Of a DNA stretch of 35,827 nt, positions 1 to 35,827 are shown one piece after another. The DNA is from a virus. Made by a program: the position numbers and the translations under genes. Below the pieces are notes generated by a model that worked only from the letters and a program-made list of their open reading frames with translations, was not told the DNA's origin and did no database searches. The stretch lies in the IMG/VR virus record IMGVR_UViG_3300044614_001383, positions 1-35,827 of that record; one strand, 5' to 3'. How positions within the stretch are numbered: position 1 is the first letter of the stretch; each line of letters starts with the position of its first letter.

Positions 1-2
1 CG

Positions 3-137
3 GCCTCTGGCGCTGACCCCATCGACCTGCGCGAGCTCGTCGTCGAGGCCGAGCTGCTCGTCAACGTGATGAAGATGAACTCGGCTACCGTCTACGGTGC
101 CGGCGCGTCTGGCGACCTCTGGCGCGGAACGCCGTGA
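3..137 (+). CDS. C-terminal fragment of an unidentified phage protein
   Basis: This is the last 44 codons of a gene that starts before the window. The reading frame is open from position 3 to a TGA at 135-137 and has the strong G/C third-position bias of the neighbouring genes. The peptide is partly helical (residues around DLRELVVEAELLVN) and ends in a tryptophan-containing tail, DLWRGTP. Its stop overlaps the GTG start of the next gene as GTGA, so the two are probably translationally coupled. By position it belongs to the tail module. I do not recognise the family. It is not in frame with the gene cut by the other end of the window. Confidence 0.6.
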   Translation, partial: ASGADPIDLRELVVEAELLVNVMKMNSATVYGAGASGDLWRGTP

Positions 138-913
138 GTTCTTTCTCGACGTCGGCGTTTTCGACGTCGGCGTTTTCAACTTCGGCATTTGACATACAGG
201 CCGGGGCGGTCACCGTCTCGGTCACGGGCGTCGAGGCTGTCTCTGCGGTCGGGTCGGTGGTCATCGTCGGCGAGGCGCTGGCCGTCGTTTCCGGCGTGGC
301 GGCGACCGGAGAGGTCGGGACGGTAGATGTCCAGCTCGGCGGCGCGGTCGATGTGCCCGTCGCCGGGGTGTCGGCCACGGCCCAAGCCGGCGATGTCACG
401 GTCATCACCAACGCCGTGCTCGCCGTCACCGGGGTGGTCGGCACGACCGCGCTTGGCGACGAGACGGTCGCCATCGGCTTCGATGTCGCCGTCACGGGCG
501 TTGCCGGGACGAGCGCGCTCGGCTCGGAGACGGTGCTCACCGGCACGCAGTTGGTGCCGGCTGGGGTGCAGGCGTCTGGCGCGGTGGGCGACGTGTTCGT
601 GGTCACGGTGGCGGTGCTGCCGGTCACGGGCGTGTCTGGCACGGCGCAGCTCGGGACGGCGGTGGCTGCCATCGGGTTCGATGTTGCGGTCACGGGCGTG
701 TCGGCCTCCGGTGCGATCGGGACGGTGGACTACTACTCGGATGTCACCATCCTGCCCGTGGGGCTGGCGGCGACGGGGGCCATAGGCAGGGCCAATGTTT
801 GGGGTAGAATAGATGGCGGTCCGGCTACGGCATGGACCGCTGCCAGCACGCCCTCTGCCCCGGCCTGGAATCCAGTTTCGGACACTCCCACGACGTGGGA
901 TCAAGCGGCTTGA
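134..913 (+). CDS. Repeat-rich tail/virion structural protein
   Basis: A 259-residue protein starting at GTG 134, coupled to the previous gene by a GTGA overlap. The N-terminus has three tandem FSTSA units, also visible as a tandem DNA repeat near 145-185. Residues from about 20 to 225 are degenerate repeats of roughly 30 residues built on a V-T-G-V, alanine/glycine, G-x-V pattern, which suggests a chain of small beta-rich modules. The C-terminal 35 residues are rich in Trp and Pro (AW, TW spacing), as in many phage virion proteins. It lies directly before the tail fibre, so a tail or appendage role is inferred. No enzymatic motif is seen. A TAGAAT-like sequence at 805-810 is probably only coding sequence. 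Confidence 0.7.
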   Translation: MSSFSTSAFSTSAFSTSAFDIQAGAVTVSVTGVEAVSAVGSVVIVGEALAVVSGVAATGEVGTVDVQLGGAVDVPVAGVSATAQAGDVTVITNAVLAVTGVVGTTALGDETVAIGFDVAVTGVAGTSALGSETVLTGTQLVPAGVQASGAVGDVFVVTVAVLPVTGVSGTAQLGTAVAAIGFDVAVTGVSASGAIGTVDYYSDVTILPVGLAATGAIGRANVWGRIDGGPATAWTAASTPSAPAWNPVSDTPTTWDQAA

Positions 914-923
914 GGTGTGATGC

Positions 924-2210
924 ATGGCTGACACGAACACGACCAATCTGTCCCTGACCAAGCCCGAGGTCGGCGCATCTGCCGACTCCTGGGGCGGGAA
1001 GTGGAACACGAACGCCGATGTGATTGACGGCGTATTCGCCGCTGCCGGAAACGGCACCTCGGTTGGACTCAACGTCGGCAGCGGCAAGACGCTGGCGGTG
1101 GGCGGCACGCTCACGATGTCGGCGCTCACGGCCTCGACGGCCTTGGCGCTGAACGCGAGCAAGCAGGCGGTGTCGGTCACGAACACCGGCACCGGGAACA
1201 ATGTGCTCTCGGCGTCTCCGACGCTGACGGGCACGATCGACGCCGCGGCGCAGACCCTCTCCGGCAACCTCACGCTCAACGGCGGCACCGCCAACGGCGT
1301 GTTGTACTTGGACGGCAGCAAGGTGGCGACGAGTGGGAGTGTATTTACATTTGACGGCACTAATGCCCGAATTGGCGGCTCTGGTTCTGGTGCAAGGCTT
1401 ACTGTCCGAGGGACAGGTACAACCGCCTCTACATTTTCGTTTGAGGCTGCCACCTCTGGCGGCGCTACTCGCTTTTTAATTGCCGACGATGGCTTAACTC
1501 GTTTTTATGGTACTAGCAACGCAGAAACTATGCGGTTGGACAACGCAGGCAACCTCGGCATCGGGACGAGTTCGCCGTTGCAGCGGCTCCATGTCAACGG
1601 CAGCACCCTCGTTCCGATTGCCAGTTCGTACTTCACTTTCGATGTGCGGTTTGGCATTGGCACGCCTGACAGCGACGGCTTGCAGATTTTCTCTGGCGAT
1701 TACACTCGGTTCGGAACGCGCACCTTGCTTGGAGTGTTCACCGAGCAGATGCGGCTCACTTCGACGGGCAACCTCGGCATCGGGACGAGTTCGCCGTCTA
1801 CAAAACTTGATTTGAAGCAATCCACAGACAACGCCTTTAGCGGCGTGCGAATCGAACGCTCGGCCACAGCGACTCAATATAGCGTTTTGAGTTCCGCGCT
1901 TGGAACGACCTACTTGGTCGGCGTTGATACGGCAAATGCCGGAAACAATGTTCTGTCTTTTGGCAATAGCGGAAACGGAACCACTTACAACGAGCGGATG
2001 CGTATTACCAGCACAGGCAACATCGTCGCAGGCGCATCTGCCGCCCTCGCCACCACCGCGACGGACGGCTTCTTGTATGTCCCGACCTGCGCGGGTACGC
2101 CGACCGGAACGCCGACCGCCATCACGGGCATGGCACCCATCGTGGTCAACACGACCAACAACAAACTGTATTTCTACAGCGGCGGCGCGTGGCGCGATGC
2201 CGGGCCGTAA
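924..2210 (+). CDS. Tail fibre / receptor-binding protein
   Basis: A 428-residue protein starting at ATG 924 with a GAGGTG ribosome site six bases upstream. The N-terminus ([18 protein letters not shown]) matches the conserved start of many phage fibre proteins that attach to the virion. The body is Gly/Ser/Thr/Asn-rich beta repeats. Two copies of the motif [10 protein letters not shown] occur at about residues 209-218 and 282-291, preceded by E-x-MRL; such units are common in fibres carrying collagen-like or beta-helical stalks. The C-terminus contains a YFYSGGAW patch, as in many fibre tips. No Peptidase S74 domain is present here. Codon use between about 1330 and 2030 is clearly more A/T-rich than the flanks, suggesting exchange of the receptor-binding segment. 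Confidence 0.8.
1548..1797 (+). repeat. 31-bp direct repeat inside the tail fibre gene
   Basis: An identical 31-base sequence occurs at 1548-1578 and 1767-1797. It encodes the [10 protein letters not shown] unit both times. Identity at the nucleotide level, including wobble positions, indicates recent duplication or recombination between the units rather than selection on protein alone. It could be a site for shuffling of the intervening receptor-binding segment. Confidence 0.85.
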
Positions 2211-2225
2211 CACACAGGAGCGCAC

Positions 2226-2375
2226 ATGGAAATCACCCTTGCCCTGACCCGCGACGAAGTGCAGGCCATCCTGCAAGTGCTTGGGCAGTTGCCCACCTCG
2301 TCGGGCGCGTGGCCGCTGATGGTGAAAATCAAGGAGCAGGCCGAGCCGCAGGTCGTGAAGGAGATCGAGCCGTGA
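2226..2375 (+). CDS. Small phage protein in the lysis cassette
   Basis: A 49-residue protein with ATG at 2226 and an AGGAG ribosome site a few bases upstream. It starts MEITLALTRDEVQAIL and continues with a short helical region and an acidic-basic C-terminus. Short proteins of this type, beginning with a beta strand followed by an amphipathic helix, are frequent next to phage tail or lysis genes. The stop overlaps the GTG start of the next gene (GTGA at 2372-2375). The function is unknown. High G/C third positions and the good ribosome site support it being real. Confidence 0.65.
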   Translation: MEITLALTRDEVQAILQVLGQLPTSSGAWPLMVKIKEQAEPQVVKEIEP

Positions 2376-2551
2376 CAATGCCGGTCGAGCGCGTGGGCGA
2401 CGTCGCCGCCGCCGGCAGCGTGACCGCCGCCAGCGTGTCGTGGATGACCCAGGCCAACGAGATTATCTCGCTGGTCGCCGGGCTCATCGCCATCGCGGCC
2501 GGTTGCTTTGCCATTGCGGTCCACCTCAAGAACCTGAAGAAGCTCGGCTGA
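2372..2551 (+). CDS. Holin-like single-span membrane protein
   Basis: A 59-residue protein starting at GTG 2372, chosen over ATG 2378 because the AAGGAG site at 2358-2363 is optimally spaced from the GTG. A hydrophobic segment of about 20 residues (IISLVAGLIAIAAGCFAIAV) lies in the second half, followed by a basic tail (HLKNLKKLG). One membrane span with a short polar N-terminus and a positively charged C-terminus fits a small holin or other lysis membrane protein. It directly precedes and overlaps the endolysin gene (TGATG at 2549-2553). A second candidate holin lies after the endolysin, so which one times lysis cannot be told from sequence. Confidence 0.65.
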   Translation: MTMPVERVGDVAAAGSVTAASVSWMTQANEIISLVAGLIAIAAGCFAIAVHLKNLKKLG

Positions 2552-3036
2552 TGGAGCCCCGCTGGCTCAAGAGCGCGCGCGCCTTCATCGACCTGCGGGA
2601 GATCCCCGGCAAGGCGACGGCGCCCGTCATCGCCCGCTGGCTGCGCCAGCTCAAGGCGTGGTGGAGCGACGACGAGACGCCCTGGTGCGGCACCTTCGTC
2701 GCGGCGGTGTTCGAGGGCGAGGGCATCCGGCGCCCGAAGCATTGGTACCGCGCCAAGGCGTGGCTCGACTTCGGGACGCCTATCCGCGAGCCCGCGCTCG
2801 GGGCGGTGGTCGTTTTCGAGCGCAAAGGCGGCGGCCACGTCGGCTTTGTCGTCGGAAACGACGAGCGCGGCCGGCTGATGGTCCTGGGCGGCAACCAGGG
2901 CGATTCGGTGAACATCGCGCCATTCGACCGCAGCCGGGTGCTCGGCTACCGGTGGCCGCTTGCAATAAAGCCGACGAGCAGCATCCTGCCGCTCGTCGCA
3001 TCTAACGGGGCGAAGGCCTCGGCTAACGAAGCATAG
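2551..3036 (+). CDS. CHAP-like (TIGR02594-type) endolysin
   Basis: A 161-residue protein, probably the peptidoglycan hydrolase of the lysis cassette. It resembles the TIGR02594 family of NlpC/P60- or CHAP-like cysteine amidases. The sequence shows TPWCGTF with a likely nucleophile Cys46, GGGHVGFV with His96, and LGGNQ with Asn115, which together form a plausible Cys-His-Asn triad. RAKAWLDFG at about residues 67-75 and the closing GYRWP are also family-like. The start at ATG 2551 overlaps the holin stop. There is no signal peptide, so export would need a holin. The last 20 residues are an alanine/serine-rich extension of no clear role. Confidence 0.8.
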   Translation: MEPRWLKSARAFIDLREIPGKATAPVIARWLRQLKAWWSDDETPWCGTFVAAVFEGEGIRRPKHWYRAKAWLDFGTPIREPALGAVVVFERKGGGHVGFVVGNDERGRLMVLGGNQGDSVNIAPFDRSRVLGYRWPLAIKPTSSILPLVASNGAKASANEA

Positions 3037-3045
3037 GAGACGAAC

Positions 3046-3222
3046 ATGAACGCAGAACAGATCGCCGGGATTGTCCGCGCCGTCGTGGCCGCGGTAGGCG
3101 GCTACCTTGTCGGCAAGGGCCTCGCCGACGCCGAGACCGTCGCGGCCGTGGGCGGCGCGCTCGCCACCCTCGCCGTCGCCGTCTGGTCGGTGCTGTCCAA
3201 GAAGAAGCCCGAGGCGGCGTGA
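3046..3222 (+). CDS. Second holin-like membrane protein
   Basis: A 58-residue protein with ATG at 3046 and a GGAG ribosome site seven bases upstream. It contains two hydrophobic stretches (AGIVRAVVAAVGGYLVG and VAAVGGALATLAVAVWSVL) joined by a short acidic turn, and ends in a lysine-rich tail (SKKKPEAA). This is the usual plan of small class II-type holins with two membrane spans. It lies between the endolysin and the spanin genes, and its stop overlaps the GTG of Rz (GTGA at 3219-3222). I favour this as the main holin because of its two spans, but the gene at 2372-2551 is an alternative. Confidence 0.7.
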   Translation: MNAEQIAGIVRAVVAAVGGYLVGKGLADAETVAAVGGALATLAVAVWSVLSKKKPEAA

Positions 3223-3659
3223 AGCTCTGGCTGGGGGCGGGACTGGCGATCGCGCTGGCCGCCCTCGGCTGGGTCGGCTACCGGACGGCGTACCAGAGCG
3301 GCTACGAGGCCGCCACGGCGGCCGTCAGGGCAGAGTGGTACGCAGAGAGGGCCAAGGCCGCAGAGGCCGCCACGGCGGCTCTCAGGGCGGAAACGGCCAA
3401 GCATCAGGAGGTGGAGCGTGGACTCACGGACAAGCTGGACGCTGCTGATCGCCGCGGGCGTGGCCTTGCTCGCCGGTTGCGCGACGCCCTTGCCGCCCCC
3501 GGCGTGCCCGGAGCGTGTCCCGATGCCGCCCCGCCTGATGACCCCGCCGGAGAGCCCGGCGACGCGGGAGGCATTGGAGCGGCTCTTGCCGACCACTTCG
3601 CCGCCTGTGAGCGCGACGCCGCCCGCTTCGTCGAGCTCCAAGCCTTGACCAAGGACTGA
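3219..3659 (+). CDS. Rz-like inner-membrane spanin (i-spanin)
   Basis: A 146-residue protein starting at GTG 3219. Residues 4-22 form an N-terminal membrane anchor (LWLGAGLAIALAALGWVGY). An alanine/glutamate/lysine-rich predicted coiled coil with repeated AAEAATAALRAE-like units follows to about residue 80. This is the classic arrangement of an i-spanin, which fuses inner and outer membranes in the last step of Gram-negative lysis. A second gene with a lipoprotein signal is embedded in the +1 frame of its second half, which strongly supports the call. The C-terminal half is Pro/Gly/Ala-rich, probably constrained by the overlapping gene. Confidence 0.75.
   Translation: MKLWLGAGLAIALAALGWVGYRTAYQSGYEAATAAVRAEWYAERAKAAEAATAALRAETAKHQEVERGLTDKLDAADRRGRGLARRLRDALAAPGVPGACPDAAPPDDPAGEPGDAGGIGAALADHFAACERDAARFVELQALTKD
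3418..3648 (+). CDS. Rz1-like outer-membrane lipoprotein spanin, embedded in Rz
   Basis: A 76-residue protein starting at GTG 3418, wholly inside the Rz gene in the +1 frame. The N-terminus has a lipoprotein signal: a hydrophobic stretch (TLLIAAGVALLAGC) with lipobox LAGC, so Cys21 would be lipidated. The mature part is short and very proline-rich (PLPPPACPERVPMPP and later PP pairs), as in known o-spanins. Known Rz1 proteins pair with Rz through the periplasm. Embedding of Rz1 in Rz is found in lambda-type cassettes. Length, signal and position all agree. Confidence 0.8.
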   Translation: MDSRTSWTLLIAAGVALLAGCATPLPPPACPERVPMPPRLMTPPESPATREALERLLPTTSPPVSATPPASSSSKP

Positions 3660-3660
3660 C

Positions 3661-5139
3661 ATGGCACTCATCCCCATCAGCCTGCCGCCGGGCGTCTACC
3701 GCTCCGGCACCGACTACCAGAGCAAGGGCCGCTGGCGTGACGCCTCGCTCGTTCGCTGGTACGAGGGCACCATGCGCCCCGTCGGCGGCTGGCGCAAGCG
3801 CGCGACCGGGCAGGTCACGGGCAAGACGCGCGGCCTCATCGCGTGGCGCACCAACGGCAACGCCCGCTGGATCGGCATCGGCACCCACAGCGGCCTCTAC
3901 GCCATGAACGAGGCCGGCACCATCACCGACATCACCCCGTCGGGCTTTACGCCCGGCAGCGGCGACGCGGTGCTGAATCTCGGCTATGGCGGCGGCCCCT
4001 ACGGCCTCTTCGCCTACGGCACGCCGCGCACCGACACCGGCACGCTCACCCCGGCGACCATGTGGACGCTCGACAACTGGGGCGAGTACCTGATCGGCTG
4101 CTCAAACAGCGACGGCAAGATCTACGAGTGGCAGCTCGACACCGCGAACGACGCCGCGGCGCTCGCCAACGCCCCCACCAACAACCGCGCCGTGATGGTC
4201 ACCGCCGAGCGGTTCGTGTTCGCGCTCGGCGCGGGCGGGAACGTGCGCAAGGTGGCGTGGTCCGACCAGGAGAACAACACGGTCTGGACCCCGGCGGTGA
4301 CGAACCAGGCGGGCGACTTCGAGCTCGAGAGCGTCGGCTCCATCGTCACCGGCAAGCGCCTGCGCGGCGTGTCGCTCATCTTCACCGACGTCGATGTCCA
4401 TACGGCGCAGTACCAAGGGCCTCCGTTCGTGTACGGCTTCGAGCGCATCGCCACCGGCTGCGGCGTGATGAGCGCGCAGGCCGTGGCGGCGGTCGAGTCG
4501 GTCGCCTACTGGTGGAGCCCGTCGGGCTTCTTCATGTACGACGGCTTCGTGCGCCCGGTCAAGTGCGACGTGCTCGATTACGTCGCCAAGAACCTCTCGC
4601 AGACGCAGCGATCCAAGGTCTACGCCGTCGCCAACAACCAGTTCGGAGAGATTTGGTGGTTCTATCCGAGCACCGCCAACAGCGAGTGCGACTCTTACGT
4701 GTCGTACAATTACCGCGAGGGGCATTGGTCCATCGGTAGCCTCGCGCGCACCGCCGGCACGGACCGCGGCGTCTTCACCTACCCCCTCATGGTGTCCCCG
4801 GACGGCTATATCTACGAGCAGGAGGTCGGCGTCACCTACGACGGCGCCGAGCCCTACGCCCGCAGCGGCCCTTTGGAATTCGGGAACGGCGAGCGGCTGA
4901 TGGTGGCTCGGCAGGTAATTGCCGATGAGTCCACACAGGGTTCAGTATCGCTGCAGTTCATCACCAAGTTCGCGCCGAACGGCTCGGAGACGACCAAGAG
5001 CTACACCATCGACTCCATCTACACCCCGGTGCGATTCACCGGGCGGCAGGTCGAGATGCAGATCACGGGCGCGTCTCCGGCCACGGACTGGCGCGTCGGG
5101 ACGATGCGGCTCGATGCCGTGGCGGGAGGTGAGCGATGA
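3661..5139 (+). CDS. Tail hub / packaged-DNA stabilisation-like protein
   Basis: A 492-residue protein with ATG 3661 and an AAGGA site overlapping the Rz end. It starts LPPGVYRSGTDYQSKGRWRD and LVRWYEGTMRPVGGWRKR, a signature I associate with large beta-rich podovirus tail proteins analogous to P22 gp10. Repeated short strands with aromatic and glycine residues (for example WIGIGTHSGLY, YWWSPSGFFMYDG, IWWFYPST) suggest a beta-propeller-like core at about residues 55-380, followed by a beta-sandwich C-terminus. There are no catalytic motifs. It is coupled to the next gene by ATGA at 5136-5139. The role in the tail machine is inferred; the exact position in the virion is unknown. Confidence 0.65.
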   Translation: MALIPISLPPGVYRSGTDYQSKGRWRDASLVRWYEGTMRPVGGWRKRATGQVTGKTRGLIAWRTNGNARWIGIGTHSGLYAMNEAGTITDITPSGFTPGSGDAVLNLGYGGGPYGLFAYGTPRTDTGTLTPATMWTLDNWGEYLIGCSNSDGKIYEWQLDTANDAAALANAPTNNRAVMVTAERFVFALGAGGNVRKVAWSDQENNTVWTPAVTNQAGDFELESVGSIVTGKRLRGVSLIFTDVDVHTAQYQGPPFVYGFERIATGCGVMSAQAVAAVESVAYWWSPSGFFMYDGFVRPVKCDVLDYVAKNLSQTQRSKVYAVANNQFGEIWWFYPSTANSECDSYVSYNYREGHWSIGSLARTAGTDRGVFTYPLMVSPDGYIYEQEVGVTYDGAEPYARSGPLEFGNGERLMVARQVIADESTQGSVSLQFITKFAPNGSETTKSYTIDSIYTPVRFTGRQVEMQITGASPATDWRVGTMRLDAVAGGER

Positions 5140-5507
5140 AGGAGATAGACGGCATCGAGCACATCGCGCCGTTCCGCGAGCTCATCGAGCGCGCGCTCGC
5201 CGAGGGCTATGGCCAGATGGGCTACCACGACGTGCTCGAGGGAATCGCGCGCGGCGAGTACCAGTTTTGGGCGTCGAAGGATTCGTGCGTGGTCTCGACC
5301 ATCGACGTCTTTCCTCGCATCAAGCAGCTCACCGTCATCATCGGCGCGGGCGACTTGCACGAAATCAACGAAGTGATACGCCCGACCATTGAGGAGTGGG
5401 CGCGGCACATCGGCTGCGACACGATGCTGATCATGGGACGCCCCGGCTGGCAGCGGGCGCTTGAGGGTTACAGACGCACCGCTGTGGTGCTTGAGAAAAA
5501 ACTATGA
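5136..5507 (+). CDS. Small GNAT-like phage protein
   Basis: A 123-residue protein starting at ATG 5136 with a GGAGGTG ribosome site. The order of elements (N-terminal helices, strands around YQFWASKDSCVVSTIDVFPRI and KQLTVIIGAG, a helix IRPTIEEWARHIGC, then the strand TMLIMGR and the final GYRRTAVVLEKKL) looks like an acetyltransferase-type (GNAT) fold. I do not see a clear acetyl-CoA binding loop, so catalytic activity is doubtful. In T7-like phages a small protein at a comparable site is an internal virion or assembly factor. It overlaps its neighbours on both sides by four bases, so it is probably made together with the tail and rod proteins. Confidence 0.55.
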   Translation: MKEIDGIEHIAPFRELIERALAEGYGQMGYHDVLEGIARGEYQFWASKDSCVVSTIDVFPRIKQLTVIIGAGDLHEINEVIRPTIEEWARHIGCDTMLIMGRPGWQRALEGYRRTAVVLEKKL

Positions 5508-7810
5508 GCAAGCTTTTTTCGTCCAAGAGGAAGGAAGTCTCCAAGACGGAGATCGACCCGAGGATCTACGACAGCGTGCTGCGGAACCTGCAGTTCGCCG
5601 AGGAGGTCTCGGCCATCCCGTACGAGCCGTACCGCGGGATGATGGTCGCGCCGTTCACGCGCGACTATATGGAGGGCGAGGCCGCGACGCGCCGCATCGC
5701 GCGCGAGGGCGGATTTGTCCCCGAGGTGGAGGCCGCCGCGCGCAGCGCGCAGGCGCTGATGGGCTTCCAGCCCGAGCGCATCAGCGCCGGCCAGATCGGG
5801 ACCCAGTTCGGCGCGCGCGACATCGGCGCGTCGCTCGCGGGTGGCCCGGAGCGGGTCGGGGCGGGCGCCATCGGGACCACCTTCGGCGCGGCGCCCATCG
5901 GCGCGGAGCGCGTCGGTGCGGCCCTTGGGCGAGGCCCCGCCACGGTCAGCGCGGAGCGCTTGGGGACGACCTTTGCGCCCGAGCGCATCGCCGCGCGCGA
6001 CATCGGCGCGTCACTTGCGGGAGGACCCTCGCGCATCTCTGCCGGCCGCGTCGGGGCGCAGTTCGCGCCCGAGCGTGTGGCCGCGGGACAGCTTGGTACC
6101 ACCTTCGCCGCGCGCGATGTAAGCGCACCGGGCGCGGCGCCGGTGGCGCAGGCCGCGTCGGTGCTGGGGCGTGACATCGGGGAGTACATGAACCCCTACG
6201 AGCGCCAGGTCATCGAGGCAGGCCTCGGCGATATCTCGCGCGCCGAGGAGCGGGCTCGCGGCGGGCGCGCCGCGCGCGCCACCGCCGCCCGTGCCTTCGG
6301 CGGCTCGCGCGCGGCCATCGAAGAGGGCATCGCCGCCGGCGAGGCCGCCCGCGAGCGTAACCGCTTCGTGGCAGAGCAGCGCGCGCAGGGCTTCCGCGAG
6401 GCGTCGGCGATGCGCGAGGCCGACGTCGGCCGGCAGCAGCAGGCGGCGCTTGCCAATCAGGCGGCGGCGCAGAGCGTCATGGAGATGGCGCAGCGCGGCG
6501 AGATCACGAACCAGCAGCGCGACCTCGAGCTCTCGCGGCTTGGCCTTACCGCCGGGCAGGCGAACATCGACGCACAGATGCGCGCCGCGCTCGCCAACCA
6601 GCAGGCGCAGCAGGAGGCGCAGCGCCTCGGCCTCACGGCCGAGCAGGCGAACGTACAGGCGGCGCTCGAGGCCGAGCGCGCCAATCAGGCCGCGGCGCAG
6701 CAGTACATGCAGATGGGGCTCTCCGCCGAGGAGGCGAACCAGCGCGCGCAGATGGACGCGGCGACGCGCAACCAAGCTGCCGCGCAGGAGGCGCAGCGTC
6801 TTGGGCTCACCGCCGGGCAGTTCAACGTCGAGCAGCAGATGCGCGCGGGGCTCGCCAACCAGCAGGCCGTGCAGGACTATATGCGGATGGGGCTCTCGGC
6901 AGAGCAGGCCAACCAACAGGCCGCACTCGACGCCGCCGGGCGCAACCAGCAGGCCGCGCTCGAGGCGCAGCGGATGGGCAGCTCCGCGCAGCAGTTCAAC
7001 GTGCAACAGCAGCAGGCGGCGGCACTCGCCAACCAGCAGGCCGTGCAGCAGTACATGCAGATGGGCCTGTCTGCCGAGCAGGCGAATCAGGCCGCCACGC
7101 TAGATGCGCAGCGGATGGGATCGACCGCGCAGCAGTTCAACGTGCAGGCGGCGATGGACGCCGCTCGCGCGAACCAGGCCGCCGGGATGCAGGGCGCGCA
7201 GTTCCAACTCGGCGCCGGGCGGCAACTCGCCGACCTCGGCCAGACGGCGCTGCAGAACCGCTACGGCGCTGGCGCGGCGATGATGGGCCTCGGCACGCAG
7301 CAGCAGCAGCTCTACCAGCAGTTCCTCAACGCGCAGCGCGAGGAGGACCTCCGCCGGCAGGAGTTCCCGCTGCGGCAGCTTGCGATCCGGCAGGGCGCGG
7401 TGTCGGCGTCGCCGTACAACGTGACCCAGACCGGGACCGTGACCGGGCGGCCGTCCTACTGGGACATGGCCTCAAGGGCCGCCGGCGCGTTTTTCCCGAC
7501 CGGCTCCGACGAGGGCATGAAGCGCAACATCGGCGGCATCAAGAACCCGCTCGACAAGGTGCGCCGCCTCAAGGGCATCGAGTTCGAGTGGGAGAACGGA
7601 TACGGCGAGAACGAGGGCGAGGATAAGGGCGGCGAGGAGGACATGGGCATGTCGGCCCAGTCCGTCGAGCGCGCCATGCCCGAGGCCGTCTCGCGGCGCG
7701 AGTCGGACAACATGCGCCAGTATGATCTGCCGCAGGTGGTCGGACTGCTCACCGAGGCCGTGAAAGAATTGGACAAGAAGGTCGGCGGCAAGCGCCGCGG
7801 GAGGGCGTGA
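5504..7810 (+). CDS. Repeat rod protein with C-terminal Peptidase S74 chaperone domain
   Basis: A 768-residue protein with three parts. Residues 91-208 contain short repeats of about ten residues (R-hydrophobic-x-A, IGTTF, DIGASLAGGP). Residues 345-560 contain seven 29-residue repeats marked by L/M-G-L/S-S/T-A, starting at 346, 375, 404, 433, 462, 491 and 520, then an 18-residue step; these Ala/Gln-rich units should form a long helical coiled coil. Residues 668-760 match the Peptidase S74 intramolecular chaperone: GSDEGMKRNI with Ser668 and Lys673 as the expected catalytic dyad, LKGIEFEW, and the closing helix LTEAVKELDKKV. S74 domains trimerise fibres and cut themselves off. The protein therefore is probably a trimeric rod, perhaps a needle or fibre, matured by release of the tail. 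ATG 5504 overlaps the previous stop. Confidence 0.75.
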   Translation: MSKLFSSKRKEVSKTEIDPRIYDSVLRNLQFAEEVSAIPYEPYRGMMVAPFTRDYMEGEAATRRIAREGGFVPEVEAAARSAQALMGFQPERISAGQIGTQFGARDIGASLAGGPERVGAGAIGTTFGAAPIGAERVGAALGRGPATVSAERLGTTFAPERIAARDIGASLAGGPSRISAGRVGAQFAPERVAAGQLGTTFAARDVSAPGAAPVAQAASVLGRDIGEYMNPYERQVIEAGLGDISRAEERARGGRAARATAARAFGGSRAAIEEGIAAGEAARERNRFVAEQRAQGFREASAMREADVGRQQQAALANQAAAQSVMEMAQRGEITNQQRDLELSRLGLTAGQANIDAQMRAALANQQAQQEAQRLGLTAEQANVQAALEAERANQAAAQQYMQMGLSAEEANQRAQMDAATRNQAAAQEAQRLGLTAGQFNVEQQMRAGLANQQAVQDYMRMGLSAEQANQQAALDAAGRNQQAALEAQRMGSSAQQFNVQQQQAAALANQQAVQQYMQMGLSAEQANQAATLDAQRMGSTAQQFNVQAAMDAARANQAAGMQGAQFQLGAGRQLADLGQTALQNRYGAGAAMMGLGTQQQQLYQQFLNAQREEDLRRQEFPLRQLAIRQGAVSASPYNVTQTGTVTGRPSYWDMASRAAGAFFPTGSDEGMKRNIGGIKNPLDKVRRLKGIEFEWENGYGENEGEDKGGEEDMGMSAQSVERAMPEAVSRRESDNMRQYDLPQVVGLLTEAVKELDKKVGGKRRGRA
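6536..7183 (+). repeat. Seven 87-bp degenerate tandem repeats encoding 29-residue helical units
   Basis: The coding sequence here has a strict 87-base period, seen as the recurring translated motif L/M-G-L/S-S/T-A-x-Q/E at 29-residue steps. The last step is 18 residues, eleven shorter, which is exactly one hendecad. The units 29 = 7+11+11 and 18 = 7+11 fit a mixed heptad-hendecad coiled coil. Copies differ by substitutions, so the array is not freshly expanded. Confidence 0.8.
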
Positions 7811-7811
7811 G

Positions 7812-8090
7812 GTGGACTTTTTCAAGAAGCTGACGGACCGCGCGGCGCAGCGCAGGATCGACGCCGACGAGGAGATGCTCAAGCGCTACGGCACGCAGTA
7901 CGCCGAGGGCGGCGGGATGCAGCGCGGGCTGATGCGCCTAGCGGCGCAGGGCGGCGATGATGAGATGGACCTGACGCCGACCTTTAGGGCCAAGGTTGGA
8001 GAGCCTACCGGCGCCGACCCGCTCGAGATGTACCGCAAGATGTACCGCACCTATGGCGGCCGCAAGACGCGCGGCCTCCTCTTCGACTGA
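7812..8090 (+). CDS. Small hypothetical protein between rod and ejection-like genes
   Basis: A 92-residue protein starting at GTG 7812, two bases after the stop of the rod gene. It has a basic amphipathic N-terminus (MDFFKKLTDRAAQRRID), an acidic middle (GGDDEMDLTP) and a tyrosine/arginine-rich end (YRKMYRTYGGRKTRGL). No membrane segment or enzyme motif is seen. High G/C third positions support it as a gene. Short proteins of this kind at this place in related gene orders may be minor virion components, but there is no direct evidence. The function is unknown. Confidence 0.6.
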   Translation: MDFFKKLTDRAAQRRIDADEEMLKRYGTQYAEGGGMQRGLMRLAAQGGDDEMDLTPTFRAKVGEPTGADPLEMYRKMYRTYGGRKTRGLLFD

Positions 8091-8101
8091 GGACCACGAC
8101 C

Positions 8102-9400
8102 ATGGCAGAGAAACCCAAGAAGCCCGGACTCTGGAGCCGCTACGTCGGCGGCCTGCTCGGGGAAGACTACGAGAGCATGAGCCCCGAGGAGCGCCGCGCG
8201 GCGAGCCTCTCCGTGCTGGGCGTCATCGCCCGCGGCATGGGCTCGCCCGAGGCTGGCGGCGAGGCGCTCGCGCTTACCCGCGCCAGCCGCGCCGCAGAGC
8301 GTGAGTCCGCCGGCCTCGCCCGCCGCCAAGCCGCCGCCGAGGCGCTGATGCCGCAGGTCGTGGGGCGCCTCTTCGGCGGCTCCGCCGGGCGGCTGGAGAG
8401 CCTTCCTGGCGGCGAGGGTGGCGAGCTGTCTTCACGGTACCGCCAAGACCCGCGCGGCGCCTTGGCGGCGCTCTACGGCTCCCAGGCGGGGCGCGACCTC
8501 GGCCAGATGGCCCCAGACCTCGCCAAGCTCGCCACCGAGGGCACCCTCGGGCGCACGGTGGGCGGGTCGGTGTACAACCCGCTCACGGGTGGGTTCACGG
8601 CGCCGCCGCAGCAGGCTGGCACGACCACCCTGACGCCCGCCGAGGTGCGCCAGCTCGGCGCGCCTGCGGGGACCATCATCCAGCGCGACTCGAGCGGCAA
8701 GTTGAGCGTCCTGCCGGTGCCGCGCGCGGTCGCGGGCGGCGCTGCGCCGCGGGCGGCGGTGGGTGGTGGGGCGCCAGTGGCGCCGGGCGGCGCGGCCATG
8801 CCGCCGGGCATCCTGCCGCCGGAGCGGGCGCGCGCGCTTGGCTTCCGCGAGGGCTCGGTGGTCTACATCGACCCGAAGACGGGCAAGCCGCAGGTGCTGC
8901 AGGCCGGCGCGGCCGGTGCCGCAGCGGCTGGCGCGCCCGGAGCACCCGGCGCCGGCAACGAGCGGCAGCAGTCTGGGCGCCAGATGACGCGCCAGGCGGC
9001 GCTGCAATACGCTGCCAACATCACCGGCGAACCGCTCTCGAAGATTCAGCTGATGTCCCCAGCGGAGATAGAGGATTTGATGCGACGCAAGGGCGGCCGT
9101 GTGCTGCAAGGCGCTCCGGCCCGCATGCTGTCCGGATTGCCGCTGGTCGGCGATTTCGGAAAGGCCGTGATCGAGTCGGCTAACGCCGACCTGATGGCCC
9201 CGGCCAATCAGGGCGGCGCTGGCATTGCAATGCAGCAGAATCCGACCGGGGCCATCACGGCGGCGGACGTGGACGCGGGTCGCGCGCAGTTCCCGAATGC
9301 CATGTACCCGATCGATGTGCAGGCCCAGATGATCCGCTCCATCCTGGAGCAGGGCGGGCAGGTCGAAGAGTACGACGAGAAAGGAAACAAGGTGCGCTAA
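8102..9400 (+). CDS. Ala/Gly/Pro-rich protein, probable internal virion (ejection) protein
   Basis: A 432-residue protein with ATG 8102. The first 85 residues are helical (RAASLSVLGVIARGM, ALALTRASRAAERESAGLARRQAAAEALMP). A low-complexity linker of glycine, alanine and proline covers about residues 200-300. The last 130 residues are again more structured (RQAALQYAANITGEPLSKI and later VQAQMIRSILEQGG). There is no signal peptide. It sits between the S74 rod and another large helical protein, the usual place for proteins packed in the head and ejected with DNA in podoviruses. Its TAA stop overlaps the next ATG (TAATG at 9398-9402). The role is inferred from position and composition only. Confidence 0.55.
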   Translation: MAEKPKKPGLWSRYVGGLLGEDYESMSPEERRAASLSVLGVIARGMGSPEAGGEALALTRASRAAERESAGLARRQAAAEALMPQVVGRLFGGSAGRLESLPGGEGGELSSRYRQDPRGALAALYGSQAGRDLGQMAPDLAKLATEGTLGRTVGGSVYNPLTGGFTAPPQQAGTTTLTPAEVRQLGAPAGTIIQRDSSGKLSVLPVPRAVAGGAAPRAAVGGGAPVAPGGAAMPPGILPPERARALGFREGSVVYIDPKTGKPQVLQAGAAGAAAAGAPGAPGAGNERQQSGRQMTRQAALQYAANITGEPLSKIQLMSPAEIEDLMRRKGGRVLQGAPARMLSGLPLVGDFGKAVIESANADLMAPANQGGAGIAMQQNPTGAITAADVDAGRAQFPNAMYPIDVQAQMIRSILEQGGQVEEYDEKGNKVR

Positions 9401-11322
9401 TGCCTATCCAAGTCCAGATGCCTGACGGCACCACGGCCCGATTCCCCGACGGCACCCCGCCGGAGGTCATCGAAAGGGTGCGGCGCGAGAAGGCCGCGGC
9501 CCTGCAGCGCGGCGCCGAAACTTCCGGCCGCACCGGCGTCCTGCCCACGGCCATTCAGGGCTTCGGTCAGGGCTTCACCTACGGCGGCGCCGACGAGCCC
9601 ATCGCGGGCATCGAGGCCGCGGCTGGCGTGATGCCGTACCGGCAGAGCCTGGCCTCGCAGGCGGCCGAGCGCGAGGCCATGCGCCGCGCCAATCCGCTCA
9701 CCTACGGCGTCTCCGAGCTCGCCGGCGCGCTGCTCTCGCCCAACCCGTTCGGCAAGGTCGGCGCGGTGACATCCGCATACGGGCGCCTCGGCCGCGAGGC
9801 AGCTATGGGCGGCGGCATCGGAGCTGCGCAGGGCGCGCTCGAGGCGCAGCCCGGCGAACGCCTCTCCGGCGCCGCAACGGGTGGCGCGCTGGGCGCCGTC
9901 GCAGCGCCAGTCGCCGGCGCGGTGGGCAGCCTCGCCCGCGGCGGCTCTGCCGTGATGGGCCGCGCCTTCAACCCCAACGAGCCGCGCATCGCAGCGCAGC
10001 AAGTACTCGGCGCCGTGCGCGAGTCCAAGACCGACATCCCGCGCCTCGAGAGCGACGTCGCGCTGACGTCGCCAGGCGAAACGGTTCCCTTCGGGATGCG
10101 GCTCGGGATGCCCGGCCAGCTCGCCACCGAGCGCGCCGGCATCGGCGGCGGCAAGGCCGCGGACATCACCCGCGAGGCGTCGCAGAACATCCTCGCCGAG
10201 TCCGGCGCGCGCACCATGAACATCGTCAACCAGATGACCGGCGGGAACCGCGAGTTCGCGCAGGACACGCTGGCGCGGCTCAAGCGCGCGCGAGACCGCA
10301 ACGCGAGCGAGCTCTACGGGCAGGCGCGCGCGGTCGGTATTGTGCCAGACCAGGAAGTGGTCGAGATGATCTCCCGCGACCCGCTCACGCGCTCGCTCTA
10401 CAAGCAGGCGCAGCTCAACGCGCTGCGGCAGGAGAACCTCAAGCTGCCCGACCTCTTCGACAAGGAAGGAAACCTGATCGCCAACGCTTACCCGTCGGTG
10501 GCGTCGCTCGACTACCTGCTGCGCGCGCTGCGCGCCAAGAAGGACCAGGCATTCCGCGCTGGCAGCGTCAACGCCACCGGCATCAACGCGCTCTTCAAGT
10601 CGCTTGATGAAAAGGTCAAGGACTTGGTGCCGGAGTACCGCGACGCGCGCGCCAAGTTCTTCGAGGATTCCGAACTCATCAAGTTCTCGGAACTTGGGCA
10701 GCGATTCATCAACATGAGCGAAGCGGAGCGCAAGGTCGCCGTGCGCGGACTGACGCCAGACCAGCTCGATCTCGTGCGCGACACCGCGCGCGACTCGCTG
10801 TTCAACCGGCTGGCCTCGGCGGATGACGCCGGGCTCGCGCGGATGCTGACCTCGACAAAGCAGAACCGCGACCTGCTCGGGTTCATCGCCACGACGCCGG
10901 AAGCAGCCGCTCGCGCGGCGCTACAGATCCGGCAGGAGCGCCAGCTTCAAGAGTTCGCCCGCAACATCAACCCCAACATGGGGTCTCGAACGGCACGCAC
11001 GCAGGCGGCGGCCGGGCAAGGCGTAGACCAGCTCGCGGCCGCAGAACAGGCCATGCAGTTCGCCGCGGGTGGCCCGGCGGCGCGGGTGATGACCATCCTC
11101 AACCTCGCCGGCGGCCGCCTGCGCGGCCTCACCCCAGAGGTGCGCGCGGATATGGCGCGGATGCTGACGACGGTCAACCCGGAGCAGCAGAGGCGCATCC
11201 TGGAAAGGCTCAAGGTCGAGGACCAGCTCCTGATGCGCGAGGAAATAGGCCGCGCGCAACGGCGCCTCGGGGACGTGCAATTCGGGGCAAAGGTGCCTGG
11301 GCTTCTCTCGACCGAAGATTAA
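9400..11322 (+). CDS. Large helical internal virion / DNA ejection protein
   Basis: A 640-residue protein. The N-terminus has the phage motif VQMPDGTTARFPDGTPPEVIERV, a short beta unit common at the start of ejected virion proteins. Residues of about 135-190 are glycine/alanine-rich with GxxxG spacing (GGIGAAQGAL, GAATGGALGAVAAP), a glycine-zipper pattern that could insert into a membrane. The rest is long charged helices. In podoviruses such proteins form a channel for DNA through the cell envelope. No lytic transglycosylase motif is seen. It is translationally linked to the gene before it by TAATG. It ends just before a short gap with a possible promoter, so it may be the last gene of the late tail operon. 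Confidence 0.6.
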   Translation: MPIQVQMPDGTTARFPDGTPPEVIERVRREKAAALQRGAETSGRTGVLPTAIQGFGQGFTYGGADEPIAGIEAAAGVMPYRQSLASQAAEREAMRRANPLTYGVSELAGALLSPNPFGKVGAVTSAYGRLGREAAMGGGIGAAQGALEAQPGERLSGAATGGALGAVAAPVAGAVGSLARGGSAVMGRAFNPNEPRIAAQQVLGAVRESKTDIPRLESDVALTSPGETVPFGMRLGMPGQLATERAGIGGGKAADITREASQNILAESGARTMNIVNQMTGGNREFAQDTLARLKRARDRNASELYGQARAVGIVPDQEVVEMISRDPLTRSLYKQAQLNALRQENLKLPDLFDKEGNLIANAYPSVASLDYLLRALRAKKDQAFRAGSVNATGINALFKSLDEKVKDLVPEYRDARAKFFEDSELIKFSELGQRFINMSEAERKVAVRGLTPDQLDLVRDTARDSLFNRLASADDAGLARMLTSTKQNRDLLGFIATTPEAAARAALQIRQERQLQEFARNINPNMGSRTARTQAAAGQGVDQLAAAEQAMQFAAGGPAARVMTILNLAGGRLRGLTPEVRADMARMLTTVNPEQQRRILERLKVEDQLLMREEIGRAQRRLGDVQFGAKVPGLLSTED

Positions 11323-11331
11323 GGCTAGACT
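11303..11331 (+). promoter_or_regulatory. Weak sigma70-like promoter candidate
   Basis: TAGACT at 11326-11331 lies 17 bases after TTCTCT at 11303-11308, in the short gap before the gene at 11361. The -10 element matches at four positions and is preceded by GGC, but the -35 match is poor. The same GGCTAGA core occurs before the portal gene at 26045-26051, which is why it is listed. Confidence 0.25.
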
Positions 11332-11360
11332 CGCCGCACCCCAAAAGGGAGGCGACGCCC

Positions 11361-11723
11361 ATGCCTAAGCAGGACCCCGCCAAGCGGAAGACTGACCGCA
11401 CCAGCCGCCACGAGCGGCTGCAGATCCCGCGTCGGTTCCAGTTGCACGGTCATCAGCTCACCGTGCGCATCATGCCGCGCACCCGATGGCCACACTCGAT
11501 GAACACCGTCGGGATGTATGACCCCGCGTGCCACCGCATCGACCTGCGCGGCGACCAGGGCGACACCGAGCTGCAGCAGACATTCTGCCACGAGTGGGCG
11601 CATGCCCTGCTCGACGAGATGAACCATCCCCTGTCACACGACGAGGTGTTCGTGGATAACCTGGCGAGCCTGCTCCATCAGTCCCTGACGACCTTCGACT
11701 CTGGAGCCAAGCCGTGCCGCTGA
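11361..11723 (+). CDS. HExxH metallopeptidase-like protein
   Basis: A 120-residue protein with ATG 11361 and a GGAGG ribosome site. Residues 76-86 read CHEWAHALLDE, a zinc-binding HExxH motif with His77, Glu78 and His81. A following segment, HDEVFVDNLASLLHQ, resembles the region after the active site in ImmA/IrrE (M78) proteins, where an acidic residue is the third ligand. ImmA-type peptidases cleave phage or element repressors, but the whole protein is short and basic at its N-terminus (KRKTDRTSRHERL), and no DNA-binding domain is fused. It overlaps the next gene by ten bases. It may act on a host or phage regulator, or be an inactive zinc protein. Confidence 0.6.
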   Translation: MPKQDPAKRKTDRTSRHERLQIPRRFQLHGHQLTVRIMPRTRWPHSMNTVGMYDPACHRIDLRGDQGDTELQQTFCHEWAHALLDEMNHPLSHDEVFVDNLASLLHQSLTTFDSGAKPCR

Positions 11724-12709
11724 CCGCATCGGATCAGGAGTTCATCGCCGCCTGGCAGAGACTCAAGAAGGCTTCGGCAGTCTCCAAGGCACTCGACATC
11801 AACCTGCGCAGCGTCTACAGCCGCCGCCGGTCGATGGAGGCGAAATACGGCATGGCGCTCGAGGCAATCAACCCGATCCGCGGCACGAGCGCGCAGAGCC
11901 TCGCCGGCCACCGCGCCAACGCCCTCGCCGCCGAGCGCGCCGAAAAATACGAGGGCGAGATGCACGACACCATCACCGACGGCGTGGTGCTGGTGGCCTC
12001 CGATTGCCACTACTGGCCCGGCATCGTCACCGTCGCGCATGAGGCCTTCTGCCGTCTCGCCAAGTCCCTCAAGCCCGCGATGGTCGTCCTCAACGGCGAC
12101 ATCCTCGACGGCGCCCGCATCTCGCGCCACCCGCGGATCATGTGGGAGCAGCAGCCGCAGCTGAAGGACGAGATCCACGCCGTGCAGGATCGGTGCGCCG
12201 AGATCGAGCGAGCGGCAGGCAAGGCCAAGCTCATTCGGACCATCGGAAACCATGACGCTCGTTATGAGAACATGCTCTCAAGCCGCGTCGCTGAAGTCGA
12301 GGGCATGCCGGGCTCGACGCTGCTCGACTTCCTGCCCAAGTGGCGCGCCGGCTGGGCGCTGCACCTCAACGCCAAGACCGACGGCTGGGTCTGCATCCGG
12401 CACCGCCCGGTCGGCGGCGGCCTGCACGCGGCCATAAACTCGACCCTCAAGGCCGGCGTGAGTTACGTCCACGGCCATCTCCACCAATTGAAGGTGACCC
12501 CGTGGGCCGACTACCGCGGCCGTAGATACGGCGTAGACACCGGCACGATGGCCGACGTCGGCGGCCCGCAGTTCACCTACGTCGAGGCGGGCCCGCTCAA
12601 CTGGGCGTCGGGCTTCGCGGTGCTCACGTTCCGCGAGGGTCGGCTCCTGCCGCCCGAGATCGTGGTGGTCGATGGAGGGGAGGCGTGGTTCCGGGGAGAA
12701 GCGGTCTAG
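11714..12709 (+). CDS. Calcineurin-like metallophosphoesterase with N-terminal HTH-like region
   Basis: A 331-residue protein starting at GTG 11714. Residues 97-99 (DCH), 127-129 (NGD), 178-181 (GNHD) and a late VHGHLH are the conserved metal-binding motifs of the calcineurin-like phosphoesterase superfamily, so it probably hydrolyses phosphodiester or phosphomonoester bonds with two metals. The first 45 residues (WQRLKKASAVSKALDINLRSVYSRRRS) look like a helix-turn-helix, suggesting DNA binding. Combined, it could be a DNA repair or end-processing enzyme. Its TAG stop shares the palindrome CTAG with the stop of the opposing gene, leaving no room for a terminator between convergent operons. 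Confidence 0.75.
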   Translation: MPLTASDQEFIAAWQRLKKASAVSKALDINLRSVYSRRRSMEAKYGMALEAINPIRGTSAQSLAGHRANALAAERAEKYEGEMHDTITDGVVLVASDCHYWPGIVTVAHEAFCRLAKSLKPAMVVLNGDILDGARISRHPRIMWEQQPQLKDEIHAVQDRCAEIERAAGKAKLIRTIGNHDARYENMLSSRVAEVEGMPGSTLLDFLPKWRAGWALHLNAKTDGWVCIRHRPVGGGLHAAINSTLKAGVSYVHGHLHQLKVTPWADYRGRRYGVDTGTMADVGGPQFTYVEAGPLNWASGFAVLTFREGRLLPPEIVVVDGGEAWFRGEAV

Positions 12710-12927
12710 CGCTTTCTCGGGTCCACGCCGGCCAGCATCGAGGCGTACCAGAGCATCTTCTTGGCGTCCTGCTCCACGGAATCCTTCAGCCCGAGCCGCC
12801 AGTTGTACTTGGCCACCTGGCCGCGCAGGTATCCGCGAAACTCCGCCGGCGAGAGCTGCGCCTCGATGGCGTCGATGCACTCGATCTCGCCGGCCTTGTA
12901 ATGGTTCGGGTTGATGGGGTCGCTCAT
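12706..12927 (-). CDS. DUF3310 family protein (T7 gp1.7-like)
   Basis: A 73-residue protein, last gene of the leftward operon. The sequence DPINPNHYKAGEIECIDAIEAQL, then FRGYLRGQVAKYNWRLGLKD and KKMLWYASML, matches the DUF3310 family of small phage proteins. The T7 member, gp1.7, is known as an unusual nucleotide kinase, but short versions like this contain only the conserved core, so activity is uncertain. The start ATG 12927 overlaps the previous stop by four bases. It likely works in nucleotide metabolism during early infection. Confidence 0.75.
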   Translation of the reverse strand: MSDPINPNHYKAGEIECIDAIEAQLSPAEFRGYLRGQVAKYNWRLGLKDSVEQDAKKMLWYASMLAGVDPRKR

Positions 12928-13034
12928 GTCATCACCTCCACGAGAAGCGCGCAGAACAGCAGGATGCCGATTGCCGCGATGATCGCGTCGCGCAGCAGGC
13001 GGAAGAAGGCGTCAAAGTCAGGCGGTTTTTCCAT
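12924..13034 (-). CDS. Very small membrane protein
   Basis: A 36-residue peptide read leftward from ATG 13034, with GGGGGAG just upstream. It has a charged N-terminus (MEKPPDFDAFFRLLRD) and one hydrophobic span (AIIAAIGILLFCALLVEV). It overlaps the gene before it by 17 bases and the DUF3310 gene by four. A single-span micro-protein in an early operon could act on a host membrane protein, for example in superinfection exclusion, but nothing in the sequence shows this. Function unknown. Confidence 0.5.
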   Translation of the reverse strand: MEKPPDFDAFFRLLRDAIIAAIGILLFCALLVEVMT

Positions 13035-13299
13035 CGCTCCCCCTCGCACGGATTGCGTTAACGATTTCCTGCGCGTTGTTGTCCGACACGCAAAGCCCGT
13101 AAACAATCGGGCAAATTGCCTCCCGCTCGGCCTCGACCGCTCGGGCGATGGCGTCCGGCTCCGCGAGCGCGGCGTCGAGGGCGGCGATTTCGGCGCTGTA
13201 ATCCGATTTCTCGCCGCTTGGCCTAATCGTTTTGTCCGCGTCTCTGAACGCCGCGTGTAATCTCCAGACCACAGCGCGGGGCAGGGTGATGTCGCTCAC
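13018..13299 (-). CDS. Small hypothetical early protein
   Basis: A 93-residue protein starting at GTG 13299, chosen because an AGGAGGTG ribosome site lies six bases upstream and the start overlaps the preceding stop (GTGA). The middle is a glutamate/alanine-rich helix (EIAALDAALAEPDAIARAVEAEREAI), followed by the segment CPIVYGLCVSDNNAQEIVNAIRARG. It is soluble and acidic in the centre. No family is recognised. It belongs to a set of four short genes at the distal end of the leftward operon. Confidence 0.6.
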   Translation of the reverse strand: MSDITLPRAVVWRLHAAFRDADKTIRPSGEKSDYSAEIAALDAALAEPDAIARAVEAEREAICPIVYGLCVSDNNAQEIVNAIRARGSDGKTA

Positions 13300-13532
13300 G
13301 GCTTCACCTCCTTTGGCCCAGAACACTCACCCTTGAACATCGCGTGACACCGCCCGCCGCCGTCGAGGCAGTTCGGGTACGCGCAGCCGGTGCGCTGCCC
13401 GCGCAGCTGCTCGAGCTCGGCGCCGTACTCGGCGCACCGCTCCATCAGTTCCTTGCACTTCGCCCGGTACTCGGCCTCGCTGTGCGCGCGCGCGAGCCAT
13501 TCCCTGTCCCAGTCGTCGAGTTCAATCGCCAC
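13296..13532 (-). CDS. Small Cys-rich hypothetical protein
   Basis: A 78-residue protein from GTG 13532, with GGAGGTGG as ribosome site, overlapping the methyltransferase end by 11 bases. The first 45 residues are a charged helix (ELDDWDREWLARAHSEAEYRAKCKELMERC) that may form a coiled coil. The second part has Cys and His residues (TGCAYPNCLDGGGRCHAMFKGECSG) that could bind one zinc ion. No known family is recognised. A role together with the methyltransferase is possible from the overlap but unproven. Confidence 0.6.
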   Translation of the reverse strand: MAIELDDWDREWLARAHSEAEYRAKCKELMERCAEYGAELEQLRGQRTGCAYPNCLDGGGRCHAMFKGECSGPKEVKP

Positions 13533-14901
13533 GGTCCACCTCCGCGATCCGCTTGCCGATCCAGGCCATGCACGGCACGGCCATGCTGTTGCCGAGCGCC
13601 TTGTAGCGCGGGCCGTCCGGTGCTTCGGGCTTCTTGCGCCACGGGATGTTCGTGTAGCCGTCAGGGAAGCCTTGCAGCCGCTCGCACTCGACGGGCGTGA
13701 GGCGGCGGACTTGCATAGCGGGAGTCATCACAGACCCCTCAAAGCCGCCTCCTTCCATGCGTGCCTTCAATGTGCCGAACCCTTCCACGCAAGCGTTTTG
13801 CTCCTCGTCTAACCCAATCGCCACCGGCTGCATCACCGCCGGCACAAGGTGGGCATTCCCGCCCGGCGTGTCGCCGCGGCTGCACAAGGTTTGCGCGGTA
13901 TCGCCCGTTACCGTTTGGTTGTAAGTGTCAAACGCCACCGGCTGCGCGACCGCCATCCCGTTGTCCTTCGCGCCGAGCGGGTGCGTGATGTCGCCGCTTA
14001 CGTCGGGGTCTTGGCGGTTGTGGAAGGCGACTGGCTGCGCGACGAACTGATCTTGCGCCGCCGCCAACGTAAAGGCGCGTTCCTCGCTGCCGAGGTAGCC
14101 CTTGCCAGCCTGCTTGCCGATGTTGGTGCTGCCGCGACTGCCATCCTCGCGCTCGACGCCGCCGCGGACTTTGAAAATGTGCGGCGCTACTCCTGCGCCA
14201 CCGCTTGCAACGCCGCCTCCAACGCCAGCGGCAGCGCCTTGCCGCGCTTGCCGGCTCGGCGGAGAATCCCGGCGCGCGCCGTCGAACTCAAAAAGTACCG
14301 AGGCGGGATTGAACCCGTCTCTAGCACTTGCGACAAGGAACACACGCTTGCGGCGTTGGGCCACGCCGAAATATTGGGCATCAAGGGTCCGCCACTCGAT
14401 TGCTCGCTTGGGGCCAAACACACAACCTGCGTCCGTCCATTTTTTCCCTGGCGGCTGCAGCGGCTCATCTTCGCCGGCAAGCCCTCCCAAAAAACAGCCG
14501 AAAAAATTGTCCTTGGTACTCCGGCATCCGGGCACATTCTCCCAAACACAGATTGCAGGAGGTCGCCCTGCACGGGATCGCTGCTCATCAATGGCCTCCA
14601 AGAGCTTGATGTAGGTGAGTGACAGATTGCCGCGCTCGTCGCCCAATGACCGGCGAAGCCCTGCCACGGAGAACGCTTGACACGGGGTGCCGCCGACCAA
14701 GATGTCCACCTCGGCCAACAACTCCACCGGCCATTCCTCAAAGCGCGTCATATCGCCGAGGTTCGGCACGTTGGGGTAGTGATGCGCGAGCACCGCAGAC
14801 GGGAACGGTTCGATCTCGCTGAACGCGACCGGCTGCCAGCCGAGTGGGTGCCATGCGACGGATGCGGCTTCGATGCCGCTGCAGACTGAGAGGTACTTCA
14901 A
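13522..14901 (-). CDS. DNA (cytosine-5)-methyltransferase
   Basis: A 459-residue C5 methyltransferase that transfers a methyl group from S-adenosylmethionine to cytosine in DNA. Motif I is SVCSGIEAASVAW (5-17), motif IV is GGTPCQAFS with catalytic Cys74, motif VI is ENV (121-123), motif VIII is QRRKR (182-186), and motifs IX-X appear as RRLTPVECERLQGFP and ALGNSMAVP near the C-terminus. The region between VIII and IX, the target-recognition region, is long and holds three degenerate AQPVAF/MQPVAI units. No restriction enzyme is next to it, so it is probably an orphan enzyme protecting phage DNA. Codon use around 14160-14640 is more A/T-rich than the genome, suggesting acquisition. ATG 14901 touches the preceding stop. 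Confidence 0.92.
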   Translation of the reverse strand: MKYLSVCSGIEAASVAWHPLGWQPVAFSEIEPFPSAVLAHHYPNVPNLGDMTRFEEWPVELLAEVDILVGGTPCQAFSVAGLRRSLGDERGNLSLTYIKLLEAIDEQRSRAGRPPAICVWENVPGCRSTKDNFFGCFLGGLAGEDEPLQPPGKKWTDAGCVFGPKRAIEWRTLDAQYFGVAQRRKRVFLVASARDGFNPASVLFEFDGARRDSPPSRQARQGAAAGVGGGVASGGAGVAPHIFKVRGGVEREDGSRGSTNIGKQAGKGYLGSEERAFTLAAAQDQFVAQPVAFHNRQDPDVSGDITHPLGAKDNGMAVAQPVAFDTYNQTVTGDTAQTLCSRGDTPGGNAHLVPAVMQPVAIGLDEEQNACVEGFGTLKARMEGGGFEGSVMTPAMQVRRLTPVECERLQGFPDGYTNIPWRKKPEAPDGPRYKALGNSMAVPCMAWIGKRIAEVDRGD

Positions 14902-15452
14902 TCGGAATCCTCCGCGCTGTGCCAGTCGCGCTGGCGCTTAAGGAACGTCGGCCACTTGAGCTCGTCCACCCAGCTGCGATCGTCGATCAGCACCTGGTTG
15001 GTCGGCTGCGCCGTGAACCGGCCGTTGTCGAGCTGCAGGAAGTAGAACTCCTTGCTCTGCGCCGGCGAGGCGCTGAACGCATCGCCGACCGGCGCCAGCG
15101 TGAAGAGGTACATGCCGGCGTGCTCGGCGCCGTCCTGCAGCCGCACCCTCGCATTCATGGAGGAGAGGTACGGATATTCGAGGGTCGTGAACTGCCAGCC
15201 GTAGGCGTCCCAGGTCGCGGCCTGCCACGGCTCCCAGGGCGGGGCGTCCTTGACCGCGGCGAGCTGATGCAGCGGCACGTTGCGGTAGACCGCGCCGCAC
15301 TCGAGCAGCACATGGCAGCCGAACGCGCGGCCGGGCCACGAGGTCAACCCGAACCAGACCGCGCGCAGCGGCTCGTGCTTGCCGATTGCGTCTGCGTCGA
15401 TCCAGACATACTGATGCGCGGGCAGCGGGCCGGCGTGTGTGTGTAGCGTCAT
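14898..15452 (-). CDS. Hypothetical early protein of the leftward operon
   Basis: A 184-residue soluble protein read from ATG 15452. It has many aromatic residues and beta-like segments (HQYVWIDADAIG, LRAVWFGLTSWPGRAFGCHVLLECGAVYRNVPL, TWDAYGWQFTTLEYPYL, KEFYFLQLDNGRFTAQPTNQVLID). The sequence LHQLAAVKDAPPWEPWQAATWDAYG is regular and well conserved-looking, and codon bias is normal for this genome. I do not recognise the family and see no metal or nucleotide motif. It lies between the exonuclease and the DNA methyltransferase and overlaps the latter by four bases, so a DNA-related job is possible. Confidence 0.65.
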   Translation of the reverse strand: MTLHTHAGPLPAHQYVWIDADAIGKHEPLRAVWFGLTSWPGRAFGCHVLLECGAVYRNVPLHQLAAVKDAPPWEPWQAATWDAYGWQFTTLEYPYLSSMNARVRLQDGAEHAGMYLFTLAPVGDAFSASPAQSKEFYFLQLDNGRFTAQPTNQVLIDDRSWVDELKWPTFLKRQRDWHSAEDSD

Positions 15453-15518
15453 AAGGTACCGGCTGTCTGGACGGGGCCGGGCTCCGAGTAGGGGTTTGCC
15501 AGACTCAAGGATGGATGG

Positions 15519-16226
15519 TCAGGCCGCGCGCTTCTTGAGCTTCTCGTTCAGATCGTGCAGCGCCCGCAGGTGCAGGAACGCCGGCCAAGCATCATCGTCC
15601 AGGGACGGGTAGAAGTGGTGGCCGAAGTCGCCGTTCTCCTTGCTGAACCGCAGCAGGTGGTACCCGCCGTCGATCTCGTTCCCGGTGGTCTCCGTATAGG
15701 CCTTGGCATACGCCGCCAGTTGGCAAAGCATCTCCGGCCAGACCGAGTTCGAGGTCTTGAAGTCCCCGAGCACGAGCTTGCCGTCGAGCCTGCCGATGAA
15801 GTCCAGGGTGCCACCGTACCGGTGCGCCTCGCTGATGACCTTGACCTCGCAGTCGATGATCTCGAGCTGCGTGCCCTTGCACCAGAACTCGAAGGCCGAG
15901 TACGCCGACGATGCGCGCGCGCGGAACGACACCGGGTCGGTGACAGTCTCGGCGGCGATGCTCTGCTCGAGCACCTCCACCGGGCTACCGCCCTTCACCC
16001 AGGCCTCGCACATGGCGTGCACACACGTCCCGATGGCGAGGATGTCGTTGCCCTCGTACAGGCCGCCCGGCGCGTCCTTGCCTTGACCCTCCAGCAGCCC
16101 GTGCTCGCGGCCCTGCTTGTACGCCCAGTTGATGAGCGCCCCGGGGTCCTTGATCTTGAGGACCGTGGTCACCGACGGGATCTTCTTCCCGTCAGCCGCC
16201 TTGTAACCCTGCCGTGGTGTGGGCAT
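15519..16226 (-). CDS. RecB/Cas4-type PD-(D/E)XK exonuclease
   Basis: A 235-residue nuclease starting at ATG 16226, two bases after the SSB-like gene ends. The motifs of the RecB-like nuclease fold are in order: His70 (IGTCVHAMCE), Glu127 (CEVKV), Asp142 (GGTLDFIG), Asp155-x-Lys157 (LGDFKTS) and the QxxxY motif Gln169-Tyr173 (CQLAAY). Such enzymes digest double-stranded DNA ends for recombination or degrade host DNA. The pairing with an SSB-like protein in one operon suggests a phage recombination module; no annealing protein was recognised nearby. A longer upstream reading frame exists but runs through the SSB gene and is rejected. Confidence 0.8.
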   Translation of the reverse strand: MPTPRQGYKAADGKKIPSVTTVLKIKDPGALINWAYKQGREHGLLEGQGKDAPGGLYEGNDILAIGTCVHAMCEAWVKGGSPVEVLEQSIAAETVTDPVSFRARASSAYSAFEFWCKGTQLEIIDCEVKVISEAHRYGGTLDFIGRLDGKLVLGDFKTSNSVWPEMLCQLAAYAKAYTETTGNEIDGGYHLLRFSKENGDFGHHFYPSLDDDAWPAFLHLRALHDLNEKLKKRAA

Positions 16227-16228
16227 GG

Positions 16229-16867
16229 TCAGAAGCTCAGGTCGTCGTCGGCGAAGTCCGACGCCGGCACGGCAGGCGCCGCGGCAGGCTTCGGGGCCGC
16301 CTTCGGCGCGTCCACGATGCGCGCGGCGATCTTGTCCTGCATCCAGGTCGGGAGCTTGTCGAAAATCACCCCGTCCGGCGCGTCGGTCGAGTACACCAGC
16401 GCCTCTCCCTCGAGCGCCGGCGCCGGGATCGCCTTCGGCAGCGGCATGATGGACGTGAGGTTGGCATACGTCCGGTCGCCCTTCACCGAGTGCGTCACGT
16501 TGATGAAAGCCGGCTTCCCGGCAATCTTGCCCAGGTCGAACTTCTTGAGCTCCTCCGGCGTGAACGCCTTTCCGCGCCACGAGGTCAGCAGCGCGTAGAG
16601 CGTGCTCTTCTCGTTGAGGCTCAGACCCACCGTGCGGCTGATGACCGCCGGGAGGCTCTTCGTCTCGCCGTCCTTCGTGATCTCGACCCGGATCTCCGGG
16701 ATCTGGAACCGCAGCACGACGGTGCGCTTCGGCGCGAACTGGCCGCCCGGGGACGGCTGGACGCCGACGTCCACCACCATGTCGCAGATCGCCGCATAGG
16801 CTCCCGCCTCGATGGGCTTGCGGGGCTCAAAGTTGCCGCCCGAGGCGGCGCTAACATACAGACTCAT
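16229..16867 (-). CDS. SSB-like single-stranded DNA-binding protein
   Basis: A 212-residue protein from ATG 16867. The first 150 residues have a beta-rich pattern with basic patches (KRTVVLRFQIPEIRVEITKDG, KPAFINVTHSVKGDRTYANLTSI) consistent with an OB-type fold. The end is a flexible Pro/Ala-rich linker (APKAAPKPAAAPAVPA) and an acidic tip, DFADDDLSF. This layout, core plus linker plus acidic-aromatic tip, is typical for phage and bacterial single-stranded DNA-binding proteins that recruit partner enzymes through the tip. It lies next to the exonuclease. Identity of the fold is inferred; the tip is the strongest evidence. Confidence 0.7.
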   Translation of the reverse strand: MSLYVSAASGGNFEPRKPIEAGAYAAICDMVVDVGVQPSPGGQFAPKRTVVLRFQIPEIRVEITKDGETKSLPAVISRTVGLSLNEKSTLYALLTSWRGKAFTPEELKKFDLGKIAGKPAFINVTHSVKGDRTYANLTSIMPLPKAIPAPALEGEALVYSTDAPDGVIFDKLPTWMQDKIAARIVDAPKAAPKPAAAPAVPASDFADDDLSF

Positions 16868-17091
16868 CGCTTCTCTCCTTCTTGGGATGGGGAATCAACT
16901 CTTCGGATTTCGACCACGCCGTCGTGGCCGGTAAAAATGGACAGCCCAGAGAACCGCAGCGCCTGCGCCAACTCGCCGACGCTGACGCCGACGAGGCGCG
17001 CGCGGGTCGGGGCGGTGACGCTCGCGGCGTCCACGCGCAGACCCATCGTCCGCTCTAGGCTCTTGTAGAAGTTGTCGACCGGGGCGCTCAT
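16864..17091 (-). CDS. Small hypothetical early protein
   Basis: A 75-residue protein from ATG 17091, overlapping both the preceding and following genes by four bases (ATGA). It begins MSAPVDNFYKSLERTMGLRV and has a likely helix-strand order with GVSVGELAQALRFSGLSIF, then FTGHDGVVEIRRVD. The central part could be a small helix-turn-helix-like region, but the match is not convincing. It precedes the SSB-like gene, so it is among the first genes made from the leftward operon. The function is unknown. Confidence 0.6.
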   Translation of the reverse strand: MSAPVDNFYKSLERTMGLRVDAASVTAPTRARLVGVSVGELAQALRFSGLSIFTGHDGVVEIRRVDSPSQEGEKR

Positions 17092-17282
17092 ACCCACCAC
17101 CGCGAATACTTGTGCGGCTGCACGACGCGCGCGCGGCAGTTGGGGTTTGGCAGCCGCTCGCGACGGTCGCGCAGGCACTTCCACGGCGCCGGGCGGGTGA
17201 GCGTCCAGGCAACGATGCCGAGGAAGAAGGCCGCCATGCCGAGCGTCACCACGGTGACGTAGAAGATGTCGAAGGCGCTCAT
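17088..17282 (-). CDS. Small single-span membrane protein
   Basis: A 64-residue protein from ATG 17282. The first 30 residues form a membrane span (FDIFYVTVVTLGMAAFFLGIVAWTL) followed by a basic, cysteine-containing cytoplasmic or periplasmic part (RPAPWKCLRDRRERLPNPNCRARVV). It is coupled by four-base overlaps to genes on both sides. Early phage membrane peptides often block superinfection or alter host transport, but no specific family is recognised here. Confidence 0.6.
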   Translation of the reverse strand: MSAFDIFYVTVVTLGMAAFFLGIVAWTLTRPAPWKCLRDRRERLPNPNCRARVVQPHKYSRWWV

Positions 17283-17500
17283 GCGGCCACCTGCACCGGC
17301 CAAATGCGCCCGTTGTAGGACACCCTGCCGACCTCGATTGTGCAAGCGCGGTCGGCGTAGACCGTGACGCCGTTACCAAGGGCACGCGAACCGCCGCCGC
17401 CGTTCATCACGAGCGCGTCGCGGTAGTCGTCCCACCACACAGCAACCGCTTCAACCGATTCCGCTTGCTTAACGCTGCGGCCATGCTTGATATAAACCAT
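17279..17500 (-). CDS. First gene of the leftward operon, hypothetical
   Basis: A 73-residue protein from ATG 17500 with a strong AGGAG ribosome site seven bases upstream. It starts MVYIKHGRSVKQAESVEAV and contains WWDDYRDALVMNGGGG and the strands GVTVYADRACTIEVGRVSYNGRIWPVQV, which suggest a small beta-rich fold. It is the first gene after the divergent control region and therefore probably one of the earliest made. No family is recognised. The good ribosome site and position give confidence that it is a gene. Confidence 0.65.
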   Translation of the reverse strand: MVYIKHGRSVKQAESVEAVAVWWDDYRDALVMNGGGGSRALGNGVTVYADRACTIEVGRVSYNGRIWPVQVAA

Positions 17501-17648
17501 GATGCGTCTCCTTCTATCGCTTCCGGTCGGCAACATCGCCGCCCGTGGAAAGGATACTGGCACAGCCGAAAACGGATTACAACCCCCCGGTGTAAAATAT
17601 TTTCATCCCCCCTTCCGCGCCCTATACCGAAGGTTGTACCATGTCAAC
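17501..17648. promoter_or_regulatory. Divergent early control region
   Basis: A 148-base noncoding stretch between the leftward operon and the rightward regulator gene. It is markedly more A/T-rich than the coding DNA around it. It holds the perfect 10-bp palindrome AAAATATTTT at 17594-17603 and an inverted pair TACAACC (17578-17584) and GGTTGTA (17632-17638), which are candidate operator sites for the Cro-like protein. On the minus strand, a perfect TTGACA (17647-17642) stands 15 bases before TATAGG (17626-17621), a possible but short-spaced leftward promoter. Confidence 0.5.
17600..17628 (+). promoter_or_regulatory. Rightward sigma70-like promoter candidate
   Basis: TTTTCA at 17600-17605 and TATACC at 17623-17628 are separated by 17 bases, and the start codon of the regulator follows 20 bases later. 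Each hexamer matches the sigma70 consensus at four positions. The -35 element overlaps the AAAATATTTT palindrome, so a bound regulator could repress its own transcription. Confidence 0.4.
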
Positions 17649-17861
17649 ATGAGCAGGAAAGTCACGCCGCAACACGCGGCCATCATCTACGCCGTGGACA
17701 AAGCCGGGGGCCAGTCAGCCCTTGCCAGAGTCCTGCGGATCAGGCCACAGGCCGTGCAGAAGTGGTGCGCGCGCGGCAGCGTCCCGGCGCTGCGGGTGCT
17801 TGCGGTAGAGGCCGCGACCGGTGTATCACGCAAGGCCCTGCGGCCGGATCTCTACCCATGA
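17649..17861 (+). CDS. Cro/YdaS-like DNA-binding regulator
   Basis: A 70-residue protein from ATG 17649. The sequence GGQSALARVLRIRPQAVQKWCARG is a helix-turn-helix of the Cro/YdaS type, with the turn around VLRIRPQAV and the recognition helix in QAVQKWC. Its C-terminal part (LRVLAVEAATGVSRKALRPDLYP) is also typical of YdaS-like proteins. It faces the leftward operon across an A/T-rich control region with palindromes, so it likely controls the two early promoters. No partner CI repressor or integrase is present. It overlaps the primase gene by ATGA at 17858-17861. No strong ribosome site is visible. Confidence 0.8.
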   Translation: MSRKVTPQHAAIIYAVDKAGGQSALARVLRIRPQAVQKWCARGSVPALRVLAVEAATGVSRKALRPDLYP

Positions 17862-19912
17862 CCAAGCCAGACCTCACCGCCGTCGTGCCCGTCGAGCGCG
17901 TCCTCGAGCTCGCCAAACGCGTCCCCGTGTTCCCCTGCCGGCGGCGCGACGAGGCCGACCAGAGCGGCCGCACCCTGCGCGCCAAGAGCCCCCTCACCTC
18001 CAACGGATTCAAGGCCGCGACGCAAGACGAGGCCCAGATCAGGCGCTGGTGGAGCGAGCGCCCCGACGCCCTCGTCGGTGTCCCGACCGGCTCCACCACG
18101 CGCATCGTGGCCGTGGACTACGACCACAAGTCAGCCGGGCAGGCCGCCCAAGACTGGATCGCCGAGCACCAGGACGTGCTCATCTCCACCCGGGTACACC
18201 AAACCGGCGGCGGTAGCGGCGGCCGGCACTACCTCTTCAGCCTGCCGCCAGGCGTCAAGATCAGGGGCGGCGTCTCCGTCACCTTGGGCAAGGTGCGACG
18301 CGACGGGCTCGACATCCGCGCCGAGGGCGGCTACATCGTCTGGTGGCCGCTGCACTTCGGGCAGCAGGGGCCGGTCGGAGACATCCAGCCGCTCCCCGCC
18401 GGGCTCATCGACGAGCGCCGCATGGACCTCGAGCTGCCGGCCGAGGTCGCCAAGAAACTCCCGCCCAAGCCCGGCACCAGCCAAGACTTCCAGCGCGACC
18501 TGCCGCGGCTCACCGAGGCGCTCGCCTACATCGACCCGACCGGATACGACGCCTGGCTGATGGTCGGCATGGCGCTGCACCACGCCTCCGGCGGCGCAGA
18601 CGACGGACTCGAACTCTGGGACTCGTGGTCCTGCGGCGGCATCACCGGCGAACTCCCGGCCTCCTACGCCGGGCGCGCCGACATCGAGTACCGGTGGCAG
18701 TCCTTCCACCTCGACCGCGGCGGCGGCGTCACCCTCGGCAGCGTGTTCAACGCCGCCAAGGCGGGCGGCTGGACTCCCATCCCAGAGGCCGTGCGCATCG
18801 GCCCGCCGCCGCGCGATGAGCCGGCCCCAGACTACGCCGACGTTCCCGAGGCGCGCGGCATGGTCCGCAGCCTTGAGCCGGACGCTGCGGCGGTGACGCC
18901 GGGCGCCACGAACGCGACGGGACGCCGGCTCACGCTGCGCACCATCGGCGCCATCGTCGCCGAGCGGCGCGAGGCCACCTGGCTGATTCACAACGTGCTC
19001 GAGGCCAACGTGCTCGCCGTGCTCGCCGGGCCGCGCGCGAGCTTCAAGTCGTTCATCGCCCTCGACTGGGCCATGCGGATCGCCGTCGCCGGCAACCCGG
19101 TCGTCATCCTCTCGGGCGAGGGCGCAGGTCTCGGGCGGCGCGCCGAGGCATGGATGCAGGAGCACGGCAACGGGCGCCCCCTCAGCGAGCTGCGGCTGCT
19201 CGCCCTCGAATCGGTCGCCAACCTCAACGCCGAGGCGGACATGGGGTCGCTCCAGCAGGGCATCGACGAGGCCGGCATCCGCCCGGCGCTGATCATCGTG
19301 GACACCTTCAGCAAGTTCTCCGCCGGGCTCGACGAGAACTCGAACCAGGAGGTGGCCGAGTACCTCTCGAAGCTCACCGTCGGGCTGCGGGAGCGGTACA
19401 GCGCCACGGTATTGCTCGTCGCACACTCCGGCCACGGCGACAGCAAGCGCCCGCGAGGCGCGTCGGCGCTCATGGCCAACCCGGACGCCGAGTACATCGT
19501 CGAGCGGCCCGATGTCCAGGCGATGGTCGTGAACGTCACCCGCGAGCGGTTCAAGGATACCGCCAGCATGGCACCCATCGCCTACGAGGCCACCGAGGTG
19601 GACCTGGGGCGCGCCGACAAGTACGGCGAGCGGGTCAAGTCGCTGGTGATGCGCGAGACCGCCGCGGCGGGGCGCAAGGAGCGCGAGCCGATGCCGCAGG
19701 GCAAGGCACAGCGCCAGCTGCTCACGGCCCTGAGGGAGCGCCAGAAGGGCAGCGACTCGGAGATGATCTGGTCGCTGCCGGACCTGCGGCAGATCGGCAG
19801 GGAGGCGGCGATGAGCAAGACGACCGCCCACGCGGCCGCCGAGGCGCTGGCCTTTTCGCCCTTTATGACGGGCACCGTCGGGGGATACAAACTGTCGAGG
19901 GAGGGCAAGTAA
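17858..19912 (+). CDS. PrimPol primase-polymerase fused to RecA-fold helicase
   Basis: A 684-residue replication protein. Residues 10-180 form an archaeo-eukaryotic primase (PrimPol) domain: Asp87-x-Asp89 in VAVDYDH, the GGRH loop with His124, and Asp152 in GLDIRAEGGYIV. Residues of about 205-300 resemble a PriCT-type domain (RLTEALAYIDPTGYDAWLMVGMALH). Residues 375-600 are a RecA/AAA_25-type helicase with Walker A GPRASFKS (Lys397) and Walker B LIIVDT (Asp482). The C-terminal 70 residues look like a winged helix. Such fusions prime and unwind phage or plasmid DNA, and the PrimPol part may extend DNA itself. The start ATG 17858 overlaps the regulator's stop; upstream in-frame codons run through the control region. 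Confidence 0.9.
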   Translation: MTKPDLTAVVPVERVLELAKRVPVFPCRRRDEADQSGRTLRAKSPLTSNGFKAATQDEAQIRRWWSERPDALVGVPTGSTTRIVAVDYDHKSAGQAAQDWIAEHQDVLISTRVHQTGGGSGGRHYLFSLPPGVKIRGGVSVTLGKVRRDGLDIRAEGGYIVWWPLHFGQQGPVGDIQPLPAGLIDERRMDLELPAEVAKKLPPKPGTSQDFQRDLPRLTEALAYIDPTGYDAWLMVGMALHHASGGADDGLELWDSWSCGGITGELPASYAGRADIEYRWQSFHLDRGGGVTLGSVFNAAKAGGWTPIPEAVRIGPPPRDEPAPDYADVPEARGMVRSLEPDAAAVTPGATNATGRRLTLRTIGAIVAERREATWLIHNVLEANVLAVLAGPRASFKSFIALDWAMRIAVAGNPVVILSGEGAGLGRRAEAWMQEHGNGRPLSELRLLALESVANLNAEADMGSLQQGIDEAGIRPALIIVDTFSKFSAGLDENSNQEVAEYLSKLTVGLRERYSATVLLVAHSGHGDSKRPRGASALMANPDAEYIVERPDVQAMVVNVTRERFKDTASMAPIAYEATEVDLGRADKYGERVKSLVMRETAAAGRKEREPMPQGKAQRQLLTALRERQKGSDSEMIWSLPDLRQIGREAAMSKTTAHAAAEALAFSPFMTGTVGGYKLSREGK

Positions 19913-19914
19913 CT

Positions 19915-20220
19915 GTGGCAAAAATGAGACAGAATCAGGTACGAAAGGTACGAAAGGTACGAAATGTACCCGTTCGTACCGTACGAACCGGGTACGAAAG
20001 GTACGAGAGTCCTTTAGGACTCGTACCTTTTGTACCGTACCCGAGGTTGGAACTTGAACCAGCCAAGACCGAGACCGCCTTCGGCCGGAGGATGGTCGAG
20101 GGGCTCGGGGAGGAGGGGTTCAGGGTGGCCAAGACCCTGCAGGCTCACTTCGGCGCCAAGGTCGTCCACTACCAGGACGCCAAGGGCGAGGTCGGCACCG
20201 ACCCGAGGTGGCCGGCGTGA
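19915..20220 (+). CDS. Hypothetical protein whose 5' part overlaps an iteron cluster
   Basis: An open frame of 101 residues from GTG 19915 (GAGGGAGGG upstream) or ATG 19924. The first 45 codons run through a tandem and inverted repeat cluster and give a basic low-complexity peptide (VRKVRKVRNVPVRTVRTG). Their third positions are A/T-rich, unlike the rest of this genome. From about 20060 codon use becomes typical, and the last 50 residues (FGRRMVEGLGEEGFRVAKTLQAHFGAKVVHYQD) look like a real small protein. So either the gene begins at 19915 and embeds the repeats, or a shorter gene starts near TTG 20047 or ATG 20092 and the repeats are noncoding. No family is recognised. Confidence 0.45.
   Translation: MAKMRQNQVRKVRKVRNVPVRTVRTGYERYESPLGLVPFVPYPRLELEPAKTETAFGRRMVEGLGEEGFRVAKTLQAHFGAKVVHYQDAKGEVGTDPRWPA
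19938..20030. repeat. GGTACGAAA iterons with palindrome and long hairpin
   Basis: Three perfect tandem copies of the 9-mer GGTACGAAA occupy 19938-19964. A 17-base palindrome, GTTCGTAC-C-GTACGAAC, follows at 19972-19988. A further copy lies at 19991-19999, and the partial unit GGTACGAG begins at 20000. A hairpin follows: the arm AAAGGTACG-AG-AGTCC (19997-20012) pairs with GGACTCGTACCTTT (20017-20030) around a TTTA loop, with only a two-base bulge. All elements use the same GGTACGA core in both orientations. This is the structure expected of a binding site array for an initiator, regulator or segregation protein, right after the primase-helicase gene. Confidence 0.85.
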
Positions 20221-20507
20221 CCCAGCAGAAGATTGACCTAAACCATACCGGGCCGCTCGAGTGGATGGACGACGTGTTCTGGGACAAGGTTTCGACCGAC
20301 GGCCGGTTCTGTATCCGGGGGCAGCGGATTGGCGATAAGGTCGAGTACGTCGTCTGGCGGATGGGGCCGAACGGGAAGGTCATCCCGAGGTGGATCGGCG
20401 TGGCTCCCTCCTTCGCCGAGGCCGTCGAGCTCGCCGAGAACGACCGAGGCGGCAAGGCGCCGTCCATCAACCTGCTCTGGAAGGTGGCCGATGAGAAAGC
20501 CGGCTAA
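20217..20507 (+). CDS. Small hypothetical protein
   Basis: A 96-residue protein. GTG 20217 is chosen over GTG 20208 because GAGGTG lies six bases before it and because it makes a GTGA overlap with the preceding stop. The sequence is acidic and beta-rich with aromatic residues (LEWMDDVFWDKVSTDGRFCIRG, VEYVVWRMGPNGKVIPRWIG) and ends in a helix (SFAEAVELAENDRGG). No known motif is seen. Its position in the rightward operon between the primase and a nuclease suggests an accessory early function. It overlaps the following gene by 17 bases. Confidence 0.6.
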   Translation: MTQQKIDLNHTGPLEWMDDVFWDKVSTDGRFCIRGQRIGDKVEYVVWRMGPNGKVIPRWIGVAPSFAEAVELAENDRGGKAPSINLLWKVADEKAG

Positions 20508-20871
20508 GCTCTGCCCGGTCTGCCTGGCCGAGAACACCGGCGGGCTTCCTCATCGGCACCATCGAGAGGGGAACCGGAAGAAGGCGCGCACGGTTGAGCA
20601 GATCAGCGAGATGGCGCGACAGAGAATCGAGGCCAACCAGGTGCGGCTCATCGTCGGCGCCGCGGTCGATGACGCGAGGGAGCCGGACGATTGGGACCCG
20701 GGCGCCAAGAGGGCGGCCTACCATCGCGCCTACTACGCCAAGAACATCGAGCGCCGGCGTCGGCAGGCGAGGGATGCGAAACGCGCGCGCGCCATGTTGC
20801 GGAACCTGCGCCCCTTGATTGCCGGCCTCTGTCATGCGGTAGACTTGGGGCGACTGACCGCGAGGTGGTGA
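20491..20871 (+). CDS. Small Cys/His-containing basic protein
   Basis: A 126-residue protein from ATG 20491. Near the N-terminus it has CPVC (Cys8, Cys11) and HRHH (His21, His23, His24), a likely zinc-binding knuckle. It continues as a long, very basic helix (KRAAYHRAYYAKNIERRRRQARDAKRARAM), which could bind DNA or RNA. A longer in-frame extension upstream has poor codon use and is rejected. The end overlaps the nuclease gene as TGATG. No family is recognised. It resembles small phage proteins linked to HNH-type or recombination genes, but there is no catalytic motif. Confidence 0.6.
   Translation: MRKPAKLCPVCLAENTGGLPHRHHREGNRKKARTVEQISEMARQRIEANQVRLIVGAAVDDAREPDDWDPGAKRAAYHRAYYAKNIERRRRQARDAKRARAMLRNLRPLIAGLCHAVDLGRLTARW
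20815..20845 (+). promoter_or_regulatory. Weak promoter candidate before nuclease-terminase genes
   Basis: TTGATT at 20815-20820 and TAGACT at 20840-20845 match the sigma70 hexamers at four positions each, but the spacer is 19 bases, which is long. It lies inside the preceding gene and 25 bases before ATG 20871. The -10 word is the same TAGACT seen before the gene at 11361. Confidence 0.25.
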
Positions 20872-21194
20872 TGGGCAAGCGACAGAGACAACGAGGCGCC
20901 GAGACCGAGCGAGAGGTGTGCAAGATCATCACCGAATCGACGGGGTGGCAGACCAATCGCATTCTGGGGCAGGCCAGAGACGGCGGGGCTGATATCCGGC
21001 TCGCTCGGTGGGTGCTCGAGGTCAAGCGCAGGAAGTCCATCGCGGTCTACGAGTGGGTCGACCAGGCCACCGCTGCGTGTGCGCCCTACGAGATCCCGGC
21101 GGTCGTGTGCCGAGGCGACAAGCGCGAGTTCTTGGTCATCCAGCGCCTCGACGACTGGCTGAACCTGGTCAAGCCGCAGCTGCCCGAACGATGA
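20871..21194 (+). CDS. PD-(D/E)XK endonuclease (Holliday-junction resolvase-like)
   Basis: A 107-residue nuclease from ATG 20871. The N-terminal helix carries acidic residues (GAETEREVCKII), followed by GGADIRL with Asp41 and VLEVKRRK with Glu50 and Lys52. This E...D...ExK order is the PD-(D/E)XK core, and the short length and basic stretch fit archaeal Hjc-like or related resolvases. It could resolve branched DNA before packaging or act as a host-DNA nuclease. It is coupled on both sides by overlaps (TGATG before, ATGA after), so it is co-expressed with the NrdR-like zinc ribbon and small terminase. Confidence 0.75.
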   Translation: MGKRQRQRGAETEREVCKIITESTGWQTNRILGQARDGGADIRLARWVLEVKRRKSIAVYEWVDQATAACAPYEIPAVVCRGDKREFLVIQRLDDWLNLVKPQLPER

Positions 21195-21484
21195 AGTGCC
21201 CGAAATGCTCCAAGCCGTCCGAGGTCGTGAAGGTCTACCAGTTCCCGGCTGAGGCTCGGCGTCGGCGGGAGTGCCTGACCTGCGGGCACCGGTTCACGAC
21301 CTCAGAGAAGCTCTGGCGCCGCGTCTATGCCGAGGAGGTCAAGCATCGGCCTGCGCCTCGAGCTGGCAGACAGGAGCGAGCGGAACCCATGAAGCGGCGC
21401 TGGTCGAACTTCGACGTGGTGCCGGTGGATGGCTATGACATGGACTACGAAGACGTTAGCACCTATGTGCATGTGAGCGACTAA
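21191..21484 (+). CDS. NrdR-type zinc-ribbon protein without ATP-cone
   Basis: A 97-residue protein from ATG 21191. Residues 3-39 (CPKCSKPSEV ... RRRRECLTCGHRFTTSEK) closely match the zinc ribbon of NrdR, with Cys3, Cys6, Cys28 and Cys31 as metal ligands. In bacteria NrdR represses ribonucleotide reductase genes by DNA binding, with an ATP-cone domain sensing nucleotides. Here the ATP-cone is missing and is replaced by a short basic then acidic tail (VDGYDMDYEDVSTYVHVSD). It may bind NrdR boxes without control by nucleotides, or serve as a phage regulator. It overlaps the nuclease gene and precedes the small terminase. Confidence 0.7.
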   Translation: MKCPKCSKPSEVVKVYQFPAEARRRRECLTCGHRFTTSEKLWRRVYAEEVKHRPAPRAGRQERAEPMKRRWSNFDVVPVDGYDMDYEDVSTYVHVSD

Positions 21485-21984
21485 TGGCAGGGACACCACG
21501 AAAGCGAGAGCGCCGCGAGAAGGCGCACCAGATCATCAGCTCGCCGGACTTCTGGGAGCAGCTCTGGATTCACCTTGCCGATGGGCATTCACTTCGGTCC
21601 TTCATCAGCGGCAGCGAGGTTCCGTTCGCCATCCTCTGGGGGAAGATGCAGTCCGACCCGGCCTTGATGGAGCGTTACGAGATCGTCCGCAACGCGCGCG
21701 CCCTGCTGAACGCCGAGCGAATCGAGGCGCTGGCCGAGAAGGTCGAGCAGGAGCAGATGGACCCGAACGCCGCGAAGGTGGCGATGGGGGCGAGGCAATG
21801 GCTGGCCGAGCGGATGGACCCGAAGCGCTGGGGGAACAAGATTCAGAGCGACGTGCGCATTACCGATACGACGGCGCTGCACCTTGCTGCGGTGCGCGAC
21901 CTGATGCGAACCGTGAGCGTCCAAGAGCCCGAAAAGCTGACGTCGGACGGGGCGTCCGACGGTCTGCCTGCGCGCGATTCTTAA
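21484..21984 (+). CDS. terS: Small terminase subunit
   Basis: A 166-residue protein from ATG 21484, one base into the previous stop. The N-terminal half has helices likely to bind DNA (LADGHSLRSFISGSEVPFAILWGKM). It continues with the helical, charged oligomerisation segment (RNARALLNAERIEALAEKVEQEQMD) and the family-like AMGARQWLAERMDPKRWGNK. The C-terminal 30 residues are flexible. The subunit recognises the phage DNA start site and loads the large terminase, whose gene follows after a 345-base noncoding stretch. Position and the RQWLAERMDPKRWG segment are the main evidence. Confidence 0.75.
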   Translation: MAGTPRKRERREKAHQIISSPDFWEQLWIHLADGHSLRSFISGSEVPFAILWGKMQSDPALMERYEIVRNARALLNAERIEALAEKVEQEQMDPNAAKVAMGARQWLAERMDPKRWGNKIQSDVRITDTTALHLAAVRDLMRTVSVQEPEKLTSDGASDGLPARDS

Positions 21985-21992
21985 GACCGGCC

Positions 21993-22035
21993 TGTGGATA
22001 ACTCTGTGGATAACCTGTGGATAACCTGTGGATAA
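21993..22035 (-). promoter_or_regulatory. Four phased DnaA boxes (TTATCCACA)
   Basis: The perfect DnaA box, TTATCCACA on the minus strand (TGTGGATAA on the plus strand), occurs at 21993-22001, 22005-22013, 22016-22024 and 22027-22035. The starts are 12, 11 and 11 bases apart, about one helical turn, and all face the same way. This is the arrangement expected for cooperative loading of host DnaA. An alternative is that the repeats are recognised by the small terminase encoded just before. Confidence 0.8.
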
Positions 22036-22094
22036 CTCACGGCCTGGCGATCAGCACGCGCTCGGGCGCAGATGTGCAAGCGCACGCACGGCGC

Positions 22095-22225
22095 AAGTGC
22101 TTGATTCGCAAGGGTTTGCGGCGCGTAGTGCGTATAACACCCATTATGTTAAATCGGGGCGATTGTGACCGCCCTGCGGACAGACTCCCCCCTTCGACGA
22201 CGGGGCGCGCGTAAGTGCTTGATTC
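22095..22225 (+). repeat. Direct repeat of 13 bases
   Basis: AAGTGCTTGATTC occurs at 22095-22107 and again at 22213-22225, each preceded by GCGC or GCGCGT and followed by a C/A-rich word then AGGG. The two copies lie 118 bases apart in noncoding DNA between the terminase genes. They are candidates for protein-binding sites of packaging or replication. Confidence 0.6.
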
Positions 22226-22265
22226 CCCTAGGGTCGGGGCGCCGGGCGATTCCGGCCGCCCGCCA

Positions 22266-22301
22266 GACCCCCCCCCGGGGGGTGGCCCCCGCCGGGGGGT
22301 C
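22266..22301. repeat. G/C homopolymer hairpin before the large terminase
   Basis: GACCCCCC at 22266-22273 pairs with GGGGGGTC at 22294-22301, and internal C and G runs allow alternative pairings. No T-run follows, so it is not a normal intrinsic terminator. It ends 28 bases before the terL start codon, which has no clear ribosome site. Homopolymers of this kind are also sensitive to assembly errors. Confidence 0.55.
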
Positions 22302-22329
22302 GGCGCTTGCGTAACCCTACACGGACCCC

Positions 22330-23736
22330 ATGAAAAATTCTGAAAACCCGTACTTTGCCTTCGTCAAACGCTACCACGCGGCCCCTGTGGCCTTCGTGGA
22401 GGAGGTCCTAGGCGTAACCCCCGACCCGTGGCAGCGCCGCCTCCTGGATCTTCTGGCGGCCGGTGAGCGCAAGATCAGCGTCCGCTCCGGCCACGGCACC
22501 GGCAAATCCACCGTGGCCTCGTGGGCCATGCTCTGGTTCATGCTCACCCGCGTGCCCGTCAAGGTGGTCGTCACGGCCCCCACGGCCAGCCAGCTCTTCG
22601 ACGCCCTCTTCGGCGAGTGCCGCCGGTGGGCCAAGCTCCTGCCGCCGGCGGTGGCCGAGCTGCTCGAGATCAAGTCCGACCGCATCGAGCTGAAGGCGAG
22701 CCCGGAGGAGGCCTTCATCTCGGCGCGCACCAGCCGCGCGGAGCAGCCGGACGCCCTGCAGGGCATCCACGCCGAGTATGTGCTGCTGGTGGTGGACGAG
22801 GCCCCGGGCGTGTCCGAGGCGGTCTTCGAGTCGGCCGGCGGCTCGATGTCCGGCCACAACGCCACGACGCTGCTGCTCGGCAACCCCACCCGGACGCAGG
22901 GGTATTTCTACGACACCTTCCACCGCCTGTCTGGCGAGTGGAAGAACCTGCACGTGAGCTGCCTCGACTCGCCCCGGGTCTCGGAGGATTACGTCGCCGA
23001 GATGTCAAGCCGCTACGGCGAGGGCAGCAACGCCTACCGGGTGCGCGTGCTGGGCGAGTTCCCGGTGGCGGACGATGACACGCTGATCGGGCTTGAGCTC
23101 GCCCAGTCGGCGGTGGACCGTGACGTGGTGCAGAACCCTAGCGCGCCGGTGCTTTGGGGGCTGGACGTGGCGCGCTTCGGCGCGGACTCTTCGGCGCTCT
23201 GCAAGCGCCAGTCGAACGTGGTCGTGGCGCCGGTGAAGACATGGAAGGGCCTCGACCTGATGGCGCTGACGGGGGCGGTGATGCACGAGTGGGAGAGCAC
23301 CGACCACCGCGACCGCCCGGTCGAGATACTGGTGGACAGCATCGGCCTTGGCGCGGGCGTGGTGGACCGGCTTCGGGAGCTGAAGCTGCCGGCGCGCGGG
23401 ATTAACGTCGGCGAGTCGCCGGCCTTCAAGGGGCAGTACATGAACCTGCGCGCGGAGCTCTGGGGCAAGGCGAAGGCGTGGCTCGAGGCGCGCGACTGCA
23501 AGCTGCCGCGCGACGAGCGGCTGGTGAATGAGCTATCCTCGCCGCGCTATTCGTTCATGTCGAACGGGAAGCTGCGCCTTGAGGGCAAGGACGACATGAA
23601 GCGCCGTGGCCTTGCGTCGCCCGACGTGGCGGATGCGTTCGTGCTGACCTTTGCGTCTGAGGCGGCGACGGGCGGCGGCGTGTACGCGCCGACCTGGCAG
23701 AAGGCGATGAAGCGGCAGATCCGGGGGGTGGTATGA
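22330..23736 (+). CDS. terL: Large terminase subunit
   Basis: A 468-residue DNA-packaging motor protein. The ATPase part has Walker A GHGTGKST at 54-61 (Lys59), preceded by RKISVRS, and Walker B VLLVVDEA with Asp156 and Glu157. The nuclease part has the acidic residues Asp279 (WGLDVARFGAD), Asp336 (ILVDSIGLG) and Asp435 (PDVADAFVLTFA), as expected for the RNase H-like fold that cuts concatemers. The N-terminus (FVEEVLGVTPDPWQRRLLDLL) is typical. The length is normal. ATG 22330 has no obvious Shine-Dalgarno sequence. The stop overlaps the next ATG. The capsid set suggests headful or cos packaging, but this cannot be decided here. Confidence 0.93.
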   Translation: MKNSENPYFAFVKRYHAAPVAFVEEVLGVTPDPWQRRLLDLLAAGERKISVRSGHGTGKSTVASWAMLWFMLTRVPVKVVVTAPTASQLFDALFGECRRWAKLLPPAVAELLEIKSDRIELKASPEEAFISARTSRAEQPDALQGIHAEYVLLVVDEAPGVSEAVFESAGGSMSGHNATTLLLGNPTRTQGYFYDTFHRLSGEWKNLHVSCLDSPRVSEDYVAEMSSRYGEGSNAYRVRVLGEFPVADDDTLIGLELAQSAVDRDVVQNPSAPVLWGLDVARFGADSSALCKRQSNVVVAPVKTWKGLDLMALTGAVMHEWESTDHRDRPVEILVDSIGLGAGVVDRLRELKLPARGINVGESPAFKGQYMNLRAELWGKAKAWLEARDCKLPRDERLVNELSSPRYSFMSNGKLRLEGKDDMKRRGLASPDVADAFVLTFASEAATGGGVYAPTWQKAMKRQIRGVV

Positions 23737-24404
23737 ACTGGCGTGATTTCTTTCTGGTGGACCCGTACTCGGGCGCGAAGATAGTCGAGCACGACCTGCA
23801 GGGCTGGGGGTCGGACGACCCGATGTTCGAGCAGGTCTTGGCGGCGGTGCGCCCCCTGACCATCATCGAGGTGGGCTCGTGGAAGGGGCGCTCGGCGGCG
23901 AACATGATGGCGATCTGCAAGCGCCTGGGGCTCGACGCGCGGCTCTTGTGCATCGACACGTGGTTGGGGTCGCATGAGAACTATGCGCGGCACGATGGGG
24001 ACAATCGATGGCTGCACGAGGCGCTGCGGCTTGAGGCTGGCTACCCGCGGCTGCACGAGTTGTTCCTGTCGAACATGATGCACTTGGGGTTGACGGAGCG
24101 CGTGACCCCCCTCCCCCTGCCGGCGACGATTGCGGCGCGGGTGGTGGCTGAAAAAAATATCGTGGCGGACGTGATCTACATCGACGGCTCGCACGACTAT
24201 GAGGATTGCAAGGCTGACCTTGCAAACTACTGGCCGCTGTTGCGCCAGGGCGGGATTCTGTTCGGCGATGACTACCAGGCGTGGCCCGGCGTGACGCGCG
24301 CGGTGGATGAGTTCTGCGACGCGCACTTTCTGCACCGCTCTGTCGTGCGCCGCTCGGGCAAATTTGCCTTCGGCAAGGACCGCGGCGTGGAGGGAATCGC
24401 GTGA
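23733..24404 (+). CDS. Class I SAM-dependent methyltransferase (Methyltransf_24-like)
   Basis: A 223-residue enzyme from ATG 23733, overlapping the terminase stop by ATGA. TIIEVGSWKGRSA at 43-55 is the SAM-binding glycine loop, and DVIYIDGSHDYEDCKADL with the later GGILFGDDY is the motif set of the Methyltransf_24 group, whose members often act in sugar or surface-polymer metabolism. The first 40 residues are a family-like lead (WRDFFLVDPYSG). It stands between terL and two sugar-related genes, so I infer methylation of a glycan or a glycosylated protein. DNA methylation is unlikely as no target-recognition domain is present. Confidence 0.8.
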   Translation: MNWRDFFLVDPYSGAKIVEHDLQGWGSDDPMFEQVLAAVRPLTIIEVGSWKGRSAANMMAICKRLGLDARLLCIDTWLGSHENYARHDGDNRWLHEALRLEAGYPRLHELFLSNMMHLGLTERVTPLPLPATIAARVVAEKNIVADVIYIDGSHDYEDCKADLANYWPLLRQGGILFGDDYQAWPGVTRAVDEFCDAHFLHRSVVRRSGKFAFGKDRGVEGIA

Positions 24405-25009
24405 AGTATTACTGCATCACGCTCTCCGAGACCCCGGAGCGCACCGAGCACGCGCGCGCGCAGGCCGCCAAGGCCGGCATAGAACTCGACTTCATCTACG
24501 GCATCTTCGGCAAGACGATGCAGGTGAAGTCCGAGACCCCGATGCACTCGGACTATTTCGTGACCCGCGGCGCGACGTGTCTGGTCTTGTCGTGGCACAT
24601 CGCCTGGCAGATTGCGTGGCGCGAGGGGCACGAGGAGTTCGTGATCTTCGAGGATGATTTCATCCTGCCGGATAACTTTGCCGAGCGCTGGGCGCAGATG
24701 CGCGCCGAGGTGCCCGAGTGGTGCGACCTGGTGTACTTGAACTCGTGCTGCACGGACCAGAAGCCGGCGAAGAAGGAGTCGGCGAGCCTGTGGGAGATCA
24801 AGTACCCGCTGTGCACGGCCGCCATCTGGCACCGACGGCGCGCAATCCCGACGCTGCAGATGTACACCAAGCCCGCGAACACGCCCGTGGACATCCTGCT
24901 CGAGTGGTACGCGCTGCCGCACCTGCGGGTGTTGACGGCGGTCCCGCCATTGGTCTCTCAGGCAACGCAGGACCTTGCGGTGCCGATGCCATCGACCATC
25001 CACATGTGA
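24401..25009 (+). CDS. Glycosyltransferase family 25-like protein
   Basis: A 202-residue enzyme from GTG 24401, coupled by GTGA to the methyltransferase. The N-terminus KYYCITLSETPERTEHARAQ and the block LVLSWHIAWQIAWREG followed by FVIFEDDFIL (Glu84-Asp85-Asp86) match the glycosyltransferase 25 family, whose EDD motif binds a metal-sugar nucleotide. Members add sugars to lipooligosaccharide or, in viruses and eukaryotes, to collagen-like proteins. In a phage it could decorate a virion protein or change the host surface to block other phages. The domain is somewhat shorter than typical bacterial members, and Cys residues near the middle (NSCCTD) are unusual. Confidence 0.8.
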   Translation: MKYYCITLSETPERTEHARAQAAKAGIELDFIYGIFGKTMQVKSETPMHSDYFVTRGATCLVLSWHIAWQIAWREGHEEFVIFEDDFILPDNFAERWAQMRAEVPEWCDLVYLNSCCTDQKPAKKESASLWEIKYPLCTAAIWHRRRAIPTLQMYTKPANTPVDILLEWYALPHLRVLTAVPPLVSQATQDLAVPMPSTIHM

Positions 25010-25020
25010 GGTACCCGTGA

Positions 25021-25158
25021 ATGCTAAAGCCAAGCGACGTGGCGCGGTTCCAGCGCCGGCTCGACAAGAAGGGCCCCGAGAAGCCGCAGCCCCCGGAGCC
25101 GCCGAAGGGTGGCGGGAAGGGTGCGCCGCCGCCGCCCTCCGGGAAGAAGGTAGCCTAG
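25021..25158 (+). CDS. Short proline/lysine-rich peptide
   Basis: A 45-residue reading frame from ATG 25021, with GAGG at 25008-25011 as ribosome site. It begins MLKPSDVARFQRRLDKKG and continues as a proline/glycine/lysine-rich tail (PQPPEPPKGGGKGAPPPPSG). The codons end almost always in G or C, as in true genes of this genome, while the other frame over the same bases does not. This shows that the small gene, and not an upstream extension of the next gene, is the coding frame here. The function is unknown; a flexible linker or peptide substrate for the nearby transferases is speculation. Confidence 0.6.
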   Translation: MLKPSDVARFQRRLDKKGPEKPQPPEPPKGGGKGAPPPPSGKKVA

Positions 25159-25190
25159 TCCTATCGGAGCGGCTGCCGGCGGGGCGCTTC

Positions 25191-26033
25191 GTGCGCCTCG
25201 AGGTGCCGTGCGCGCCGATGCTGCCGTGTAACCCGTCGGTGGCGGTCGGCCCGGGCGGGGAGCTGCGGTGCCTCATCCGCGCCGTGAACTACGAGCTCGG
25301 CGAGACGGACGGGATCTGGTTCCGGGACGACCCGGGGCCGGATACGGTCAACTACATCGCCGACCTTGGCGATGACTTGTCGCTGGCGCGGGTCGAGCGC
25401 GTGGACGACGCCTCGCAGCGGATCTCGCGGCTGCCGTGCCGTGACGGGCTCGAGGACGGGCGGCTGTTCTGGTACCGCGGCCGGTGGCGCTTTACGGCAT
25501 CGGGGCTGCACCACGGCCCCCGGGTGCGCACGACGATGGCGCTCTGCGCCCTGGACGGTTGCCTGGTAGACGAGCTTGAGTTCCTGCACAGCCCGCACGC
25601 CCGGGAGATGGAGAAGAACTGGATGCCGCGCGCCGACGGCGACCGGCTCTCGTTCGTGTACTCGCACCACCCGGCCGAGTCGTACCAGCTGCTGCCGGCG
25701 CGGGAGAAACTCTGCTTCGAGTCGTTCCCTGAGCTTGGCGGCTGGTCCGGCGGCTCGCAGATCATCCGCCACGGCGACGCCTGGGTCGGGGTGGTACACC
25801 AGCGGCGCAAGGAGCGCGGGCGGGTGTACTACGCGCACCGCTTCGTGCGCTACGACGACAAGCTGATGCCGGCGCACGCCGGGCGGGAGTTTTACTTTCG
25901 CGGCGCGCAGGTCGAATTCTGCGCCGGCCTCGCCGAGCACGGCGGCGGGTTCGTGCTTTCGTTCGGGGTGAAGGACCGCGAGGCGTGGCTGGTGCGGCTC
26001 ACGCCGGCCGAGGTTGGCGCCCTTTTGGCCTGA
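25191..26033 (+). CDS. Beta-propeller sugar-active-like protein (GH130/GH43-like)
   Basis: A protein of about 280 residues. The start is uncertain: GTG 25191 is used, although codon bias looks coding from about 25164, and GTG 25017 is disfavoured because that frame has poor codon use until then. Elements such as PCNPSVAVGPGGELRCLIRAVNY, EKNWMPRADGDRLSFVYSHHP and SGGSQIIRHGDAWVGVVHQR are spaced like blades of a five-bladed beta-propeller as found in families 130 and 43 glycoside-active proteins. Acidic catalytic residues cannot be fixed from sequence alone. With the methyltransferase and glycosyltransferase it forms a sugar cassette. It ends 39 bases before the portal gene. Confidence 0.6.
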   Translation: MRLEVPCAPMLPCNPSVAVGPGGELRCLIRAVNYELGETDGIWFRDDPGPDTVNYIADLGDDLSLARVERVDDASQRISRLPCRDGLEDGRLFWYRGRWRFTASGLHHGPRVRTTMALCALDGCLVDELEFLHSPHAREMEKNWMPRADGDRLSFVYSHHPAESYQLLPAREKLCFESFPELGGWSGGSQIIRHGDAWVGVVHQRRKERGRVYYAHRFVRYDDKLMPAHAGREFYFRGAQVEFCAGLAEHGGGFVLSFGVKDREAWLVRLTPAEVGALLA

Positions 26034-26053
26034 AAATGGGAATAGGCTAGAAC
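26025..26053 (+). promoter_or_regulatory. Sigma70-like promoter candidate before the portal gene
   Basis: TTGGCC at 26025-26030 and TAGAAC at 26048-26053 are separated by 17 bases. The spacer is A/T-rich compared with its surroundings, and GGC precedes the -10. The portal start codon follows at 26073. This would start transcription of the head and tail genes separately from the sugar cassette. Confidence 0.4.
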
Positions 26054-26072
26054 CGGCACGGGTGGCGATTCC

Positions 26073-28259
26073 ATGTATGGCGAAAACGGGTCCCTGATCG
26101 AGCAGAGCGAGCAGTCCCTTGGGCTCGTGGAGCCAATGGACGACGCCGACCTCGAGGCGCTGGTCGGCGGCGAGCTGACGGATGCCACCTCGTTTATCGA
26201 CGCGGAACTCTCCCCGGTCCGCGCGCGCGCCATCCAGTACTACCGCGGCGAGCCCTTCGGAAACGAGGAGGAGGGTCGCTCGCAGGTAGTCTCGACCGAC
26301 GTGCGCGACACCATCAACGGCATCATGCCGTCGCTGATGAAGGTCTTTTTTGGCTCAAAGAAGATCGTCCAGTTCGCGCCGCGCAACCCGGAAGACGTGG
26401 CGTCCGCCGAGCAGGCGACCGACTACATCAACCACATCTTCCAGAACGACAACAACGGCTTTCTGGTCTGCTACTCGGTCTTCAAGGACGCCCTGCGCGG
26501 CGCGCTCGGCATCGCCAAGTACGTCTGGGAGGAGCGGGTCGAGGTCAAGACCGAGTATTTCACCGGGCTCGATGACTCGGCGCTGACGGTGCTGCTCTCG
26601 GAGCCGGACGTGGTGGGTAGCGCCATCTCGTCGATGGACGACCCGTCGTACCAGCCGCCGGTGGACCCGATGACGGGCGCGCCGGTGGTGGACCCGATGA
26701 CGGGCCTGCTGCCGCCGGCGCCGCAGATCTACTCGGTCGAGCTCAAGCGCGAGGCCAAGAACGGCCGGGTGCGCATCGAGGCGATCCCGCCCGAGGAGTT
26801 CCTGATCGACCGCCGCGCGCGCTCCGTCGAGGACGCTACCCTGGTCGCGCACCGGCGGATGATGCGCGTCTCCGACCTCGTGGCGCTCGGCTACGACAAG
26901 GATGAGGTCGAGGCGCAGATGGGCGTCTACGAGCTCGACACGAACGACGAGTACCTGGCGCGCAACCCCTACGCCCAGTCATATGGCCCGGGCGGCACGC
27001 AGGACGACAAGCGCGTGCTCTACTGCGAGGCCTACATCCGGGTCGATTACGACCGGGACGGCATCTCGGAGCTGCGCAAGATTTGCACCATTGGCCCGAG
27101 CTACAAGATGGTGATGAACGAGCCGTGCTCGCACTCGCCGTTCGCGCTCTTCTGCCCGGACCCGGAGCCGCACGCGCTCATCGGGCTCTCCATGTTCGAC
27201 ATGACCGCCGACCTTCAGAAAATCAAGTCGGCAATCATGCGCAACATGCTCGACTCTCTGTCGCTCGCCATCCACCCGCGGGTGGGCGTGGTCGAGGGGC
27301 AGGTCAACATGGACGACGTGCTGAACACCGAGGTGGGCGGCGTCATCCGTATGCGTCAAGCCGGCGCGGTCCAGCCGTTCGCCGTGCCGTTCGTCGGCCA
27401 GGCCGCCTTCCCGATGCTGGGCTATCTCGACGAGGTACGCGAGACCCGCACCGGCATGAGCAAGGCCTCGATGGGCCTCGACGCCGACGCACTCCAGAGC
27501 ACCACCCGCGCGGCGGTAGCCGCGACGGTAAGCGCAGCGCAACAGCACCTTGAGCTGATCGCCCGGATTTTCAGCGAAACCGGGATGCGCGCCCTGTTCA
27601 AGGGCATTCTCAAGCTCGTCGTAGAAAATCAGGACCGAGCGCGGGTGGTGCGCCTTCGCAATCAATGGGTGCCGATTGACCCGCGGTCTTGGAACGCCGA
27701 CATGGACGTCGAGGTGGACGTCGCGCTCGGCGGCGGCACCGAGGAGCAGCAGGTCTCTGTGCTGACCTCCATCGCCCAGAAGCAGGAGCAGATCCTGCAG
27801 ACGATGGGGCCGCAGAACCCGCTCGTGACGCCGCAGCAGTACCGGAACACGCTCGCGCGTCTGGTGCAGGCCTCTGGCTTCAAGAACGCCGACGAGTTCT
27901 TCTCGAACCCGTCGCTGATGCCGCCGCAGCCGCCCCCGCCGCCCCCGCCGCCTGACCCGGCGATGATCTTGGCCGAGGTGGAGCGCCAGAAGATCATGGC
28001 GGACATCCAGAACAAGCAGGCCGAGCTCGAGCTCAAGCGCCAGCAGATGCTGCTCGAGGATGACCGCGCGCGCGACAAGCAAGAGGCGGAGATGATGCTT
28101 CGCGCCTACGAGATCCAGTTGAAGAGCGGCACGGCGGTGGACGTCGAGAGCATCAAGCAGATGATGGCGGTGCCGCGCGTGGCGAGCCCGAGCGAGCAGC
28201 GCCCGGTGGTGCCGGAGATCGTGCCGCCGGCGCCGCTGCCGCCGATGGGTGCGGCGTGA
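26073..28259 (+). CDS. Portal protein (podovirus type)
   Basis: A 728-residue protein that forms the dodecameric ring at the capsid vertex for DNA passage. Segments such as SPVRARAIQYYRGEPFGNEEEGRSQVVSTDVRDTI, MPSLMKVFFGSKKIVQFAPRN and DPEPHALIGLSMFDMTADLQKIKS are typical of P22-like large portals, with a clip and stem region around residues 350-470 (VGGVIRMRQAG ... GMSKASMGLDADAL). The C-terminal part has a proline run (near residue 625) and a long charged helix (MADIQNKQAELELKRQQMLLEDDRARDKQEAEMM), possibly the barrel. The length is normal. It is followed by GTGA coupling to the next gene. Confidence 0.85.
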   Translation: MYGENGSLIEQSEQSLGLVEPMDDADLEALVGGELTDATSFIDAELSPVRARAIQYYRGEPFGNEEEGRSQVVSTDVRDTINGIMPSLMKVFFGSKKIVQFAPRNPEDVASAEQATDYINHIFQNDNNGFLVCYSVFKDALRGALGIAKYVWEERVEVKTEYFTGLDDSALTVLLSEPDVVGSAISSMDDPSYQPPVDPMTGAPVVDPMTGLLPPAPQIYSVELKREAKNGRVRIEAIPPEEFLIDRRARSVEDATLVAHRRMMRVSDLVALGYDKDEVEAQMGVYELDTNDEYLARNPYAQSYGPGGTQDDKRVLYCEAYIRVDYDRDGISELRKICTIGPSYKMVMNEPCSHSPFALFCPDPEPHALIGLSMFDMTADLQKIKSAIMRNMLDSLSLAIHPRVGVVEGQVNMDDVLNTEVGGVIRMRQAGAVQPFAVPFVGQAAFPMLGYLDEVRETRTGMSKASMGLDADALQSTTRAAVAATVSAAQQHLELIARIFSETGMRALFKGILKLVVENQDRARVVRLRNQWVPIDPRSWNADMDVEVDVALGGGTEEQQVSVLTSIAQKQEQILQTMGPQNPLVTPQQYRNTLARLVQASGFKNADEFFSNPSLMPPQPPPPPPPPDPAMILAEVERQKIMADIQNKQAELELKRQQMLLEDDRARDKQEAEMMLRAYEIQLKSGTAVDVESIKQMMAVPRVASPSEQRPVVPEIVPPAPLPPMGAA

Positions 28260-28441
28260 AGGAGGTCAACCCGTTCTCTGCGCCGAATCCTAACGCCGCG
28301 CCGCAGGCGTATTCGCCGCAGTATGTGAACCAGTTTCAGAACCAGAACCGGCTCTACTTCGTGCAGCTCGACAACGTGAACCGGGAGCTGATTCCGGCGG
28401 TGCATAGCCTCAACGTCCTGCATTGGATCTCGGTGAACTGA
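28256..28441 (+). CDS. Small structural-region protein
   Basis: A 61-residue protein from GTG 28256, coupled to the portal stop. It is rich in Asn, Gln, Pro and Tyr at the start (NPFSAPNPNAAPQAYSPQYVNQFQNQNRLYF) and ends with VQLDNVNRELIPAVHSLNVLHWISVN. The composition suggests an extended N-terminal arm and a short folded end, like a small head-associated protein. No family is recognised. Its stop overlaps the next ATG as TGATG. Confidence 0.6.
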   Translation: MKEVNPFSAPNPNAAPQAYSPQYVNQFQNQNRLYFVQLDNVNRELIPAVHSLNVLHWISVN

Positions 28442-28782
28442 TGGCGAATTTCCAGGACATCGTGGGGCTGCGTCTCGGGCGCGCGCAACTGACGACCAGT
28501 TACGCGACGGTCTACACCTGCCCGGCGGACAAGCGCGCGTACATCAAGGACATCAACCTGTGCAACACGCACTCGGGCAACAGCAAGGCGTCTGTGGCGA
28601 TTGTGCCGACCGGCCAGACCGCTGGTGTAGCGTTTGAAATATTTAGCGAGTTTCAGATAAGCGCCAACACCACGCACAGGTGGACCGGGCTGCAGATCTT
28701 GAACGCCGGCGACACCATCCAGGTGAAGGGAAACGACTCGAACCACATCACCGTCTACATCAGCGGCGCGGAGGCCGTTTGA
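28441..28782 (+). CDS. Small beta-sandwich virion-like protein
   Basis: A 113-residue protein starting at ATG 28441 (TGATG overlap); an in-frame upstream codon at 28423 is disfavoured. The sequence is beta-rich: YATVYTCPADKRAYIKDINLCNTH, KASVAIVPTGQTAGVAFEIF and the end HRWTGLQILNAGDTIQVKGNDSNHITVYISG. The pattern of a jelly-roll with the closing G-D-T-I-x-V and ISG motif occurs in small phage proteins that decorate heads or tail tips. It lies between the portal and scaffold genes. Function is inferred only. Confidence 0.65.
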   Translation: MANFQDIVGLRLGRAQLTTSYATVYTCPADKRAYIKDINLCNTHSGNSKASVAIVPTGQTAGVAFEIFSEFQISANTTHRWTGLQILNAGDTIQVKGNDSNHITVYISGAEAV

Positions 28783-28783
28783 C

Positions 28784-29536
28784 ATGAGCAACGCATTCAT
28801 GGGTCAGCGCCAGTCTGCCTCGCCGATGGGCTTCGGCGGCTTCGGCGGCTTCGGCCCGCAGCCGTTCAGCCCGTTCTCGGGCGGCTATGGCGGCGGCATG
28901 GGCGGCTTCGGCATGGGCGGCGGGTACGACATGGGCTACGGCGGCTCGCCGCTGTTGCCGCCTCCGCAGCCGACGGTGAACGACCTCTTCTCGCAGTACT
29001 TCTCGCAGCAGTACTACGGCGGCCCGGCCTTCAACCCGTTCGCGGCGACGTCGTTCTTTGGCGGTGGCTTTGGCGGTGGCTTCGGATTTGGCGGCGGTGG
29101 CGGCATGGGCCGCGGCGGCCGCCGTCGGATGCGCCCGCAGCCGATGCCGGTGCAGGATGACATGATGTACGCCGGCGGCTCGCCGGGGTTCTACAGCAAT
29201 CAGCAGCCCGCCACCATCGGCGCGCCGCCGCCGTCGCTCTCGCAGCTCTTTGCGGGCGAATTCAGCCCGATGCAGTTCACCGGGCCGCAGGAGCAGCTGA
29301 CGGTGCAGCCGGCGGTGATGCCGCAGCCCGAGCCGCAGCCCTACGCCGCGCCGCCTCCTGTGTCCATGCCGTCCAAGTTCGCCGAGCCGTTGATGCCTGC
29401 GATGCCGTCGCAATTGCCCTCGTTCGGCAACTTCGAGACGGTGATGCCGATGCCGATGCAAGAGGCTCCTGTGTATGCCGCGCCGGCGTCATTCGGCCCA
29501 TTTGGGCGAGGGATGGCGCGCGGCGGCTTCCGGTGA
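28784..29536 (+). CDS. Gly/Met/Phe-rich low-complexity protein
   Basis: A 250-residue protein from ATG 28784 with GAGG eight bases upstream. Residues of about 12-120 are made of GGF, GYGGGMGG and FGGGFGFGGGG runs; the middle has GRGGRRRMRPQPMP; the rest is Pro/Met/Gln-rich (PQPEPQPYAAPP, PMPMQEAPVYAAP) and it ends GRGMARGGFR. Such FG/GGF and RGG content resembles proteins that form gels or condensates or bind RNA, though no folded domain is visible. It is encoded in the head gene block, so it may be an internal capsid protein or a condensate-forming factor. The end overlaps the next GTG. Confidence 0.65.
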   Translation: MSNAFMGQRQSASPMGFGGFGGFGPQPFSPFSGGYGGGMGGFGMGGGYDMGYGGSPLLPPPQPTVNDLFSQYFSQQYYGGPAFNPFAATSFFGGGFGGGFGFGGGGGMGRGGRRRMRPQPMPVQDDMMYAGGSPGFYSNQQPATIGAPPPSLSQLFAGEFSPMQFTGPQEQLTVQPAVMPQPEPQPYAAPPPVSMPSKFAEPLMPAMPSQLPSFGNFETVMPMPMQEAPVYAAPASFGPFGRGMARGGFR

Positions 29537-29859
29537 AGACTCCCGCCTGGCAGCGCGCAGCGGGGAAGAGTCCGCGCGGTGGGCTGAACGCCGCCGGGCG
29601 CGCGTCGTACAAGGCGCAGACCGGCGGCACGCTGAAGGCGCCGGTCAAGGGAGCGCCTGATTCGCCGCAGGAGATGCGCCGCAAGGGCTCGTTCCTGACG
29701 CGCATGGGCTCCATGCCCGGGCTTCTGGTGGACGAGCAGGGCGACAAGACGCGCCTCAAGTTGAGCCTTGAGGCGTGGGGGCATCAGGGTGATAAGGCCA
29801 GCGCCGTCGCCAAGGGGCGGCGGCTTTTGAAACGATATAGAGGGACGAAGGATGGCTGA
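29533..29859 (+). CDS. Small basic phage protein (GGLN..GR..Y type)
   Basis: A 108-residue basic protein from GTG 29533. The N-terminal block WQRAAGKSPRGGLNAAGRASYKAQTGGTLKAPVKG, followed by RRKGSFLTRMGSMPG, is a pattern I associate with a small family seen in many phages near the portal and capsid genes (DUF6321-like). The C-terminal part is a lysine-rich helix (LEAWGHQGDKASAVAKGRRLLKRYRG). It is probably a nucleic-acid-binding or head-associated protein. Family identity is from memory of the motif and is not confirmed. It overlaps the next gene by eight bases. Confidence 0.6.
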   Translation: MKTPAWQRAAGKSPRGGLNAAGRASYKAQTGGTLKAPVKGAPDSPQEMRRKGSFLTRMGSMPGLLVDEQGDKTRLKLSLEAWGHQGDKASAVAKGRRLLKRYRGTKDG

Positions 29860-30598
29860 ACGAAAGGCATGGTGGGAAATCCTGCGCGACCAGTTTGCGT
29901 CGCGCGGGCTGCTTGACCCAGAGTCGGAGCGGCTGCAAGAGGCCGCGCAGGCGGTCCCTGCCGCGCAGCGACAGGCGCGCGGGCTGCTGTCTCTGAACCC
30001 GCAGGCAGAGAGTGACGCCGTGCTCGAGATGGGCCTCGGCTCGCTGCCCGGCGTCGGCCAGGCGATGGCGCTGCGCGATCTGGAGCGCGCGCGCCGTGCC
30101 AAAGACCCTGCTGCCGGTGCGATGGCGGCCGCGTCTTTGATTCCTTTCGGAAAGGCTCTTCCATCAAGCCGAGTTCCGGTTAGCATGATGGCCGAGCAAG
30201 CGCCTAAAAAGCCAATGACATTGGCGCAGGCCTTTAGAGTATCGCCTCAGTCTCTGCATTCAGAAAAATTGAACAAAATGAGCGCCGAAGATCTTGAGTC
30301 ATTGGCTGATGACCTGTATGAAGAGATACAGTCAGTCTCTGATGACGTAAGAAGCTACGGGCCAAATTACGCAGTCCAAGAGCCAGCCGGATATTTGTTT
30401 GAGTATCTGCAAAACAACGCGGGAAAATTTACCGGAGACTGGAACAGCATCGTGCGTGATTTTTTGGAGACTCATGTTGACAAGAATCCGCAGCGAGTTG
30501 GGCAGGCCTTGCGCGCCGCGGGAAGAGCCGTGGCCCAGTACAAGTTTAACGAGCCTGATGCTGTCAAAGTGGCAGCAGAGGCTATGGCCAAAAAATAG
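29852..30598 (+). CDS. Mosaic protein with A/T-rich C-terminal half
   Basis: A 248-residue protein from ATG 29852. The first 95 residues have normal G/C-biased codons and look like the N-terminal region of ejected or head-packed phage proteins (RDQFASRGLLDPESERLQEAAQAVPAAQRQAR, GSLPGVGQAMALRDLERARRAKD). From about 30140 to the end, codon use switches to A/T-rich third positions, and the sequence (TLAQAFRVSPQSLHSEKLNKMSAEDLESLADDLYEEIQSV and later FEYLQNNAGKFTGDWNSIVRDFLE) is a different, helical, acidic module. The joint suggests replacement of the C-terminal domain by horizontal transfer. It could be an exchanged effector or specificity domain. No known function is recognised. Confidence 0.65.
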   Translation: MAERKAWWEILRDQFASRGLLDPESERLQEAAQAVPAAQRQARGLLSLNPQAESDAVLEMGLGSLPGVGQAMALRDLERARRAKDPAAGAMAAASLIPFGKALPSSRVPVSMMAEQAPKKPMTLAQAFRVSPQSLHSEKLNKMSAEDLESLADDLYEEIQSVSDDVRSYGPNYAVQEPAGYLFEYLQNNAGKFTGDWNSIVRDFLETHVDKNPQRVGQALRAAGRAVAQYKFNEPDAVKVAAEAMAKK

Positions 30599-30606
30599 AG
30601 GTTATT

Positions 30607-30786
30607 ATGCCTAGCAAGTCCGCCAAGCAAGCCCGCCTCATGGCCGCCGCCGCGCACTCCAAGGAGTTTGCCAAGAAGGTGGGCGTGCCGATGAAGGTCG
30701 CCAAGGAGTTCAACAAGGCCGACAAGGGTGGCAAGTTCTTGAAGCGCGCCATGAAGAACCGCCCCAAGAGCGGGCTTCTGGCTTGA
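30607..30786 (+). CDS. Small conserved-type phage protein (KSxKQARLMAAAAH)
   Basis: A 59-residue basic protein from ATG 30607. It begins MPSKSAKQARLMAAAAHSKEFAKKVGVPMKVAKEFNKADKGGKF, a sequence plan found in short proteins of many phages. It is mostly helical and carries excess lysine. The role is not known to me; location near the scaffold and capsid genes suggests a virion or assembly link. Its TGA overlaps the TTG start of the next gene (TTGA at 30783-30786). Confidence 0.7.
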   Translation: MPSKSAKQARLMAAAAHSKEFAKKVGVPMKVAKEFNKADKGGKFLKRAMKNRPKSGLLA

Positions 30787-31052
30787 GCGAGCGCAACCCG
30801 TACATCGACGCCGGCAAGGGGGTGCAGGCCAAGGAGCTGCTCGAGAACCCCATCATGGCCGAGGCCTTCGCCGAGCTCGAGCGCCGGTACATGGAAGCCT
30901 GGCGGCAGAGCAAGCCCGCCGACCAGGAGGAGCGCGAGCGTCTGTGGCTCGCGGTCGGAATCCTGGCCGAGATCCAGCGCCACCTGCGGGTGGTAATTGA
31001 TAACGGCGTGATTGCGAACCGGGACATCGACAAGATTTCCGGTAGAAAGTGA
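30783..31052 (+). CDS. Small helical protein
   Basis: An 89-residue protein starting at TTG 30783, chosen because it makes a TTGA overlap with the preceding stop and no ATG occurs near. It is largely helical and charged (KELLENPIMAEAFAELERRYMEAWRQSKPADQEERERLWLAVGILAEIQRHLRVVIDNG). Short proteins of this type (a helix with ELE and LWLAVGILAEI) are found next to phage scaffold genes and may be assembly helpers. Family is unknown. Its end overlaps the GTG start of the scaffold gene. Confidence 0.6.
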   Translation: MSERNPYIDAGKGVQAKELLENPIMAEAFAELERRYMEAWRQSKPADQEERERLWLAVGILAEIQRHLRVVIDNGVIANRDIDKISGRK

Positions 31053-32032
31053 ATAATGGATTCATGAGCACTACCGGCACGGGTACACCCCCGGGAAACG
31101 TACAGTCCACGCATGATGTCTTCGAGCAGATGCTCGCCGCCGAGGAAGGCGAAAACGAGCAGGTCGAAGCGGAAGGCGTGGTGGAAGATGAGCCCGAGTT
31201 AGCGGCAAGCGAGTCCGCCGACGAGGGCGAGCAGACCGAAGGCGAGGAGGATGCCGAAGAGGCGCCCCAGCCGGGCCAGACGTTCCGCGTCAAGGTTGAC
31301 GGGGAAGAAGTCGATGTCCCGCTGGATGAGCTGCTGAAGGGCTACTCCCGCACCGCGGACTATACGCGCAAGACGCAGGCTATCGCCGAGGCCCGGAAAC
31401 AGGCCGACAGGGAAGCAGCGGCGGCGCGGGAGGAGCGGCAACGGTACGCACAGACATTGGCAGCCCTGGAAGGGTCGCTCAAGCAGCTGCAACCGCCCGA
31501 GATTGACTGGGATCGTCTCTATCAGGAGAACCCGGTCGAGTGGGTGAGACAGCGCGAGCTGGTCCGGTCCAGGCAAGAGCAGGCGGCCTGGGTTCAGTCC
31601 CAGAAGCAGGCTCTGGTGGAGCAGCAGCAGGCGGAAGAGAGAGCGGAGGCCGAGAAGACCCTCGAGGCTGAACGCAGCAAGCTCTTGGAGGCCATGCCGG
31701 AGTGGCGCGACGCCAACAAGGCCCGCGCCGAGAAGGCGAAGATCGTCGAGTATGCCACCGAGCGACTCGGTTTCACGACCGAAGAGATCTCGGACATCTA
31801 CGACGCCCGGGCCGTCCTGGCGCTGCGCAAGGCGATGATGTTCGACGAGCTGATGAGCAAGCGCGATCAGATGCGTCCGAAGATCATCCAGAAGGCCAAG
31901 CCCATGCGGGCTGGCTCTGCCTCCACGCCGCAGTCGTCCAAGGTTGTTGCGTCCAAGACCGCTTTTTCGAGACTCGCAAATAGTGGCAGCACGCGCGACG
32001 CGGCTGCCGTGTTTGAACAATTCTTGGAGTAA
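31049..32032 (+). CDS. Scaffold protein
   Basis: A 327-residue protein from GTG 31049 (coupled by GTGA); ATG 31064 is the alternative start. An acidic N-terminus (EEGENEQVEAEGVVEDEPELAASESADEGEQTEGEEDAEEA) leads to a domain around VKVDGEEVDVPLDELLKGYSRTADYTRKTQ, and then a long charged coiled coil (residues 110-230, with QAEERAEAEKTLEAERSKLLEAM). The C-terminal residues end SRLANSGSTRDAAAVFEQFLE. The acidic and coiled-coil composition, and place directly before the major capsid gene, fit a scaffolding protein that guides head assembly and leaves or is cut later. Confidence 0.8.
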   Translation: MNNGFMSTTGTGTPPGNVQSTHDVFEQMLAAEEGENEQVEAEGVVEDEPELAASESADEGEQTEGEEDAEEAPQPGQTFRVKVDGEEVDVPLDELLKGYSRTADYTRKTQAIAEARKQADREAAAAREERQRYAQTLAALEGSLKQLQPPEIDWDRLYQENPVEWVRQRELVRSRQEQAAWVQSQKQALVEQQQAEERAEAEKTLEAERSKLLEAMPEWRDANKARAEKAKIVEYATERLGFTTEEISDIYDARAVLALRKAMMFDELMSKRDQMRPKIIQKAKPMRAGSASTPQSSKVVASKTAFSRLANSGSTRDAAAVFEQFLE

Positions 32033-32037
32033 ATTCA

Positions 32038-33018
32038 ATGTCCCAGACCAGCAATACGTTTGATACCTTCAGCGCGAAGGGCATCCGTGAGTCCCTCTCG
32101 AATGTGATCTACAACATCTCGCCGGAAGAGACGCCGTTCATGTCGAACGTCGGCCGCGAGAACGTGAAGAACACCTACTTCGAGTGGCAGACCGACTCGC
32201 TCGCCGCCGCCAGCACCACGAACGCTCAGGTGGAAGGCGACGACATCACGACCTTCGACTCGACCGCCGCGACCGTCCGCCTCGGCAACTACACCCAGAT
32301 CAGCAACAAGACGCTGCTCATCTCGGGCACCCTTGAGTCGGTGGACAAGGCCGGCCGTCGCTCGGAGTTGGCCTACCAGCTCGCCAAGCGCTCGGCCGAG
32401 ATCAAGCGCGACATGGAGAGCATCATCCTCACCAACCAGGCGGCCGCGGCCGGCTCGGCTGGCGTGAGCACGGCGCTGCGCAAGACGGGTTCGCTGTTGG
32501 CCTTCCTCAAGACCAACACCGACAAGGGCACGGGCGGCGCCGATCCGGTGTACACCTCGTCCCCGACGGCGACCCGCACGGACGCGACCGCCGCCAACCT
32601 GCGCACCTTCACGGAAGCCATCCTCAAGTCGGTCATCCAGAAGGTCTGGGCGTCCGGCGGCACCCCGAAGGTGCTGATGGTTGGCCCGGTCAACAAGGCG
32701 CGCGTGTCGGGCTTTGCCGGCATCGCGGAGATCCGCCGCGAGGTGACGGGCAACCGCCAGGCGACCATCATCGGCGCGGCCGACGTCTACGTTTCCGACT
32801 TCGGCAGCGTGAACGTGGTCCCGAACCGGTTCCAGCGTGAGCGTGACGCCTTCGTGCTCGACCCCGAGTACGCGGCCGTTTCGTTCCTGCGTCCGTTCAG
32901 CACGGTCGAGCTCGCCAAGACGGGCGACGCCGAGAAGCGGATGCTGGTGGTCGAGTGGGGCCTCAAGGTCAACACCGAGGCCGCGCACGGCCTTGCGGCT
33001 GACCTCACCACGACCTAA
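32038..33018 (+). CDS. Major capsid protein (SU10/DUF5309-like)
   Basis: A 326-residue protein from ATG 32038 with GGAG eight bases upstream. The N-terminus (NTFDTFSAKGIRESLSNVIYNISPEETPFMSNVGRENVKNTYFEWQTDSLAAAS) and later SNKTLLISGTLESVDKAGRRSELAYQLAKRSAEIKRDMESIIL match the HK97-fold major capsid family exemplified by phage SU10. The closing block includes FVLDPEYAAVSFLRPFSTVELAKTGDAEKRMLVVEWGLKV. The length is normal. It follows the scaffold gene after five bases. A long inverted repeat follows the stop, and may separate or stabilise capsid mRNA. Confidence 0.9.
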   Translation: MSQTSNTFDTFSAKGIRESLSNVIYNISPEETPFMSNVGRENVKNTYFEWQTDSLAAASTTNAQVEGDDITTFDSTAATVRLGNYTQISNKTLLISGTLESVDKAGRRSELAYQLAKRSAEIKRDMESIILTNQAAAAGSAGVSTALRKTGSLLAFLKTNTDKGTGGADPVYTSSPTATRTDATAANLRTFTEAILKSVIQKVWASGGTPKVLMVGPVNKARVSGFAGIAEIRREVTGNRQATIIGAADVYVSDFGSVNVVPNRFQRERDAFVLDPEYAAVSFLRPFSTVELAKTGDAEKRMLVVEWGLKVNTEAAHGLAADLTTT

Positions 33019-33030
33019 TCGGGTGATGTA

Positions 33031-33071
33031 AACTCGGGGGCGCCGGTAATAGTGCCGGCGCCCCTTGAGTT
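33031..33071 (+). terminator. Large hairpin after the major capsid gene
   Basis: A perfect 10-base stem GGGGCGCCGG (33037-33046) and CCGGCGCCCC (33055-33064) has an 8-base loop, and outer arms AACTC (33031-33035) and GAGTT (33067-33071) can extend it. No T-run follows on the plus strand, so it may be a weak or factor-dependent terminator, or protect the 3' end of abundant capsid mRNA. It ends just before the ribosome site of the next gene. Confidence 0.65.
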
Positions 33072-33080
33072 GAGGTGAAC

Positions 33081-33401
33081 ATGCAATCGACGGGGAAAAG
33101 GCTTTTCGACTTCGACCCGACGACAGGCACCACGAAGTGGTGGCACTACGACGCCGACCGTGACGAGGCGACCATCGAGACGGTCTTCGATGTCGGCGAC
33201 ATCGTAGAGCAGAACAAGGCCCAGTATGCCGCGACCGACGAGAGGACGCGCTGGGGCGAGTGGAGCAAGGTGGCGTCGATTCCGATGCCGTTGTTCTACC
33301 GGCTGAAGAAGGACGGGATCATCGACGACCCTGCCGCGATGAAGCGCTGGCTCAACGACCCCGACAACAGATTTTTCAGAACACGGCCGGGGCGCGTATG
33401 A
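33081..33401 (+). CDS. Small hypothetical protein after the capsid gene
   Basis: A 106-residue protein from ATG 33081 with GAGGTG immediately upstream; the GTG at 33075 falls in that ribosome site and is not used. It begins STGKRLFDFDPTTGTTKWWHYDADRDEATIETVFDVGD and ends with NDPDNRFFRTRPGRV. The first half has tryptophan and aromatic repeats consistent with a small beta fold; the second is helical (MPLFYRLKKDGIIDDPAAMKRWLND). The same layout is frequent in small phage proteins between capsid and tail genes, but I cannot name a function. It ends with ATGA into the next gene. Confidence 0.65.
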   Translation: MQSTGKRLFDFDPTTGTTKWWHYDADRDEATIETVFDVGDIVEQNKAQYAATDERTRWGEWSKVASIPMPLFYRLKKDGIIDDPAAMKRWLNDPDNRFFRTRPGRV

Positions 33402-34063
33402 GCCGCTCGGTCGCGATTCTGGTCCCGGCAAGGGACACGGTGATGACCTCGTTCGCCTATGACCTAGCGCGCGCGATGTCGTTCCACACCGCGACAACGG
33501 ACGACCGTGTGCTGCTTTTCACAAGCCACGGGACTCTGATCGCCTCTCAAAGGATGGAGCTTGCGCGGCAGGCTCTCGAGGAGAAGGCGGACTATCTCCT
33601 CTGGCTTGACTCAGACATGCGGTTCCCGAGGGAGACCATCGGGCACCTCATCCTGCGCGACAAGCCCATCGTGGCCGCGAATTATGCAACGCGCCGTATG
33701 CCGGTCAAGCCGGTGGCGATGATGGACAACAACGGCGAGATCGGGCGGGTGTATACCGCGCCGGACTCTGAGGGGCTCCAGCCGGTGGATTACATCGGCA
33801 TGGGGGTGATGATGGTGAAGCGCGAGGTGTTCGAGAAGGTGGAGGCGCCGTGGTTTGCGATCCCCTACTCCACCGTCGGGAATCACTACATCGGCGAGGA
33901 CGTGTTTTTCTGCCGCAAGGCGCGCGAGGCGGGATACGAGGTACTCGTGGACCATGACCTCTCGCACCAGGTGAGGCATATCGGGACCTTCGAGTATTCA
34001 CACGAAGGCGCGTGGGCGATGAAGGAACAGGTGGATGGCCCTCAACTCATACAGCGCGCTTAG
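33398..34063 (+). CDS. GT-A-fold glycosyltransferase-like protein
   Basis: A 221-residue protein from ATG 33398. The strand SVAILVPARDTVMTSF and the block YLLWLDSDMRFPRETI, with DSD at 71-73, match GT-A glycosyltransferases, whose DxD binds a metal-sugar nucleotide. The later PVDYIGMGVMMVKREVFEKV and YIGEDVFFCRKAREAGYEVLVDHDLSH resemble the acceptor-side motifs of family 2-like enzymes. It lies between the capsid gene and the head-tail adaptor, so it likely decorates a virion protein or host surface. It overlaps the next gene by 29 bases in another frame. This is a second transferase in addition to the one at 24401. Confidence 0.8.
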   Translation: MSRSVAILVPARDTVMTSFAYDLARAMSFHTATTDDRVLLFTSHGTLIASQRMELARQALEEKADYLLWLDSDMRFPRETIGHLILRDKPIVAANYATRRMPVKPVAMMDNNGEIGRVYTAPDSEGLQPVDYIGMGVMMVKREVFEKVEAPWFAIPYSTVGNHYIGEDVFFCRKAREAGYEVLVDHDLSHQVRHIGTFEYSHEGAWAMKEQVDGPQLIQRA

Positions 34064-34667
34064 GGCGAGCATCGCCGACTGGCTGAACCGGGACGACCTC
34101 ACGTCGGTCATCCCGGACTTCATCTCGTTGGCCGAGGCGCAGCTCGAGCGCCGGCTGCCGACGCAGAAGATGGTCAAGCGCGCCGACGCCACCATCGACA
34201 CGCCGTTCTCGGCGCTGCCGTCTGACTTCCTGTCGGCCAAGTCTCTGGTGCTGACCTCGACGGCGCCCGTGCAACAGCTCGTGTTCTTGACCGAGGACGA
34301 GCTGGACTCGAAGAAGACCCTGTACCGCACGACCGGCAAGCCGATGTATTTCGCTCTGGTTGGGAACCAGATCGAGGTGCTGCCGCCGCCCGACACCGGG
34401 TACACGGCGGAGCTCACCTACGTGGCGACGCTCGCCAAGCTCTCCGACTCCAACGCATCGAATTGGATATTGGAGCGGCACCCTGATGTGTATCTGTACG
34501 GGTCGCTGCTGCAGGCGGCGCCGTACCTTCGCGACGACGAGCGCGTCGCCCTCTGGACCCCGCTCTACGGGCAGGCCATCGAGGACATGATCCTGCAGAA
34601 CGAGCGCGCGGCATTTAGCCAGGGGCGCATGGCGATGACGGTGCGGCCGACGCGGGTGATCCCGTGA
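34035..34667 (+). CDS. Head-tail adaptor (gp4-like) protein
   Basis: A 210-residue protein from ATG 34035. The N-terminal helical block SALRASIADWLNRDDLTSVIPDFISLAEAQLERRLPTQKMVKRA, followed by DTPFSALPSDFLSAKSLVL and the strand segment YFALVGNQIEVLPPPDTGYTAELTYVATL, is the typical plan of podovirus adaptor proteins that bind under the portal. The C-terminal helical part (LYGSLLQAAPYLRDDERVALWTPLYGQAIEDMI) also fits. Overlap of 29 bases with the glycosyltransferase gene indicates tight packing. It is coupled by GTGA to the next gene. Confidence 0.75.
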   Translation: MALNSYSALRASIADWLNRDDLTSVIPDFISLAEAQLERRLPTQKMVKRADATIDTPFSALPSDFLSAKSLVLTSTAPVQQLVFLTEDELDSKKTLYRTTGKPMYFALVGNQIEVLPPPDTGYTAELTYVATLAKLSDSNASNWILERHPDVYLYGSLLQAAPYLRDDERVALWTPLYGQAIEDMILQNERAAFSQGRMAMTVRPTRVIP

Positions 34668-34945
34668 GCCTCGAGCCCGGCATCGGCGCGGTGCGCGTCT
34701 TCACGACGGTGGAGCGCGGGTTCACGCTCGACGAGATCGCCGAGCGCGCCCTCGACAAGATCATCTATGTGGGTGAGCGGAGCCACCCCTTGCTGTTGGA
34801 ACAGGCCAAGGCATTCCGGGAGCAGATTCGCGCCGTGTTGGTCCATTACCTTGCGGAGGCGCAGCAGAACGAGCGGGTGACGATTGCCGCCAAGCTGCGC
34901 GCCGCCGGGCATCCCTCAATCGCAGACTTTCTCGGAGAACTCTGA
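34664..34945 (+). CDS. Small helical tail-region protein
   Basis: A 93-residue protein from GTG 34664 (GTGA overlap). It begins SLEPGIGAVRVFTTVERGFTLDEIAERALDKIIYVGERSHP and continues as helices (LLLEQAKAFREQIRAVLVHYLAEAQQNERVTIAAKLRAAGH). Proteins with this composition are found next to the adaptor in many podovirus gene orders and may be an additional connector part, but I have no family name. Its stop overlaps the next start as TGATG. Confidence 0.65.
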   Translation: MSLEPGIGAVRVFTTVERGFTLDEIAERALDKIIYVGERSHPLLLEQAKAFREQIRAVLVHYLAEAQQNERVTIAAKLRAAGHPSIADFLGEL

Positions 34946-35394
34946 TGGCGATCACGCAGGCTATGGCGACCTCTTTCAAGGTCGAGCTCTTGAACGGCAT
35001 CCACGCCTTCGGCACCACGGTGTCGCGCGCTGGCACGACTGCCGACACCTTCAAGTGCGCGCTCTACACCTCCTCGGCGACGCTTGACGCGTCCACGACG
35101 GCCTACAGCACCTCGAACGAGGTGGCCTCGACGGGCGGCTACTCCGCGGGCGGCAACACGCTGACCACGGTGGCGCCGACCTCGAGCGGCACGACGGCCT
35201 TCCTCGACTTCAACGACACCACTTGGTCCACCTCGACCATCACGGCCAACGGCGCGCTGATCTACAACAGCACTCAGTCGAACCGTGCGGTCGCCGTGCT
35301 GGCCTTCGGTGGTGACAAGTCGTCCTCGGGCGGCAACTTCACCATCCAGTTCCCGGCTGCGGACGCGTCGAACGCCATCATCAGGATTGCGTGA
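34945..35394 (+). CDS. Beta-rich tail/virion structural protein
   Basis: A 149-residue protein from ATG 34945. It begins AITQAMATSFKVELLNGIHAFG and is rich in Thr/Ser/Gly (ASTTAYSTSNEVASTGGYSAGGNTLTTVAPTSSGTTAFLDFNDTTW), ending FGGDKSSSGGNFTIQFPAADASNAIIRIA. The strands and turns suggest a beta-sandwich unit, as in tail tube or head decoration proteins of short-tailed phages. Spacing and overlap (TGATG at both ends) place it in the head-tail operon. Its exact place in the virion is unknown. Confidence 0.65.
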   Translation: MAITQAMATSFKVELLNGIHAFGTTVSRAGTTADTFKCALYTSSATLDASTTAYSTSNEVASTGGYSAGGNTLTTVAPTSSGTTAFLDFNDTTWSTSTITANGALIYNSTQSNRAVAVLAFGGDKSSSGGNFTIQFPAADASNAIIRIA

Positions 35395-35690
35395 TGCGTC
35401 AGCCTGCGATGGAATGGCGACCGGCTCTCGGTTCTTGGCTTCTCCGCGTGGAGTCGCCCGTTCCTGAGTGGATGGTCAAGAGGTGCGTGGATTTCATGCT
35501 CAAGATACAGGCGGCGCGGCGGACAGGGATTACCCCCGGCGACACGCGCGATGACCTGGACGCGAGCGTGAAAGCCCTCAACGAGGGCAAGGTGAAGCAG
35601 TGGGCCGCCGGGCCGCAGATGGACGGCAGCGGTGAAATCGAAATATTCCGAGCCACCAAAGGCTCGGGCAAGATCATCACAGGAGTCTGA
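35394..35690 (+). CDS. Small hypothetical tail-operon protein
   Basis: A 98-residue protein from ATG 35394 (overlapping TGA as TGATG); the GTG at 35391 is a less likely start. It is mixed helix and strand (SWLLRVESPVPEWMVKRCVDFMLKIQAARRTG, DDLDASVKALNEGKVKQWAAGP) and ends ATKGSGKIITGV. It is positioned between two likely tail proteins. No family or catalytic motif is seen. Confidence 0.6.
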   Translation: MRQPAMEWRPALGSWLLRVESPVPEWMVKRCVDFMLKIQAARRTGITPGDTRDDLDASVKALNEGKVKQWAAGPQMDGSGEIEIFRATKGSGKIITGV

Positions 35691-35692
35691 CA

Positions 35693-35827
35693 ATGGCTGA
35701 GACTTGGAGAGCAACTGGCGGCGCTATCGCCTACGCGTCGAGCAAAGATATGCTCAACGTGTTCAACGGCACCGGCTCGGCGCGCATCATCCGCGTGTAC
35801 CGCTGCTACTGGTTCAATAATGGAACC
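35693..35827 (+). CDS. N-terminal part of a virion protein cut by the window end
   Basis: Only the first 45 codons are present, from ATG 35693, two bases after the previous stop, with AGGAG upstream. The peptide starts AETWRATGGAIAYASSKDM and continues LNVFNGTGSARIIRVYRCYWFNNG. A G/S/T/N-rich, aromatic beta pattern of this type is usual in phage tail or decoration proteins. If the map is circular, its rest would lie beyond the window end and before the fragment at 3-137. The two fragments are not in the same frame when the window ends are joined directly. Confidence 0.6.
   Translation, partial: MAETWRATGGAIAYASSKDMLNVFNGTGSARIIRVYRCYWFNNGT

Follow-up and report, generated by a model that had tools for sequence, protein, structure and literature searches.

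A candidate replication origin directly 3' of a phage PrimPol-helicase gene, with repeats that co-vary with the C-terminal winged helix of the encoded protein

Replication genes followed directly by a site needed for replication are known from several mobile elements. In pRN1, deletion and mutation data revealed that a stem-loop 3' of the gene for a PrimPol-helicase-winged-helix protein is needed for replication, and a similar 3' stem-loop was proposed for Bordetella phage BPP-1/BIP-1 (PMC4234260, PMC3869888). In gel shifts, the pRN1 protein ORF904 was not seen to bind the downstream region specifically (PMC4234260). In PICIs, the origin lies immediately 3' of the rep initiator gene (PMC6092414). 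In the Vibrio PLE, the DNA-binding domain of RepA and the origin co-vary, the modules were swapped at least twice, and an origin-directed nuclease was demonstrated as selective agent (PMC8263062).

The window, i.e. the whole stretch of DNA analyzed here, is a 35.8-kb IMG/VR virus record. Since it carries a terminase gene and an SU10-like portal gene, it represents a phage and not a satellite island of the PICI/SaPI kind. The end of a gene for a small Cro/YdaS-like protein overlaps the start of the replication gene by 4 bases. The replication protein matched PF09250 (PrimPol, E 3.9e-26), PF08707 (PriCT_2), and PF13481 (AAA_25, 5e-26); its helicase part is RepA-like, and no Pfam match to an SF3 helicase was found in it. 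Regarding pRN1-type features, PrimPol and a C-terminal winged helix are present, SF3 is absent, and a conserved stem-loop is located directly 3'. One feature of iteron origins, multiple short direct repeats adjoining the initiator gene, was found in the window and its relatives. The 134 bp between the stop codon of the replication gene and a TTG codon at 20047 are filled by repeats, referred to as words in the following. The features are:

17649..17861, plus strand: gene for a Cro/YdaS-like small DNA-binding protein (Pfam YdaS_toxin 2e-16, P22_Cro)
17858..19912, plus strand: gene for the replication protein of 684 amino acids, PrimPol-PriCT_2-RepA-like AAA_25 helicase-winged helix (Pfam)
19688..19909, plus strand: C-terminal winged-helix domain, residues 611-684 (AF2 model, PDB fold matches, co-variation with the array)
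19817..19852, plus strand: recognition helix, residues 654-665 (positions 654, 655, and 659 track the array word)
19938..19964, plus strand: three perfect tandem direct words GGTACGAAA (starts 19938, 19947, 19956)
19972..19988, no strand: 17-base palindrome GTTCGTACCGTACGAAC, an inverted word pair
19991..20008, plus strand: fourth word GGTACGAAA at 19991 and variant word GGTACGAGA at 20000
19997..20030, plus strand: hairpin of 14 pairs with a 2-base GA bulge and the loop TTTA (20013-20016)
20021..20043, minus strand: inverted words beyond the hairpin, namely GGTACAAAA at 20036-20028 and a partial word
20047..20220, plus strand: small downstream gene, 57 amino acids, start TTG in the window

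An earlier note on this DNA had described three perfect tandem 9-mers, a fourth copy, and a partial unit, all of which were present exactly at the places given, as were the 17-base palindrome of the same core (19972-19988) and the hairpin with its bulge (19997-20030). The 93-base cluster (19938-20030) that it had delimited contains all of these elements; the repeats run on slightly further, to about 20043. A switch in third-position composition, as described in that note, would be expected here since the stretch is intergenic. The left arm of the hairpin (19997-20012) overlaps the words, and the right arm occupies 20017-20030. Inverted copies of GGTACGAAA with one mismatch were found at 19972-19980 and 20028-20036. 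Allowing one mismatch at most, GGTACGAAA occurred nine times in the whole window compared to 3.0 times in shuffles (0 of 100 reached nine), and seven of these nine copies fall inside the array. Likewise, GGTACGA was present in 7 copies within 107 nt, while none of 5000 local shuffles had more than 5. A DNA-level search of the region against annotated phages returned short, chance-like matches only.

The locus was compared with 80 viral contigs related to it at 70-99% protein identity; most sequences in this set are metagenomic contigs, and many of them are closely related. An array was located at the same place past the stop codon in essentially all 80 contigs that read far enough, the exceptions being contigs that end early and L030. 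In L030, the usual stop codon of the replication gene is lost and the frame continues into the array; its word class was assigned by hand, as the lost stop codon had displaced the region read as array. In the common layout, three direct words are followed by inverted words, then by further direct words, the hairpin, and again inverted words. Five words, differing by lineage, were found, namely GGTACGAAA, TGTCCGAAAA, GGTCAAAAA, TGTTCGGATT (L035, L080, and L081), and TGTTGGAAAA, a class represented by the single contig L068. The word period is 9 bp in the GTAC class (19938-19964 in the window) and 10 bp in the GTCCGA class. Comparison of the contigs establishes both the architecture of the array and a coordinated change of the word, since direct and inverted copies within one array switch together. 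The hairpin arms also co-change between word classes: on average, 7.0 of 8 outer positions pair within a locus, compared to 2.2 of 8 across classes.

Which protein reads the array was addressed by mapping the word onto trees of the neighboring proteins. Counted as parsimony minima on quick trees, at least 10 word changes were required for the replication protein body (residues 1-600) and 4 for its last 72 residues (613-684), which is the minimum possible for five classes. The corresponding minima were 23 for the upstream Cro-like protein and 12, 18, and 20 for the next three downstream genes. The Cro-like protein is disfavored as the reader on account of its 23 changes. With body distance accounted for, the partial correlation between word difference and differences in residues 646-660 was 0.82, compared to a median of 0.00 over 15-residue segments; all five segments of residues 601-675 scored at least 0.67, and the other listed segments at most 0.26. 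In the sequences compared, co-variation with the word is thus exclusive to the winged helix.

For the last 74 residues, AF2 predicted with confidence a winged helix composed of three helices and a two-stranded wing (pLDDT 91.9), the full-length model being too poor for use outside the C-terminus. The PDB fold matches of this domain were generic winged helices (MCM, ORC, LexA, Fur, and GntR domains) with Z below 8, and no specific winged-helix family is therefore claimed. A search for sequence relatives with solved structure gave one chance-level match only. With word classes assigned from the DNA alone, residues 654/655/659, where the third (recognition) helix begins, agreed with the word in every one of the 88 distinct sequences. 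Specifically, KT..A/T at 654/655..659 corresponds to GTACGA, KQ..K/R to GTCAAA, RQ..D to GTCCGA, RS..E to TCCGGA, and RH..D to GTTGGA. Because the word tracks the winged helix, the recognition helix matches it throughout, and near-identical phages differ in the cassette only, the C-terminus of the replication protein itself very probably reads the array. The multi-site protein target anticipated in the earlier note is strongly supported with the C-terminal winged helix as its reader. Some linkage between winged helix and word is to be expected as the domain adjoins the array. However, the word does not track the downstream gene that lies equally close, which argues that linkage is not the whole cause.

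Several pairs of contigs differ in little more than this part of the locus. The protein body and the C-terminus are 98.2% and 47% identical in L031/L020, 98.0% and 57% in L058/L059, 97.5% and 63% in L070/L074, 99.1% and 80% in L035/L033, and 99.3% and 80% in L080/L077. The same was observed for L213/L219 (97.9% and 80.6%) on a different primase N-terminus. At the DNA level, swap pairs are ~85-100% identical upstream but ~40-90% identical across the winged helix and array; beyond the array, identity returns to ~87-100% in most pairs where both contigs reach that far. Conversely, L035 and L080 carry one cassette on two backbones, the backbones being 90% and the C-termini 98.4% identical. Cassettes have been exchanged, judging from these alignments, and winged helix plus array probably constitute a specificity cassette that recombines as a unit between near-identical phages; this forms part of the joint explanation that we favor. 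Contigs L210 and L213-L234 possess an N-terminus without a match to PrimPol or any other Pfam family, together with the same helicase, winged helix, and array, which represents a second module exchange in the replication gene. As these contigs keep the array despite their other N-terminus, the word is not determined by the primase module.

Taken together, the stretch 19938-20043 is likely a non-coding multi-site target of the upstream replication protein and a cis-acting replication origin 3' of the initiator gene. The C-terminal winged helix would read the words, which are iterons of 9-10 bp, in either orientation, using its recognition helix and probably also the wing, and physical binding to the words is what the analogous systems lead us to expect. 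The bound copies would bring the RepA-like helicase to the array, either by loading or by assembling it; the A+T-richer DNA and the hairpin would then open, and the primase domain would begin DNA synthesis there; by the same analogy, the hairpin may be the opening or priming site. That the array is most likely a replication origin follows from its layout and the known analogues (pRN1, PICIs, and PLE satellites), and the origin for the PrimPol-helicase proposed earlier is well supported by this analogy. The raised A+T content of the array (51%, compared to 33% for the contig) is compatible with an origin. In the window (position 19593) and in the L027 contig, the cumulative GC skew has its minimum no more than 350 bp from the array; in most other contigs, this minimum lies elsewhere.

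The alternative that fares best is that the winged helix reads the array as an operator or architectural site that controls downstream transcription or copy number, comparable to P4 crr or plasmid handcuffing, with initiation taking place elsewhere. A small gene cluster does lie downstream, palindromes with direct repeats are typical of operators, and co-variation identifies the reader, not the outcome. However, a promoter scan of 19800-20300 found none, and the array comes after, not before, the reader's own gene. Furthermore, the fusion of helicase and primase as well as the hairpin suit initiation better, and the pRN1 and PICI precedents have their origin at this very place. We therefore regard control of this kind as unlikely.

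Far less probable is a function at the RNA level, in which the hairpin and repeats would terminate or attenuate transcription between the replication gene and the downstream genes. One terminator-like match was found (GAGTCCTTTAGGACTC followed by GTACCTTTTG), but 0.6 such matches are expected by chance, which leaves the terminator scan at chance level, and a proper T tract is missing. No Rfam family reached its gathering score in the region, the one sub-threshold match being a chance hit to a microRNA family. Moreover, a function as RNA leaves unexplained why every direct and inverted word co-varies with the recognition helix.

The earlier note had named as alternative a basic VRK-repeat peptide encoded by the frame 19915-20220, with the DNA repeats as a by-product. 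In the GTAC group, this frame indeed remains open across the array, but relatives of the other word groups have the array, lack any VRK-like peptide, and begin the small gene past the array, so this reading, the least probable of all, was rejected. The pattern named in the note as refuting its main suggestion, conservation of the peptide with loss of the palindromes, is the opposite of what was found. The longer frame had no Pfam or PHROG match. In the sequences compared, the codon aligned with position 20047 is exclusively TTG, GTG (L012), or ATG (L027), each of which can initiate translation; upstream of the array, this frame offers no start codon in L027. For these reasons, the small gene most likely starts at TTG 20047, and the array is therefore intergenic (19913-20046). 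An earlier GTG at 19915 may serve as start in the GTAC group.

A comparable arrangement was also found beyond the close family, including cultured phages with other words. In Roseobacter phage CRP-823, an array with 10 copies of ACTACA and a hairpin lie directly past the gene, and the Roseobacter phages CRP-831 and CRP-821 have the same with the word GTATAA. Array and hairpin are likewise present in CRP-406, Salicola phage CGphi29, Burkholderia phage BcepGomr, and the proteobacterial contig L143. Between CRP-823 and CRP-831, identity is 95-100% for the helicase core, 73-76% for the C-terminal part, and 76-80% for the N-terminus, and their words differ. The main text of the paper describing the roseophages contains none of the terms 'repeat', 'iteron', and 'origin of replication'. 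A hairpin tip like CCCTTTAGGG is common to L311, L314, and L320 (Roseobacter phages) and L315 (BcepGomr), whose words differ. As such a tip is kept in very distant relatives despite differing words, a separate conserved role of the tip is suggested. No enriched words were detected past the gene in Mycobacterium phages Beem and Gadjet or in BFK20, Ivi, Vibrio 1244, GB2A, and ct76p945, all with RepA-like helicases; the array is therefore not universal among RepA-like phages. Scans of viral sequences with distant queries gave few matches, and a plasmid search only weak matches to RepA-like helicases.

Reading of a site behind the own gene by primase-helicase-winged-helix initiators had been proposed for pRN1 and BIP-1/BPP-1, and gel shifts failed for pRN1. 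Here, a natural domain-swap experiment has been performed at least ten times, providing matched pairs of protein and DNA whose differences fall mostly in one domain of ~70 residues and one site of ~110 bp. Such pairs predict which residues read which bases, and the cultured phages lend themselves to tests. They also raise the question of why phages keep altering their origin specificity, for which selection may be responsible. A broader reading, which we find as easy to doubt as to accept, is that these phages represent a widespread replicon class with an exchangeable winged-helix/iteron-hairpin key to origin specificity 3' of the primase-helicase gene, swapped many times within lineages under diversifying selection by co-infecting phages, satellites, or origin-targeting defences.

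An initiator with cognate iterons behind its own gene is a known kind of replicon. Relative to the literature, of which a part was covered, the RepA-like PrimPol variant, the correspondence between five words and the recognition helix, and the repeated cassette swaps appear to be new. A similar gene order is that of pRN1 (ORF56/ORF904), where a small DNA-binding gene and a PrimPol-helicase-winged-helix gene are likewise followed by a 3' stem-loop. However, pRN1 has an SF3 helicase and a long stem-loop without iterons, whereas the window has a RepA-like AAA_25 helicase and iterons that co-vary with the winged helix. Phage P4 alpha, as summarized in PMC4234260, is similar in being a primase-helicase whose winged-helix domain binds origin repeats, and differs in its Toprim-type primase and site layout. 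The pri-rep-ori module of PICI/SaPI shares the origin immediately 3' of the initiator, two sets of iterons, and an A+T-rich middle, but belongs to satellites and has an initiator of another family; the consulted passages of that paper mention no repeated swapping in nature (PMC6092414). RepA and ori of the Vibrio PLE resemble the locus in their co-varying, exchanged modules, the PLE iterons being semi-palindromic. In contrast to the phages studied here, PLE uses a RepA_N initiator with another DNA-binding domain, its ori is placed in a separate non-coding region, and fewer swaps are known (PMC8263062).
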